NCBI RefSeq assembly: GCF_034347425.1
Contig: NZ_CP133779.1
Span: 4,464,001-4,528,000 of the forward strand
Length of the DNA stretch: 64,000 bases
Source of the DNA: Undibacterium sp. CCC3.4
GTDB lineage: Bacteria; Pseudomonadota; Gammaproteobacteria; Burkholderiales; Burkholderiaceae_D
Direction of reading: 5' to 3'
Below, one piece after another: positions 1-64,000 of this stretch. Position numbers and translations under genes: made by a program. How positions within the stretch are numbered: position 1 is the stretch's first letter; each line of letters begins with the position of its first letter. The notes under the pieces were generated by a model. That model searched no databases, was not told where the DNA came from, and saw only the letters and a list, made by a program, of their open reading frames with translations.

Positions 1-1918
1 TCGCCTGTTCCTGCGCCGCTGCCAATTCTTCGCGCGCTTCCTGCGGTTTATAGACGCCGTCGATAATATCCTTGATCTGCTTGCGAATACCGGTAGGCGT
101 AATATTATTTTCCAGATTGAAGGCCAGTTGTTTATTACGCCGCCGTTCGGTTTCTCCCATGGCGCGGCGCATGGAATCGGTCACTTTGTCGGCATACAGA
201 ATTGCCTTCCCATGCAAATTCCGCGCGGCCCGCCCTATGGTCTGTATCAAGCTGCGTTCAGAGCGCAAGAAACCTTCTTTGTCGGCATCGAGAATCGCCA
301 CCAGCGAAACCTCTGGAATATCCAAACCTTCGCGCAGCAAATTGATACCAACCAGCACATCAAAGGTACCGAGGCGCAGATCGCGAATAATCTCCACCCG
401 CTCCACCGTATCAATATCACTGTGTAAATAGCGTACCTTGATGCCGTTTTCGCCTAAAAACTCAGTCAATTGTTCCGACATACGCTTGGTCAGCGTGGTC
501 ACCAAGACGCGCTCATTTTTCGCTACCCGATCGACGATCTCATTGATCAAATCATCGACCTGGGTCAGCGCCGGCCGCACTTCAATCTCGGGGTCAACCA
601 AACCGGTCGGCCGCACCACTTGCTCGACCACTTGATCGGCATGTTGATGCTCATACTCGCCTGGTGTGGCCGAGACAAAAATCGTTTGACGCAATTTACT
701 CTCGAATTCAGCAAATTTGAGCGGACGATTATCGAGTGCCGAGGGCAAGCGAAAGCCGTAATCCACCAAATTGGTTTTGCGCGCGCGGTCGCCGTTGTAC
801 ATGCCGTTGAGTTGCCCGGTCAAGACATGCGATTCATCGAGAAACATCAAGGCATCGGCCGGCAGATAATCAACCAAGGTCGGCGGCGGCTCGCCGGCTT
901 TGGCACCGCTCAAATGACGCGAATAATTTTCGATGCCCTTGGTAAAACCGATCTCAGCCATCATTTCGAGATCGAAGCGGGTGCGTTGCTCAATCCGTTG
1001 CTCTTCGATGAGCTTATTCTCGCGGCGGAAAAATTCCAAACGCTCGCGCAATTCGACCTTAATCGTTTCTATCGCCCGCAACACCGTCTCGCGCGGGGTA
1101 ACGTAATGTGAGCCGGGATACACCGTGAAACGCGGAATTTTTTGCTTGATCCGACCGGTCAGCGGATCGAATAATTGCAAATTCTCGATTTCATCATCGA
1201 ACATCTCTACCCGCACCGCCAACTCGGCATGTTCGGCTGGGAAGATATCAATCGTGTCACCACGCACGCGGAAGGTGCCACGCCCGAAGTCGATTTCATT
1301 ACGCGAATATTGCATCTGTATCAGGCGCGCGATCAAGTCACGCTGACTGACCTTGTCCTTGGCGCGCAAGGTCAGAATCATCTTATGGTATTCGTTAGGA
1401 TTACCGATACCGTAAATCGCCGAGACGGTGGCGACGATGATCACATCGCGCCGCTCCATGAGCGACTTGGTGCACGACAAGCGCATCTGTTCGATATGCT
1501 CATTGATCGCCGAATCCTTCTCGATGAACAAATCACGCTGCGGTACATAGGCTTCAGGCTGATAGTAATCGTAGTAACTGACGAAGTACTCGACGGCATT
1601 ACGCGGGAAAAATTCGCGGAACTCACTGTACAACTGCGCCGCCAAAGTCTTGTTCGGCGCAAAGATGATGGCCGGGCGACCGGTACGCGCAATCACATTG
1701 GCCATCGTATACGTCTTGCCGGAACCGGTCACGCCAAGCAAGGTTTGGAACGACAAACCGTCATCCAAGCCTTCAACGAGTTTAGTAATCGCCGCCGGTT
1801 GATCACCGGCCGGCTGGAACAATTGATAGAGCTGAAACGGCGAATCGGGATAAGAAACGAATTTCGCTTCATCAAGTCCTTCGGATAATGCAACTGAATT
1901 CACTGGTGCAACCGCCAT
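1..1918 (-). CDS. uvrB: UvrABC excinuclease subunit B (3' end cut by window edge)
   Basis: Reads in from ATG at 1918 and stays open to the window edge (about 639 codons), so roughly the last 40-60 residues, normally the UvrC-binding UVR domain, lie outside. Visible are the Walker A motif GVTGSGKT near residue 45, the damage-probing beta-hairpin region [12 protein letters not shown], the helicase motif DESH, the SATP motif, and the C-terminal helicase lobe with [12 protein letters not shown] and QTIGRAARN. UvrB is the DNA-damage verification helicase of nucleotide excision repair and acts with UvrA and UvrC in the cytoplasm. It is divergent from the aminotransferase gene, sharing a 217-base intergenic region. 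I saw no clear LexA-type CTGT-N8-ACAG box there. The identification is firm. Confidence 0.97.
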
Positions 1919-2135
1919 GATGCTATGACCTTTGTTAAAATAGAGGTTCTTACTTACTCTGAAAAATTCGAACGCGCCAAGTTTGTGCCAAAGTTTTCCG
2001 CCAACCGCGCGAAAACCCTCGTATCAGGCCCGGTTTACCCTGCCGGAGATCGTCAAGTAAGTCATGTAATACGCATTGAGTAACATTTCAAGCTTCTTTT
2101 GTCGGTGACGACAAACAATTTTCCATATTATCACG

Positions 2136-3350
2136 ATGACCGCTGCTACCCACTCTCCCCTGTTTTCCGCCATAGAAATGGCACCCCGCGACCCGATCTT
2201 GGGCATCACTGAAGGCTACAATGCTGATCAGAATCCAGCCAAGGTCAACCTCGGTGTCGGTGTCTATTACGATGACAATGGCAAAGTACCTTTGCTCGAA
2301 TGCGTAAAACAAGCCGAAGCCCTGATGATTGCCAAATTCAGCCCGCGCACGTATTTGCCTATCGAAGGTTTGGCGGCTTACGATAAGGCCGTGCAAGAAT
2401 TGGTCTTCGGCGCAGACAGCGCGGTCATCACAGAAAAACGCGCGATTACCGCGCAAGCGATAGGCGGCACCGGTGCCTTGAAACTCGGCGCCGACTTCCT
2501 GCAACGTTTCTCCCCGCAATCGCAAGTCTGGATCAGCGATCCGAGCTGGGAAAACCATCGTGCCCTGTTCGAATCGGCCGGCTTCACCGTCAATACCTAC
2601 CCCTACTACGATGCGGCCACGCGCGGCGTCAATTTTGACGGCATGCTGGCAGCCTTACGCGCCATGCCAGCCGGTGCCATCGTCTTGCTGCACGCCTGCT
2701 GCCACAATCCTACCGGGGCCGATCTGACGGCCGCACAATGGACCGAAGTCATCGCCGTCGTCGTCGAACGCGGCCTGATTCCCTTCCTCGACATGGCTTA
2801 CCAAGGTTTTGGTGATGGCATCGACGCCGATGGCGAAGTGGTACGCCGCTTTGCCGCAGCCGGCGGAGCACTGTTTGTTTCGAACTCGTTCTCCAAATCT
2901 TTCTCACTGTATGGCGAACGCGTCGGTGCCCTGAGCATCGTCGCTGCCGATGCCGCCCAAGCCAGCCGCGTCATGTCACAATTGAAGCGCGTGATTCGCA
3001 CCAATTACTCGAATCCACCACTGCACGGCGGTCAAGTTGTCGCCACCGTGTTGGCAACGCCGGAATTGCGCCAATTGTGGGAACAAGAACTGGCGGCGAT
3101 GCGCGTACGCATACGCGGCATGCGCGAAACCTTCGTCGCCGAACTCAAAAAACATGCGCCTGCCCATGACTTTGATTTCGTCATGCGTCAACGCGGCATG
3201 TTTTCCTACTCCGGCTTGAGCAAACAACAGGTTGAAAGCCTGCGCGCCGAGAACTCCATCTATGCCGTCGATACCGGCCGCATCTGCGTGGCGGCCCTGA
3301 ACAATAAAAATATCGACTACGTGATCGCTGCGATCGCCAAAGTTTTGTAA
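2136..3350 (+). CDS. Aspartate/aromatic amino acid aminotransferase (class I, PLP)
   Basis: A 404-residue protein of the AspC/TyrB family, fold type I PLP enzymes that move amino groups between aspartate or aromatic amino acids and 2-oxoglutarate. The internal-aldimine lysine is K254 in SNSFSKSFSLYGERVG. The HNPTG motif (CCHNPTGADL) and the N-terminal APRDPILGI and KVNLGVGVYY signatures are present. Length matches the family. The start at 2136 fits homologues, but no Shine-Dalgarno sequence is visible before it; an AT-rich TATTAT lies 5-10 bases upstream, so the transcript may have little or no leader. Sequence alone does not separate aspartate from aromatic specificity, so no gene symbol is given. 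It is transcribed away from uvrB and followed by tRNA-Asn genes. Confidence 0.93.
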   Translation: MTAATHSPLFSAIEMAPRDPILGITEGYNADQNPAKVNLGVGVYYDDNGKVPLLECVKQAEALMIAKFSPRTYLPIEGLAAYDKAVQELVFGADSAVITEKRAITAQAIGGTGALKLGADFLQRFSPQSQVWISDPSWENHRALFESAGFTVNTYPYYDAATRGVNFDGMLAALRAMPAGAIVLLHACCHNPTGADLTAAQWTEVIAVVVERGLIPFLDMAYQGFGDGIDADGEVVRRFAAAGGALFVSNSFSKSFSLYGERVGALSIVAADAAQASRVMSQLKRVIRTNYSNPPLHGGQVVATVLATPELRQLWEQELAAMRVRIRGMRETFVAELKKHAPAHDFDFVMRQRGMFSYSGLSKQQVESLRAENSIYAVDTGRICVAALNNKNIDYVIAAIAKVL

Positions 3351-3368
3351 GTCCCACGCGCCGCACCA

Positions 3369-3397
3369 TTGACAAGTGATGGTTCGGCGCATATAAT
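3369..3397 (+). promoter_or_regulatory. Consensus sigma-70 promoter for the tRNA-Asn pair
   Basis: TTGACA at 3369-3374, a 17-base spacer, then TATAAT at 3392-3397, both hexamers perfect. The mature tRNA begins 13 bases after the -10 box. It starts 18 bases after the aminotransferase stop codon and gives the tRNA genes their own strong transcription. Confidence 0.85.
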
Positions 3398-3409
3398 CTT
3401 TGTCTCTGT

Positions 3410-3485
3410 TCCCTGATAGCTCAGTTGGTAGAGCGACGGACTGTTAATCCGCAGGTCCCTGGTTCGAGTCCAGGTCGGGGAGCCA
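3410..3485 (+). tRNA. tRNA-Asn (GTT), copy 1
   Basis: A 76-base cloverleaf with a 7-bp acceptor stem (TCCCTGA with TCGGGGA), anticodon GTT at 3443-3445 in the loop CTGTTAA, T-arm GGTTCGAGTCC and an encoded CCA end. Its sequence is identical to the copy at 3584. Confidence 0.98.
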
Positions 3486-3583
3486 CAGAATTTGAAGTAA
3501 GCAGTGAACTTATTAAAAAATCACTGCGCATAAAGTTTCAAAAAAATAGTTATAAGTTTAACGAAGAGTAGTATTTCTTCTAT

Positions 3584-3659
3584 TCCCTGATAGCTCAGTT
3601 GGTAGAGCGACGGACTGTTAATCCGCAGGTCCCTGGTTCGAGTCCAGGTCGGGGAGCCA
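3584..3659 (+). tRNA. tRNA-Asn (GTT), copy 2
   Basis: Identical over all 76 bases, including the CCA end, to the copy at 3410. The 98 bases between the copies differ from the other flanks and show no promoter comparable to 3369-3397, so both are probably processed from one transcript that ends at the hairpin at 3667. Confidence 0.98.
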
Positions 3660-3666
3660 AATTTCG

Positions 3667-3698
3667 AAGGGCTTAACATACATGTGTTAAGCCCTTTT
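3667..3698 (+). terminator. Intrinsic terminator after the tRNA-Asn pair
   Basis: A 12-bp stem (AAGGGCTTAACA with TGTTAAGCCCTT, loop TACATG) runs directly into a T tract. It lies 8 bases after the second tRNA. Confidence 0.88.
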
Positions 3699-3699
3699 T

Positions 3700-4051
3700 C
3701 TTCGCCGCAATTTTCTCAGCCCTCAAAGCTGCAGATAATACCGGCTCAGTGCCCGCCACGCAGGCACTTACAGACACCGCTGCCAGTCTGTTTCAGTATG
3801 GTCAGCTTGACAGTAAAAAACCGATCTTGATCGGCGTGGATTGCAGCCCGCACCGCCAGCGCAGTAAAGTGTTTCAGCAGGCACAGAACTAGGCCCCTGC
3901 GCCTTGCTCAGCAACACTTTCCGCCAGCATGCACATGCTCCGCAACAAATCGTGCTGCCGCCAATCGCCTGGGCGGCCAGCACAGTTTGTTCAATTAATT
4001 TCCACATGACAATGTCACGTCCTTGTCACGCAGCACGCTTATGATGCGACC
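3700..4051 (+). other. Intergenic region with no supported gene
   Basis: About 350 bases between the tRNA terminator and the chemotaxis gene. One plus-strand frame is open to a stop at 3890-3892 and reads protein-like (TAASLFQYGQLDSKKPILIG), but it has no start codon after the upstream in-frame stop at 3674. This could be a gene remnant or chance. A 79-codon ORF on the opposite strand (3768-4007) has an unconvincing Cys-rich translation. No clear promoter for the chemotaxis gene was found. Confidence 0.4.
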
Positions 4052-6067
4052 ATGCCGATCCGCATAGTCAACCGAGCCCCCAAAAACGTGTTCAACTTCC
4101 TCTCCCCAGCCATCAAACTGACGCAAGGCTTGCGTATTGCACAGAAAATGGCCTTAGTTGCCATCGCCTTTGCCATTCCCCTATTTGTCGTGTTGGCCTT
4201 GCTATTTAGCGAAATGCGCGGTGAGGTCGCCGCCAGCAAGCAAAAGCAACAAGCCATAGCGCAAATACAAGGCATACAAACACTACAAGCTGCTTTACTC
4301 ACACATCGTGCATTGACCCACATGCAATTGAGCGGCAACAAGCAGGTTTCTGAGGCAATCAGCCCATTGCGTACACAAATCAACAAACTGATTAGCGGCA
4401 ACAAAAATAAAAACGATTGGGAAAAATTACTCTCTGCCGTCAACGAAATGAAGCCAGCAGCCAGTTTTCTCGCCCATAGCAAACTCATCGATGCACTCAA
4501 TGAACAAATCAATGTCATCGGCTACGCCTCGAAACTGGCACTCGACAGTGATTTCACGACCAACCAATTGGCCGGCCTGTATCTGAACAGCCTGCCGGCT
4601 TTACTGGAAAAAGTAGCGGTCATGTCGGCACGCGGTGCCGCCTACATCGACACCGGTCTGTTTGAGGCCGGTGAAGATGTCATGCTTAATTCTCTGCAAA
4701 TGCTGGCACTCCACGACATCACACAAATCAGTGAGCAAGCCGAGACACTGATTAAAGATCATCCGACATATCGCGATCAGTTAAAAACTTTGCAAGCTGA
4801 TTTACTACAAGCGCGGCAATATTTTGCCCGCGCTCAAAATGAAGTCTTAGCCTCAGTCGAGCAAAGTTCCGGCAATGCCTTTTTCGCTGGCGGTCAAACC
4901 GTCATCGACAAACTGCACGGTGCCGACAGCGCACTGGCAAGTTTAGTCAATCAACGCCTCGAGCAACATATCAGTGAGTTGAATGGAAAGATCGCACGCA
5001 TGTTCGGCGGCATCGTTTTCTTGATCTTATTTGCCAGTTATTTTTTATTCGGCATCTACACTGCCTTGGCGCGCGATCTCAACACACTCACGATGAACAT
5101 ACAAAGAACCGCAGCAGGAGACCTGCAAGCGACCTCAGGCAGTACCGGAAAAGATGAATTTGCTCAATTAATCAATGCGGTCGGCGAAATGAACCACGGC
5201 CTCAGCAACTTGGTTGATGACATCCGCAATGGTGCCGAACACCTCGATGGCATTTCACGCGAAATCCACGCTGAAAACAACGATCTGGCCCTGCGCACTG
5301 AGCACCAAGCAGGTGCCGTGCAACAAACCGCCAGTTCCTTAGAACAGTTAAGCGGTGCCATACAAGAAAATGCCGGCCACCTGTCGCAAGCCAGTCATTT
5401 GATTAACGACTCTGCCACGTCAGTACAGCAAGGCTTGCAAGTGATGGATCAAGCAATCGGCACCATGCAAACCGTAACGTCCAGTGCACGGCAAATTTCC
5501 GACATCATCGGTGTCATGGATGGCATTGCCTTCCAAACCAATATCCTTGCGCTCAATGCCGCCGTCGAAGCCGCCCGCGCTGGCCCGGAAGGCCGCGGCT
5601 TTGCCGTCGTCGCCAGCGAGGTTCGCAACTTGGCACAGCGCAGCACCACCGCCGCCAAAGAAATCAAAACTTTGATACTTGCCTCCGAAGCAGCAATTCG
5701 CAACGGCAACAAAATGATTAACGCCGCCGGTGTTTCCATGAATGAAATTGCCGGCAATGTCGCCAAGGTCAGTGGTTTGATACAACAAGTCGCCCACGCC
5801 AGCCAAGAGCAAAGCAAGGGCATCAACAACGTCAATGAGGCTTTGAGCAGCATCGATCAAATCACGCAAGACAATGTCTTACTGGTCAGCCAAGCCAGCC
5901 TGTCGACCGCTCAATTGGAAGAGCAAGCACTGGCCCTGAGCGCTACCGTCAGCGTCTTTAAAACTGACCAGCATGCGCCACAGCCCAGCCCGGTGGTACA
6001 ACTGAGCGCGCACCGACCTACGCCGAAACCAAGTCAAAAGCCGCGCCAGAAAACGCTGGCCGCATAA
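4052..6067 (+). CDS. Methyl-accepting chemotaxis protein
   Basis: A 671-residue transmembrane chemoreceptor. The order is a cytoplasmic N-terminus, membrane helix about 32-52, a periplasmic all-helical ligand domain about 53-320 (the long helical pattern with no PAS or Cache signature suggests a four-helix-bundle type), membrane helix about 325-345, HAMP about 346-400, and the signalling hairpin. The hairpin tip motif GIAFQTNILALNAAVEAARA is intact; the next residues read GPEGRGFAVVASEVRNLAQRS, with proline where glutamate is common. It should control CheA kinase activity at the polar receptor array. There is no NWETF-type CheR/CheB tether at the C-terminus, which ends in a basic, Pro/Lys-rich tail. 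The ligand is unknown. It is a single-gene unit convergent with the merR-ihfA operon. Confidence 0.95.
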   Translation: MPIRIVNRAPKNVFNFLSPAIKLTQGLRIAQKMALVAIAFAIPLFVVLALLFSEMRGEVAASKQKQQAIAQIQGIQTLQAALLTHRALTHMQLSGNKQVSEAISPLRTQINKLISGNKNKNDWEKLLSAVNEMKPAASFLAHSKLIDALNEQINVIGYASKLALDSDFTTNQLAGLYLNSLPALLEKVAVMSARGAAYIDTGLFEAGEDVMLNSLQMLALHDITQISEQAETLIKDHPTYRDQLKTLQADLLQARQYFARAQNEVLASVEQSSGNAFFAGGQTVIDKLHGADSALASLVNQRLEQHISELNGKIARMFGGIVFLILFASYFLFGIYTALARDLNTLTMNIQRTAAGDLQATSGSTGKDEFAQLINAVGEMNHGLSNLVDDIRNGAEHLDGISREIHAENNDLALRTEHQAGAVQQTASSLEQLSGAIQENAGHLSQASHLINDSATSVQQGLQVMDQAIGTMQTVTSSARQISDIIGVMDGIAFQTNILALNAAVEAARAGPEGRGFAVVASEVRNLAQRSTTAAKEIKTLILASEAAIRNGNKMINAAGVSMNEIAGNVAKVSGLIQQVAHASQEQSKGINNVNEALSSIDQITQDNVLLVSQASLSTAQLEEQALALSATVSVFKTDQHAPQPSPVVQLSAHRPTPKPSQKPRQKTLAA

Positions 6068-6097
6068 AAAAAATCGCCGCAAACAAGATTTGCGGCG
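6066..6097 (-). terminator. Terminator at the end of the thrS-merR operon
   Basis: Perfect 9-bp stem CGCCGCAAA with TTTGCGGCG (6075-6083 and 6089-6097), followed in the minus direction by eight T residues. It lies between the convergent chemotaxis gene and merR-like gene and overlaps the chemotaxis stop region. Plus-strand termination is possible but its T tract is poorer. Confidence 0.85.
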
Positions 6098-6130
6098 GCG
6101 TTTACTTCAACAACAAACAATAAGCAGTGC

Positions 6131-6499
6131 TCAGACTTGCAACAAACTCAAAATGGAACGCAGTTCGGTGCGAATCAAAGCAACATCGACCGCTGCTTCG
6201 ACTTCCTCAGCCTCATGAACACGTACATGTGGCACCCCAAGCTTATTGCGCGCACCATTGATGGTGAAACCCTGCTCATACAAGAGTTCGCGGATACGTC
6301 GTATCAGCAACACTTCATGGTGTTGATAATAACGGCGGTTACCACGACGCTTGACTGGTTTCAATTGAGCAAATTCTTGCTCCCAGTAACGCAGCACATG
6401 CGCCTTGACACCACATAACTCACTGACTTCACCGATGGTGAAATAGCGCTTGGCCGGAATAGGCGGCAAATTGGCCGCTTCAATTTTTATTTCTGTCAT
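6131..6499 (-). CDS. MerR-family transcriptional regulator
   Basis: A 122-residue protein with an N-terminal MerR winged-helix domain: RYFTIGEVSELCGVKAHVLR, then YWEQEFAQLKPVKRRGNRRYY and a recognition/dimerisation helix. It lacks the C-terminal cysteines of metal-sensing MerR proteins. A MerR-like gene next to ihfA is a standard arrangement in beta- and gammaproteobacteria, and its target is generally unknown. The ATG at 6499 is preferred; a TTG at 6511 overlapping the ihfA stop is an alternative. No good ribosome-binding site is visible, so translation may be coupled to ihfA. Confidence 0.9.
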   Translation of the reverse strand: MTEIKIEAANLPPIPAKRYFTIGEVSELCGVKAHVLRYWEQEFAQLKPVKRRGNRRYYQHHEVLLIRRIRELLYEQGFTINGARNKLGVPHVRVHEAEEVEAAVDVALIRTELRSILSLLQV

Positions 6500-6507
6500 G
6501 GGGAATA

Positions 6508-6921
6508 TCAAGCAGCGTGAGCAAGAGCTTGGTCGTTCAATTCATCGACCATGCCTTTTAGTTTCTGACTGGCGTGGAAGGTGACCACGCGGCGCGCCGT
6601 GATCGGAATTTCTTCCCCGGTTTTCGGATTGCGGCCCGGACGCTGTGGCTTGTCACGCAATTGGAAATTGCCGAAACCAGATAATTTCACCGCCTCACCG
6701 CGTTCGAGACCATCACGAATTTCATAAAAAAACGTTTCCACCATATCTTTGGCTTCACGCTTATTCAAACCGACCTGCTCAAACAGCAATTCGGCCAATT
6801 CCGCCTTGGTTAAAGTAGGCAATTCTTTTTCCGCCTGGGAACGCGCCCGGGCTTCCAGCATGGCACGATTCAAATCGGCATCGAGCACCGATTGAAATTC
6901 CGCCGAATGGACATCACTCAT
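6508..6921 (-). CDS. ihfA: Integration host factor subunit alpha
   Basis: HU/IHF family DNA-bending protein. The core runs from [20 protein letters not shown] to [14 protein letters not shown] and includes the DNA-intercalating arm [23 protein letters not shown] is a nucleoid protein that bends DNA at specific sites as a heterodimer with IhfB. With the start at 6921 (MSDVHS) the protein has 137 residues, with about 34 extra, mostly charged residues before the position that matches the E. coli N-terminus. An upstream in-frame start at 7008 would overlap pheT and is less likely; 6933 is also possible. The phe-ihf order is the classical pheST-ihfA arrangement. Confidence 0.95.
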
Positions 6922-6964
6922 GATCAAACTCATCTCATTTTTACCCGACATTCTTGAAGCGAAC

Positions 6965-9391
6965 TCAACGCAGCTTGGCAGCAAATTTCTGGGCTGCTGC
7001 ATCAACAAATGCCTGCATCGCCGCCTCTACCCTGTCGTCTTGCAAGGTAGTTTGAGTATCTTGCAAGCTAAAGCGGAATGCAAGACTTTTCTCATCGGCT
7101 TCCAAACCCTTGCCGCGATATTCATCAAACAAAACAAGCGCTTGCATGATCTTACACGCATCAAGCTCGCGCGCTGCCAGAGCGAATACATCGCGCATTT
7201 CTTGCACGCTCACCGACTCTTTGACTACCAAAGCCAAATCGCGGGTAACAACCGGAAACTTGGAAATTTCTTGATAAGTCGGCAATTTTACCGCCTGCAA
7301 AGCCAGCGTATCGACTTCGAATACCACCGGTGCCAGAGGCAAATCATATTTCTGCTGCCAACGTGGGTGCAACTCGCCGATCATACCGATAGTTTGACCA
7401 TCACATTCTATCGTCGCACTGCGGCCAGGATGCAAAGCCGGATGCTCAAGTTTGATAAAACGCAAAGTCTGCGGCGCAAACAAGGCCTCCAAATCAGCCT
7501 TGATATCGAAGAAATCGACATGGCGTGCGCTGGTGCCCCACTGCTCTTCGGTCACCGGACCATACGCCATGGCGCACAAACGTTTCGGTTGATGATAGCC
7601 GGCCACCGTCAAGGGACCATCGAGCACCTGCGCATCGCGCAAATACACGGTACCGATTTCAAACACGCGCACGCGATTGATCTTGCGGTTGAGGTTATAG
7701 CGAACATTGGCAACCAAACTGCCGATCAAATTACTGCGCATCACACTCATCTGGCTGGCGATAGGATTCAACAAGCGCACCGGCGTCGTGTTGGCAGCAA
7801 AATCCTGCTCCCACGCTTCTTCGACAAAACTGTAATTGATCACTTCCTGATAATCCTGGTCCGCGATCAGGCGGCGCACCGCAAACAGCGAACGGGTATG
7901 TTCGGGCGCGATGAGCATGGCATGCGCCGCTACCGGTGGCAAGGCAGGAATGTTCTCGAAGCCGTAGACACGCGCGACTTCTTCAATCAAATCCTCTTCA
8001 ATTTCCAAGTCGAAACGGAATGAAGGCGGCGTCACCGAAAACACACCGGGCGTTTGCGTGAATTGCAAACCCAGACGCGTGAAGATATCGGCAATAAGCG
8101 CATCAGTCAAAGGCACGCCGATGACTTTCTGCGCGCGTGCGGTGCGCAAGGCAACCGGATTACGCAGCGGCAGATTAATGATCTGATCATCGACCGGACC
8201 GAGCTTGACTTGCTCACTGCCGCCGCAAATAGCGACGATCAGGGCAGAAATTCTTTCGATGTCGGCGACAATGTTTTCGAAATCGACGCCGCGTTCAAAC
8301 CTGTGGGCGGCATCGGTAGAGAAATTGAAATGCCGACCGCGCCCCTGTATCGCGTGCGGCCACCAGAATGCCGCTTCGAGATAAATATTCTGTGTATCCA
8401 AATCGACTGCCGTCGAGTCACCACCCATGATACCGGCCAGCGATTCGAGCTGCTGCGCATCGGCGATCACGCCTATCCATTCATCGACCGCGACGGTATT
8501 GCCATTCAAGAGCTTGAGCGTTTCACCAGCCTTACCCCAACGGACTTCCAAGCCACCATGAATTTTATCGAGATCAAATACATGCGATGGCCGTCCGAGC
8601 TCAAGCATGACGTAATTCGAGATATCGACCAAGGCCGAGATCGAGCGCTGACCACTGCGTTCCAGCCGCTGCTTCATCCACTCCGGCGTCGCCGCTTTGG
8701 CATTGACACCGCGTATCACGCGGCCGCAAAAGCGTCCGCATAAATCCGGCGCGCTCACTGTGACCGGCAATATTTCGCTCAGCGTGCTGGCGACGATTGC
8801 GCTGCTCGGCGCTTGCAAAGGCGTGCCGGTCAACGCCGACACTTCACGTGCTACACCTAGCACAGACAAGCAATCGGCCTTGTTCGGGGTGAGCTTAATC
8901 GTGAATTTCAAATCATTGAGCAGATAGTAATCACGGAAATCTTGACCGACCGGCGCATCGGCCGGCAACTCCATCAAACCGCCATGCTCTTCCGATAATT
9001 TCAATTCACGTGCCGAACACAGCATGCCTTGCGACTCGACGCCGCGCAAGTTACCGACCTTGATTTCAAACGGTTTGCCATCCGCACCAGGCGGCAGCAC
9101 GGCACCGGCCTTAGCGCAGGGCACACGCATGCCGACCCGGACATTCGGCGCACCGCAGACGATAGTGAGCAAGCTCGCGCCGCCTACATCAACCTGACAA
9201 ATATTGAGACGGTCAGCATCGGGATGTTTGGCGATTTCACGAATTTCCGCCACCACCACATCATTGAAAGGAGGAGCCACCGGCTCGACTGCTTCGACTT
9301 CCAGGCCCGACATCGTCAACAGATGCGACAGTTGATCCGACGACAAGGCCGGATTGACCATAGTACGTAGCCAGTTTTCAGAAAATTGCAT
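6965..9391 (-). CDS. pheT: Phenylalanine-tRNA ligase beta subunit
   Basis: An 808-residue beta chain of the alpha2-beta2 PheRS. It begins [14 protein letters not shown], has the N-terminal EMAP/OB tRNA-binding domain (about 40-150), the B3/B4 editing module, the B5 domain, the catalytic-like core and the C-terminal anticodon-binding FDX-ACB domain ([18 protein letters not shown]). Length is typical. It lies 54 bases after pheS and 43 bases before the ihfA start. Confidence 0.97.
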
Positions 9392-9445
9392 AATTCAGCC
9401 GTCTAAAATGTGGGAAATCCGAACGCCAGCGGCGTTCGGAATAAA

Positions 9446-10462
9446 TTAGTTGAATTGCTTGAGAAAGCGTAAATCGCCTTCGTAAAACAGCCGCAAATCG
9501 GCCACGCCGTAACGCAGCATCGTCAAGCGCTCGAGGCCGGAGCCGAACGCAAAGCCGATATACACTTCCGGATCGAGTCCCATGTTGCGGATCACACCAG
9601 GATGCACCTGCCCGGAACCCGACACTTCGAGCCAACGCCCCTTGAGTGGACCACTGCCGAAAGCAATGTCGATCTCAGCCGAGGGTTCGGTAAACGGGAA
9701 ATACGAAGGACGAAAACGGACCTCAAGATCATCGGTTTCAAAGAATGCCCGCACGAAGTTCAGATATACGCCTTTCAGATCGGCGAAACTGATGTCTTCA
9801 GCAATCCACAAACCTTCCACCTGATGAAACATCGGCGAATGGGTAGCGTCGCTGTCGACCCGGTAAGTACGACCCGGCGCGATCACTTTAATCGGTGGCT
9901 TATTCATGCGCGCATAGCGCACCTGCATAGGGCTGGTATGCGTGCGCAATAACAGTTGCTTACCTTCGCTATCTTTGCCATCGACGTAAAAGGTATCCTG
10001 CATCGAGCGCGCCGGATGGTTCTCCGGGCTATTCAAGGCAGTAAAGTTAGTCCAGTCAGTTTCGATTTCGGGGCCATCAGCCACATCAAAACCGATAGAG
10101 CGGAAAATTTCCTCAACCCGCTGCCAGGTCCGCATCACTGGATGTATCCCGCCGACACTGCGGCCACGACCCGGCAAACTCACGTCGATCGCTTCGGCAT
10201 TGAGCCGGCTTTGTAATTGCGCATCCGCGAGCGCATCGCGGCGCGCGGTCAAGGCATTTTCAATTTGTACTTTGGCGGCATTGATGATGGCGCCCTGAAT
10301 CTTGCGTTCGTCTTGGCTGAAACTGCCCAGACTTTTCATTTGTTGTGTGATCTGGCCACTCTTGCCCAGATATAAGGCTTTCGCATTTTCCAGCGCAGCG
10401 GCATCCGTTGCGGCGAGAAAATCAGAGCTGGCTTGGCTGACGATTTGATCTAAAGGGTTCAT
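9446..10462 (-). CDS. pheS: Phenylalanine-tRNA ligase alpha subunit
   Basis: A 338-residue class II aminoacyl-tRNA synthetase catalytic subunit. It has an N-terminal coiled-coil (residues 1-90), then motif 2 around [20 protein letters not shown] and motif 3 [19 protein letters not shown]. It attaches phenylalanine to tRNA-Phe together with PheT. The start [10 protein letters not shown] at 10462 matches the family; an in-frame start at 10528 would add 22 residues and run through the upstream terminator hairpin, so it is rejected. Confidence 0.97.
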
Positions 10463-10502
10463 GCGTTGGTCCCGCTTACTCTGAAGCTGAAATAATGAGC
10501 TC

Positions 10503-10539
10503 AAAACAAAACGGGGCATAGGAATCAACCTCTGCCCCG
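10503..10539 (-). terminator. Intrinsic terminator/attenuator between rplT and pheS
   Basis: A 7-bp GC-rich stem (CGGGGCA with TGCCCCG, 14-base loop) followed in the minus direction by TTTTGTTTT. Just upstream (about 10547-10571) is a second long hairpin, ATGCATGGCGC with GCGCCGTGCAT. It lies 40 bases before the pheS start, so it would end much of the infC-rpmI-rplT transcription and limit read-through into pheST. I found no Phe-rich leader peptide. Confidence 0.7.
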
Positions 10540-10588
10540 CCTGATAGATGCACGGCGCAGCGCGCCATGCATACGACTAACGATTACT

Positions 10589-10948
10589 TCACGCAGCCAA
10601 TGTTGCTTTGACTTGATTGACAATCGCGGCGAAAGCCGGTTTGTCCATCACTGCCATGTCAGCCAGGACTTTACGGTCGAGTTCGATCGAAGCTTTTTTC
10701 AAGCCATTCATGAACACGCTGTAAGTCAAACCATGCTGACGCGATGCGGCGTTGATACGTGTGATCCACAATGCGCGGAATACACGTTTCTTGTTGCGAC
10801 GATCACGGTAAGCGTATTGACCAGCGCGCATAACTGCTTGCTTGGCAACACGGTAAACCTTACTGCGACGACCGCGGTAACCTTTGGCAAGGTCAAGAAC
10901 TTTTTTATGACGGGCACGAGCAGTAACCCCACGTTTTACTCTAGGCAT
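10589..10948 (-). CDS. rplT: 50S ribosomal protein L20
   Basis: A 119-residue basic protein starting [20 protein letters not shown], with the conserved [20 protein letters not shown] and [17 protein letters not shown] segments. It binds 23S rRNA and is needed for early 50S assembly; in E. coli it also represses translation of rpmI-rplT. It follows rpmI by 28 bases. Confidence 0.98.
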
Positions 10949-10976
10949 AGTAACTCCTTAAATAATGAGTATGAGG

Positions 10977-11174
10977 TTAAGCTGTAGGCATCATGCGCAT
11001 GACCGATACCATGTTGGTGTCATGAACACCCACGGAACCGCGCAACTGACGTTTGTTTTTGGTTGTTTTCTTAGTCAAGATATGACGTTTGAAAGCTTGA
11101 CCGCGTTTAACAGTACCACCCGGGCGCACGCGAAAACGTTTTTTCGCACTGCTTTTGGTCTTCATTTTTGGCAT
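10977..11174 (-). CDS. rpmI: 50S ribosomal protein L35
   Basis: A 65-residue basic protein starting [20 protein letters not shown] and ending [21 protein letters not shown], the normal L35 layout. The start at 11174 is chosen over an in-frame upstream codon because of family alignment. A small hairpin with a GCAA loop (11182-11195) sits immediately before the start codon. Confidence 0.97.
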
Positions 11175-11328
11175 AGCATATCTGTCTTGCGACAGTTCCA
11201 CTTATATATGATGGTAGGTGGCAGCAAAGCACGCTGCTCTTGGATGCCTACTTCTCACTTATTGTGAGCGGCGCAAGCGCCGCTCGATCGCACCACCGGC
11301 AAACCGGCAGCACAAAATCAGGTACAAC
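11175..11328 (-). promoter_or_regulatory. Structured infC-rpmI leader, candidate L20 autoregulatory site
   Basis: A 154-base spacer rich in stems. In the minus direction it contains GAGCGGCG-CTTG-CGCCGCTC (11266-11285), GCAGC/GCTGC near 11221, and CTGTC-GCAA-GACAG (11182-11195) just before the rpmI ATG and after a weak GGAA. L20-mediated control of rpmI-rplT through leader RNA structure is known in E. coli and Firmicutes; that this element does the same is inference. Confidence 0.4.
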
Positions 11329-11850
11329 TTATTTCTTTTTCTTCGGTGCCAGAATCATGACCATCTGACGACCTTCCATCTTCGGAAACTGCTCAACTTG
11401 ACCGTAAGCATCAAGATCAACCTTCAGACGCTCAAGCACACGCATACCGATTTCTTGATGAGCCATTTCACGTCCGCGGAAACGCAGAGTGATTTTGGTT
11501 TTATCGCCCTCATCGAGAAACTTGATCAGATTACGGACTTTGATGTTGTAATCGCCGTCATCAGTACCAGGGCGGAACTTCACCTCTTTCACCAAAACAA
11601 TTTTCTGCTTCAGTTTGGCTTCATGAGCTTTCTTTTGCTCTTGATATTTAAACTTGCCGTAATCCATTATACGACAAACAGGCGGTTGCGCAGTTGGTGC
11701 AATCTCCACCAAATCCACATTAGCCTCTTCGGCCAGGCGGAAAGCTTCGGCCAATTTGACGATACCCAATGGCTCATTATCAACACCAGACAAACGCACT
11801 TCAGGTGCGGTGACTTCTCCGTTGATACGATGTGTTCTTTCGGTAGCTAT
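11329..11850 (-). CDS. infC: Translation initiation factor IF-3, ATA start codon
   Basis: A 173-residue IF-3 with N-domain ([36 protein letters not shown]), lysine-rich linker, and C-domain ([35 protein letters not shown]). IF-3 binds the 30S subunit and rejects non-canonical start codons and wrong initiator pairing. The family N-terminus (ATERTHRIN) is preceded by ATA at 11850-11848 with a good AAAGGAAA ribosome-binding site 5 bases upstream. An upstream ATG at 11904 would add a poorly conserved 18 residues. A rare start codon at infC is the known basis of IF-3 autoregulation (AUU in E. coli). Confidence 0.94.
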
Positions 11851-11921
11851 TGCAGTTTCCTTTAAAAAATAAAATCTTGACCATGCTATATTGCATAAAA
11901 GCAATATTGCCGACTCATCTG

Positions 11922-13829
11922 TTAAACCTTGGCAGCGATCTCGTCTTTCAGACGAGCGATGAAGGCATCCAGAGGCATCACCCCGAGATCCAGATTGCCA
12001 CGCGTACGCACAGCGACTGTGTTGGCATCCCGCTCTTTATCACCAATCACGAGGATGTAAGGTAATTTCTGAAGAGAATGCTCGCGTATTTTATAGGTAA
12101 TCTTCTCATTACGCAAATCGGTATTTACTCTAAACCCTTGTTTCTTTAGGATTTCCGCAACAGAACGGCTATATTCAGACTGTGATTCAGAGATATTCAA
12201 GACCGATACCTGCATCGGAGCCAACCACAAAGGCATGGCACCAGCATGATTTTCAATCAAGATGCCGATAAAACGTTCCATCGAGCCGACTATCGCCCGA
12301 TGCAACATGATCGGTGTCTGGCGTGAATTATCATCGGAAACATATTCTGCTTCCAAGCGGGTAGGCATGAAGAAATCGACCTGCATGGTACCGACTTGCC
12401 ATGGACGACCGAGACTATCTTTGAGATGGTATTCGATCTTCGGGCCGTAAAACGCCCCTTCGCCCGGCAACTCTTCCCAACTCACGCCACACTGCGTGAG
12501 TGCCGCACGCAAAGTCGCCTCGGCGCGATCCCAAGTCTCATCGGAACCGATACGATTTTCAGGGCGCAGCGCCAGCTTGACAAAAATATTCTTAAAATCA
12601 AAATCTTTATACACCTGCATCGCCTGCGAGTGAAATGCCACCACTTCATCAAGAATTTGCTCTTCGGTACAGAAGATATGACCATCATCTTGGGTAAAGC
12701 CGCGCACACGCATAATGCCGTGCAAAGCACCGGATGGTTCATTGCGATGACACTGACCGAATTCACCGAAACGCAGTGGCAATTCACGGTAACTGCGCAT
12801 ATCCGAATTGAAAATCTGTATGTGGCCGGGGCAATTCATCGGCTTCAAGGCATAGTGGCGGTTTTCCGACTCAGTCGTAAACATTCCCTCGCGGTAATTC
12901 TGCCAATGGCCGGTTTTTTCCCACAGACTGACATCGAGAATCTGCGGACCCTTCACTTCTTGGTAGCCGCAGTCCTGATACACCTTGCGCATGTATTGTT
13001 CAACCTGTTGCCAAATAGTCCAACCCTTGGCGTGCCAGAACACCAGACCCGGCGCCTCATCTTGGAAATGGAACAAATCGAGCTGCTTGGCGAGCTTGCG
13101 ATGATCGCGTTTCTCTGCTTCTTCCAGCATATGCAGGTAGGCTTCTTGATCTTCTTTTTTGGCAAACGCCGTGCCATAGATACGCTGCAGCATTTCATTC
13201 TTCGAATCGCCACGCCAGTAAGCACCGGCCAACTTCATGAGCTTGAAGACTTTCAGCTTACCGGTCGAAGGGACGTGCGGGCCACGACACAGATCGGTGA
13301 AACTGCCTTCCGAGTACAGCGACACATCTTGATCAGCCGGAATCGAGGCGATGATTTCAGCCTTATACGCCTCACCAATGCCAGTGAAGTAAGCGACCGC
13401 CTCATCACGCGCCAAGACTTGACGCGTAATCGGCTCATCCTTCTTGGCCAGCTCGAGCATTTTCTTTTCTATCGCCAGCAAATCTTCCGGCGTAAACGGG
13501 CGCTTGTACGAAAAATCGTAGTAAAAACCGTTTTCAATCACCGGACCGATGGTTACCTGCGCCTCTGGAAACAAGGATTTGACTGCATAGGCCAGCAAAT
13601 GCGCGGTCGAGTGACGAATCACTTCCAAACCATCGGCATCTTTATCGGTGACGATGGCCAGCGCGACATCGGTCCCGATCAGATACGAGGTATCGACCAA
13701 CTTGCCATCGACACGACCGGCCAAGGCGGCCTTGGCCAAACCGGCACCAATGCTCGCCGCAACCTGCGCCACCGTGACCGGCGCATCGAATTGTCGTTGC
13801 GAACCATCAGGAAGTTTTACTGAGACCAT
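11922..13829 (-). CDS. thrS: Threonine-tRNA ligase
   Basis: A 635-residue class II synthetase. It has an N-terminal TGS domain ([14 protein letters not shown]), an editing domain with the [12 protein letters not shown] zinc-site motif and [14 protein letters not shown], a catalytic core with [10 protein letters not shown] and [14 protein letters not shown], and an anticodon-binding domain. ATG at 13829 has GGAGAG 6 bases upstream; a TTG at 13841 is an unlikely alternative. It heads the thrS-infC-rpmI-rplT-pheST-ihfA-merR operon. The 5' region carries an intrinsic terminator and a Thr-rich leader ORF, pointing to attenuation. Confidence 0.98.
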
Positions 13830-13894
13830 ATCACTCTCCAAAGCAGCAGATTTGCCGAAAATTGTATTAAAAATTGAATTAAAAAATGCAGACG

Positions 13895-13925
13895 AAAAAA
13901 AAGCACGGCTATAGCCGTGCTTTTT
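13895..13925 (-). terminator. Intrinsic terminator in the thrS leader (attenuator candidate)
   Basis: The core stem GCACGGC-TATA-GCCGTGC (13903-13920) is extended by A:T pairs and followed in the minus direction by eight T residues. It sits 65 bases before the thrS ATG and 30 bases after the Thr-rich leader ORF. It could simply end tRNA-Val transcription, but its position relative to the leader ORF fits a transcription attenuator. Confidence 0.85.
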
Positions 13926-13955
13926 CTTTAATTTGATGACGAAAAAGATCCTCGA

Positions 13956-14000
13956 CTAGAGTCGCTTGCTAACCAGTTGCGTGGTAGTTCGCGGTGTCAT
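13956..14000 (-). CDS. Putative threonine leader peptide of the thrS operon
   Basis: A 14-codon ORF reading MTPRTTTQLVSKRL and ending in TAG. Four codons are Thr, and all four Thr codons are used once (ACA at position 2, then ACT ACC ACG in a row at 5-7). A GAGAAAGG ribosome-binding site lies 10 bases before the ATG, a little far but usable. Thirty bases after the stop lies the thrS-leader terminator. This is the layout of ribosome-mediated attenuators such as thrL in E. coli, here placed before a synthetase gene. It is too short for gene finders. Translation and control are inferred, not shown. Confidence 0.65.
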   Translation of the reverse strand: MTPRTTTQLVSKRL

Positions 14001-14036
14001 AACCAGGATGCCTTTCTCGCTCTTATCTAAAATGGT

Positions 14037-14057
14037 CACGGTGAATTATCTACCGTG
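14037..14057 (-). promoter_or_regulatory. Hairpin upstream of the thrS leader ORF
   Basis: Perfect 6-bp stem CACGGT/ACCGTG with a 9-base loop, between tRNA-Val and the leader ORF. Its 3' arm (CCGTG) could also pair with the 5' arm of the thrS-leader terminator (CACGG), so it may be part of a mutually exclusive structure. It lacks a T tract and is unlikely to be a terminator itself. Confidence 0.35.
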
Positions 14058-14075
14058 CACTTTACACATAAATTC

Positions 14076-14152
14076 TGGTGGGCGGTGCAGAATTCGAATC
14101 TGCGACCCCTTGGATGTCGACCAAGTATTCTAACCAGCTGAACTAACCGCCC
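14076..14152 (-). tRNA. tRNA-Val (GAC) with C at position 33
   Basis: A 77-base cloverleaf with encoded CCA. Acceptor stem GGGCGGT/ACCGCCC, D-stem GTTC/GAAT, perfect anticodon stem CTTGG/CCAAG and T-arm GCAGATTCGAATTCTGC. The seven-base anticodon loop reads TCGACAT, so the anticodon is GAC (14116-14118) and position 33 is C, not the near-universal U. Discriminator A73 agrees with valine identity. It lies between relA and the thrS leader and may be co-transcribed with the latter. Confidence 0.9.
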
Positions 14153-14281
14153 ATGTACTTGCAAAAACTGCGCAGCTTTATTTTTTACAATTCAGCCATG
14201 CCGCCTGCGAAGAAACAGAAGTATAGCAGAAGCCCAGCAAGAATTACTAGCCCCCGCAGTAATTTTTTAATCCACGCCGCC

Positions 14282-16522
14282 CTACTGACGTCGCACCTCG
14301 ACCACCCCGCCAACCTCATGAATGATCGTCAAAGCCTTTTGCAACTGCGTCGTGCCACCGATCTCTACCGTAAACGACATGCGCGCAAAACCTTTGGCAC
14401 TTTGCGTATTGACGCCGATAACATTGATTTTTTCGCGCGAAAACACTTCAGAAATATCGCGCAACAAACCCTGTCTATCCTGCGCCATGACAAAGATATC
14501 GACCGGATATACAGTATCCTTGCCGCCGCCACCCCAAGTGGTCTGGATCACCCGCTCCGGCGCTTTATTGCGCATCTCGGCGAAATTTTTGCAACTCAGC
14601 CTATGGATGGAGACTCCTTTCCCGCGCGTGACGAAGCCGACGATGCCATCGGGCGGTGCCGGCTTACAGCAACGTGCCAACTGCGTCATCAAGCCGTCGG
14701 TACCAACCACCAGCACACCAGACTTGGCACCCTGGGTGACACTCGAAGCGCGGCTCTTGTTGGTGATGATTAACTCTTGGTCCTCCTCCACCGCCGCGTG
14801 GTCGCGTACTGCCGCCTCGATTTGACGCAGACTGAATTCTTCTTTCCCCACCGAGAGAAACAATTCGTCGAGTGCGGCAAAACCCAGTTTGCGCGCCAAC
14901 TCTTCCAAATTAACCGCAGTTTTCCCTTCGCGCTGCAAAGTTTTTTCAACTTGCGCGCGTCCGGCAGCCAAGGTTTCCTGCTGATCAATAGCATTGAACC
15001 AGGCGCGGATTTTGGTACGCGTGCGGGTGCTGGCTGAATACTCGGGATTGAGCCAGTCGCGCGAGGGACCAGTCTGCGGCGAACCGATTTTAAGCGTGAT
15101 GATTTCCACCGTCTGGCCATTCTGCAGACGGGTATTGAGCGGCACCATCACGCTGTCGACGCGCGCACCGCGGCAGCGATGTCCTACATCGGTATGCAAC
15201 TGGTAAGCGAAATCGACCGGCGTCGCCTGATTCGGTAATTCGATCACGCGCGCCTGCGGCGTGAGCACATAAATCCTATCATCGAGGCTGGCAGCCTTGA
15301 GCTTTTCCACCCACTCACGCTGCACTTCTTCATGCTCCACCACGGCATCGGTAATATCGCTTTTCCACGCCAGCAACTGGCGCAACCAAGCGATTTTCCC
15401 ATCGTATTCCTGCGCCACAAAATTCGATCCGCCATTTTCTTTGTAGCGCCAATGGGCCGCCACGCCGTATTCGGCGAACTGATGCATTTCACGCGTGCGT
15501 ATCTGCACCTCCAGCGGTCGCCCATCTTCGACTACCACCACCGTATGCAAAGACTTGTAGCCATTAGCTTTCGGTCGCGAGATGTAATCATCGAATTCTT
15601 TGGGAATCGGTGCCCAGGCATTATGCACAATCCCAAGCACGGTATAGCAATCCTTGATATCGTCGACGATCACGCGAAAGGCTCGCACATCATAGAGTTC
15701 ATCGAAATCGATGGTCTTGCCCTTCATCTTTTTCCAGATGCTGTAGATATGCTTGGGCCGACCACTGACCTCGGCTTTCACCTCGGCGGCCAGCAATTCC
15801 CGATTGAGTCGCGCAATCGCATTAACGACAAAACTTTCGCGCTCGACACGTTTCTCTTCCAACATCTTGGCAATGCGCTTGTACTGCAGCGGCTCGAGAA
15901 AGCGAAACGATAAATCTTCCAGTTCCCATTTCAGCTGCCACACCCCGAGGCGATTGGCCAAAGGCGCGTACAAATCCATGGTTTCACTGGCATATTGACG
16001 GGTCTCGTCATCGTCACGTTTACAGTCGGCGAAATAGCGCAAGGTCGTTACCCGTGAAGCCAAGCGCACCAACACCACGCGCATATCGGTGGCCATCGCC
16101 AGCACCATCTTGCGCAGCGTTTCCATTTGCACTGCAGCTTTTTCGGCGGCATCTTTGCTGCGCCCCAGCTCGCTTGGCATCGGCCGACTGAGCGCCGCCT
16201 CACGCAACTTCATCAACCGCCGTATACCGCTGACGAGGGTAGCGATTTCCTTACCGAAGCGTGCTTCAATCTGCAAGGCGACGGTCGGGCATAACTGCGG
16301 CAACTCAAATAATAAGGCGGCGATGCGCGTATCGACATCGGTACGCAGCATCGCTAAGGTCGCCGTCACACCCTGTACGAATTGCATGGCATCTTGGCCG
16401 GTGACCACCGCCAGGTCGGCATAATGCGGCGTGACAAATTCCAAGGCTGCCAACAAGCGTACGCTGTCTGCGTCCGACAAGCCTTCTGATAACTGTGATT
16501 CTGCTGCTGAGCTTGAGACCAT
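14282..16522 (-). CDS. relA: GTP pyrophosphokinase (ppGpp synthetase) RelA
   Basis: A 746-residue long RelA/SpoT homologue. The N-terminal hydrolase domain is degenerate: the region expected to hold the HD metal site has no HD pair, so it is probably synthetase-only. The synthetase domain has GRPKHIYSIWKKM, YDVRAFRVIV and ISRPKANGYKSLHT. TGS (RIYVLTPQARVIELP), helical, zinc-finger (LARCCKPAPPD) and C-terminal ACT domains follow. It makes (p)ppGpp on stalled ribosomes. ATG at 16522 avoids overlap with the upstream gene; 16558 is an alternative. It ends an operon with a RidA-like gene and a hydrolase. Confidence 0.95.
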   Translation of the reverse strand: MVSSSAAESQLSEGLSDADSVRLLAALEFVTPHYADLAVVTGQDAMQFVQGVTATLAMLRTDVDTRIAALLFELPQLCPTVALQIEARFGKEIATLVSGIRRLMKLREAALSRPMPSELGRSKDAAEKAAVQMETLRKMVLAMATDMRVVLVRLASRVTTLRYFADCKRDDDETRQYASETMDLYAPLANRLGVWQLKWELEDLSFRFLEPLQYKRIAKMLEEKRVERESFVVNAIARLNRELLAAEVKAEVSGRPKHIYSIWKKMKGKTIDFDELYDVRAFRVIVDDIKDCYTVLGIVHNAWAPIPKEFDDYISRPKANGYKSLHTVVVVEDGRPLEVQIRTREMHQFAEYGVAAHWRYKENGGSNFVAQEYDGKIAWLRQLLAWKSDITDAVVEHEEVQREWVEKLKAASLDDRIYVLTPQARVIELPNQATPVDFAYQLHTDVGHRCRGARVDSVMVPLNTRLQNGQTVEIITLKIGSPQTGPSRDWLNPEYSASTRTRTKIRAWFNAIDQQETLAAGRAQVEKTLQREGKTAVNLEELARKLGFAALDELFLSVGKEEFSLRQIEAAVRDHAAVEEDQELIITNKSRASSVTQGAKSGVLVVGTDGLMTQLARCCKPAPPDGIVGFVTRGKGVSIHRLSCKNFAEMRNKAPERVIQTTWGGGGKDTVYPVDIFVMAQDRQGLLRDISEVFSREKINVIGVNTQSAKGFARMSFTVEIGGTTQLQKALTIIHEVGGVVEVRRQ

Positions 16523-16535
16523 ACGAATCAATTCT

Positions 16536-16898
16536 TTAGTGTTGCGCTGCGCTGACAATGATTTCTATGAGCCAATCGGGATCGGCCATACGGGCTTCGA
16601 CCGTGGCGCGCGGTGGCGTCGCACCGGGCACAACCCAGGCATCCCACACCGCATTCATCGCCGTAATATGACTGATCTCGCGTAAAAAAATTTGGCACGT
16701 CAAGATGCGTGATTTATCGCTGCCTGCTTCGAGCAGCAAACGTTCGACATGTGCCAACACTTGGCGCGTCTGTCCGCTGATATCTTCACTGGCGTCGTCC
16801 GGCACTTGTCCAGCCAAATACACCACACCATTAAATATCGCCGTTTCCGACAAACGTGCGCCGACGTGTAATCGTTGCAGTTCCATTGTTTTATCCAT
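16536..16898 (-). CDS. RidA/YjgF-family protein
   Basis: A 120-residue protein of the Rid (YjgF/YER057c/UK114) family. Visible are the core GVVYLAGQVPDD, a long helix with RQVLAHVERLLLEAGSDKSRI, and the C-terminal PPRATVEARMADPDWLIEI with the conserved arginine that binds carboxylates in imine-deaminating members. Such proteins hydrolyse reactive enamine/imine intermediates, but this divergent subgroup may differ. It lies between the hydrolase (8-base gap) and relA (13-base gap). Confidence 0.88.
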   Translation of the reverse strand: MDKTMELQRLHVGARLSETAIFNGVVYLAGQVPDDASEDISGQTRQVLAHVERLLLEAGSDKSRILTCQIFLREISHITAMNAVWDAWVVPGATPPRATVEARMADPDWLIEIIVSAAQH

Positions 16899-16906
16899 TC
16901 TTCAAA

Positions 16907-17770
16907 TCAGCTCAATAAAAACTCACGCACGGCGGCGATCTGGACTGGATCGACCAAGGTCGGGGCATGACCTACCCCGGCCAACTCCAACAACTGCGCG
17001 CGCGGGCCGCGCTGCGTCATTTCTGCGGCAGTGGCGGCGCTGAGCAAATCCGATTCAGCACCGCGCAATACGAAAGTCTGACTACGTATGGCATCATAGG
17101 CGGCCCACAACATGGCCTGACCGGCCGCCACCATCTCCGGCGTGGTGGCCGCAAACGCCTGCGCCAAAGCCAAATCATAATGCCGCACCCACTGCCCTTC
17201 GCTGTTCTGGCGCAACACATCGCGTGCCAGCTTATCCCACTGCGCCTCGCTGTGTGGGCCGAACGAAGCCGAAATAGCCCGGATATACTTACTCGCTTCG
17301 GCATAACTATCAAAGCGCACATCTTGGCCGACATAATCGGCAATGCGCGCCAGTGCCGTCGGATTTAAATTCGGACCTACATCATTGAGTACCAGCTTGC
17401 CGATAGGGTTACCTTCGAGTGCAGCCAAACCGATGCCGATCAAGCCGCCCATCGAGGTGCCAACCCAATCGATGCTATCGGCCTGCGCACGCGCCAGCAG
17501 ACTGACCATATCGCTGACATATTGCGGCAACTGGTAATGCAGCGGATTACGCAAGCGTCCGGAGTGACCACGCCCGACTATATCAGGACAAATCACCCGG
17601 TAGTGTCGACATAAGTCAGCCGCGAGCGCATCAAAATCATCGGCAACCCGGGTGAGCCCATGCACGCACACCAGCACACGCGCATTGTCCGGTGCCCCCC
17701 ACTCCTTGTAAGAAATACTGTGCAAGCCGCTGGGAGAGAGGCACTGTAGGGTTTTTCGCGTGACCTGCAT
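16907..17770 (-). CDS. Alpha/beta-fold hydrolase
   Basis: A 287-residue single-domain alpha/beta hydrolase. The oxyanion region VCVHGLTR, nucleophile elbow GTSMGG (Ser106) and C-terminal histidine in GVGHAP are present, with an acid residue expected near residue 240 (RGAESDLLS). The substrate cannot be told from sequence. The ATG at 17770 has AGGA about 8 bases upstream and is preferred to an in-frame start at 17812. First gene of the hydrolase-ridA-relA unit. Confidence 0.9.
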   Translation of the reverse strand: MQVTRKTLQCLSPSGLHSISYKEWGAPDNARVLVCVHGLTRVADDFDALAADLCRHYRVICPDIVGRGHSGRLRNPLHYQLPQYVSDMVSLLARAQADSIDWVGTSMGGLIGIGLAALEGNPIGKLVLNDVGPNLNPTALARIADYVGQDVRFDSYAEASKYIRAISASFGPHSEAQWDKLARDVLRQNSEGQWVRHYDLALAQAFAATTPEMVAAGQAMLWAAYDAIRSQTFVLRGAESDLLSAATAAEMTQRGPRAQLLELAGVGHAPTLVDPVQIAAVREFLLS

Positions 17771-18053
17771 GGTGGCATCCTGGTGTATGTGTGCGCAAAG
17801 GCGTGGGATCACGCCGCGTGGGAAGCGCAGATGAAATCCATGCTTCCCAAACGCTATTCTAACGAGGGAAAGCCGAAAGACACAGAGTTTCTGTCAATAC
17901 ATGATTAATTGGTAGGTGATTTTATGCTGGCACGAAGCAGTGAAGGCAGCGCGGCGTAGTCAGGAAGGGTTCGATTTCGTACTTATCATATTGAATTAAG
18001 CGAAATGTATCGATAGGCTAAAGGTCTGTTCACAGCTAGCAGTCTGTCCCATC

Positions 18054-18509
18054 ATGTACAGTTTCCACAAATTCGCCGATATTGCCACTACAGACTGGTT
18101 GGTCCTACTCAATCACCCTGCACTCAAGCGTCACATGCCGCTGGCAGCCGGCGTCTGGAACGAAGTCACTGCCGCCGGATGGGTGGCAGAGAAAGATAGG
18201 CAATGGCAGGAGCACGCATACGGACCATGGGCGATCCGCATCGACAAGGTGTTTGCCGGCTGGGGTGGTTTTCAAAAAGAAGCTGGCGTAGCCGATTTGG
18301 CGCTGGTTCTGTTACCGAAATTTTGGGGCCACGGCGGCGCGGTGCTGCGAACATTACTACAGCGCCGTGCAGAACTCCATATTGATATTGTCACTATCTT
18401 GCTGCCGCCGAGTCGAACCAAAACAAAGGCACTGCAACGGTTTGGATTTCATCCCGCTGGCTCGGTAGATTACGACGGTCAGCACTTTCTGAAATTCCAA
18501 TTAAGTTGA
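18054..18509 (+). CDS. GNAT-family N-acetyltransferase
   Basis: A 151-residue protein resembling GNAT acetyltransferases of the RimJ/RimL type: YGPWAIRIDKVFAGWGGFQK (central strands), LALVLLPKFWGHGGAVLRTL in the place of the acetyl-CoA pyrophosphate loop, and ALQRFGFHPAGSVDYDGQHFLKF at the C-terminus. The usual Q/RxxGxG/A loop is only loosely matched (KFWGHGG). The substrate is unknown. It stands alone between two non-coding stretches. Confidence 0.75.
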   Translation: MYSFHKFADIATTDWLVLLNHPALKRHMPLAAGVWNEVTAAGWVAEKDRQWQEHAYGPWAIRIDKVFAGWGGFQKEAGVADLALVLLPKFWGHGGAVLRTLLQRRAELHIDIVTILLPPSRTKTKALQRFGFHPAGSVDYDGQHFLKFQLS

Positions 18510-18935
18510 GGACAAGACGGAAATACCTATTCCGTTCAACCTGTTCATTTTACAAAGATCTTATGTTGCAATATTAAAAAAATAACTTAATGGATCGTCG
18601 CAAGCGACGATGGAAAAGACTCTGGGAGGGGTTTGTACCCACTCCCATCGCGTCGCGCCTTCGTCGCTCGAACGTGTTCATTTCACAGAAAAAAAGTGTC
18701 CTTGATCGACGTTCCCACCCTGAAGGCACTGAGGTGCCACTCGATTCCTGCCTACGCAGGAATGACGAGGCGAGAGCACGGGGGAATGACATGTCGGCCA
18801 GTTGGCGTAATGATACCGACTGAAAACCCTTTTGCGACAGCCTCTGAAGGCCGGGGTTTCAAACCCTAGTCAGATTTTTGATGAACCCTCCCACAGTTAA
18901 GGGAGCGCGGATTTAATCCAAGCGGTTTGCCTGCC
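18510..18935. repeat. Gene-free stretch with several short inverted repeats
   Basis: No supported gene in about 430 bases. Short palindromic motifs include CGTCGC-aa-GCGACG (about 18596), GGCAC-tgag-GTGCC (18724-18737) and ATTCCTGC-ctac-GCAGGAAT followed by GACG (about 18745). Motifs like GCAGGAATGACG occur as dispersed intergenic repeats in many proteobacteria. The frames here give low-complexity Arg-rich translations, and I regard them as non-coding. Confidence 0.5.
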
Positions 18936-18962
18936 GGCACGGGGGAAAATTCTCCCCGTGCC
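18936..18962 (-). terminator. Stem-loop after scoB, likely terminator
   Basis: Perfect 9-bp GC-rich stem GGCACGGGG/CCCCGTGCC with a 9-base loop, 20 bases after the scoB stop. There is no strong T tract in the minus direction, so it may be an RNA-stabilising or weak terminator. Confidence 0.5.
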
Positions 18963-18982
18963 TGGGTCAAGCACAGTAGCTA

Positions 18983-19624
18983 TCAGGCAAACGCTGTCAC
19001 ATCAAGCGTCGCTTCAGTTTTCGCCACGATTTCTGCCACGCTCACACCGGGGGCCAGTTCCAGCAATTTCAAGCCTTGCGCAGTTACATCGATGACACCA
19101 AGGTCGGTGATGATGCGGTTGACTACGGCTACACCGGTCAGTGGCAAATTACAGTTCTTGAGAATTTTATGCGCATCGCCCTTGGCGACATGCTCCATGA
19201 GCACCACCACACGCCCGACGCCGGCGACCAGATCCATCGCACCGCCCATGCCCTTGACCATCTTCCCCGGTATCATCCAATTCGCCAAGTCACCGTGCTC
19301 ACTGACTTGCATGGCACCGAGGATGGCCAGATTGATTTTTCCGCCGCGTATCATCGCGAAAGAATCGGCCGAACTGAAGATGGACGAGCCAGGTAAAGTT
19401 GTCACCGTTTGTTTGCCGGCATTAATCAAATCGGCATCGACTTCAGCTTCAGTAGGAAACGGGCCAATGCCGAGCAAACCATTTTCCGACTGCAACCAGA
19501 CTTCAATACCGGACGGTACATGGTTAGCTACCAAGGTCGGCAAACCTATGCCGAGGTTCACGTAAAAACCATCTTGTAATTCGAGTGCCGCACGCGCAGC
19601 CATTTCATCGCGATTCCATGCCAT
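18983..19624 (-). CDS. scoB: Succinyl-CoA:3-ketoacid CoA-transferase subunit B
   Basis: A 213-residue beta subunit of the class I CoA-transferase. The catalytic glutamate is E47 in [31 protein letters not shown] and the C-terminal [11 protein letters not shown] follow the family pattern. With ScoA it exchanges CoA between succinyl-CoA and acetoacetate, feeding ketone bodies into central metabolism. It starts 14 bases after the scoA stop. Confidence 0.95.
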
Positions 19625-19638
19625 TTTCTTCTCCCGGT

Positions 19639-20340
19639 TTATTGCGCGACGCGCACAGTGCGTTGTTCGATACGTTTTTCCGGCGCGGCATTGACGACGA
19701 TGCGCTGCACGAAAATACCCGGCGTGTGCACGTCATCGGGATCGATTTCACCGATTTCCACCAACACTTCGACTTCGGCGACGGTGATTTTGCCGGCCAT
19801 GGCGACATTCGGATTGAAATTACGTGCAGTTTTTCTATACACCAAATTACCGGCCTTATCGGCCTTCCACGCTTTGACCAGTGACACGTCGGCCACCAAC
19901 GCGCGCTCCATGACATAGGTATGACCATCGAATTCGCGCAGTTCCTTACCATCGGCAACGATGGTGCCGACGCCGGTCTTGGTAAAGAAAGCAGGAATAC
20001 CGGCCCCACCGGCGCGCAGTTTTTCTGCCAGCGTGCCTTGTGGGGTGAATTCGAGTTCGAGTTCACCGGCCAAGTACTGGCGCTCGAACTCTTTGTTTTC
20101 GCCTACATAGGAGGCAATCATTTTTTTTATCTGACGCGTAGTGAGTAACTGACCGAGGCCGAAACCATCGACGCCAGCATTGTTCGAAATCGCTGTCAAT
20201 TGTTGCACACCGCTATCGCGCAAGGCGGCGATCAAGGCTTCCGGGATACCGCACAAACCGAAGCCGCCAACGGCAATCGTCTGACCATCGGCGACGATAT
20301 CGGCCAAAGCGGCCCCGGCGTCGGCATAAACTTTATTCAT
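19639..20340 (-). CDS. scoA: Succinyl-CoA:3-ketoacid CoA-transferase subunit A
   Basis: A 233-residue alpha subunit with the N-terminal [16 protein letters not shown] motif, [24 protein letters not shown] and the [11 protein letters not shown] region. Partner of ScoB in one operon. It is divergent from a PAS-LuxR regulator gene whose start is 160 bases away, a position that suggests that regulator could control scoAB. Confidence 0.95.
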
Positions 20341-20453
20341 CGCTGTCTCCTTGGTATTTTAAAAAAGGTGTTCCATTCCTTGCCCGCACACCAGGTCGTT
20401 GCGTGCATGGAGGAATTGATTAATACTTGCCGCCTTAGCATAGGATGCTGCGC

Positions 20454-20459
20454 TATACT
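20454..20459 (+). promoter_or_regulatory. Possible -10 box for the PAS-LuxR gene
   Basis: TATACT 40 bases before the start codon of the regulator. No good -35 hexamer is found at the usual spacing, so this is tentative. Confidence 0.3.
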
Positions 20460-20499
20460 GCGCAATACCGTAAAACTACCTGATCCTATCCGAAACACT

Positions 20500-21057
20500 A
20501 TGCGCACCATGCCTGCCATCGATTTTGCCAGTATTTTTCAACAGGCACCGGTCGGATTATGCGTATCCGAAAATCGCATCATTCTGGCCTGTAACGATGA
20601 ACTGAGCAAGATGTTCGGTTACGCGCAAACGACTTTACTCGGTGCTTCATTTCAAGTCTTATATCCTAGCACGACCGAATTCGAACGTACCGGTGCCCGT
20701 ATCACACCGATCATGAATGCGCGCGGCTATTACTCAGATGAGCGCATCATGAAACGCGCCAACGAAGAATTATTTTGGTGCCATGTTTCCGGCCGTGGTC
20801 TCGATAAGCACGATCCGCATGCGGCCGGCATCTGGACCTTCGAAGATTTGAGCGCGAAACGTCAAGTCAGTGCTGAATTGACGCCGCGTGAACGTGAAAT
20901 CGCCGCCTTGCTGGTCGAAGGAAAAACCAGCAAGCTGATCGCCCGACAAATTGCTCTGAGCCCGCGCACGGTGGAAATGCATCGTGCCAAACTGATGAGA
21001 AAGTTTTCCGCCGCCACCTCGAGCGAGCTGGTGCACAAACTGCTGGGCTCGCTCTGA
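20500..21057 (+). CDS. PAS domain-containing LuxR-family transcriptional regulator
   Basis: A 185-residue two-domain protein. An N-terminal PAS domain (about 7-115; FQQAPVGLCVSENRIILACN, MFGYAQTTLLGASFQVLYP) is followed by a LuxR/FixJ HTH (ELTPREREIAALLVEGKTSK and SPRTVEMHRAKLMRKF). There is no receiver domain, so the input is probably a small ligand or redox cue at the PAS domain. The ATG at 20500 is used; earlier in-frame starts run into scoA. Its divergent location makes scoAB a natural candidate target, which is inference. Confidence 0.9.
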   Translation: MRTMPAIDFASIFQQAPVGLCVSENRIILACNDELSKMFGYAQTTLLGASFQVLYPSTTEFERTGARITPIMNARGYYSDERIMKRANEELFWCHVSGRGLDKHDPHAAGIWTFEDLSAKRQVSAELTPREREIAALLVEGKTSKLIARQIALSPRTVEMHRAKLMRKFSAATSSELVHKLLGSL

Positions 21058-21076
21058 ATCTTCCTCTGACAATGAC

Positions 21077-21532
21077 TCAAGCCGCGGTACGGCGGCGCTT
21101 GGCGAGCGCTTTGAATTCATTGAATTTCTGTTTAATTACTTCAGGCAACACCACCGATTTCTCGCTGAGATGGTCAACCCACACCACCTTGGCCCCCCCC
21201 TCGGCATAAAGCGCATAGCCATCGTCAACCGAACGCATTTCCTGTACGGTTTCAAAACTGCTGCGTCCCAATTCTGAAATATACGTGCATACCTCGACCT
21301 GGCCCGGATATTTCAACGGTTTCTTGAAGGTGCAACGGGCATTGACGATCACCGGGCCATTCCCATTCGCATCAGGCAAGCAACCCATCACCGTCAACCA
21401 TTCGATACGCGCTTGCTCCATGTACTGAAAATACACGGTATTGTTAACGTGTCCCATGGCGTCCATATCACCCCACCGGATAGGAATGGTGACGGTGTAG
21501 ACCAATTTTTTTTCAGCCGATGCCATCTCCAT
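21077..21532 (-). CDS. Acyl-CoA thioesterase, 4-hydroxybenzoyl-CoA thioesterase family
   Basis: About 151 residues with a single hotdog fold. The active-site segment is RWGDMDAMGHVNNTVYFQYM, where the aspartate is the likely catalytic residue, followed by ARCTFKKPLKYPGQVEV. Such enzymes hydrolyse acyl-CoA thioesters; the chain preference is unknown. The start is ambiguous among GTG 21535, ATG 21532 and ATG 21526. It overlaps the stop codon of the upstream SDR gene, so the two are translationally coupled. Confidence 0.9.
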   Translation of the reverse strand: MEMASAEKKLVYTVTIPIRWGDMDAMGHVNNTVYFQYMEQARIEWLTVMGCLPDANGNGPVIVNARCTFKKPLKYPGQVEVCTYISELGRSSFETVQEMRSVDDGYALYAEGGAKVVWVDHLSEKSVVLPEVIKQKFNEFKALAKRRRTAA

Positions 21533-22308
21533 CACTGCACACTCATCCCGTCATCTGCGGTCATGATCGCACCATTGAGGAAACGCGACTCTTCAGCGGC
21601 CAGCAACAGCAAGAGCCCGTCCAAATCTTCCGGCGTGCCGACTCGCTTGCGTGGCAGCATCTCGATCAACTTCTGCCCTTGTTCGGTGTCGAAATATTCG
21701 GAATTGATTTCCGTCGAAATATAGCCGGGACAAATTGCATTGACATTAATACCGTATTTACCCCATTCGACCGCCATCGCCTTGGTCATGTGAACCACAG
21801 CAGCCTTGCTCATGCAATAAATACCTATCTGTGGCAACACCCGCAAACCAGCCACCGAAGCGATGTTGATAATCCTATGTTCTTTGCGGGGATCCCCCTT
21901 GTGGCGCGCAATCATGCGCTTGGCCGCTTCTTGGGCGACAAAAAAAGCGCCACGTTGATTCGTATCCATTACATAAGCATAATCGTCCGGCGTCACATCG
22001 ACCAGCCGCTGGGTAGTCGATACCCCGGAGTTATTGATCAAGATATCGATCGGTCCGGCCTCGGTTTCTGCATGCGCGATCGCTGATTTGATGCTGGCAT
22101 AATCGGTCACATCGAGCGCCACCACATGAGCGGCACCACCGTCAGCTTCGATCTCGGCACGCAATTCTTTGAGCCGATCGATGCGGCGTGAAGCCAACAC
22201 CACTTGCGCACCAGCCTGCGCCAACACTTTTGCAAAGCGTGCGCCAAGACCGCTGGATGCGCCGGTAATCAACGCGATTTTTCCTTCAAAATTGACTTCT
22301 ATGCCCAT
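21532..22308 (-). CDS. Short-chain dehydrogenase/reductase (SDR)
   Basis: A 258-residue classical SDR. TGASSGLG (residues 15-22) binds the cofactor, NNSG (92-95) is the structural motif, and S151, Y164 and K168 form the catalytic group (IASVAGL..YCMSK). The basic residues after the second strand (SRRIDRL) hint at NADP preference. The substrate is unknown; coupling to a thioesterase suggests acyl-CoA or 3-ketoacyl chemistry. Confidence 0.92.
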   Translation of the reverse strand: MGIEVNFEGKIALITGASSGLGARFAKVLAQAGAQVVLASRRIDRLKELRAEIEADGGAAHVVALDVTDYASIKSAIAHAETEAGPIDILINNSGVSTTQRLVDVTPDDYAYVMDTNQRGAFFVAQEAAKRMIARHKGDPRKEHRIINIASVAGLRVLPQIGIYCMSKAAVVHMTKAMAVEWGKYGINVNAICPGYISTEINSEYFDTEQGQKLIEMLPRKRVGTPEDLDGLLLLLAAEESRFLNGAIMTADDGMSVQ

Positions 22309-22634
22309 CAGTAGCTCCGCAAAAAGTTTGAAACGATCAGATTCATCTGATTCGCTATGATGACATAGTTATTTACTACTAGCATAGCGGGTCTCAATAT
22401 TCTATCGCCAGCAGTCGGTCGGCGTTAGGTGAAATCGGCGGCAAAATCTTGCAAAACGCACAGAATGTGGTGCATAGCCAACGAGCGTCTGCGATAATCG
22501 CGATTCTCTCTCGATAGAGCCTGTTGGTAAGCTTCATCTAATCGGAAACTTGCGCAATAAGATTGCAGCAGCTACCATGCTCTACATAATTTAGCACGTT
22601 CGTTCGAAAATATTTTCAGAAAGCGATTACAGCC
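22309..22634. other. Intergenic region between SDR and ETF-QO genes
   Basis: About 326 bases between divergent genes and no gene seen. It must hold promoters for both directions. The best plus-strand candidate is TTGCAG (22563-22568), 16 bases, CATAAT (22585-22590), 45 bases before the ETF-QO start. Confidence 0.4.
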
Positions 22635-24305
22635 ATGTCCTTAACCCTTCTTGAGCAGTATGGTCCGCGCGATGCGATGGAATACGATGTCGTCGTCGTT
22701 GGCGGCGGTCCGGCCGGTTTGTCGGCAGCGATCAAACTCAAACAGTTGGCCGCGGCCAAGGGTGCCGAGCTGTCGGTCTGCGTATTAGAAAAAGGCGGCG
22801 AACTCGGTGCCCATATTTTGTCGGGTGCGGTAATGGATCCGCAAGCGATCACTGAATTATTTCCCGATTGGAAAGAACGCGGTGCGCCGCTCAACACCCC
22901 GGTCAGCGAAGACCGTTTTTTGTTCTTGACCGAAACCAAGGCACACAAGACACCGAACTGGATGTTGCCCGGCTGTTTTCAAAATCATGGTAACTATGTC
23001 ATTTCGCTGGCCAATGTCGTACGCTGGTTAGGTCAGCAAGCCGAAGCGCTGGGCGTGGAAATTTTCCCCGGTTTTGCCGCTGCCGAAATTCTCTATACTG
23101 AAGATGGTGCCGTCAAGGGCGTCGCCACCGGCAATATGGGTGTCAATCGCGCCGGCGAAGCCGGACCGGCCTTCCAACTCGGCATGGAATTGCATGCCAA
23201 ATACACGCTGTTCGCCGAAGGCGCCCGCGGTCACCTCGGCAAGCAACTGATCGCTAAATATGACTTAAGCAAAGGCAAGGATCCGCAAACCTACGGCATC
23301 GGCATCAAAGAGCTGTGGGAAATCGATCCGGCCAAACACCAACCGGGTCTGGTCATCCATTCGGCCGGGTGGCCCTTACCCAGCGATGTGTATGGTGGCT
23401 CTTTCCTTTACCATCTTGAAAACAACCAGGTCGCAGTCGGTTATGTGGTCGGCTTGGCGTATGACAATCCGTATTTGTCACCGTATGAAGAATTTCAACG
23501 CTACAAAACGCACCCGGAAATCAAACATTTCCTCGAAGGTGGTAAACGGATCGCCTACGGTGCCCGCGCAATTACCGCCGGCGGTCTGCAATCGCTACCG
23601 AAATTGAGCTTCCCGGGCGGTGCCCTGATCGGTTGCGAAGCCGGCTTCCTCAATGTCAGCCGCATCAAAGGCAGTCATGCGGCGATCAAAACCGGTATGC
23701 TGGCAGCTGAGGCCGTGTTCGATGCCCTTGCTGCAAACCGCAGCTACGATGAAGTGACCGCTTACAGCACAGCCTTTGAAGCCTCGTGGCTGCATGAAGA
23801 ATTGCACAAAGCACGCAACTTCAAACCGTGGATGAGCAAAGGCCTCTACCTCGGTGCTGTGATGGTCGGCATCGATCAACTGCTGTTAGGTGGCAAGGCG
23901 CCCTGGACACTGCATCACACCCACGCCGACCACGAATGCCTGCGCCCGGCCGCCGAATTCACACCGATCGTTTACCCTAAGCCCGATGGGAAAATCAGCT
24001 TCGATCGCTTGTCATCGGTCTTCATTTCCAACACCAATCATGCTGAAGATCAGCCGATTCATCTGACCCTCAAAGACAGCAGCGTGCCGGTCAACCTGAA
24101 TTTGGCGCGCTATGCCGGACCGGAAGCGCGTTATTGCCCAGCCGGCGTGTACGAGTACATGAAAACCGAGGATGGCCAAGATAGATTGCAAATCAATGCA
24201 CAAAACTGCGTACATTGCAAAACCTGTGATATCAAAGATCCTAGCCAAAACATCGTCTGGGTGACCCCGGAAGGTGGCGGCGGACCGAATTATCCGAATA
24301 TGTAA
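22635..24305 (+). CDS. Electron transfer flavoprotein-ubiquinone oxidoreductase
   Basis: A 556-residue ETF-QO. The N-terminal FAD site is VVVVGGGPAGLSAAIKL (residues 18-34); a quinone-binding/membrane-surface region lies in the middle (YGARAITAGGLQSLPKLSFP). The C-terminal 4Fe-4S cluster ligands are C501, C525, C528 and C531 (RYCPAGVYEY and NCVHCKTCDIKDPSQNI). It passes electrons from fatty-acid and amino-acid dehydrogenases, via ETF, to ubiquinone at the inner membrane. It stands alone and ends in a strong terminator. The genes for ETF itself are not in the window. Confidence 0.97.
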   Translation: MSLTLLEQYGPRDAMEYDVVVVGGGPAGLSAAIKLKQLAAAKGAELSVCVLEKGGELGAHILSGAVMDPQAITELFPDWKERGAPLNTPVSEDRFLFLTETKAHKTPNWMLPGCFQNHGNYVISLANVVRWLGQQAEALGVEIFPGFAAAEILYTEDGAVKGVATGNMGVNRAGEAGPAFQLGMELHAKYTLFAEGARGHLGKQLIAKYDLSKGKDPQTYGIGIKELWEIDPAKHQPGLVIHSAGWPLPSDVYGGSFLYHLENNQVAVGYVVGLAYDNPYLSPYEEFQRYKTHPEIKHFLEGGKRIAYGARAITAGGLQSLPKLSFPGGALIGCEAGFLNVSRIKGSHAAIKTGMLAAEAVFDALAANRSYDEVTAYSTAFEASWLHEELHKARNFKPWMSKGLYLGAVMVGIDQLLLGGKAPWTLHHTHADHECLRPAAEFTPIVYPKPDGKISFDRLSSVFISNTNHAEDQPIHLTLKDSSVPVNLNLARYAGPEARYCPAGVYEYMKTEDGQDRLQINAQNCVHCKTCDIKDPSQNIVWVTPEGGGGPNYPNM

Positions 24306-24325
24306 GTAGCACCGAAGAACACAGT

Positions 24326-24362
24326 GAAACGGGCCCGGTTGAGCAACAACCGGGCCCGTTTC
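24326..24362 (+). terminator. Terminator after ETF-QO
   Basis: A perfect 16-bp stem, GAAACGGGCCCGGTTG with its complement, and a short loop, 20 bases after the stop. The T tract is short. Confidence 0.8.
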
Positions 24363-24844
24363 ACATTGCGGGGTGCAAGTCAGACGCACGCTCAGGGAAA
24401 CTGACGATGGCAATGGCAAATTTCAGGCCGGTTTGATATGTTTATTTCTTTGCAAGGGCCCGTGGTTTGGCCACAAAGCGCTGCTTTCGACTGCACTGCG
24501 TCGTTTCATCGGCATGCCGCTACGAGCAAACTCATCGGCGTACTCACCTTGTCGACCTGGTATCCTGCTTGCTCTCCTCTGCCTCGCACGCCTGCCTGCC
24601 ACGGCCTCTGCGCCAAGCGGCATCAGCGGCAGCGTCCTCAGCAAGGTCCAGACATTGACATCCTCTCCGGCAAAAAAAGGCTGTCCTTGGAGACACAAGT
24701 ATAGAGAAGCGCACAAAAACTACACCGATCCAAGAGCGCTTGATGGCGATTTCTTGCATGTTTTTTCACTATGCCGCAGCTATGATGCGAACAAGAATTG
24801 AATGCGCTAATAACCGTCCAAGCATACTCGGAAAGGAGTTTACC
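24363..24844. other. Intergenic region before the paralogue cluster
   Basis: About 480 bases with several overlapping ORFs in both strands but none with a convincing start, codon pattern or family. One plus-strand frame around 24550-24650 has a Cys/Arg/Ser-rich composition faintly like the N-terminus of the following paralogues and might be a decayed copy; this is weak. A promoter for the first paralogue is expected between 24740 and 24830; TATGAT (24781-24786) is a possible -10. Confidence 0.35.
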
Positions 24845-25480
24845 GTGCCCGCCATCTCTGCCTGCTGTCCCAGTCCTCTTAGCAGCGCTTGCGCGGCGCT
24901 CGGCTCTGGCCTGCGCCGTGCCGCCTCCTGTTTGGCGCGCGCTTTTTGTTGTGCCCGCAATAGTCCCGAAGTACCAGCTGCTTCGTCTGTCAACGTGGAG
25001 AAACACATAGATAACGCCATAGCTACGGAAGAGATCGATCCGACATACCTGCCGGTGATGCGCGGAGAAGGAACGAAACTGGCGACGAAAGCGATCGATC
25101 AGCGCAAGTCCGCCACGGCATTTTTCATGCAAATGTCTTTGCTCAGTAGCCCACACAATTTGAACCACCGCCTCGACGATATCCGTTCTTACGCTCAGAG
25201 CCGTACACCCCATTGTAGACGCGGCAATCAGGTCAAGCATCTCAACAGCATCGTGCGTGACTTGCAGAATCTCGCAAATTGGCTACCCGATGGCCAACTG
25301 AAAACAAACACCCAGCGCTGCAACGCCGAACTCAGATCCAAGCTGATGAAAGTAGCTAGAAACGGCATCATCAGCCAAGAAACGGCCCAAGACTGCCTGC
25401 GGTCGATTAGCGATCTGAGGATTGGTTTTGAGAAAGATCGCATAATCAAACAGGATAGAAATACCCTCGTCGGAATTTGA
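24845..25480 (+). CDS. Unknown protein, tandem paralogue family member 1
   Basis: I do not recognise this family. The start is GTG at 24845 with AAAGGAG 7 bases upstream, matching the N-termini of the next two genes (an earlier in-frame ATG at 24740 has no such match). The 211-residue product begins VPAISACCPSPLSSAC and continues into RAASCLARAFCCARNS, a Cys- and Arg-rich, probably amphipathic helix. Conserved later are LPVMRGEG (about 75), LQNLANWLPDG (about 145) and NGIISQETAQDCL (about 175). No signal peptidase site or membrane span is visible. The N-terminus is nearly identical to member 2, also at DNA level, while the rest has diverged. Possible roles include a secreted or membrane-targeted effector; unproven. 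Confidence 0.8.
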   Translation: MPAISACCPSPLSSACAALGSGLRRAASCLARAFCCARNSPEVPAASSVNVEKHIDNAIATEEIDPTYLPVMRGEGTKLATKAIDQRKSATAFFMQMSLLSSPHNLNHRLDDIRSYAQSRTPHCRRGNQVKHLNSIVRDLQNLANWLPDGQLKTNTQRCNAELRSKLMKVARNGIISQETAQDCLRSISDLRIGFEKDRIIKQDRNTLVGI

Positions 25481-25517
25481 TACGTCCCTGCCACTCCCCA
25501 CTTGAAAAGAGTACACC

Positions 25518-26228
25518 ATGCCAGCTCTCTCTGCCTGTTGCCCCAGCCCCCTTAGCAATGCTTGCCAGCCCTTGGTATCCGGCCTGCACCGCGCTGCGTC
25601 CTGTCTGGCACGCGCTTTTTGTTGTGCCCGCAATAGCCAGGAAGAATTACCTGCCGCTCATCTCACCCTTGAGCAGCTAACAAATCAAGCCCAAGATGAA
25701 GCTCTGGCAGTTGCAGTAATGCGCCACTCTCTCGAATCGCAGCCCGATCCAAGATTTCTACCGGCGATGCGCGGGGAAGGTGCCACACTAGGGGCGGAAG
25801 CGAGCCGTCAGCGTGACGCCGCCAAAGAATTTGCAATGCAACTCGTTACCCCCTCTGTGGAGGACAATTTGACCAAGCGGCTCGACGCCATCAAACTGTA
25901 CACCGAGCGCAACGCTGACAAGCCCATCAGCAACGATGAGGCCAAGTACCCGAGCGACATCGTGCATGAGCTGCAGAATCTTTTCAACTGGCTGCCCGAT
26001 GGATACTACAGAACAGAAACTGAGGTCAGCATCGCCAAGCTCAAAACCGAGCGGATGACAGTCAGCAGCGACGGCATTATCAGCCAAGAGTTGGCCACGA
26101 GCTGTCTCAAGGAGATCGGCAGGCTCAAAGCCTGTTTTGTAGTCGCGTCTCAATTAGCCCGGGCCGAACAGTACATGAAGCAGTTGGCAGATAACAATCA
26201 GCTTTTTAGTCAGCGGCATTATCCCTGA
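25518..26228 (+). CDS. Unknown protein, tandem paralogue family member 2
   Basis: A 236-residue protein with ATG at 25518 and AAGAG 6 bases upstream, 37 bases after member 1. The N-terminus MPALSACCPSPLSNAC then RAASCLARAFCCARNS is almost the same as in member 1. Shared blocks: FLPAMRGEG, QRDAAKEFAMQL, RLDAIKLY, ELQNLFNWLPDG, DGIISQELATSCL. It has an extra acidic, Gln-rich stretch (about 50-80) and a longer C-terminal helix. Predicted mostly helical and soluble. Function unknown; the stronger conservation of the first 40 residues suggests a targeting or secretion signal. Confidence 0.85.
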   Translation: MPALSACCPSPLSNACQPLVSGLHRAASCLARAFCCARNSQEELPAAHLTLEQLTNQAQDEALAVAVMRHSLESQPDPRFLPAMRGEGATLGAEASRQRDAAKEFAMQLVTPSVEDNLTKRLDAIKLYTERNADKPISNDEAKYPSDIVHELQNLFNWLPDGYYRTETEVSIAKLKTERMTVSSDGIISQELATSCLKEIGRLKACFVVASQLARAEQYMKQLADNNQLFSQRHYP

Positions 26229-26340
26229 GGAAGCGCGGTTAGGGTAGCGATGCAGACTGAAAAGTATTTTACGACAGCCGCCCTTTAGCGGGAATCGCTC
26301 GGCGTGCTGTATTTTAATAAACCACCAAAAGAAATTAAGC

Positions 26341-27000
26341 ATGCCAACTATTTCCAGTGATTGTAGTAAGCCACTTAGCCGTGCTGGCGCAAGCCTTGCA
26401 GCGAGTCTGCGTGTTAGCATGTCCGGTTTGGCCCGAGCAGTTCGTTGCGTCAGAAATACTCTGGAACCGGCTAGCCGTAGGCTAGCCGAGTCAGACAAGC
26501 GCTCAATTCGGGTGCGCATGACGGACGACATGCAACTGCAAGTGTTTCATGCCAAGTCGACCCGCTCTGCATTTCTGCCTTCTATGCGCAGCAACACCAG
26601 CGCTTCGACTATGACAAAAACCCAAAGAGCGGCAGCACAGCGCTTTGCCGCGCAATTGTCATTGCCGATGCTAAATCACGCATTCAGACAAAACTTGCAA
26701 GCAATTTTAGACTACTGCGACGACCCCGCCTCAAGCACATTACGCATCGATGAACAAAATTGCGTGACGGTGTTGACTGCGCAATTGCAGAATATGGCGA
26801 ACTGGATAGCCGACGGCCCTTTGAAAGCGTTCACGCAGGAATCGAGCATGACACTTGCTGCCGAGCTGGAGAAACTATACGACAACGCCTTCATCAGCCG
26901 CGAATTGGCAGGTGAGTGCGCGCAGATCGTAGGAACGCTCTGTGATCGTTTCGTTCTCGCGCGTTTTTATAGAGAGCTGGAAGCAAGCCAAGCACGATAA
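26341..27000 (+). CDS. Unknown protein, tandem paralogue family member 3
   Basis: A 219-residue divergent member with ATG at 26341 and a weak purine-rich ribosome-binding site (AAAAGAAA). The N-terminus MPTISSDCSKPLSRAG followed by SGLARAVRCVRNT keeps the spacing of the other two but has lost most cysteines. Shared blocks: FLPSMRSNT, QRAAAQRFAAQL, QLQNMANWIADG, NAFISRELAGEC. It lies 112 bases after member 2 and is convergent with the nudix gene. The ordered set of conserved blocks makes common ancestry likely. Function unknown. Confidence 0.82.
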   Translation: MPTISSDCSKPLSRAGASLAASLRVSMSGLARAVRCVRNTLEPASRRLAESDKRSIRVRMTDDMQLQVFHAKSTRSAFLPSMRSNTSASTMTKTQRAAAQRFAAQLSLPMLNHAFRQNLQAILDYCDDPASSTLRIDEQNCVTVLTAQLQNMANWIADGPLKAFTQESSMTLAAELEKLYDNAFISRELAGECAQIVGTLCDRFVLARFYRELEASQAR

Positions 27001-27045
27001 AGGCTGATAAACGCGCTTGGTAAAGCAAGGGAACCGTCTATCGCA

Positions 27046-27606
27046 CTACCAAGCGCCCAGTACCAGCTTTTCCAGCCAGAATGCACCGATGATAGTTTTG
27101 ACGTCGGTAATCTGGCCATTGCGCACCCAAGCCAAGATTTCTTCCGGGCGGGCGGTGAAGGTATCGAGAAATTCGCCATCGTCAAGACTGGCTGGGCCGG
27201 CAACAAGATCGCGGGCAAGATAGATTTCCAGATGCTCGTCAGAATACGCGATGGCATTATGGATCGTGCACAAATGACGCCAGGTACTGGCGGTATAACC
27301 GGTTTCTTCGCGCAGCTCACGTTGGGCGCACAGCAGCGGGTCTTCTCCAGCGTCGATCTTCCCGGCAGGAAATTCAATGAATACCCTATCGAGCGGGTAG
27401 CGGAACTGCCGTTCCAACAAAACACTACCATCATCGAACAGCGGCACGATCACCACGGCCCCCGGATGACGAATATATTCTCGCGTCGTCACTTTGCCAT
27501 CCGGCAATGTGATGCTATCCTTTTGCACACGTAAAAAAGAACCGTCGTAGGCGAGTTCGCCATCGAGTTTTTGCTCGCGCAAATGAGAATCAGGCTGATC
27601 AAGCAT
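27046..27606 (-). CDS. Nudix hydrolase, ADP-ribose pyrophosphatase type
   Basis: A 186-residue protein with a complete Nudix box G82-x5-E88-x7-R96-E97-x-x-E100-E101 (AGKIDAGEDP..RELREETGYT) and the N-terminal strand-rich domain typical of the NudF/ADP-ribose pyrophosphatase subfamily. It would cleave ADP-ribose or a related nucleoside diphosphate. It overlaps the DUF2818 gene by 8 bases, so it belongs at the end of the nuo operon, a common Burkholderiales layout. A 10-bp inverted repeat (27013-27022/27047-27056) spans its stop codon and may help termination. Confidence 0.93.
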   Translation of the reverse strand: MLDQPDSHLREQKLDGELAYDGSFLRVQKDSITLPDGKVTTREYIRHPGAVVIVPLFDDGSVLLERQFRYPLDRVFIEFPAGKIDAGEDPLLCAQRELREETGYTASTWRHLCTIHNAIAYSDEHLEIYLARDLVAGPASLDDGEFLDTFTARPEEILAWVRNGQITDVKTIIGAFWLEKLVLGAW

Positions 27607-27910
27607 GGCGACGTTTCAAATATTGGAAGACAAAGCCAGGAAAGGCGAACACGACGAACAAACACAGCGTGATGGCATAAAATTCCCAGCCCTGAGGGAA
27701 GCGGTTACCGGCGCTGGCTTCCAGTGCAAAGCCTAGCGCACCAAGCACGAAATACAAGGCAAACAACTCGATCAGACGTAGCCAAAATGGCTTGATCGCT
27801 CCGAGCCGTGGCACCGCAACGAGCGCGAAGCAGCGCTGATTGAAAAATGGCAGATTGGCTGCCAAGATGGCCAGCAGCACGATCAAGATGACGGACGCTG
27901 AACTGGCCAC
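27599..27910 (-). CDS. DUF2818 family membrane protein
   Basis: A 103-residue protein with three hydrophobic segments (about 5-20, 43-62, 75-95) and the conserved NLPFFNQRCFALV and PQGWEFYAITLCLF stretches. This small family is found directly after nuoN in betaproteobacteria, and its role is not known; an association with complex I is only suggested by position. It starts 10 bases after the nuoN stop. Confidence 0.88.
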   Translation of the reverse strand: MASSASVILIVLLAILAANLPFFNQRCFALVAVPRLGAIKPFWLRLIELFALYFVLGALGFALEASAGNRFPQGWEFYAITLCLFVVFAFPGFVFQYLKRRHA

Positions 27911-27920
27911 GATACTATCC

Positions 27921-29396
27921 TTACGATGCCAAGGTTTTGACGATGGCGTTCATGCAAGCAGTCATCAAACCACCCGGCATCAAGCCGAGTACCAACACTG
28001 CCAGACCATTGAGACTGAGAACCACACGCACATCGGCACTGGCTGTGATCGGGCTGGTATCGGCGGCGTCGTCAAAGTACATCAATTTAACGACACGCAG
28101 ATAATAGAAGGTACCGATGAGCGAGAACAACACGGCGAACAATGCCAGCCAGACCTGTCCACCGGCGATCACTGATTGCAGCACCGATAATTTTGCGTAG
28201 AAACCCATCAGCGGCGGAATCCCTGCCAGCGAGAACATCAGCAGCAACATGACGAAGGCAAACCATGGCGAGCGTTTGTTCAAGCCTTTCAAATCATCCA
28301 GATTTTCCGCTTCAAAACCTGCACGCGACAACAATAAGATCACGCCGAATGTACCCAAGGTACTCATTACGTAGGTGATGCTGTAAAACATAGAAGCGCT
28401 GTAGGCATCGGCTGCCAAGCTGACATTGCCTTGCGAAACACCGGTTGCCAAACCGAGCAGCATGAAACCCATCTGCGCGATGGTCGAGTAAGCGAGCATA
28501 CGTTTGAGATTGGTTTGCGCGATCGCAGTCAAGTTACCAACGGCCATAGACAGGACCGCCAACACCAGCAACATTTGCTGCCAATCAAAAGCTTGCGAAA
28601 ACAAACCCTCCACCAAGAAGCGGAAAGTAATCGCGAACGCGGCCAGTTTCGGCGCACTGCCTAGCAGCAGAGTAACAGCGGTCGGCGAGCCTTGATAGAC
28701 GTCCGGTACCCACATATGGAAAGGCACGACACCGAGCTTGAACGCCAAACCAGCGACCAAGAACACCAAACCGAACACCAAAATCGTTTTATTCGCAACC
28801 GGTGAAGCTGCAACGCGCGCGACCTCCGACAATTCCAAAGAACCAGTGGCACCGTACAACATGGAAATACCGTACAACATGAAGCCGGAAGCCAAGGCAC
28901 CGAGAATGAAATACTTCATCGCCGCTTCAGTCGAGACCGTGTGTTCACGACGCAGCGCCACCAAGGCATACAAGGACAAGGACATCATTTCCAAGCCGAG
29001 GTAAATGATGAGGAAGTTGTTACCTGAGATCATCAGCATTTGGCCGAGCAGCGAGAACAATGCCAGCACATAAAATTCGCCACCAAGCTTGCCGGTGGTG
29101 ATGCCGCGATCGGCCACATACTGGCGCGAGTACACCAGCGTGACGCCGATTGCCAGATAAGAAAACAGTTTGAGCAAGGTCGCCATCGGATCGGAGACGA
29201 ACATGCTGTTGCTGACGTAAGTAGAACCTTCCGTATTGGCTGTTGCCAGCGTCAAACCGGCGCATCCGAACAGCGTCAGTATGCTGAGCACGTAAGTCAG
29301 ATTACGTTTGCTGTCGGCTAAGAACATATCGATGAGCAGAATTGCGCAAGTCGCCAGCAGCAAGAATATTTCAGGATAAAGTGGTATGAAGTTCAT
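27921..29396 (-). CDS. nuoN: NADH-quinone oxidoreductase subunit N
   Basis: A 491-residue antiporter-like membrane subunit with about 14 helices. The proton-channel lysines/glutamates lie in [36 protein letters not shown] and [16 protein letters not shown]. It is one of the three proton-pumping modules of complex I (with L and M). It follows nuoM by 17 bases. Confidence 0.97.
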
Positions 29397-29413
29397 ATTA
29401 TTCAGTTCTACTA

Positions 29414-30907
29414 TCAGAGCGGTAACTTGGAAGTCGCCACATGCTTCAACAGATCAGTCACGCTGACCTGCATGGCATCGGTAAATGGCGCTGGGTACAG
29501 ACCCATTGCAATGACCGCAATTGCCAGCACGCCGAGCATGAAAAACTCGCGTTTATTGATATCGCTCAGATGTGCCACATGGTCGTTGGTTATGGTACCG
29601 AACACGACGCGCTTGACCATCCACAAAGAATACGCTGCGCCTAAAATCAAGGCAGTCGCTGCCAGCATACCGATCCAGAAATTGAACTGTACCGCACCGA
29701 GTATCACCATGAATTCGCCGACGAAACCGGAAGTCGCTGGCAAACCGCAGTTAGCCATGGAAAACAAGACAAATAAGGCAGCAAATTTCGGCATTCTGTT
29801 AACCACGCCGCCGTAGTCGACGATTTGACGTGAGTGCACGCGGTCATACAAGACACCGATACACAGGAACATGGCGGCAGAGATGAAACCATGCGAAATC
29901 ATTTGTACGATCGCGCCCTGCACCGACATGTCATTAAACATGAAGAAACCGAGTGTGACGAAGCCCATGTGCGCAATCGATGAATACGCCACCAATTTTT
30001 TCATGTCGGCTTGTACCAAGGCGACCAGACCGATGTAAATCACGGCAATCAGCGAGAGCGTGATCATGAAGCCGGCCATATAATGGCTGGCGTCCGGTGC
30101 GATCGGCAAAGAGAAGCGCAAGAAACCGTAAGCACCGAGCTTGAGCATGATGGCGGCCAAGACGACTGAACCACCGGTCGGTGCTTCCACGTGGGCATCC
30201 GGCAGCCAAGTATGCACTGGCCACATCGGTACTTTCACGGCGAAGGCCATGAGGAAAGCGCAGAACAGCATGATCTGGGTCGACAGCGGCAAAGGCAAAG
30301 CATGCCAAGCCAGAATATCGAAAGAATGGCCGGCTTTGATGTAGAGATAGATAATCGCTACCAAGGTCAATAAAGAACCGAGCAAGGTGTAGAGGAAGAA
30401 CTTGAACGCTGCATACACGCGGTTCGGACCACCCCAGACGCCGACGATGATGTACATCGGGATCAGTGTCGCTTCAAAGAAGACATAGAACAGCATGCCA
30501 TCGGTGGCGCAGAACACGCCTATCATCAAGCCCGACAAGATCAGGAAAGCCCCCATGTATTGGGCCACCTGCTTTTCCACGACTTCCCAAGCGGCGATGA
30601 CGACGATAACGGTGATAAACGCCGTCAGCGGAATCAGCCAGAGCGAGATACCGTCGATACCGAGCGCATAAAAAATGTTGAATTTCTCTACCCACGAGAA
30701 TTTTTCAACGAATTGCATGCCATGGGCACTGTTATTGAAACCGGAGATCAGCGGCAGCGTGACCAGAAAGCTCGCCAGCGAGCCGATCAAGGCCACGCCG
30801 CGCACTATTCCAGGATGGCTGTCGCGGCCGAATGCCAGGACAAAAATACCGAACGCGATCGGACACCAAATCGCCAGGCTGAGTAAGGAGGAAGTTGACT
30901 GCATCAT
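29414..30907 (-). CDS. nuoM: NADH-quinone oxidoreductase subunit M
   Basis: A 497-residue proton-translocating membrane subunit. The family signatures [38 protein letters not shown] and [20 protein letters not shown], including the channel glutamate and lysines, are present. It lies 26 bases after nuoL. Confidence 0.97.
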
Positions 30908-30933
30908 GATTATATTTTTATAGCCGAGGTCAC

Positions 30934-33042
30934 TTATTTAGCAAACGGGAATGGCATGAAGTACACAAGGAACCCCAACACGCCCAAAATCATTACAAAA
31001 GCATAGTGATAGATATAACCACTTTGGAACAAGCGAATCACACGTGAAATCGCTCCGACCAATTTTGCGCTGCCATTGACGACGAATCCATCGATCAAGG
31101 CTTTGTCGCCGATATTCCAAAGACCACCGCCAAGCAGGCGAGCACCGCCGGCAAATACGATTTCATTGAAACGATCGAGGTAATATTTATTCTCGAGCAA
31201 AGTGTAAATCGCACCGGCATGCTTCTTGATCGCCGTTGGTATCGCCGGTTTGACCATGTAGAAGTAATACGAACTGGCCACACCTGCCACTGCCAACCAA
31301 AACGGCAGACTGGACAAGGCATGAATTGCCATACCGATCGGCGAATGGAATTCGTGTTTCAACTCTTCCATCGCTTGATGCGCTTCATTGACGGCGATGA
31401 CATTGGTGAAAAAGCTGCCGAACAACATCGGTTCGATCGCGAAGAAACCGATGATCACCGAAGGAATCGCCAGCATCACCAGCGGGAACCACACCACGAA
31501 TGGTGATTCATGCGGTTTTTGACCTGGTGCCAAACCGTGGTGTTCATCGTGCGCGGCATGATCGTCGTGCGCATCATGGCCATGGGCATCGTGTTTGGCG
31601 TGCGCATCGTGCTTAGCGGCGGCCTTGACATCGTGCTTGGCCTCATGGGCATGGGCATGACCGAAGTTTTCTTTGCCATGGAAGACTAAGAAATACATAC
31701 GGAACGAATAGAAGGCGGTGACGAACACACCGGCGAGCGTGGCGAATTGCGCAAAACCAGCACCCGGCAAATGCGAAGCTTGCACCGCTTCGATGATGCT
31801 GTCTTTCGAATAGAAACCCGAGAAAAACGGCGTGCCTATCAGTGCCAGCGAACCGAGCAAAGAAGTGATCCAGGTGATCGGCATATATTTACGCAAACCA
31901 CCCATGTTGCGGATGTCTTGATCATGGTGCATACCGATGATGACCGAACCGGCCGCCAAGAACAGCAAGGCCTTGAAAAACGCATGGGTCATCAAATGGA
32001 ATACCGCAACCGAGTAAGCCGACGCACCGAGCGCGACCGTCATGTAACCGAGTTGCGAGAGTGTGGAGTAGGCGACGACGCGTTTGATATCGTTTTGTAT
32101 GATGCCGAGGAAACCCATGAACAGCGCGGTGATCGAACCGATCACCAAGATGAACGACAAGGCAGTGTCAGACAATTCAAACAGCGGCGACATGCGAGAA
32201 ACCATGAAGATACCTGCCGTCACCATGGTGGCGGCATGAATCAGCGCAGAAATCGGGGTCGGACCTTCCATCGAATCAGGCAACCAGACGTGCAGCGGGA
32301 ATTGCGCCGACTTACCCATCGCACCGATGAACAGGCAGATACAAGCGACGGTAATGAGCATCCAGTTAGTACCTGGCAACAGCAGCTTGGCCAATTCTTC
32401 TTTTTTGGCAAATACTTCCGCGTAATCCATCGAACCGGCATAAGCCAAGATCAAACCGATGCCGAGGATGAAACCAAAATCGCCGACGCGGTTAACCAAG
32501 AAAGCTTTCATATTGGCGTAAATCGCGGTCGGCTTGGTATACCAAAAACCGATCAGCAAATACGAGACCAAACCAACCGCTTCCCAGCCGAAAAACAATT
32601 GCAGGAAGTTGTTGCTCATGACCAGCATCAGCATCGAGAACGTAAACAGCGAAATATACGAGAAGAAGCGGTTGTAACCTTCATCTTCGGCCATATAACC
32701 GATAGTGTAAATATGCACCATCAAGGAGACGAAAGTGACGACACACATCATCATCGCGGTCAGATTATCGACCAGAAAGCCGACTTCGAGTTTCAGGCCG
32801 GCTACTTGCATCCACTGATACAAGCTGGCGTTGTAGACCGGCGCACCATTCTGCAGGTCACTGAGCGTCATGCAGGAAATGATGAAGGCGATGAGTACGC
32901 CTAATATCGTCGCCGTATGCGAGACTTTACGTCCGACCAGGTTGCCGAAAAACTTGGTGCCCAGTAAACCGGCAATGACAGAGCCTGCCAGTGGCGCCAG
33001 AGGTACCGCCAATAATAGTTGTGGGTTAAGTTGCCCCGCCAT
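30934..33042 (-). CDS. nuoL: NADH-quinone oxidoreductase subunit L, His-rich loop
   Basis: A 702-residue distal proton-pumping subunit with the C-terminal lateral helix. Signatures: FFGWEAVGLVSYLLIGFWY, KSAQFPLHVWLPDSMEGPTP and DIKRVVAYSTLSQLGYMTVA. Between helices, residues about 454-507 form a hydrophilic insertion with about 16 histidines, many in HDAH/HAH repeats. His-rich loops here occur in some related bacteria but the length and regularity are notable. Start ATG at 33042. Confidence 0.97.
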   Translation of the reverse strand: MAGQLNPQLLLAVPLAPLAGSVIAGLLGTKFFGNLVGRKVSHTATILGVLIAFIISCMTLSDLQNGAPVYNASLYQWMQVAGLKLEVGFLVDNLTAMMMCVVTFVSLMVHIYTIGYMAEDEGYNRFFSYISLFTFSMLMLVMSNNFLQLFFGWEAVGLVSYLLIGFWYTKPTAIYANMKAFLVNRVGDFGFILGIGLILAYAGSMDYAEVFAKKEELAKLLLPGTNWMLITVACICLFIGAMGKSAQFPLHVWLPDSMEGPTPISALIHAATMVTAGIFMVSRMSPLFELSDTALSFILVIGSITALFMGFLGIIQNDIKRVVAYSTLSQLGYMTVALGASAYSVAVFHLMTHAFFKALLFLAAGSVIIGMHHDQDIRNMGGLRKYMPITWITSLLGSLALIGTPFFSGFYSKDSIIEAVQASHLPGAGFAQFATLAGVFVTAFYSFRMYFLVFHGKENFGHAHAHEAKHDVKAAAKHDAHAKHDAHGHDAHDDHAAHDEHHGLAPGQKPHESPFVVWFPLVMLAIPSVIIGFFAIEPMLFGSFFTNVIAVNEAHQAMEELKHEFHSPIGMAIHALSSLPFWLAVAGVASSYYFYMVKPAIPTAIKKHAGAIYTLLENKYYLDRFNEIVFAGGARLLGGGLWNIGDKALIDGFVVNGSAKLVGAISRVIRLFQSGYIYHYAFVMILGVLGFLVYFMPFPFAK

Positions 33043-33148
33043 GATGACCCTTTTTGTTAGCTTGATGCTGTCAGCTTAATGCCTTGAGCTTGATACTTCT
33101 TAAATCACGAACGCATGACGCCGGCTCTTGCGAAAACCGGCGCGCGCA

Positions 33149-33460
33149 TTAACCTTTGAGTGCGTCCAGATCTTCGACATTGATGGTGTCGAGATTACGG
33201 AACAAGACCACCAGAATTGCCAAGCCGATGGCCGATTCAGCCGCTGCCACCGTCAGGATGAAGAATACGAATACCTGGCCGGCCGCATCGCCGAGATAAT
33301 GCGAAAACGCGATGAAATTGATATTCACGGCCAACAACATCAGTTCTATCGCCATCAGCAAAACGATGATGTTTTTGCGGTTGAGGAAAATACCGACGAT
33401 GGAGATGGCGAACAGTATCGCGCCGAGTATCAGGTAATGGGTCAGAGTCAAAGCCATCAT
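33149..33460 (-). CDS. nuoK: NADH-quinone oxidoreductase subunit K
   Basis: A 103-residue three-helix membrane subunit. The two conserved membrane glutamates are in [16 protein letters not shown] and [12 protein letters not shown]. Its ATG shares one base with the nuoJ stop (TGATG), so translation is coupled. Confidence 0.97.
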
Positions 33461-34089
33461 CAGCCTTCCAGTTTAGTTGTGGCAGCACGCGCGCGATCGG
33501 AATCGGCTTGCATCTTGACGATACGTACGCGATCTTTGCTCTTCACTTTGACAGCCTGTGCCGGATCGATGGCCTTGGTGTCTTTACGACGACGCAAAGT
33601 CAAGGCGACGGCTGCAACGATAGCCAGCAGCAGTATCGAAGCGGCGATTTCAAAAGCGAGCTGATAGTGCGTAAAAATCACGATACCGAGGTTTTTGGTG
33701 TTCCCAATGGTATCGGCAGCGGCCGGTACGCGATTATCAGGACGCAAGAAACCACGCCACAACACCGCCGACATTTCCAGCACCACCACCACACCGACCG
33801 TAGCCGCAAGCGGAAAGCTGCTCCAAAAACCGATGCGCAGTTTGTCGAGGTTAATGTCGAGCATCATCACCACGAACAGAAACAAGACCATGACCGCGCC
33901 AACATATACCAGCACCAGCACGATGGCGAGGAATTCTGCCTTCAACAACATCCAGATCGCCGCCGCGCTGAAAAATGACAGCACCAGAAACAAGGCGGCA
34001 TGCACAGGGTTGCGAGCAGTAATGACTTGCGTGGCCGCGAGCACGAGGATCGCGGCGAACACATAAAATAAAGCGCTAGTAAATTCCAT
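33460..34089 (-). CDS. nuoJ: NADH-quinone oxidoreductase subunit J
   Basis: A 209-residue five-helix membrane subunit starting [17 protein letters not shown], with the conserved [20 protein letters not shown] and [17 protein letters not shown] segments. The C-terminal 40 residues are a charged tail. The start at 34089 is preferred over one at 34131, which would reach into the gap before nuoI. Confidence 0.95.
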
Positions 34090-34105
34090 ATTGAAACCGT
34101 TCCAA

Positions 34106-34594
34106 TTAGCGGTAAGCAGCATCAGCAGCACGGGCTGCAGCGATTTGCGGTTCGTAACGATCGCCTACGGCGAGCAACATTTCTTTGGTGAAGTACAGAT
34201 CGCCGCGTTTCTCACCATGATACTCGAGCACATGGGTTTCAACGATGGAATCGACCGGGCAAGACTCTTCGCAAAAGCCGCAGAAAATGCACTTGGTCAG
34301 ATCGATATCGTAGCGCGTGGTACGGCGGCTACCGTCTTCGCGCTGCTCGGATTCGATCGTGATCGCCATGGCCGGGCACACAGCTTCGCACAATTTACAG
34401 GCGATGCAACGTTCTTCGCCATTCGGGTAACGGCGCAGCGCATGCAAGCCACGGAACCGCGGCGACTGCGGTGTTTTTTCTTCTGGGAACTGGACAGTGA
34501 TTTTGCGGGCAAACATGTAGCGACCGGTCAGAGCCAGCCCCTTGAGCAGTTCGCGCAGCATCAGGCTGCCAAAAAAATCCTTGATTGCTTCCAT
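34106..34594 (-). CDS. nuoI: NADH-quinone oxidoreductase subunit I
   Basis: A 162-residue 8Fe ferredoxin-like subunit carrying clusters N6a and N6b: [16 protein letters not shown] and [16 protein letters not shown]. It links the peripheral arm to the membrane arm of complex I. It lies 12 bases after nuoH. Confidence 0.97.
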
Positions 34595-34606
34595 TTTTCT
34601 AGCCTC

Positions 34607-35677
34607 TTACTTCCAAATATTCCAGGAGGTTTGCATCCATGCGGCGACGAACACCAGATACACCAAAGTCAACGGGATGAACACTTTCCAACCCAGACGC
34701 ATGATCTGGTCATAGCGATAGCGTGGGAACGAAGCACGCGCCCAGATGAACAGCGATACCACCACAAAGGTTTTCATACCCAGCCAGATCCAGCCTGGTA
34801 CCCAATTGAAGACAATCGAGTCGAGCGGTGCGGCCCAACCGCCAAGGAACATCAGGGATGCCATGGCCGAGATCAGTATCATATTGGCGTATTCGGCCAA
34901 GAAAAACATCGCGAACGACATACCCGAGTATTCGACCATATGACCGGCGACAATTTCTGACTCACCTTCGACGACGTCGAATGGATGGCGATTGGTTTCA
35001 GCGATGCCGGAAATAACGTAGATCACAAACACCGGCAACAATGGCAACCAATTCCATGACAGGAAATTGAGGCCCATGCTGGCGAAGCGGCCATGCGTCT
35101 GGGAGTTGACGATATCGGTCATGTTCAAACTGCCTGACACCATCAGCACGATGACGAGCACGAAGCCCATCGCGATTTCATACGACACCATTTGTGCCGA
35201 GGCGCGCATGGCACCGAGGAAGGCGTATTTCGAGTTCGAGGCCCAGCCGGCGATGATGATGCCGTACACTTCCATGGAAGTGATCGCCATGATCAGCAAC
35301 AAACCGGCATTCACATTCGCCAGTACCGTTTCCGGGCCGAACGGGATCACCGCCCATGCAGCCAGAGCCGGCATGATGGTCATCACCGGAGCGATAATGA
35401 AGAGCACCTTATTGGCTTTGGCCGGAACGATGATTTCCTTGAGCAAGAGCTTCAAGGCGTCAGCGATAGGTTGCAGCAGACCGGCTGGACCGACGCGGTT
35501 AGGGCCGAGGCGGATGTGCATCCAGCCTATCATCTTGCGTTCCCATAAAGTCAGATACGCTACACAGCCCATGATAGGCAAGGTGATGCAAATGATCTTC
35601 ACCAGCGTCCAAACCAACGGCCAAACGTAACCGAACAAGTGTTGACCGAAGTCTTGTATCGTCAGCAGCAAACTCAT
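34607..35677 (-). CDS. nuoH: NADH-quinone oxidoreductase subunit H
   Basis: A 356-residue eight-helix membrane subunit that forms the quinone-binding chamber. Motifs: [40 protein letters not shown] and the acidic loop [20 protein letters not shown]. The ATG overlaps the nuoG stop (TAATG). Confidence 0.97.
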
Positions 35678-37977
35678 TATGCACGCTCCACGGAGATGGT
35701 ACCGAACAAACCGTCGAGATTGGCGCTGCGCTCAAGGCCGGCGGCGAGTCGGACAACCTGATCCGGCAAGCCGGCATCGATATGAACATTGAGCAAAATC
35801 GCCGCACCTTTACTGAATTTAAGCATATCGCCTTCGACCACACCAAGTTGCGTCGCCAAAGCGCTGCTGATGGCGGCGATCGGGGCGCGCGCATCGGCAG
35901 TTTTCTGCAAAGATTCGGCACGGCGTACCACGCCGTCGGTCGCGTAGATCGCCACATTACTGAGGCGTTCCAGACCGGCCACCGCAGCAGTCGGCACACT
36001 CGGTGCGAGACCGGCACGATTATTCAAGCGTGCGCTCAGTTCGCCTTGCGCCAAAATGGCGTCGCGTACTGCTTCTGAGGTATCGAAATCAAACTCAGCC
36101 AAGCCGAGCAAATTACCGAGTACGCGCAAGACTTTCCAAGCCGGGCGAGTATCACCGAGCGGTTTGACGACACCGTGGAAACTCTGGGCGCGGCCTTCGC
36201 AATTGACGAAGGTACCCGAAGTTTCAGTCGATGGCGCAACCGGCAGCAAGACGTCGGCATAATCCATGCCGTGCTTGAACGGCGACAGCACTACCACCAT
36301 CTCGGCCTGTGCCAAGGCGGCTTTGGCTTGCAGCGGATAAGCGCTGTCGAGAGTCGGTTCGGCATGCAATACCAGATAGGCCTTTTTCGGCGCAGTAAAT
36401 GCCGCTTCCGTGCCACCGGCGGCGTTGGCCAGATAGCCACCGACGCTGTTCGCTGCTTCACCGAGGTAGCCGAAGCTGGCTTCAGTTTGACTCGCAATCC
36501 ATTCAGCCAAGGCATGTAATTGCGCCGCTTGCGGATGGTGTGCCGCCGTGGTGCCGAGGAAGACACCGGCTTTACCGGCGATCAGGCTGTCAGCAATTTT
36601 GTCGGCTACAGCACCGGCAGTGATCGCTGCAAAACCGGCCGGAACCGCCACTTGTTTTTTCTGTGCCACAGCGACCGCAACTTCTGCTAAAAAGGCAGTC
36701 CATTGCGATGGTGCGACGATGGCTTTGTTAGCCAATTTGATCAACAGTTCATCGTCACTCGCATGCAGGATGCTGAGCTTGCTGCCCATTTTGACCGAAG
36801 CGCGCAAACGCGCCGCCAACAAAGGATGATCTTTGCGTAAGAAGGAACCGATGACGAAGACATTTTTCAATTGCGCGAATTCGGCAATCGAGGTGCCCAG
36901 CCAAGGGGTGACTTGCGGGTTCAAAGAAAAATCAGATTGACGCAGACGGAAATCGACGGCGCTTGAACCGAGACCGCGCACGACGCGCTGCAACAAGGAC
37001 AATTCTTCCAAGGTAGCATGTGGCGCGGCGACTGCGGCAATCGCGTCGGCACCGTGTTCGTGCTTGACGTTACGCAGACCATGGGCGACGTATTCGAGCG
37101 CGGTTTGCCAGTCAGTTTCCTGCCATTGACCGCCCTGCTTGATCATCGGCTTGGTCAAACGCTCGGCGCTGTTCAAGCCTTCGTAAGCGAAACGATCTTT
37201 ATCGGAAATCCAGCATTCATTGACGTCGTCGTTTTCCAACGGCACCACGCGCATGACTTTATTATTCTTGACTTGCACGATCAGATTCGAACCGAGACCG
37301 TCATGGGCGCTGACCGATTTACGGCGCGACAATTCCCAAGTACGAGCCGAATAACGGAAAGGCTTGGATGTCAATGCGCCGACCGGACAGAGGTCGATCA
37401 TATTGCCGGACAATTCGGAGTCGACGGTTTTACCGACGAAGGAAGTGATTTCCGAATGTTCGCCACGATTGAGCATGCCCAATTCCATCACACCGGCGAT
37501 TTCTTGACCGAAGCGTACGCAGCGCGTGCAGTGGATGCAACGGCTCATTTCTTCCATCGATACCAGCGGACCGACATCTTTATGGAACACCACGCGTTTT
37601 TCTTCTTCGTAACGCGAACTGACACCGCCGTAACCGACCGCCAGATCTTGCAACTGACATTCGCCACCCTGATCGCAGATCGGGCAGTCGAGTGGATGGT
37701 TGATGAGCAGGAATTCCATCACTGCTTTTTGCGCCTTGACCGCTTTATCGCTGTTCGAGCGAACGATCATGCCAGCCGTTACCGGAGTGGCGCAGGCAGG
37801 CAAAGGCTTCGGTGCTTTTTCAACCTCGACCAGACACATGCGGCAGTTGGCCGCAATGGATAATTTTTTGTGGTAGCAAAAATGGGGGATGTATGTGCCA
37901 AGTTTATTGGCCGCATCCATCACCATACTGCCCTCTTGGACTTCGACTTTTTTGCCGTCTATTTCGATTTCAACCAT
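35677..37977 (-). CDS. nuoG: NADH-quinone oxidoreductase subunit G
   Basis: A 766-residue iron-sulfur subunit. The N-terminal 2Fe-2S ferredoxin domain ([21 protein letters not shown]-terminal Cys at CATPV), the His-ligated cluster region with [14 protein letters not shown], the 4Fe-4S site [16 protein letters not shown] and a molybdopterin-oxidoreductase-like C-terminal domain without cofactor are visible. Coupled to nuoH by TAATG. Confidence 0.97.
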
Positions 37978-38009
37978 GGTCTACTCTGTGTGTGCTAACC
38001 GAAGCTGGC

Positions 38010-39305
38010 TTACATGTAAGTGGGAACCAAGCAATGCTTATGCTCGATGTGATATTCAAATTCCTCGCGGAAATTCTTGATAAAAGCGCGTACTGGCATC
38101 GCTGCAGCATCACCGAGGGCGCAAATTGTCTTGCCCTGTATGTTGTCTGCGATCGAATTGAGCATATCGAGATCTTCCGGACGACCTTGACCGTGTTCGA
38201 TTCTGTGAACCAAACGATAAAGCCAACCTGTACCTTCACGGCACGGCGTACATTGACCGCAGGATTCTTCAAAATAGAAGTAAGACAAACGTAACAAGGA
38301 TTTGACCATGCAGCGCGTCTCGTCCATCACAATTACCGCGCCCGAGCCGAGCATAGAGCCGGCCTTGGCGATGGAATCGTAATCCATGTCGGTGGCCATC
38401 ATGACCTCACCGGTCAAGACCGGCATCGATGATCCACCTGGAATGACGGCTTTGATTTTTTTACCATCGCGCATGCCGCCGGCAAGTTCCAACAGCGTGG
38501 CAAACGGCGTACCCATTGGCACTTCGTAATTACCCGGCTTGGCGACATCGCCCGACATCGAGAAAATCTTGGTGCCACCGTTATTCGGCTTACCGATGGC
38601 AGCGTATTTTTCACCACCCATCGCCAGCACAAACGGCACGGCAGCGAAGGTTTCGGTATTGTTAATCGTGGTCGGCTTACCATACAGGCCGAAGCTGGCC
38701 GGGAATGGCGGCTTGAAGCGCGGTTGACCTTTTTTGCCTTCCAAAGATTCCAGCAAAGCCGTTTCTTCGCCGCAGATGTAGGCACCGTAACCGTGGAAAG
38801 CATGCAGTTGGAAGGAAAATTCCGAACCGGCGATGCGATCGCCGAGCATGCCGGCGGCGCGCGCTTCTTCGAGCGCTTCTTCGAAACGATCGTAGTCGGC
38901 GAAAATTTCACCGTGAATATAGTTGTAGCCGACCGTGATACCCATGGCGTAAGCGCCGATGGCCATACCTTCGATCAAAGCATGCGGGTTGTAGCGAATG
39001 ATGTCGCGGTCTTTGAATGTACCCGGCTCGCCTTCGTCGGTATTACAGACCAGATATTTTTGGCCCGGAAATTGACGCGGCATGAAACTCCACTTCAAAC
39101 CGGTAGGAAAACCGGCACCGCCGCGACCGCGCAGCGAAGACGCTTTAAGTTCGGCGATGACTTGTTCCGGCGTGATTTTTTCCGACAAAATACGTTTGAG
39201 CGAAGCGTAACCACCGCGCGCGACATAGTCTTCCAGATGCCAGTTTTTTCCATCAAGGCCAGCCAAGATCAAAGGCTGAATATGGCGATTATGCAGACTC
39301 GTCAT
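38010..39305 (-). CDS. nuoF: NADH-quinone oxidoreductase subunit F
   Basis: A 431-residue NADH-binding and FMN subunit. [17 protein letters not shown] binds [21 protein letters not shown] follows, and [18 protein letters not shown] ligates cluster N3. It oxidises NADH at the tip of complex I. Its start shares one base with the nuoE stop. Confidence 0.97.
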
Positions 39306-39805
39306 TATTTACCCGCTTCTTTCAATTCAGTGACCAGGCCATCGATTTTTTCATTCGACATCCAGCTGCACATGCGTTTATTGTTGACCAACATGACCGG
39401 CGCATCGCCGCACGCGCCCATACACTCACCTTCGACCAGCGTGAACTGGCCATCGGCCGTGGTTTCGCGGTAATCGATACCGAGCTTTTGTTTCAGGTAG
39501 TGCGCAGCGCGCTCCCCACCCGACAAAGCGCACGGCAAATTGGTGCAGACCGAAATCTTGAATTTGCCGACCGGTTTGGTATTGTACATATTGTAAAACG
39601 TCGCTACTTCCTGCACTGCAACAGCGGGCATGCCGATGTAATCAGCCAGAGTTTGCAAGATTTCCGGTGGCAACCAGCCGGTTTCATCTTGCGCAATAGC
39701 CAAAGCGGCCATCACAGCAGATTGCCGCTGGTCAGCCGGAAACTTCGCGAGTTCGCGATCAATTTTTTTAAATGCCTGCTCGGATAACACCATAGCTCGC
39801 CTCAA
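39305..39805 (-). CDS. nuoE: NADH-quinone oxidoreductase subunit E
   Basis: A 166-residue thioredoxin-like 2Fe-2S subunit (cluster N1a). The four cysteine ligands are in [12 protein letters not shown] and [12 protein letters not shown]. It pairs with NuoF. Confidence 0.97.
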
Positions 39806-39826
39806 ATCAACGCCAAAAAGGCGTTC

Positions 39827-41080
39827 TTATCTGTCAATCTCACCAAACACAATATCTTGAGTACCGATGATCGTTACCGCATCAGCAATCATGTGACCCC
39901 TAGCCATTTCATCGAGACCCTGCAGATGCGCATAACCTGGCGCACGGATCTTCAGACGGTATGGCTTATTGGCCCCATCAGACATCAAATAAATACCAAA
40001 TTCACCCTTAGGATGCTCAACCGCCGCATACGCTTCACCAGGAGGAACATGAAAGCCTTCGGAAAAAAGTTTGAAGTGATGAATCAACTCTTCCATATTC
40101 GATTTCATATTAACACGGTGCGGCGGAGCAACTTTATGGTTCGCAGAAATCACTGGCCCTTGGTTATTACGCAACCACTCAACACATTGCTTGATGATAC
40201 GGTTCGATTCGCGCATTTCTTGCACGCGTACCAAATATCGATCGTAGCTATCGCCATTGACGCCCACAGCGATATCGAAATCAAGCAAATCGTAGACTTC
40301 ATACGGTTGTTTCTTGCGCAAATCCCACTCTATGCCGGAACCGCGCAGCATAGGACCGGTAAAGCCCATGGCCAGCGCACGCTCAGGCGAGACGACGCCG
40401 ACACCAACCAAACGCTGCTTCCAGATACGGTTATCGGTCAGCAGAGTTTCGTATTCGTCGATATATTTTGGAAAACGATTGGTGAAATCTTCGATGAAAT
40501 CGAGCAGGGAACCCTGGCGATTTTCATTGAGTTCACGCATGGCTTTGGCGTTTTTCAATGCCGATGCCGTGAATTGTGGCATTTGCTCAGGCAAATCGCG
40601 ATACACGCCGCCCGGACGATAGTAAGCAGCATGCAAACGCGCACCTGACACCGCCTCATAACAATCCATCAAATCTTCACGTTCGCGGAAGGCATACAAG
40701 AACACCGCCATCGCGCCGACGTCGAGCGCATGCGCACCGATCCACAGCAAATGGTTGAGTACGCGGGTGATTTCATCGAACATCACGCGAATGTATTGCG
40801 CGCGCATTGGCACTTCCAAACCGAGCATTTTTTCTATCGCCATCACATAGGCGTGCTCGTTGGCCATCATCGACACGTAATCGAGCCGATCCATATAGGG
40901 CACCGACTGCAGATAAGTTTTTTGCTCGGCCAATTTCTCGGTCGCGCGATGCAGCAAACCGATATGCGGATCGGCCCGCTGTATCACTTCGCCATCGAGC
41001 TCCAACACCAGACGCAATACACCATGCGCAGCCGGATGTTGCGGACCAAAGTTGAGGGTGTAATTCTTAATCTCAGCCAT
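39827..41080 (-). CDS. nuoD: NADH-quinone oxidoreductase subunit D
   Basis: A 417-residue 49-kDa-type subunit related to NiFe hydrogenase large subunits but without the metal cysteines. Conserved [20 protein letters not shown] contains the quinone-site histidine; [14 protein letters not shown] and [19 protein letters not shown] follow. It forms the quinone site with NuoB. It overlaps nuoC at TAATG. Confidence 0.97.
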
Positions 41081-41676
41081 TATTTCATCCCGTAATGTTC
41101 TTCACGAATCACGCGCGGCGTGTTTTCGCGCGGCTCTATCGTGACCGGCTGATAGACGACCCGTTTTTGCTCGGCGTCGTAGCGCATTTCCACATACCCG
41201 GAGACTGGGAAATCTTTGCGGAATGGATGACCGATGAAACCGTAATCAGTCAAAATACGACGCAAATCGTTATGCCCATCAAACAGAATACCGAATAAAT
41301 CGAAAGCTTCGCGCTCATACCAATTGGCGGCATTCCAGACATCGATCAAGGAGGCGACCAGCGGCATCTCATCATCAGTGGCAAACACGCGCACCCGCAA
41401 ACGCCAATTATGCTTGACCGATAACAAATGCGTGACGACCGCGAAACGCGCGCCATCCCAAATACCATCACCGTAAGTCGAGTAATCAACACCACACAAA
41501 TCGATCAATTGCTCAAAATGCGTGTCAGCGTGATCACGCAAGTCGCGCATCACTTGCAGATAATCTGCCGACGAAACGACGACGGTGAGCTCACCGAGCG
41601 CATTACTAAGCTCTGCGATGCGCGCACCCAAGACGACATGTAGCGCGGCCTCGAGTTTTTCTATTTTGCTTGTCAT
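41080..41676 (-). CDS. nuoC: NADH-quinone oxidoreductase subunit C
   Basis: A 198-residue 30-kDa-type subunit, separate from NuoD (they are fused in E. coli). The signature [20 protein letters not shown] and the C-terminal [17 protein letters not shown] are present. MTSKIEKLE at 41676 is taken as the start; 41697 is an alternative. Confidence 0.96.
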
Positions 41677-41705
41677 ATTTAAAGGCTGCCTTCGCAATCA
41701 CACGC

Positions 41706-42182
41706 TCAGCGGGCGATGGTGTTAGTACGTTTGATCTTGTTTTGGAGCTGAATGATACCGTAAATCAGCGCTTCAGCCGTCGGCGGACACCCTGGCACAT
41801 AGATATCGACTGGGACAATACGGTCACAACCACGCACCACAGAGTAAGAATAATGATAATAACCACCACCATTAGCGCAGGAACCCATGGAGATTACCCA
41901 GCGCGGCTCAGCCATTTGGTCATACACTTTACGCAAAGCTGGGGCCATCTTGTTACATAAGGTTCCAGCCACAATCATCACATCCGACTGCCGCGGCGAC
42001 GGGCGAAACACGACACCGAAGCGATCGAGATCGTAACGCGAAGCACCGGCATGCATCATTTCAACTGCACAGCAAGCCAAACCGAATGTCATCGGCCACA
42101 GCGAACCGGTACGCGTCCAGTTGATCAGCTTATCGGCCGTCGTCGTGACAAAGCCTTCGTTCAATACACCTTCAATCGACAT
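41706..42182 (-). CDS. nuoB: NADH-quinone oxidoreductase subunit B
   Basis: A 158-residue subunit that holds cluster N2 next to the quinone site. The ligands are in [18 protein letters not shown] (adjacent cysteines), [20 protein letters not shown] and [16 protein letters not shown]. Confidence 0.97.
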
Positions 42183-42188
42183 AATCCA

Positions 42189-42548
42189 TCACTCCCAATC
42201 AAGAGCGCCTTTTTTCCAGATGTACCAGAATCCGACACCGAATTCGAGCACAAAACCCAACATAATCAAGAAGCCCGTCAAGCCGAGATCGCGCATGGCG
42301 ACGGCCCACGGAAAGAAAAATGCCGTCTCAAGATCAAACAGAATGAACAGAATTGCGATCAGATAATAGCGCACATCAAACTTCATACGCGCATCCTCGA
42401 AAGCTTCGAAGCCACATTCGTACGGGGATGTTTTTTGAGAATCCGGCTTATAGGGAGCGAGAATGCGACCTAAAAATTGCGGCACCACACCAACAGCGAT
42501 ACCAACCAGAATAAAGAGAAGTACGGGGAAATAATTTTCGAGGTTCAC
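42189..42548 (-). CDS. nuoA: NADH-quinone oxidoreductase subunit A (GTG start)
   Basis: A 119-residue three-helix membrane subunit, first gene of the operon. The family N-terminus [15 protein letters not shown] follows GTG at 42548, which has AGGTGG 6 bases upstream; an in-frame ATG at 42590 would add 14 atypical residues. Conserved [20 protein letters not shown] and the membrane glutamate in [13 protein letters not shown] are present. Overall the order A-B-C-D-E-F-G-H-I-J-K-L-M-N is complete. Confidence 0.95.
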
Positions 42549-42593
42549 GTTAGGCCACCTGTAATTGAACGCCATATTGAAGCGGATCATTTA

Positions 42594-42610
42594 TTGACTA
42601 TGCCAGTCAA
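42594..42610. promoter_or_regulatory. Palindrome upstream of nuoA
   Basis: TTGACT-N5-AGTCAA, a perfect 6-bp dyad, 46 bases upstream of the nuoA start and 52 bases from tRNA-Leu. It could be an operator or an RNA hairpin; TTGACT also resembles a -35 hexamer. No assignment made. Confidence 0.3.
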
Positions 42611-42661
42611 CAAAATGACCGCTTCCTCGACAAAGCCAGTAAAGATAACTGACTTATTTTT

Positions 42662-42746
42662 TGGTGCCGACGACGAGACTCGAACTCGTACAGCTTTCGC
42701 CACTACCCCCTCAAGATAGCGTGTCTACCAATTTCACCACGTCGGC
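42662..42746 (-). tRNA. tRNA-Leu (GAG)
   Basis: An 85-base class II tRNA with encoded CCA: acceptor GCCGACG/CGTCGGC, anticodon loop TTGAGGG (anticodon GAG), a long variable arm and T-arm ACGAGTTCGAGTCTCGT. It sits between secG and nuoA as in other Burkholderiales. Confidence 0.97.
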
Positions 42747-42832
42747 CTAAGCACAGCATTCTACTCTGATTGCCCTCATTGTTCAACGCACAATCGAGAA
42801 AAACCAAGGTTTTTTTGCTGCAGAGTACAAAT

Positions 42833-43207
42833 TTATTTCGGAATCTGGTTTACTTGCGCAGCCGATGCTGGCACTGCTGCCGCTGGTGCTGCCGGCGCCA
42901 CCGCTGCCGCACTGGCCGGTGCTGTTTTTACCGCACCCAAGCTATCCATCACGCCAGTACTGGTTTTACGGTTGCCGTTAAGCACGCCGAGCGCCAAAGT
43001 CGCGATGAAAAACAAAGCCGCTGCCACACCGGTGGAACGCGACAAGAAGTTCGAAGAACCGGTGGCACCGAACAAACTGCCGGAAGCACCGGAGCCGAAA
43101 GACGCGCCCATGTCGGCGCCTTTACCGTGCTGCAACAACACCAGGCCGATTATCGTCAATGCTGACAAGACCTGAACTACTACTATCAAAGTAAAAAAAG
43201 TTTGCAT
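42833..43207 (-). CDS. secG: Preprotein translocase subunit SecG
   Basis: A 124-residue small inner-membrane protein with two helices (about 3-23 and 52-74) joined by the conserved GADMGASFGSGASGSLFG segment and a C-terminal Ala/Pro-rich tail. It assists SecYEA in protein export. ATG at 43207 is used. Confidence 0.95.
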   Translation of the reverse strand: MQTFFTLIVVVQVLSALTIIGLVLLQHGKGADMGASFGSGASGSLFGATGSSNFLSRSTGVAAALFFIATLALGVLNGNRKTSTGVMDSLGAVKTAPASAAAVAPAAPAAAVPASAAQVNQIPK

Positions 43208-43250
43208 CAAAACACCCTAAAGATTAAGCAACACCAACAAACAAATTAAA

Positions 43251-44003
43251 TTAGCCGCAAGCAGCTATGATCGCCAAGAACTCTGCTGATTTCAATGCCG
43301 CACCACCGATCAAGCCACCATCGATATCCGCCATCGCCAACAAGTCTTTGGCATTATCCGGTTTCATACTGCCGCCATACAAAATTTGCATGCCTTGCGC
43401 CGCTACCGGATTGACCAGAGCAACTTGGGCACGCAGGAAGGCATGCACATCTTGGGCCATTTGCGGACTGGCAGTTTTACCCGTGCCGATCGCCCACACT
43501 GGCTCATAAGCAAGCACGATACGAGTAATCTGATCGGCGGCCAATACCGCCAAAACTGCCTGCAACTGCTGAGCAACCACCTGCTCGGTCTGGGCCGATT
43601 CGCGCTGTTCGAGAGTTTCTCCGACGCAAACGATCGGGGTGATCGACGAACCCAGTGCCTGCAATACTTTTTGCGCCACCGTCGCGTTAGTCTCCGCATG
43701 GTAAGCACGACGCTCAGAGTGACCAACGATCACATATGCGCAACCGCAATCAGCCAACATCGATGCCGCCACTTCGCCGGTAAATGCGCCATGCGCATGC
43801 GCCGACACATCTTGCGCGCCACAACGGATGGCGGAATCGGTCAATAACTCCGCACACTGCAGCAAATATGGTGCTGGCGCGCAAACGAGCACATCGACCG
43901 AGGCCTTGGCCGGCATGCCAGCTTTAATTTCTGCCAGAAGCGAATGATTCGCAGCCAAGCTGCCATTCATTTTCCAGTTACCTGCTATTAGAGTGCGTCG
44001 CAT
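43251..44003 (-). CDS. tpiA: Triosephosphate isomerase
   Basis: A 250-residue TIM barrel. The substrate-binding N/K pair is in AGNWKMNG, the electrophilic histidine in VGHSERR, the catalytic glutamate in [11 protein letters not shown] and the phosphate loop in [11 protein letters not shown]. It interconverts dihydroxyacetone phosphate and glyceraldehyde 3-phosphate. ATG at 44003 fits the family; a GTG at 44012 is possible. Confidence 0.97.
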
Positions 44004-44107
44004 AGTGTTCACAGTATAAATAACCGTCTATTGTATCTTGCAGTGACGTACACGGTCAAACCAGACACGTCAGATCGCCGCTTACACAGCGAAAAGTCGG
44101 CAAAATA

Positions 44108-45085
44108 TTACAATTTCAAGATGATTTTACCGATATGCGCGCCCTCTTCCATCATGCGATGCGCCTGTGCCGCTTGATCCAAGGGAAACACCTGATGAAT
44201 AATAGGGGCAATTTCTTTACTCTCAAGCAATGGCCAGACCCGATTTTGCAGCTCTGCCGCCACGATTGCCTTGAAAGCCACCGAACGCGGCCGCAGTGTG
44301 GCACCGGTGATAGTCAAGCGTCGACGCAAAACTTGCGAAAAATCAACATCAGCATGTGTCCCACCCAGCAAAGCAATAATGGCAATGCGACCATCATCAG
44401 CCAGGCAAGCAATTTCTTGCGGAATATAGCTACCGGCAACCATATCGAGAATCACATCGACACCTTTGTCATCCGTCAATTGCTTGACCACATCGGCGAA
44501 TTGCTCGGTTTTATAATTGATACCGCGCTCGGCACCGAGACGCTCGGTTGCGCGGCATTTCTCTTCACTACCCGCAGTGGCAAATACACGATGACCAAGT
44601 GCGCGGGCAATTTGTATTGCAGCTACACCAATACCGGAAGTACCGCCCTGCACCAGCAAACTCTCTGCGCTTTGCAAGCGGGCGCGCTGAAACACATTCG
44701 ACCACACGGTAAAATAAGTTTCTGGCAACGAAGCCGCTTCTAACATCGATAAGCCGGCCGGGACTGGCAAGCACTGCCCCAGCGGGGCCACACAGTACTC
44801 GGCATAGCCGCCACCCTGCACTAAGGCACAGACCTGATCACCGAGGGCAAACTGACTACCAGCGAGATCGCCGCCGACAATTTCACCGGCAACTTCCAAG
44901 CCCGGCAGATCAGAGGCACCGGGGGGCACCGGGTAAAAACCGAGACGCTGTAAGACATCAGGACGATTGATGCCAGCCGCATGGACTTTGATCAAGACTT
45001 CACCGGCACCGGCTTGCGGCTGCGCGCGTTCGCATAATTGCAAGACTTCGGGACCGCCGTACTGGCTGATTTCTATGGCACGCAT
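44108..45085 (-). CDS. NAD(P)H-quinone oxidoreductase, zinc-free MDR (PIG3-like)
   Basis: A 325-residue medium-chain dehydrogenase/reductase without zinc ligands. GGPEVLQL, the AGINRPDVLQRLGFYPVPPG segment and the cofactor loop VQGGTSGIGVAAIQIARALG match the QOR/PIG3 group, which reduces quinones with NADPH. ATG at 45085 has GGAG 7 bases upstream. It lies between tpiA and pnp. Confidence 0.92.
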   Translation of the reverse strand: MRAIEISQYGGPEVLQLCERAQPQAGAGEVLIKVHAAGINRPDVLQRLGFYPVPPGASDLPGLEVAGEIVGGDLAGSQFALGDQVCALVQGGGYAEYCVAPLGQCLPVPAGLSMLEAASLPETYFTVWSNVFQRARLQSAESLLVQGGTSGIGVAAIQIARALGHRVFATAGSEEKCRATERLGAERGINYKTEQFADVVKQLTDDKGVDVILDMVAGSYIPQEIACLADDGRIAIIALLGGTHADVDFSQVLRRRLTITGATLRPRSVAFKAIVAAELQNRVWPLLESKEIAPIIHQVFPLDQAAQAHRMMEEGAHIGKIILKL

Positions 45086-45126
45086 GGGCACACTCCGGGT
45101 AAGTTAAGGCTCTATTGTATGCGAAG

Positions 45127-45163
45127 AAAAAAACACCCGTGCGCGAAGCTCGGGCACGGGTGT
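45127..45163 (-). terminator. Terminator after pnp
   Basis: Perfect 10-bp stem ACACCCGTGC/GCACGGGTGT (45133-45142 and 45154-45163), 11-base loop, followed in the minus direction by seven T residues. It lies 35 bases after the pnp stop. Confidence 0.88.
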
Positions 45164-45197
45164 CTGAGGCAATGCCGACTGCTGCCGGCAAAGCAAA

Positions 45198-47327
45198 TTA
45201 CTGCTGTTGCTGTGGCTGCGCGTCGACTTCGGCCAGCGCGGCTTTCATCGACAGTTTGAAACGACCACGGTCATCCGTTTCAAGTACTTTGACACGCACT
45301 TGCTGACCTTCTTTGAGGTAGTCAGCAACCGCATTCACGCGCTCGTTGGCGATTTGACTGATGTGCAACAAACCATCTTTGCCTGGCATGATTTGTACAA
45401 TCGCGCCGAAATCGAGCAATTTCAAGACGGTACCTTCGTAGACTCTGCCGACTTCCACTTCCGCCGTCAATTCTTCGATACGACGCTTGGCTTCTTGACC
45501 AGCCGCTGCATCGACGGAGGCGATGGTGACGATACCTTCGTCGCTGATGTCGATTTGCGTACCGGTTTCTTCTGTCAGTGCACGAATGACCGCGCCGCCT
45601 TTGCCGATGACATCACGGATTTTTTCCGGATTAATCTTGACCGTGATCAGGCGTGGTGCGAAGTCGGACAATTCCGTATTGCCAACTGGTACGGCAGCTT
45701 GCATGATATTGAGGATATGTACGCGGCCTTCTTTAGCTTGCGCCAATGCGACCTGCATGATTTCCTTGGTGATACCTTGGATTTTGATATCCATTTGCAG
45801 GGCCGTGATACCGGCAGCGGTACCGGCGACTTTAAAGTCCATGTCACCCAAGTGATCTTCATCGCCGAGGATATCGGTCAAGACAGCAAATTTATTGCCA
45901 TCTTTGATCAAGCCCATGGCGATACCGGCGACGTGCGCCTTCATCGGTACACCGGCGTCCATCAAGGCCAGGCAACCGCCGCAGACCGAAGCCATCGACG
46001 AAGAACCATTCGATTCCGTGATTTCCGATACCAAACGGACCGAGTAGCTGAAATCTTCCGGATCTGGCAAAGCAGCAGCCAGAGCACGTTTAGCCAAACG
46101 ACCATGACCGATTTCACGACGCTTAGGCGTGCCGACGCGACCAGTTTCACCAGTAGCGAACGGAGGCATGTTGTAATGCAACATGAAGCGATCGGTGTAC
46201 TCACCCATCAAGGCATCGATTTTTTGTTCGTCGCGCGCAGTACCGAGCGTGGCGATTACCAGCGCTTGGGTTTCGCCACGAGTAAACAAGGCAGTACCAT
46301 GCGTGCGCGGCAGAATGCCAGTGCGGATCGTGATAGGACGGACCGTGCGTGTATCACGGCCATCGATACGCGGTTCGCCGTCGAGGATCTGGGAACGAAC
46401 GATTTTCGCTTCGAGGTCGAATATGACATTGCCGACTTCACCCGAATCAGGCGTAGCCTGACCGCTGGCGGCTGCTTGTGCAGCCAAAGCAGCGGCGACC
46501 GCCGAGTTGGCCGCCTTGAGTTTTTCAGTACGCGCTTGCTTTTCTTTGATCTGATAAGCGGCGCGCAGCAGTGGCTCAGCCACGGCAGTGACAGCAGCGA
46601 TCAGCGGCTCGTTTTTCGGTGCTGGTGCCCATTCGACTTCCGGCTTACCACCGTCACGTACCAAGTCATGGATCGCATCGATGACGGCTTTCATTTGTTC
46701 GTGACCGAATACCACGGCACCGAGCATGATTTCTTCCGACAATTGCTGGGCTTCCGATTCCACCATCAAAACGGCTTGTTCGGTACCGGCGACAACCAAG
46801 TCGAGCTTGGAAGTTTTCAATTGGCTGGCAGTTGGATTGAGCACGTACTGGCCATCGATATAACCGACGCGCGCAGCACCGACCGGGCCACTGAAAGGAA
46901 TACCGGAAACTGAAATAGCGGCCGAAGCACCGATCATGGCAGCAATGTCCGGATCGATTTCCGGATTGACCGACAAGACATGGATGATGACCTGAACTTC
47001 ATTGAGGTAGCCTTCCGGGAACAACGGACGGATAGGACGGTCGATCAGACGCGAAGTCAGCGTTTCTTTTTCGGAAGGACGGCCTTCACGTTTGAAAAAA
47101 CCACCGGGAATACGACCGGCTGCATAGGTTTTTTCCATGTAATCAACGGTCAGGGGGAAGAAATCCTGGCCTGGTTTGGCATCTTTTCTGGCAACAACTG
47201 TCGCCAATACCACGGTATCTTCTATCGATACCAGCACGGCACCCGAAGCTTGACGGGCGATTTCACCGGTTTCCAGCGTAACTGTGTGCTGACCGTACTG
47301 GAAGGTTTTAGTAACTTTATTAAACAC
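45198..47327 (-). CDS. pnp: Polyribonucleotide nucleotidyltransferase (PNPase)
   Basis: A 709-residue phosphorolytic 3'-5' exoribonuclease. Two RNase PH domains (first with [20 protein letters not shown], second with [18 protein letters not shown] and [13 protein letters not shown]) flank a helical domain; KH ([17 protein letters not shown]) and S1 ([20 protein letters not shown]) RNA-binding domains follow. It trims mRNA as part of the degradosome. It is downstream of rpsO. Confidence 0.97.
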
Positions 47328-47483
47328 AATGTGTCCTTTCGAATATGCCGACAGATTTTCAGGGGCTGTCGTTCACCTCACCGCGAGCAATCGATCAAGA
47401 TTGCTTTTTTGCTGATTTTCAAGCCAATAACTTGAAAACTTCACCAAAACCACTTATTACCATACTGCTCTGTACTGAAAAGC

Positions 47484-47519
47484 AAAAAGCCTGCGACAGT
47501 CAACTGACGCAGGCTTTTT
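47484..47519 (-). terminator. Terminator between rpsO and pnp
   Basis: 11-bp stem AAAAGCCTGCG/CGCAGGCTTTT with a 12-base loop, ending in T tracts in both directions. It sits 32 bases after rpsO and would reduce read-through into pnp. Confidence 0.85.
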
Positions 47520-47550
47520 ACTATGAATTATTTGCCAGGTTAAGCAAAAA

Positions 47551-47820
47551 TTACTTACGCAAGCCGAGTTTTTCGATCAGCGAACGATAGCGATTCAAGT
47601 CTTTACCTTTGAGGTAAGACAACAGGCTCTTACGACGGTTGACCATCATGATCAAACCGCGGCGGGAATGGTGATCTTTACCATGCGCTTTGAAGTGACC
47701 GTTGAGGTCATTGATACGTGCTGTCAACAGAGCGACTTGCACTTCCGGTGAACCGGTATCATTGAGGCCACGTGCGTTATCGGCGACGATAGCGGCTTTT
47801 GCATTTTTTTCAATAGACAT
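47551..47820 (-). CDS. rpsO: 30S ribosomal protein S15
   Basis: An 89-residue helical protein with [20 protein letters not shown] and [20 protein letters not shown], the 16S rRNA h20-h22 binding elements. It follows AAAGGAAA 4 bases before the ATG. S15 nucleates platform assembly and represses its own mRNA in several bacteria. Confidence 0.98.
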
Positions 47821-47853
47821 TATTTTCCTTTACATGCGATAACAACAGTGACC

Positions 47854-47873
47854 GTGTCGGTAATGACCGACAC
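47854..47873 (-). promoter_or_regulatory. Hairpin in the rpsO 5' leader
   Basis: Perfect 8-bp stem GTGTCGGT/ACCGACAC with a 4-base loop, ending 33 bases before the rpsO ATG. S15 binds structured leaders of different shapes in different bacteria; this is a candidate for that role only by position. Confidence 0.35.
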
Positions 47874-47980
47874 CATCGTCATGACCTTGCCAATACTATG
47901 GCAATACCATCATTATCGTGAGCTTCAAACCCCGTCGGATTGACGGGACCGGCAAATATAACATGAAACGATGTGAAAAA

Positions 47981-49519
47981 TCAAACCTGTGGATTGAGTT
48001 TCTCGGATTTCGATTCGAGTTTATTCAATGCTGCCAGATAAGCCTTGGTCGAAGCGACCACGATATCCGGATCGGCACCAACGCCGTTAACAATCCGACC
48101 AGCTTTCGACAGACGCATCGTCACCTCGCCTTGCGACTGGGTGCCGGTGGTGATGGCATTGACTGAAAAGAGCAGCAATTCAGCACCGCTGGCGACTTTC
48201 GATTCGATCGCGTTGACAATCGCATCAACCGGACCATTGCCACTGCCTTCGCAATGGACTTCGCTACCCTGATTCGAAAACACCACTTTCGCGTGCGGCA
48301 TTTCACCGGTTTCCGAGTGCTGGGCCAAGGAAACGAAATGATAGGCTTCCTTATCATTGGCTTGCTCTTCATCCGACACCAAGGCCAGGATATCTTCATC
48401 GAAAATGTCGGATTTGCGATCAGCCAGCTCTTTAAAACGCGCAAACGCGGCATTGACTTCGGTTTCCGACTCTAAAGTGATGCCAAGTTCGTCGAGACGC
48501 TGTTTGAAGGCATTGCGACCCGATAATTTGCCGAGCACAATTTTATTCGCGCTCCAGCCGACATCTTCGGCACGCATGATTTCATAGGTGTCACGGGCCT
48601 TCAAGACACCATCTTGATGGATGCCGGAAGCGTGGGCGAAGGCATTGGCACCGACCACAGCTTTGTTCGGTTGTACCGCAAAGCCGGTGATTTGCGACAC
48701 CAATTTCGAGGCTGGCACGATTTGCGTGGCATCGATACCGAGTTCGAGATTGTAGTAATCTTTCCGGGTACGGATAGCCATGACGATTTCTTCGAGCGCG
48801 GTATTACCGGCCCGCTCGCCCAAACCATTAATGGTGCACTCGACCTGACGTGCGCCACCGATCATCACACCGGCCAAGGAATTGGCGACACCCATGCCGA
48901 GATCGTTATGGCAATGTACCGACCAAATTGCTTGGTCCGAATTCGGGATGCGCTCGCGCAGAGTTTTCAGCATGTGACCATACAATTCAGGCACGCCATA
49001 ACCGACGGTATCGGCGAAATTGATCGTGGTCGCGCCTTCTTTGATGACGGCTTCAATCACGCGGCAAAGGAAATCCATTTCCGAGCGACTGCCATCTTCC
49101 GGGCTGAATTCGACATCATCGGTAAAATTACGCGCATAGCGGACCGCTTGGATCGCTTGCTCAAGCACTTGATCCGGGCTCATGCGCAGCTTTTTCTCCA
49201 TGTGCAAGGGCGAGGTCGCGATGAAGGTATGAATCCGCTTACGCTGGGCGCTGGCGAGTGCTTCAGCCGCGCGCGCGATATCGCGATCATTGGCGCGCGA
49301 CAGCGAGCAGATGATGGAATCTTTGATGGTCGAGGAAATCGCCTTGATCGACTCGAAATCGCCTTGGGAAGCGGCAGCAAAACCGGCTTCGATGACATCG
49401 ACTTTCAGTCGTTCGAGCTGCTTGGCGATACGGATTTTTTCATCCTTGGTCATCGATGCGCCAGGGGATTGCTCGCCATCACGCAAAGTGGTGTCGAATA
49501 TGATGAGTTTGTCTGCCAT
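47981..49519 (-). CDS. leuA: 2-isopropylmalate synthase
   Basis: A 512-residue LeuA. The N-terminal TIM barrel has [17 protein letters not shown] with the metal aspartate, [17 protein letters not shown] and [12 protein letters not shown]; the C-terminal regulatory domain with [14 protein letters not shown] gives leucine feedback. It condenses acetyl-CoA with 2-oxoisovalerate, the first step of leucine synthesis. The ATG follows CAGGAGAAATC. A promoter and a leucine-rich leader ORF lie about 125-250 bases upstream. Confidence 0.97.
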
Positions 49520-49644
49520 GATTTCTCCTGAAAATGATGCGAAATGTAAGTCGTTACTGAATTTTGGCTATTCTCGGCCCCATCCTTGCAGCGCGCACAG
49601 GGATAAGCAGGGACTCGAATTGGGGGGGTATGAGGGTGTGCGCG

Positions 49645-49734
49645 TTACCGCACTAGAATGAATGCCGATAGCGATAGCAGACGCGTGGCGCCGACTAAAG
49701 GGGATGCTGCAATGATCGCTATAGGAAAGTTCAT
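49645..49734 (-). CDS. Putative leucine/branched-chain leader peptide of leuA
   Basis: A 29-codon ORF, ATG 49734 to TAA, whose C-terminal part reads RLLSLSAFILVR. It contains five Leu (three as the rare codon CTA, at positions 20, 22 and 27), four Ile and two Val. It lies directly behind the leuA promoter, with its ATG 8 bases after the -10 box, so the mRNA would be leaderless. Enterobacterial leuL leaders likewise have a Leu run followed by an AFI-VR-like segment (from memory). After the stop, CGCGCACA can pair with TGTGCGCG, but I see no hairpin with a T tract, so the downstream mechanism is unclear. Confidence 0.62.
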   Translation of the reverse strand: MNFPIAIIAASPLVGATRLLSLSAFILVR

Positions 49735-49741
49735 GTGAAAG

Positions 49742-49770
49742 ACTATAAGCGCGAAAACAAAAAAGTGCAA
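49742..49770 (-). promoter_or_regulatory. leuA promoter
   Basis: On the minus strand TTGCAC (49770-49765), a 17-base spacer, then TATAGT (49747-49742). It is directly upstream of the leader ORF and about 220 bases before leuA. Confidence 0.78.
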
Positions 49771-49812
49771 GAATTTAGAGCAGGCAAAACCTAATTAAAT
49801 CAGGCTGGAAAT

Positions 49813-49849
49813 TAAAAAAGCCACAATGCTGGGGCTGCATTGTGGCTTT
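49813..49849 (-). terminator. Terminator after pssA
   Basis: Perfect 13-bp stem AAAGCCACAATGC/GCATTGTGGCTTT (49817-49829 and 49837-49849) with a T tract in the minus direction. It starts 20 bases after the pssA stop and separates pssA from the leuA promoter. Confidence 0.9.
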
Positions 49850-49868
49850 AAGGAAAGAATGCCGAATT

Positions 49869-50735
49869 TTATTTCTCGTCGCCATGTTCGACGCTGGTCT
49901 GGATGATGCTGATCGGACGGCCCTTGCGCCAGCGCCATAACAGCACGGCATAACCCGACAAACCATACAAAACAAACAAACCGAACAACACCTTTGGTGG
50001 ATCGCTGACGACCACCACATAAATGAGTAAGATCAGCAAAGGTGCCATGAATGGCACCGAACGCTTGAGGTTAACATCTTTAAAACTGTAAAACGGCACA
50101 TTGGTCACCATGGTCAAACCGGCGAACAAGGTGATGCTCCAAGCATACCAGTGCAACTCGGCACCAGAAAAATGCAAGTCATTCATCAGCAAGATGAAGC
50201 CGGCCACCAAGGCTGCTGCTGCTGGGCTGGGCAAACCTTGAAAATAACGCTTGTCGACCACGCTGATATTGGTATTGAAGCGCGCCAGCCGCAGCGCCGC
50301 CCCGGCACAGTAAACGAAAGCGGCCAGCCAGCCCAGCTTATCCATGCCGCGCAAAGACCATTCGTAAGCCACCAAGGCTGGTGCCGCGCCGAACGAGATC
50401 ATGTCGGACAAACTGTCGTACTGCGCCCCGAATTCACTTTGGGTATTGGTCATGCGCGCGACCCGACCATCGAGGCTGTCGAGTATCATAGCGATGAAAA
50501 TCGCCACGCTGGCCTTGTCAAAACGCTGATCCATCGCCATCACGATAGCGTAAAAACCGCAGAACAAGGCGGCAGTGGTAAACGCATTGGGCAACAGATA
50601 AATGCCGCGGCCGCGTTTGACGCGCTCAAGCGAGCCGCTGAGGCCTTCGCCTTCGCCGCGTTGCTGGGCCTTGCGCACGCCTTTTGGAAAGAGCTTGAAA
50701 CTACCCTTGGGTTTACGTCGATTAAAAGATGGCAT
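49869..50735 (-). CDS. pssA: CDP-diacylglycerol-serine O-phosphatidyltransferase
   Basis: A 288-residue integral membrane enzyme of the CDP-alcohol phosphotransferase family. The catalytic signature D-G-x2-A-R-x8-G-x3-D-x3-D is intact in DSLDGRVARMTNTQSEFGAQ YDSLSD. About eight hydrophobic helices and a basic N-terminus (MPSFNRRKPKGSFKLFPKG) are visible. It makes phosphatidylserine, the precursor of phosphatidylethanolamine. The start at 50735 is preferred over 50840 on family grounds. Confidence 0.94.
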   Translation of the reverse strand: MPSFNRRKPKGSFKLFPKGVRKAQQRGEGEGLSGSLERVKRGRGIYLLPNAFTTAALFCGFYAIVMAMDQRFDKASVAIFIAMILDSLDGRVARMTNTQSEFGAQYDSLSDMISFGAAPALVAYEWSLRGMDKLGWLAAFVYCAGAALRLARFNTNISVVDKRYFQGLPSPAAAALVAGFILLMNDLHFSGAELHWYAWSITLFAGLTMVTNVPFYSFKDVNLKRSVPFMAPLLILLIYVVVVSDPPKVLFGLFVLYGLSGYAVLLWRWRKGRPISIIQTSVEHGDEK

Positions 50736-50849
50736 GCTTGTCTGAGATGAGAAAAACCGCCCGCGCGTGGCGGGCAAGGACCTGCTGTTGTTGGCGTCAG
50801 TATAACCGCGTTTGCCAGTCAGGAAAACCGACAAAATCATCCGCCCCGG

Positions 50850-51584
50850 CTATTTGATGATTATTTTACCGGCCACCCGTATCGACAGTTGCGTCGTACC
50901 CGGCTCAAAACTGGTCTCGGCCACGGCATCACTTTCCATACGACTGGCCTTCAACATACGCGGCGCGGCGACGGCATAGGTTTGCATTTCATTGGCTGCG
51001 CCATCAAAGGAGAGTGAGGTGATCTGCACATCTTCGATTTTCTTGCCCATGGCGGCCGTTACCATGCGCAGTTTTTCGGTAAAATTACGATAGCCGGCGG
51101 CGATACGCTCAGCTTCGAGACGCGTAGTGGCCGCCTCCGACAAACCGAAGCTGATACCATTCAAGGCCAGCACTTTCTGCGCCGCCGCCGCGGTGGCCGG
51201 CAATTGCTGCAGCTTGGTGGTTTTCAATTCCAGATACTGCCCACTGCGCCAGCCAATCTGCTGCGGCTTACGGGCGGCACCGACGGCACCCGGCGGCACC
51301 TCGGCATACACCGGGTAGCTGTAATAAGCGCGGGTACTGTATTGCCCTTGCGGATCTTCGCGTTTCAGAATTTCCGTGCCCAGTTTCATCTTCTGGTTGA
51401 CCCGCGAGGCTGCCACAGCTTTGTCTTTATCTTGTTCTTCTACCAAGAAGGTGACGATGGCCTGATCGTTTTCGGCGCGGATATCGGCGCTGCCGGCCAG
51501 ACTCAGCTCGGCACCGCTCAGGCTTTGTGCCAGCACGGGCATGCTGCAGGCGAGTGCAACACAAGTGAAGACGATTTTTTTCAT
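50850..51584 (-). CDS. Periplasmic SIMPL-domain (DUF541) protein
   Basis: A 244-residue protein with a cleavable signal peptide (MKKIVFTCVALACSMPVLAQ, cut expected after VLA) and one SIMPL/DUF541 domain (GSADIRAENDQAIVTFLVEE, LSFGLSEAATTRLEAERIA). The family is periplasmic and oligomeric in some members; its role is poorly defined (links to oxidative stress are reported). ATG at 51584 follows a weak purine-rich site; the longer frame to 51737 is not needed. Confidence 0.88.
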   Translation of the reverse strand: MKKIVFTCVALACSMPVLAQSLSGAELSLAGSADIRAENDQAIVTFLVEEQDKDKAVAASRVNQKMKLGTEILKREDPQGQYSTRAYYSYPVYAEVPPGAVGAARKPQQIGWRSGQYLELKTTKLQQLPATAAAAQKVLALNGISFGLSEAATTRLEAERIAAGYRNFTEKLRMVTAAMGKKIEDVQITSLSFDGAANEMQTYAVAAPRMLKASRMESDAVAETSFEPGTTQLSIRVAGKIIIK

Positions 51585-51654
51585 AATTGTTTTCCTTAAA
51601 AAATGCCAACAGGCGTCGTTGAGACCGGCGGCACAGGAAAAAGTTGCGAACCGT

Positions 51655-53307
51655 TCAAGCCAAGCTGATGCGATTGCGCCCGCTCTGCTTGGAAATATAC
51701 ATGGCGGCATCGGCGACATCAAATAATTCATCGGCATCGGTGCTCGCTTCGAGATCGGCTACCCCACCCGAAAAACTGACCGAGAATTCCACCTCTTCTG
51801 CATGTTGGCGGATGTTGGCAAACGCCAGCCGCACCTGCTCGAGCACGCGCCGCGCGGTGCTGGCGGTAGTGTCGGGGAAAATGATGGCGAATTCTTCGCC
51901 GCCGTAACGACCGACAATATCGCTGCGGCGCAAGCGTTGACGCAACAGGCGCGCCAGCGTGCGCAGCACTTGATCCCCGGTAGCATGCCCATAGTTATCG
52001 TTGACTTGTTTAAAATTATCAAGATCGATCATGGCCAGTGCTAAGTGCGCACCATTGCGCCCGGCTTGCAGAATTTCCGAGGCCAATTGTTCTTTGATGG
52101 CGGTATGGTTGTACAAACCCGTCAAGCCATCGCGCATGATCAGCGCACGCAAGGAACGATAGCGTTCGGCCCGCGTCGAGAGTGAAGAAATCAGGTATTC
52201 CGGTGCCACCGGCTTGGTGATGAAATCATCGGCACCGGCACGCACGGCCAGCAATTGCTCACCGAGATCGGCTTCGCTCGATAAAAATACGATGGGCACA
52301 TCGACATACGAATTATCTTGGCGTATCAAGTGCGAAAGTTCGACGCCACTACAGACCGGCATATACACATCAAGCAGCAAGAGTTCCGGACGAAATTCGG
52401 TCATCACACCGAGTATCTGGGTAGGATCATTGAGCAGACGGACATTCATGCCGGCATCACGCAAGATCGCCCCATAAAATTTCGAGGTAACGGTATCATC
52501 GTCGACGATCAGAATTCGGTAACCATTGCTGACATCACGCTGCAGTATCGCATCGATGCGTTCGGTCAGCGTCACCACATCAACGGGCTTGGTGAAATAG
52601 CCGTCGCCTCTGGCGCGCACCGCCAACAGCCGCGATTCGAAACTACTCGATTTGGATACGAAGATGGTCGGTATGCGCAAACGCTGCAGTTGTTCTATTT
52701 TTTGAATTTCTTCAGCACCGGCCAAGCGCCCTTCGGGGAAAATCAGCTCGATAACGATGACATCGGGGCGGCGCGTCGCCACGGCCAGCGCCAAGTCTTT
52801 GAGCAAGGCGATGCGCACGACTTCGTAACCGAAATGTTCGAGTTGTACCGTGATCGCCTGCTGCTGGCAACTGTCTTCATCGACCAAATAGATCAGGCGC
52901 GCCGAATCAGCCTCCAGCGTTTCCTCGGCATGACTGCGCGGTAGCTCTGCACTGTCATGCGCCGGTGTTTTGAGCGCTTCCAGCGCGGTTTGAAAATACT
53001 GCTTCATTTGCGCCGCAAAGGCCAACAGTTCACCGTGACTGGCCACGACTTGATCCAACCATGGTTTCATCTGTGACTCGAACACGCGCGCCTGCGCGCC
53101 GATGGCATCAAAGCCGAAAGTACCGGCGGAACCGGCCATCGTGTGTAAATGGCGGTGCAACACCACCAAGGCATCGCGGTTGCTACGATCGGCAATGTAA
53201 AGCTGCATGGCAGCAGAAATTTCTTCGAATTTAGACGGTAATTTCTGAACGAAAACGAGCTCAAGCGCGCGTAATTTTTCTTGCAAGCTGTCGATTTTTT
53301 CCGTCAT
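51655..53307 (-). CDS. HPt-REC-REC-GGDEF diguanylate cyclase
   Basis: A 550-residue signalling protein. Residues about 1-115 form an HPt domain with phospho-acceptor H55 (HTMAGSAGTFGF). A first receiver-like domain (about 135-255) has IVIELIFPEG, glutamate where the phospho-aspartate belongs. The second (about 265-385) is canonical (LLLLDVYMPVCSG). A GGDEF domain (about 395-550) has RYGGEEF and an upstream RRSD that fits the inhibitory RxxD site, so it should make c-di-GMP with feedback. It abuts the receiver gene with no gap. Confidence 0.92.
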   Translation of the reverse strand: MTEKIDSLQEKLRALELVFVQKLPSKFEEISAAMQLYIADRSNRDALVVLHRHLHTMAGSAGTFGFDAIGAQARVFESQMKPWLDQVVASHGELLAFAAQMKQYFQTALEALKTPAHDSAELPRSHAEETLEADSARLIYLVDEDSCQQQAITVQLEHFGYEVVRIALLKDLALAVATRRPDVIVIELIFPEGRLAGAEEIQKIEQLQRLRIPTIFVSKSSSFESRLLAVRARGDGYFTKPVDVVTLTERIDAILQRDVSNGYRILIVDDDTVTSKFYGAILRDAGMNVRLLNDPTQILGVMTEFRPELLLLDVYMPVCSGVELSHLIRQDNSYVDVPIVFLSSEADLGEQLLAVRAGADDFITKPVAPEYLISSLSTRAERYRSLRALIMRDGLTGLYNHTAIKEQLASEILQAGRNGAHLALAMIDLDNFKQVNDNYGHATGDQVLRTLARLLRQRLRRSDIVGRYGGEEFAIIFPDTTASTARRVLEQVRLAFANIRQHAEEVEFSVSFSGGVADLEASTDADELFDVADAAMYISKQSGRNRISLA

Positions 53308-53700
53308 TTACGCTCTTTCTTGCCATAACTTTAACACCTGAGCCGATAATTCCATGGGGTCGAAGGGTTTGGCGATGACGCCGATTGCGCCTAGGGATTT
53401 GTACAATTCCACTTCTGATGACTGTACTTTAGCAGTCATGAATACCACTGGGGTATTGCTGGTAGCAACAATGTTGCGCAATTCCAACAACGTGGTCGGG
53501 CCGTCCATATTCGGCATCATCACATCAAGCAGGAGTAAATCGGGACGGCAGTTGCCATGCACTTCGGCCAGCGCAGCGGCACCGGAACTGCAAATTGTCA
53601 GGCTGAACCCGCCGACGACTTCGAGCGCGATCTGCGCTACCGTTTGAATATCAGGATCGTCTTCGACATACAAAATATGCTTGAGGCTTGCAGATACCAT
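53308..53700 (-). CDS. Single-domain response regulator
   Basis: A 130-residue stand-alone receiver with acidic pocket VEDDPD, phospho-acceptor D59 (LLLLDVMMPNMDG), switch threonine in FMTAK and lysine in IAKPFDP. Its stop is immediately followed by the start of the HPt-GGDEF gene, so the two are translated together and probably share a phosphorelay, with the HPt of the next protein as a natural partner. Confidence 0.93.
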   Translation of the reverse strand: MVSASLKHILYVEDDPDIQTVAQIALEVVGGFSLTICSSGAAALAEVHGNCRPDLLLLDVMMPNMDGPTTLLELRNIVATSNTPVVFMTAKVQSSEVELYKSLGAIGVIAKPFDPMELSAQVLKLWQERA

Positions 53701-53819
53701 GGAAACTCCTTATGCGAAAACGGCTGACTCGTTGAGTCAAGCATAAATCAAGATGGCAGGCATCACAATCAGATTCCTTGCGCAGTCTTGATATTGAATG
53801 AATATGGCGGCAGCGCCGC

Positions 53820-56800
53820 CTATTTGATCTCGAAATCGACCCGATTCGGCTGGCCGTGGTCGCTGATGCCATCGGCACTCAGTTTCGGTGCGATCAAGAA
53901 TAAGCGTTCGCGCTCGATATGCTTGACCTGCTCGAGATAATCACGCACGCCATCGGCGCGTTTCTGCGCCAGCACGCGTAAGTCTTCGGCCGATACGCTG
54001 AGGTTTTTCAACAGCAGCTGTTCGGCTTCGGCGGTCGGCAAGCTGCGCGCTATACCCAAGACATTGCGCGGCTTGTCGAACTTGGCGGCGCGGTACAGCA
54101 GTTCTATATATTTACTGCGTTCGCTGTCTTCGAGCGTCAATTGTTCGGCTTTGATGCTGCGATCTTTCTGATGCATATCGCGCCATTTTTGCTCACGCAA
54201 TTGACTGTCCAACAAATTGCGCCGCACGCCCTCGGTGTCGCTGGCGGGATCAACGCGGCCGATGATATCGAGCTTGAGGCCGCTGCGCTGCGTCAGTGCC
54301 TGGGCCAGATTGCCGAGTTTTTCCGTAGCCGCCGCGGCCAAGATGGACTGCCCCGGTTGAAATTCGATGTAAGCGAGTTCCGCACCACCGCCGAACATCG
54401 AACCGAGTAAAGAAAACGGTGAGGTGACGGCTTTGGTGATGACATTGACCAAGACTTTGAAGATGATGCCACCGACTGAAAACTGCGGATCCGATAAAGT
54501 ACCGCTGATCGGCAGGTTGATCGCGATGCGCCCCTCATTATCGCGCAGCAAGGCGATCGCCAAGGTCAATGGTAATTTGGTCGCGGTTGGGCTATCGATA
54601 CGCTCACCGAAAGTCAGTTGATCGAGATTGACCGAATTATTGGCATTGAGTTGGCCCTTCTCGATATGGTAGCTGACTTGCATAGACAGCTTGCCTTTTT
54701 CTATCGCATAACCGGCATACTTGGCCGCATACGGCGTCAAACGAGTCAGCTCCAAACCATTGGCACTGCCGGTGATGTCGATAAAAATCGGTGCCGACAG
54801 CGGATTAATGGCACCGGCAATCAGCAAGGGCGCGTCATCATCTACTTTGCCATGCAACTCCACATCGGCAGCTTGCGGATTGTCCGAGGCGATCAAGCCG
54901 ATGTTACCGCTGAGATTGGTGAGATTGGCGCGGTAATTCGGTTTAATGAAATGATCGGTGAAGTTGATATTCCCGCCGAGCAGCGCGGTTTGGGCGATGC
55001 GGATGATGGCCGGTGCCGACGCTGGTGCCGACGTGGGCGCTGCTGCGCTGCTCAAAGCCGGCTGCGGGACAATGATATTTTCTAAATTCAAGCGCCCTTT
55101 ATCAGACAAGATAACGCGGGCAAAAAAGTCATTCAAGGCCAATTTTTTTACACTTACCAGCGGCGCTGCCGCACCGAAACGCGCATGCACACCATCGAGG
55201 AGAATACCCTTCCACTCGAGGAAATCGTCATCGCTGCCAGGTTCAAACATGCGGAAGTCGTTCAAACTGAGGGCACCGTCGTAGCCGATTTCCGGTGTGG
55301 CTTGTAACAGCTTGCGCACTGTGAGCTGGCCTTTGGCATTGGCATCACCCTTATTCAATTCGACATTCAAATATTGGGAAAAATACGGATACAAAGCAGC
55401 TACCGGTAAGCTTTGTGCATCGATGGCAACATCGAGCGCCTGCCAGGCGCTGCCGAGCTGGCCCTTGAGATTAAACTTACCCTTGCGATTGAGCTGAGAT
55501 TGCAAGCTGAATTGGGTCGCGCTCGAGGCATCGCTGCTGATGCCCGTCAATTGCAATCCGATCGCCTCGGCGCTCAGCGCCACCTGCGGCTGCACCGCAT
55601 GGTCGGTAAAACGAATTTTCCCATCTTGCACAGAAAAACCGGCCAACATGACTTTCCAGGCCGGACTGGCAGGCGCAGTAGTGGCGGCCGACTTGCTGGC
55701 AGCCGGCGCTAACCAGTTCAGCATGCCCAAACGAGCTTGGGCATCGCGTTGTACATCGAGCTGCAAACCATTGACGGCCAATTTTTCCATCGTCACGCTG
55801 CGGGCACTGCTGTCAAGCGCCAAACCATCGAGCGCCAAGCTGGACCAGGCCAGACTGCCGTCGGCCGGTTTGCCTTGTACGCGCAATTTCTCCAGTTGCA
55901 AGGATAAAGCTTTGAGAGATAGATTCTGCTCATGCACGGCCAACTCAGTGCTGGCGTTGAGTACCCCACTGACTTGCGCGTGCAGGACAGGAGCGAGAAA
56001 ACTCTGGTACGAAGCCAAAGCGATTTGTTTGAGTACCAGTTTGCCATCCAGACTGCCAGCATGCGGGGCAAACTGGCCACTGAATTCGAGCTGCCCGGCA
56101 TCGCCGCTGGCCAAGCTCAGTTCGATACGTGCCGGTGCCGCCGTAGCGGCGCTGGCCAGCCCCTGCAGGTGCAGCGATATGTTTTGCAATTCGACTTGTT
56201 GCTGCGGTTGAGCATGCACATCGTCGCTGAAGTGTAATTGACCATCGGCGATGACGAGATCCTGCAGTTTTAGATTTGCTAAGGCCGACGGACTGGCCGA
56301 TGGGCTGGTCGGTGCAGGCTTGGCGCTGCTGGCAGGAGCAAGGCTAGCCCAATTAAGGCCGGCTTTTCGACTGATCGCTAACCACACTTGCGGAGATTGC
56401 AACTGCAGCCGATTGAGTTCGAGCGCAGAAGTGAGTAAGTCAAGTGATTTGATATCGGCGCGTAATTCAGCCACTTGCAGCAAGGGTGAAGCATGCAAAT
56501 CATTGAGCAGCACATCTTGCAAGCGCACCGCGCCGCGCAGCACTATATGGGCTGGCTTGGCGCGACTGAAGACCAAATCAAGCTGGGTACTGAGGACGGC
56601 GCGACGTATTTCCAGCGGCAAGCTGATCGGTAGATAGCCAACAAATTGCGCCAGATCAAGCTTTTTCAGATCGATGGCGAGACGGGTTTCCAAGCTGCTG
56701 GCAAACGGTGTGCTTCTGGCATTCATAGCAAAGCCGGCACCGTTGATACGGGCCGACAATTTCGGTTCCACCACGCTGTTGATCGCCTTGGGGAAATTCG

Positions 56801-57374
56801 AAATGAAAGGCAAGCCCAGCTCCAGCTCGCTCACGCGAAATTGCTTGTCGAGTACATGGTCATCGAGTTCAACACTGCCGCCATGCAGCTCAATGTTGGC
56901 GATGGCGAAGCGCAGCGGTGCGCCGCTGCTCGGTGTGGCCGCCAGTTTATCCAGAATGTCGCTGAGATTGTAGCGGCCATGGGTATCGAGTCGTTGCAGA
57001 TGCAGCGACGGTTTGCTCAGTTGAAATTCCTCAACCACCAGCGCTTGGTGAAACAAGGAACTCAGGGACAGATTGAGTAACACGCTCTGCGCCGAAAACA
57101 TCAGGGTTTTCGCATCGGCTTCATACAGGCGCACACCATCGATACGTAAAGTTAATTGCAGCGGGGAAAAATTGAGGGTATCAAGTTCTAATTTACGGCC
57201 GATTTGCTGTTGCGTTTGTTCAATCGCAATCCGTTTCACATAGCCAGGTAAAAAAGCCCAACTCAGCACTGCCGATAGCAAAAAAAGTACAGCGACACCA
57301 ATTAGCCAAGGCTTTAAGCGCGGCACAGCGCGGAGCAGAACAGGGAAGGGATTTGTCACGGGCAACCTCGGCAT
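53820..57374 (-). CDS. AsmA-like DUF748 envelope protein
   Basis: A protein of about 1184 residues with one N-terminal membrane anchor (about 22-42), then a long repetitive periplasmic beta region (LELDTLNFSPLQLTLRIDGV, TLTFGERIDSPTATKLPLTL), Ala/Ser/Pro-rich linkers, and a C-terminal alpha/beta module with FQPGQSILAAAATEKLGNLA. This is the AsmA/DUF748 layout; AsmA-like proteins are now viewed as intermembrane lipid carriers, an inference here. The start is uncertain: 57374 (MPRLPV) is used, but in-frame 57440 is possible. Confidence 0.85.
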   Translation of the reverse strand: MPRLPVTNPFPVLLRAVPRLKPWLIGVAVLFLLSAVLSWAFLPGYVKRIAIEQTQQQIGRKLELDTLNFSPLQLTLRIDGVRLYEADAKTLMFSAQSVLLNLSLSSLFHQALVVEEFQLSKPSLHLQRLDTHGRYNLSDILDKLAATPSSGAPLRFAIANIELHGGSVELDDHVLDKQFRVSELELGLPFISNFPKAINSVVEPKLSARINGAGFAMNARSTPFASSLETRLAIDLKKLDLAQFVGYLPISLPLEIRRAVLSTQLDLVFSRAKPAHIVLRGAVRLQDVLLNDLHASPLLQVAELRADIKSLDLLTSALELNRLQLQSPQVWLAISRKAGLNWASLAPASSAKPAPTSPSASPSALANLKLQDLVIADGQLHFSDDVHAQPQQQVELQNISLHLQGLASAATAAPARIELSLASGDAGQLEFSGQFAPHAGSLDGKLVLKQIALASYQSFLAPVLHAQVSGVLNASTELAVHEQNLSLKALSLQLEKLRVQGKPADGSLAWSSLALDGLALDSSARSVTMEKLAVNGLQLDVQRDAQARLGMLNWLAPAASKSAATTAPASPAWKVMLAGFSVQDGKIRFTDHAVQPQVALSAEAIGLQLTGISSDASSATQFSLQSQLNRKGKFNLKGQLGSAWQALDVAIDAQSLPVAALYPYFSQYLNVELNKGDANAKGQLTVRKLLQATPEIGYDGALSLNDFRMFEPGSDDDFLEWKGILLDGVHARFGAAAPLVSVKKLALNDFFARVILSDKGRLNLENIIVPQPALSSAAAPTSAPASAPAIIRIAQTALLGGNINFTDHFIKPNYRANLTNLSGNIGLIASDNPQAADVELHGKVDDDAPLLIAGAINPLSAPIFIDITGSANGLELTRLTPYAAKYAGYAIEKGKLSMQVSYHIEKGQLNANNSVNLDQLTFGERIDSPTATKLPLTLAIALLRDNEGRIAINLPISGTLSDPQFSVGGIIFKVLVNVITKAVTSPFSLLGSMFGGGAELAYIEFQPGQSILAAAATEKLGNLAQALTQRSGLKLDIIGRVDPASDTEGVRRNLLDSQLREQKWRDMHQKDRSIKAEQLTLEDSERSKYIELLYRAAKFDKPRNVLGIARSLPTAEAEQLLLKNLSVSAEDLRVLAQKRADGVRDYLEQVKHIERERLFLIAPKLSADGISDHGQPNRVDFEIK

Positions 57375-57560
57375 GTGTGCGACTTTCAGGCAGATACGAG
57401 CATTGTGCAGCTTGCTGGAAGGCGCAATCGGCGTCGGCATCAAGGCCGCGACACCTTGCCGTATCTATAATTCTTTACATTATACGTCCTGATAGCAAAT
57501 TGCAAAAATAAACCCCCGCACCTTGAGGTAAACAATTGCAAAAAATATATTACGTATTAG

Positions 57561-58802
57561 CTACACATCATTGCTCACTGGCTGCGCCTTCCCAGCCACA
57601 ATGTTTCCCGCGAATACAGTACACAAGGGCCCGGGGCCAGCAATCCGGTAAGCCAAGTCGGCCGGCCGTTCAATTTGCCACAAACCGAAATCGGCGGCCC
57701 GACCGACAACCAAGCTGCCGCACTCAGCGGCCAAGCCCAGCGCACGCGCCGCATGACACGTGACGCCTTGCAAAGCTTCCAATGGTGTCATGCGAAACAG
57801 CGTGCATGCCATATTCATACTCAAAAGCAAGGAAGTCAGCGGTGCCGTGCCGGGATTGCAATCGGTCGCCAAGGCTATCGGCACGCCGGCTGCGCGCAAA
57901 CCCTGCAGCGGTGGCAATTGCGTTTCACGCAGGAAGTAATATGCACCGGGTAACAACACGGCCACCGTGCCGTACTCGGCCATCGCGGCAATTCCTGCCG
58001 GCGACAAATATTCGAGATGATCGGCCGATAAGCCACGATACCGAGCGGTCAAGGCCGCCCCGCCCTGATCCGATAATTGCTCGGCATGCAATTTGACTGG
58101 CAAACCATGCGCCTGCGCCGCTTGAAATACCCGTTCGGTCTGCCCCGGGGTGAAGCCTATGTGCTCACAAAATGCATCGACGGCATCAAGCAAACCATCG
58201 GCCACCAAGGCTGGCAGCATGACATCACAGACCAGATCGATGTAGGCATCGGCGCGCCCCAGATACTCCGGTGGCAGCGCGTGCGCACCGAGAAAGCTGG
58301 TTTTCACACGCACCGGGAAATCACGGCCGATGCGGCGCGCCACGCGCAAGATCCGCGCTTCGGTCGCCACATCGAGACCGTAACCGGATTTGATTTCCAG
58401 CGTAGTCATGCCCTGTTCCAGCATGGCATGCAGACGCGGCAAACTGGCCGCCAACAATTGCTCTTCACTGGCGGCACGGGTGGCGCGCACGGTAGCCAGA
58501 ATGCCGCCGCCCTGACGGGCGATGTCGGCATAACTGACGCCATTGAGGCGCGCCTCAAATTCATCGCTGCGGTTACCGGCATACACGAGATGGGTATGAC
58601 AGTCGATCAAGCCCGGTAACAGCCAGGCACCGCCGCCTTCATACTGCGTAGTGGCGCGGCAGTGCGCGGGTAAATCACTGTGCTGGCCGATCCAAGCGAG
58701 CTGTCCATCCTGTACAGCCACGGCGGCGTCGCGCACCACACCATAGCCATCGACCATCGTGGCGACATGCAGATTAGTCCACAGACTGTCCCAATGCGGC
58801 AT
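57561..58802 (-). CDS. hutI: Imidazolonepropionase
   Basis: A 413-residue amidohydrolase. Metal ligands are in the [18 protein letters not shown] motif and in KLHAEQLSD and [19 protein letters not shown] carries the conserved aspartate. It opens imidazolone-5-propionate to formiminoglutamate. The ATG shares its A with the hutD stop (TGATG) and follows GGAGAAA. Last gene of the hut operon seen. Confidence 0.96.
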
Positions 58803-59401
58803 CAGCTTTCTCCTTGCTTGAAAAAATGTAATCGTATCAGCCAAGCTTGCGCCGTTTGCGCGACCTGACAGCGCTGTTTCAAGCCCGCTGCGGATGGCGT
58901 CAACAGGCAGACATCGCCGCTACTGAGCGAGCACTCAGCCGGCTCGCTGGCCGCTAAGAGCAGCTCGCCGGATACGCAATAGAGCAACAGCTGCTCGGCC
59001 GCTGTCGCCGCCAGCACATGCTCACCGACAGCTAGCCTGTGCAACTGATGCACGCAGTGGCTGCGCCTGGTCATGATATTGAGATCGACCACGGCAGACT
59101 CCAGCAAGTGCGCATGCACGGCGCGTTCACCGGCAAAAACATGTGGCGCACCGCCGACCCGCATGCTCGTGGCAGTGCTGTCGTCCTGCAAAACCAAGCC
59201 ATCGCCGGACAAGAGCGCCAAGCTGCGATCAATACCAGGAAAAAACGAAAATGGCCCGTCACGGCAGATCTCGGCCCGACTCAAACGCCAAACAAAATCG
59301 TCGAGCCCGGCCCCGGCCGGGAATACCGCCAACTCGGTCGTACTGCCGCCGCCGTTTTTCCAAGGCATGGGGAGACTATCATGGGATTTCCATACCTGCA
59401 T
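58802..59401 (-). CDS. hutD: HutD family protein
   Basis: A 199-residue cupin-like protein: [17 protein letters not shown] at the start, [17 protein letters not shown] and [16 protein letters not shown] follow. HutD is encoded in many hut operons; a governor role that keeps hut expression in bounds has been proposed in Pseudomonas. It lies between hutH (12 bases) and hutI (overlap). Confidence 0.93.
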
Positions 59402-59413
59402 GAGCGCTGCGCC

Positions 59414-60976
59414 TTAAGCCAGATACAGACGTTGATACAGCGACTGACAAGCAGCACTGACCTGCCCGGCCATCACCAAGCCTTTCGCGGCTTCGATATC
59501 GGGTGCAAAAAAGCGGTCTTTATCGTAAAACGCCACTTTCGCGCGCAGTAATTTTTGCACTTGCACCAGCATTGCCGAGGTCTGCAAAGGCGCATGGAAA
59601 TCGATGCCTTGAACGGCTGCCAGTAATTCTATCCCGATGATGGTGCCGGTATTGTGCGCCATTTCGTGCAGACGGCGCGCCCCGAAGGTCGCCATACTGA
59701 CATGGTCTTCCTGATTGGCCGAAGTTGGAATCGTGTCGACGCTGGCTGGGTGGGCGTGCGATTTATTTTCTGAAGCCAGTGCCGCCGCCGTCACATGCGC
59801 AATCATGAAGCCGGAGTTAAGGCCCGAAGACGGCACCAAAAACGGCGGCAAACCGGAAATCGAGGCATCGATCAACAAGGCGATACGGCGCTCGGCGATC
59901 GAACCGATTTCGGCAATGGCCAAGGCCAAGCTATCGGCGGCAAACGCAACCGGTTCGGCGTGAAAATTCCCACCCGAAATCACTTCGCCAGTCTCGACGA
60001 ACACCAGCGGGTTATCGGTGACGGCATTGGCTTCAATGAGCAAAGTACGCGCCGCATTATTGATGAGATCAAGACAAGCCCCCATGACTTGCGGTTGACA
60101 GCGCAAGCAATAGGGATCTTGCACCCGTTCGTCATTGACTAAATGTGAGCGCCGAATTTCACTGTCCGCCAGCAGGGTACGATAAATTTCCGCGGTAGCG
60201 ATCTGCCCCGGCTGACCACGGCTGGCGTGAATGCGCGAATCGAACGGCGCGTCGCTGCCTTTGGCCGCGTCGACCGACAAAGCGCCGGTAATGGTAGCGG
60301 CTTCGAGCAAGCGCTCGGCCAAAAACAAGCCGTTCAGCGCCAGCGCGGTCGACACCTGCGTGCCATTGATCAGCGCCAGCCCTTCTTTCGCTGCCAACAC
60401 CACCGGTGCGATACCGGCCGCAGCCAGCGCCGCAGCGGCCGGCAGCAAGCTGCCATTCACCCGCACCATACCCTCGCCCATCAAGGCCAAGCTCATGTGC
60501 GAGAGCGGGGCCAAATCGCCGGAAGCGCCGACCGAGCCTTTGACCGGAATAGCCGGCATGATGCCGGCATTGAACAAGGCAATCATGCTGTCGATGACAC
60601 TGGCACGGATGCCGGAATAGCCGCGCGCCAGGCTGGCGATTTTCATCAGCAAAATCAAACGACAAACATCGTCGGCAATCAACTCACCGGAGCCAACCGA
60701 ATGCGAGAGAATTAAATTCCGCTGTAACAGCTCGAGTTGTTCGTCAGGAATGCGGGTTTTGGCCAGCTTGCCAAAGCCGGTATTAATACCGTAGGCAGCC
60801 TCGCCCTTGGCAACGATGCGGGCAATCGTGGCAGCGGCGGCATCGATGGCCGGATACGCCTCGGCGGCCAATTGCAAGGGGGCGGCGCGCTGCCAAACCG
60901 CGCGTAAATCGGCCAAACTCAAGCGGCCTGCTTGGATGGTGAAAGTCGGATTAATCGTGTTATTTGTATCGTTCAT
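59414..60976 (-). CDS. hutH: Histidine ammonia-lyase
   Basis: A 520-residue lyase. The MIO cofactor forms from A151-S152-G153 in [16 protein letters not shown]; the [12 protein letters not shown] loop and [15 protein letters not shown] are conserved. It removes ammonia from histidine to give urocanate. It is 42 bases after hutU in the operon. Confidence 0.97.
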
Positions 60977-61018
60977 AAAAAACCTGTTCTGGGTAGCGGT
61001 AAGTGGTAGCTGCCGTGC

Positions 61019-62722
61019 TTATTTCAACATTGGTAACTGCAAGCCGGCACGCCGGGCGCACGCCTGTGCCTGCGGATAGCCGGCATCAGCATGACGCATC
61101 ACACCCGAGCCACAATCATTGACCAACACCCGTGCCAGCCGCTTATCGGCGGCAGCACTGCCATCGGCCACGATGACCATACCGGAATGCTGCGAATAGC
61201 CCATACCAACGCCGCCGCCATGGTGCAGCGAAACCCAGCTGGCACCGCCGGCGGTATTGAGCATGGCATTGAGCAAGGGCCAATCGGACACGGCATCGGT
61301 ACCATCCATCATCGCTTCGGTTTCGCGATTCGGGCTCGCCACCGAACCGGTATCGAGATGGTCGCGGCCGATCACGATCGGTGCACTGAGTTCGCCCGTG
61401 CGTACCATTTCATTGAACGCCAGACCAGCTAAATGACGCTCACCCAAACCCAGCCAGCATATACGCGCCGGCAAACCTTGGAAGGCAATCCGCTCGGCTG
61501 CCATATCCAACCACTTGTGCACGCCTGTATTTTCCGGAAACAATTGTTTGATTTTGGCATCGGTCTTGCGGATATCCTCAGGATCACCCGACAGCGCCAC
61601 CCAACGGAACGGCCCCTTGCCATCACAGAACAGCGGCCGAATATAGGCCGGCACAAAGCCGGGGAAATCGAAGGCTTGCGTCAGACCGTGATCGAACGCG
61701 ACTTGGCGAATATTATTGCCGTAATCAACGGTAGGAATGCCCAGCGCATGAAAATCCAGCATCGCTTGCACATGCACAGTACACGACTGCGCGGCGGCGG
61801 CGGTCAGTTCGGCATGCCGCGCCGGATCCGGCTGCGCCGCCTTCCATTGCGCCACCGTCCAGCCAGCCGGCAGATAACCATTGATCAAATCGTGCGCCGA
61901 GGTTTGGTCGGTCACCATATCGGGCCGCAGGCCACCGGCTTGGGCGCGCCTTACCAGTTCGGGTAAAATCTCGGCGGCATTGCCGAGCAAAGCAATCGAG
62001 ATCGCTTCCCGCCGTTCGCAGTGGTAGGCCACCAGCGCCAGCGCCTCATCGAGATCGGCCGCCTGTTTGTCGACATACCGGGTACGCAGACGGAAATCGA
62101 TGCTGGCTTGCTGACATTCGATATTGAGCGATACGGCACCGGCGAAACTGGCGGCCAGCGGCTGCGCGCCACCCATGCCACCAAGACCGGCGGTGAGTAT
62201 CCAGCGCCCGCCCCAATCGCCCTGATAATGCTGACGCCCGGCTTCGGCAAAGGTTTCGTAGGTACCTTGAACGATGCCCTGGGTGCCGATGTAAATCCAA
62301 CTGCCAGCCGTCATTTGACCGTACATGAACAAACCCTTGCGATCGAGTTCATTGAAGTGTTCCCAATTGGCCCACTTCGGTACCAGATTCGAATTGGCGA
62401 TGAGGATGCGCGGCGCATCGGCATGGGTTTGAAAAATCCCGACCGGCTTGCCCGATTGGATCAGCAGGGTTTCGTCTTCTTCCAAGTCTTTGAGCGAAGC
62501 CAGAATCTGATCATAGCAAGCCCAATCGCGCGCCGCGCGGCCGATACCACCATACACCACCAGATGCTGAGGATTTTCCGCCACCGCCGGATCCAAATTA
62601 TTCTGCAGCATGCGGTAAGCGGCTTCGGCGACCCAGGTCTTACACACTTTTTCGGCACCGTGTGGAGCGTGGATAACGCGACTGGCGTCCCAGCGAGGAT
62701 CATTGTCTAAGGCGTGCGGCAT
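61019..62722 (-). CDS. hutU: Urocanate hydratase
   Basis: A 567-residue NAD-dependent hydratase. The NAD loop [12 protein letters not shown], the [14 protein letters not shown] segment and [13 protein letters not shown] are characteristic. It hydrates urocanate to imidazolone propionate. ATG at 62722 follows GGGAGA by 7 bases; an upstream in-frame start at 62764 has no such support. It is the first gene after the HutC operator. Confidence 0.96.
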
Positions 62723-62795
62723 GCGGAGTCTCCCGGTCTTGATGAAATTAGAATTGGACGGCATGACAACAAGCGTCCGGCTTTTTCTGAAGTGT

Positions 62796-62813
62796 AAGTT
62801 GTATATACAACTT
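62796..62813. promoter_or_regulatory. HutC operator palindrome
   Basis: A perfect 18-bp palindrome, AAGTTGTATATACAACTT, 73 bases before hutU and 62 bases before hutC. It matches the known HutC-type site (CTTGTATATACAAG core). It probably lets HutC repress both hutUHDI and itself until urocanate accumulates. Confidence 0.85.
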
Positions 62814-62875
62814 TTGCAAGCGGATTTTTAGTGCAACTAATGCGACAATAGGGCAAATTCATCAGCAGGAATCCC

Positions 62876-63586
62876 GTGTTAAAAAAACCAACCCCCGCGC
62901 CGGCGTTTCAAACCATCAAAGACTATCTGTTACGCGAAATCCAAGCCGGCACCTGGAAAGAAGGTGCGGCCATTCCTTCCGAAGCCATGTTGGCCGAACA
63001 ATTCCAAGTCTCGCGCATGACCGTCAACCGCGCCGTGCGCGAACTGAGCAGCGAACAAATCTTGCAACGTATTCAAGGTTCCGGCACCTATGTCGCGCAG
63101 CAAAAGTACCAAGCCACGCTGGTCGAAATCAAAAGCATCGCCGATGAAATTCGCTCGCGCGGCCACCGCCACCGCAGCGAACTGCACGAATTGAAAGAAA
63201 AACCGGCCAATGAGCAACTTGCCTTGGAATTTCAGGTCAAAGCCGGACACGCCCTGTATCACTCGGTGATTGTGCACTTTGAAAACGATCTGGCGATACA
63301 AGTGGAAGACCGTTGGGTCAATTCGACGGTCACACCGTTTTATCTGCAGCAAGATTTTACGCGTATGACACCGAATGAATACTTGGTGGCAGTGGCACCG
63401 TTGCAAGGAGTCGACTACCGAATCGAGGCATTGTTGCCACCAAAACAGATCGCCGCCATGTTGCATATCTCTGCCAAGGAAGCCTGCTTGGTATTGCACC
63501 GTAAAACGCGTTCCCAAGGTAAAATTGCCAGCATTGTCACGATGTGGCATCCGGGGCAACATTACCAATTTGCCGGCAGTTTTTAA
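62876..63586 (+). CDS. hutC: HutC histidine-utilisation repressor (GTG start)
   Basis: A 236-residue GntR-family repressor: N-terminal winged helix (IPSEAMLAEQFQVSRMTVNR), then a UTRA ligand domain (about 90-230) that binds urocanate in known members. The only sensible start is GTG at 62876, with AGGA 5 bases upstream. It is divergent from hutU with the operator between them. Confidence 0.95.
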   Translation: MLKKPTPAPAFQTIKDYLLREIQAGTWKEGAAIPSEAMLAEQFQVSRMTVNRAVRELSSEQILQRIQGSGTYVAQQKYQATLVEIKSIADEIRSRGHRHRSELHELKEKPANEQLALEFQVKAGHALYHSVIVHFENDLAIQVEDRWVNSTVTPFYLQQDFTRMTPNEYLVAVAPLQGVDYRIEALLPPKQIAAMLHISAKEACLVLHRKTRSQGKIASIVTMWHPGQHYQFAGSF

Positions 63587-63621
63587 TCAGCGAGCACTGA
63601 CTCACCCTATAAGGAAGCAAT

Positions 63622-63819
63622 ATGGCCAAAAAAATTGAGCTCGATCCCGACGAAGAAGCCTTGATCGCTTGGTGTATCGAAGTCGAAGCCTTGCTCGTCG
63701 CCGGCGGTGCCAGCGTCGCCCAAGCGCAAGATCACATTGAAGAAGAGATAGAATGGTTCACCGATTTGTTTTTTGACGGTTTGAGTCCGCAACAAGCCGC
63801 CGCCGAAGCGCTGGCCTGA
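63622..63819 (+). CDS. Small acidic hypothetical protein
   Basis: A 65-residue acidic protein (MAKKIELDPDEEALIAWCIE), predicted helical, with AAGGA before the ATG and 35 bases after hutC. I do not recognise the family. Good coding signals and operon-like spacing support it as real; whether it belongs to the hut system is unknown. Confidence 0.7.
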   Translation: MAKKIELDPDEEALIAWCIEVEALLVAGGASVAQAQDHIEEEIEWFTDLFFDGLSPQQAAAEALA

Positions 63820-63913
63820 AGTTCAGCTTACTCAACCAGACACAGCGCCCGATACCACCGACCGGCGGCATCGGCGCTTGTCAAACTTTTGCATCAACCT
63901 TGGTACTGACTCA

Positions 63914-64000
63914 ATGATGTGTCGTCGCTTTTTATTGTTACTCCCCGTTTTACTCATGCTGGCTGCCTGTTCGACCAATAACTCCTCAAAATTGCAGCAT
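63914..64000 (+). CDS. Putative lipoprotein, 5' fragment
   Basis: ATG at 63914 (second ATG at 63917) begins MMCRRFLLLLPVLLMLAACS, a lipoprotein signal with lipobox LAAC and the cysteine expected to be acylated. Only 29 codons are in the window, so the product is not identifiable. The 94 bases before it hold no other feature seen. Confidence 0.6.
   Translation, partial: MMCRRFLLLLPVLLMLAACSTNNSSKLQH

Follow-up and report, generated by a model that had tools for sequence, protein, structure and literature searches.

The threonine-rich reading frame and terminator ahead of thrS in Undibacterium sp. CCC3.4 very probably form a ribosome-mediated leader-peptide transcription attenuator that senses charged tRNA-Thr, in which translation of the leader, stalling of the ribosome and a change in read-through into thrS are the predicted steps. 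Ribosome-mediated attenuation had been proposed from the letters of one stretch of this genome (the window; 64,000 nucleotides, NZ_CP133779.1, positions 4,464,001 to 4,528,000), and the reading is supported by conservation of the ORF and its Thr run, by enrichment for Thr and by competing stems. Our computations show a conserved ORF, Thr-specific codons, a terminator, and alternative pairings that fit one another across species.

On the minus strand of the window, the order is a RelA/SpoT-family gene, tRNA-Val(GAC), the leader, thrS, infC, rpmI, rplT, pheS and pheT (Table 1). The order thrS-infC-rpmI-rplT-pheST given in the original prediction was recovered, each gene being matched by NCBIfam models, and thrS is presumably co-transcribed with infC-rpmI-rplT-pheS-pheT. 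The tRNA-Val transcript may also feed the leader in the lineage of the window. The described leader (a 14-codon ORF with ACA and then ACT-ACC-ACG, a Shine-Dalgarno (SD) site and a stop) was verified on the minus strand at all coordinates, as was a terminator with eight T residues whose hairpin starts 30 bases past the leader stop and which lies 65 bases before the thrS ATG. The terminator arms are AAAAAGCACGGC and GCCGTGCTTTTT, with the hairpin at 13925-13898 and the eight T at 13902-13895. A consensus terminator scanner reported this near-palindromic hairpin on the plus strand only, probably because the stem on the minus strand takes up most of the T residues; the assignment to the minus strand is based on sequence and folding rather than on the scanner. 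A consensus promoter scan of the 65 bases between terminator and thrS in the window found none, although a gap of this length makes a second promoter possible.

Table 1. Features of the thrS leader locus in the window (positions are those of the window).
Feature	Position	Strand	Basis or remark
Leader ORF MTPRTTTQLVSKRL, 14 codons and stop	14000-13956 (ATG 14000, TAG 13958-13956)	minus	sequence
Control codons ACT-ACC-ACG (Thr 5-7)	13980..13988	minus	sequence
Additional Thr codon ACA	13997-13995	minus	sequence
Rare Arg codon CGA, immediately ahead of Thr run	13989..13991	minus	near-invariant
GAGAAAGG, likely Shine-Dalgarno site	14011..14018, 10 bases 5' of ATG	minus	invariant or nearly so in 46-sequence alignment
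Intrinsic terminator, 12-bp stem, 4-base loop, eight T	13895..13925	minus	fold -17.5 kcal/mol
Strand A, SD region	14005..14020	minus	fold; A:B swap test, 47 leaders, z -6.0
Strand B, stop codon and next bases	13941..13958	minus	fold; B:C swap test, 47 leaders, z -3.2
Strand C, GAAAAAG (13926-13920) and CGGCTA (13917-13912)	13912..13926	minus	terminator 5' arm and loop; antiterminator partner of B
RelA/SpoT-family gene	16558-14282	minus	same-strand neighbour of tRNA-Val and thrS
tRNA-Val(GAC)	14076..14152	minus	ARAGORN and Rfam; gene upstream of leader
thrS, threonine--tRNA ligase, regulated gene	11922..13829 (ATG 13829)	minus	NCBIfam TIGR00418
infC, rpmI, rplT, pheS, pheT	6965..11904, downstream of thrS	minus	NCBIfam models

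In the proposed mechanism, RNA polymerase would transcribe the leader and a ribosome would translate the 14-codon peptide. With plentiful Thr-tRNA, the ribosome would reach the stop codon and cover strand B, so that the terminator would form and transcription would end before thrS. If no ribosome has loaded, the SD region would hold B in a protector stem and the terminator would form too. When Thr-tRNA is scarce, the ribosome would stall at ACT-ACC-ACG and leave B free to capture the terminator 5' arm; the resulting antiterminator (TAGTCG:CGGCTA plus CTTTTTC:GAAAAAG) would allow polymerase to enter thrS and probably the genes beyond.

Folding of the leader for competing stems had been suggested as a check, and such stems exist, respond to ribosome position as predicted and, as a set, beat shuffled and swapped controls. 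The window RNA was folded as far as the terminator loop with nearest-neighbour energies, on the assumption that the ribosome covers 13 bases counted from the start of the A-site codon. Without a ribosome (-25.1 kcal/mol overall), the SD strand is bound to 13952-13939 and the terminator arm is free; in this protector stem, GCGAGAAAG (14020-14012) pairs with 13947-13939 and ATCCT (14009-14005) with 13952-13948. With the A site at codon 5, TAGTCG (13958-13953) pairs with CGGCTA (13917-13912) and CTTTTTC (13947-13941) with GAAAAAG (13926-13920), at -9.7 kcal/mol, and a ribosome on the stop codon leaves only -1.4 kcal/mol of structure. The modelled probability that the C arm is captured in the window is 0.74 at the Thr stall and 0.04 both at the stop and without a ribosome; means over 75 leaders are 0.73, 0.48 and 0.46, respectively.

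Dinucleotide shuffles of the spacer (60 per locus, with one of the 75 loci dropped for its short spacer) were used to judge the gain in pairing at the stall relative to the stop. Of 74 loci, 25 had a gain with p ≤ 0.05 (against 3.7 expected; mean z -1.08) and the other 49 lay above that threshold singly, and stall energy alone reached it in 10 of the 74. The window itself is borderline, with a shuffle rank of 0.05 for stall minus stop and 0.12 for stall energy. The modelled antiterminator is equally strong at the stop and at Thr in some loci (e.g. L207, L085 and L048), and a few (L048, L167 and L050) show the opposite stall-minus-stop trend. By computed folding, the Thr stall frees an antiterminator that stays blocked when the ribosome is on the stop codon or absent, although this does not hold in every locus singly. 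RNAalifold applied to the 46-sequence family alignment gave no consensus antiterminator, perhaps because spacer lengths vary, and for this reason per-sequence folding with ribosome positions was combined with partner swaps.

For the swaps, strands were exchanged among 47 non-redundant leaders and row and column means were removed; the set was reduced from 75 leaders to 59 by dropping most same-genus members, to 48 for redundancy and to 47 for length. Strands paired better with their own partners than with swapped ones for both B:C (4 of 5,000 permutations as good) and A:B (0 of 5,000), with the z values given in Table 1. No such excess was seen for the control pairings, namely A:C (z 0.1), the 40 bases upstream with C (z +1.9, own partners being weaker) and the middle of the ORF with C (z 0.8, 33 loci). 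Own partners exceeded the median swap in 29 of 47 loci for B:C and 32 of 47 for A:B, and the A:C control gave 27 of 47, so that a subset of loci carries the swap effect. Strand B also contains a complement of the CGAAC core (GTTCG, GTCG or GTCCG, a motif set picked after inspection) in 36 of 52 loci (shuffled expectation 14.0), where the 52 are those of 65 non-redundant loci with CGAAC in the ORF and sufficient spacer. The duplex between B and the CGAAC core has a mean z of -0.95 over these 52 loci, and its occurrence implies that the Arg-Thr codons themselves serve as a pairing strand in several distant leaders. The corresponding duplex of the window is weak (z 0.2), and it is the SD strand that acts there.

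Conservation within the genus is extensive. A thrS match was obtained for 40 of 43 genomes (source genome included), and 37 of the 40 upstream regions were analysed, two truncated genes and one other match being left out. All 37 carry the adjacent tRNA-Val, the block GAGCGAGAAAGG..GGTTATGACACCGCGAACTA, an ORF starting MTPRTT and, judged by eye, a terminator hairpin with a T run. In the 46-sequence family alignment, the sole gap within the ORF is of three bases. The suggestion that the leader uses all four Thr codons so as to sense all isoacceptors did not hold as a conserved design, given that only 9 of the 37 same-genus leaders contain all four and the other 28 contain three. Across the order, an 18-mer at the core of the leader occurs (≤1 mismatch) in 53 of 399 genomes and 30 of 164 genera, as a single copy each time; the reversed pattern, used as a control, had one match in the same 399 genomes. 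The core lies upstream of thrS on the same strand in 52 of the 53 genomes. A tblastn check placed thrS 117-284 bases downstream of the core on the same strand in 44 of 45 genomes, and gene coordinates placed the core just upstream of thrS in the other eight. The one exception (L279) has a core with a mismatch and no thrS within 1.5 kb. Recurrence of the core, together with the block before thrS in all 37 same-genus regions analysed, indicates more than chance.

A wider comparison covered 245 upstream regions, comprising the 37 genus regions, 80 from named genomes (a few outside the order, e.g. Lysobacterales) and 128 from an order sample (197 genomes with thrS, from which 128 new regions were taken in addition to L005 and L016, already in the set). 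Burkholderiales is used here as the GTDB order, which includes groups such as Chromobacteriaceae. Loci were scored by a relaxed rule, which asks for a downstream terminator and an ORF with either RT and one more Thr or three Thr within five codons. This rule assigns the element to 36 of the 37 genus loci, 37 of the 80 named ones and 44 of the 128 in the order sample, counts that are non-independent because the leaders are related; a first, stricter classifier had found 25 of the 80 named loci and missed visible leaders. The 84 order-sample loci without the element consist of 4 with a Thr ORF and no such terminator, 58 with a terminator only and 22 with neither; in these 22 (e.g. L128, L168 and L199), we found no leader, terminator or operator-like hairpin before thrS. 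Hence the proposed check, a search for the Thr-rich ORF and terminator in relatives, found the ORF and its Thr run kept in the genus and recurring across the order, where the Thr-leader element is widespread and not universal. Two named loci (L081 and L095, from Lysobacterales and Rhodanobacter records) have the short ORFs MSTTSSQR and MATTRFHC ahead of a hairpin upstream of thrS, which are perhaps related leaders falling below the relaxed rule.

We assessed whether threonine is specifically enriched by scanning short ORFs before the terminator, with tRNA genes masked, for any amino acid occurring three times in five codons. A strict rule detects a terminator-like hairpin ahead of thrS in 189 of 245 regions, and the loci tested were those with a strict-rule terminator (101 of 129 order-sample, 57 of 80 named and 32 of 37 genus loci). 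Thr was enriched in 28 of 101 order-sample loci (runner-up amino acid 7; mean 2.4 and maximum 9 in 100 shuffles), 20 of 57 named loci (runner-up 6; shuffled mean 1.7, maximum 5) and 18 of 32 genus loci (runner-up 1; shuffled mean 0.8, maximum 5), and a reverse-complement control of the order sample gave Thr in 2 of 101. Masking matters, as frames through tRNA-Val otherwise intrude (Val 31, Thr 29 and reverse-complement Thr 14 of 101 without masking; Val 1 and Thr 28 with it). Apart from Thr, no amino acid is strongly enriched in these ORFs. The Thr runs are retained where the flanking sequence is unrelated, and the peptides of distant clades have little else in common: examples are MFKRTTTTRISR (Vogesella, L065), MELSQVKHWRTTTTRHSHAS (Aquitalea, L053, or from an inner GTG start), MFFPPARTTTRNFRPMSR (Achromobacter MAG, L101), MSFRTTTTGTLNLG, MFRTRTTTHR and MNTNTTRTTTTRHT. 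The locus combines a short ORF rich in codons for the regulated amino acid with an intrinsic terminator between that ORF and the structural gene, in the window and in relatives.

The presence of tRNA-Val directly upstream in all 37 same-genus regions, as in the window, raises the question of whether the terminator just ends the tRNA-Val transcript, with the small ORF incidental and a thrS promoter lying between terminator and gene. Gammaproteobacteria outside the order often have tRNA-Val and a hairpin without a Thr leader (by eye), and the 65-base gap in the window could accommodate a promoter. However, of the 82 Thr-leader loci made up of L005 and those outside the genus, 31 have no tRNA-Val within up to 600 bases (29 of the 31 span at least 590 bases), and the gap from terminator to thrS start is under 40 bases in 85 of 189 loci, and in 27 of 75 of the leader set, which leaves little room for a promoter. 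On these two counts, a plain tRNA-Val terminator is very unlikely; moreover, the Thr run of the ORF is maintained, and the stems match their own partners across the stop codon and the terminator, both of which also count against it.

Retention of Thr codons in distant clades, although the RNA flanks change, also weighs against direct binding of the leader RNA by ThrRS or uncharged tRNA-Thr, whereby an E. coli operator-like or T-box-like structure would decide termination and the ORF would be secondary. Nucleotides of GGTTATGACACCGCGAACTAC are strongly conserved past codon needs in several families, as such binding would favour. An anticodon-arm mimic or T-box within the leader was nevertheless rejected: anticodon-arm-like NGU hairpins occur in 2 of 117 leaders, against 2.9 expected in shuffles, T-box-core-like UGGNACC within 330 bases before thrS occurs in 3 of 117 (a count made without a shuffle control), and the Rfam matches include no T-box. 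We regard this explanation, too, as highly improbable. It is also conceivable that the leader does sense stalling and has another main output, such as translational coupling, thrS mRNA stability or a trans-acting small RNA, the terminated leader being a short RNA that might be stable. The strong intrinsic terminator and competing antiterminator point instead to termination control, and the core is single-copy and next to thrS in 52 of 53 genomes, so that we consider such an output extremely unlikely as the principal one.

Attenuation of thrS by a leader peptide would differ from the textbook case of E. coli, in which thrS is subject to translational autorepression and the operator resembles a tRNA anticodon arm. 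As an outgroup, we took the best 28 of 93 thrS matches in class Gammaproteobacteria outside the order (L296-L323), a best-scoring choice that is biased to closer relatives. Among these best 28 of 93, the 300 bases before thrS contain no short ORF with three Thr in a stretch of five codons, and 14 genomes have an E. coli-type operator-like hairpin (loop NGUA, starting 28-70 bases before the start codon), against 0.18 in shuffled sequences. The first operator pattern had matched 7 of these best 28 of 93, and the loop was loosened and the stem tightened after viewing the misses, which gave 14 of 28 and lost L307. The loops are CGU, GGU or AGU, and L318 seems, by eye, to have three such hairpins in tandem. 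The same hairpin occurs in 1 of 117 Thr-leader loci (0 of 36 genus, 0 of 37 named and 1 of 44 order-sample) and, among loci without a Thr leader, in 0 of 1 genus, 1 of 43 named and 0 of 84 order-sample loci. The match in the leader locus (L131) has its stem in a duplicated stretch beyond the terminator, and that in the non-leader locus (L083) is the terminator itself. The outgroup hairpin is a putative ThrRS operator by its likeness to E. coli, as regards both the anticodon mimicry above and the account in the available part of PMC3858243, where the thrS operator is a hairpin recognised by ThrRS to repress translation. The E. coli operator, as described there, and the window leader act on the same gene and share feedback on ThrRS or Thr-tRNA supply; however, the former is a protein-RNA translational repression and the latter would be attenuation.

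The codon that precedes the Thr run is a further feature of the leaders. Of 82 leaders (L005 and those outside the genus), 64 have Arg immediately ahead of the run's first Thr, a count helped by the RT rule, which leaves codon choice free, and the Arg codon is CGA in 62 of these 64. By comparison, CGA accounts for 58 of 1,538 Arg codons in the thrS genes of the named leader-bearing loci. ACT is likewise over-used: in 58 leaders it makes up 75 of the 167 Thr codons close to the Arg, versus 50 of 952 in thrS. Shared ancestry of the leaders means that these codon counts do not represent separate events. Pairing with strand B may explain part of this CGA and ACT bias, and CGA is a candidate for a possible slow-codon role. 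We put forward as a tentative and rather doubtful extension that Burkholderiales largely swapped the ThrRS-operator control of other Gammaproteobacteria for leader attenuation, with CGA-ACU put to triple use as the control codon, as an RNA strand that rivals the terminator arm in binding the stop-codon region, and as a conserved, slowly read codon pacing the ribosome. If true, CGA would be a built-in timing element just before the Thr test; to our knowledge, no such codon timing element is known from classic attenuators. The interest of the system lies in this conserved codon and in the apparent replacement of the textbook operator across much of the order, and recurrence over families of the order suggests that thrS has moved between two unrelated sensors of Thr-tRNA supply. 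The predicted switch has strands that are testable base by base, and the leader is an additional RNA element, unmatched in Rfam, ahead of a cluster with infC, two ribosomal protein genes and pheST.

Ribosome-mediated attenuators regulate amino-acid operons of Proteobacteria (thr, trp, his, leu and pheST), and the window leader shares with these classic systems the amino-acid-rich short ORF, the trio of protector, antiterminator and terminator, and the intrinsic terminator before the gene. Unlike them, it would regulate thrS and has a near-invariant CGA ahead of the control codons. T-box leaders of synthetase genes in Firmicutes control transcription antitermination by tRNA charging state, which would also govern antitermination in the window leader; the latter differs in having no Rfam T-box match, few core motifs and predicted sensing by a translating ribosome. 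No Rfam family reached its gathering score with the window leader, including RF00506 Thr_leader (the 'threonine operon leader'; 22.5 bits, gathering 55). A threonine leader, thrL, before thrS is described for Streptomyces lividans (peptide MKRVRPFLETTPGFVPAR) in the accessible part of PMC8079986, whose authors call termination unclear, with one hairpin and no uridine-rich stretch. It resembles the window leader as a Thr leader peptide before thrS, and differs in belonging to an Actinobacterium and in having, in that account, two Thr and a peptide unrelated to that of the window. Attenuators before Streptomyces trpS and leuS are reported in PMC1262725, in which a word search of the available text did not return thrS; the word is likewise absent from the main text of a survey (PMC2965389), and PMC4833913 makes no mention of thrS. 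Among titles and abstract beginnings in the open literature, a scope that two likely subscription surveys fall outside, no description of a thrS attenuator in Burkholderiales was recognised. The attenuation mechanism is thus known, and the thrS member is one for which no description was found in the open literature.

Several observations concern the tRNA genes of these loci. In 157 of the 245 loci, a tRNA-Val gene is found no more than 600 bases from thrS, as it is, by eye, in many genomes outside the order. In L036, L038 and L073 (Massilia, Janthinobacterium and Duganella), a tandem pair of tRNA-Val(GAC) genes precedes the leader. Elsewhere in the window, two adjacent tRNA-Asn(GTT) genes (3410-3485 and 3584-3659) have an identical Rfam score of 67.6 bits.
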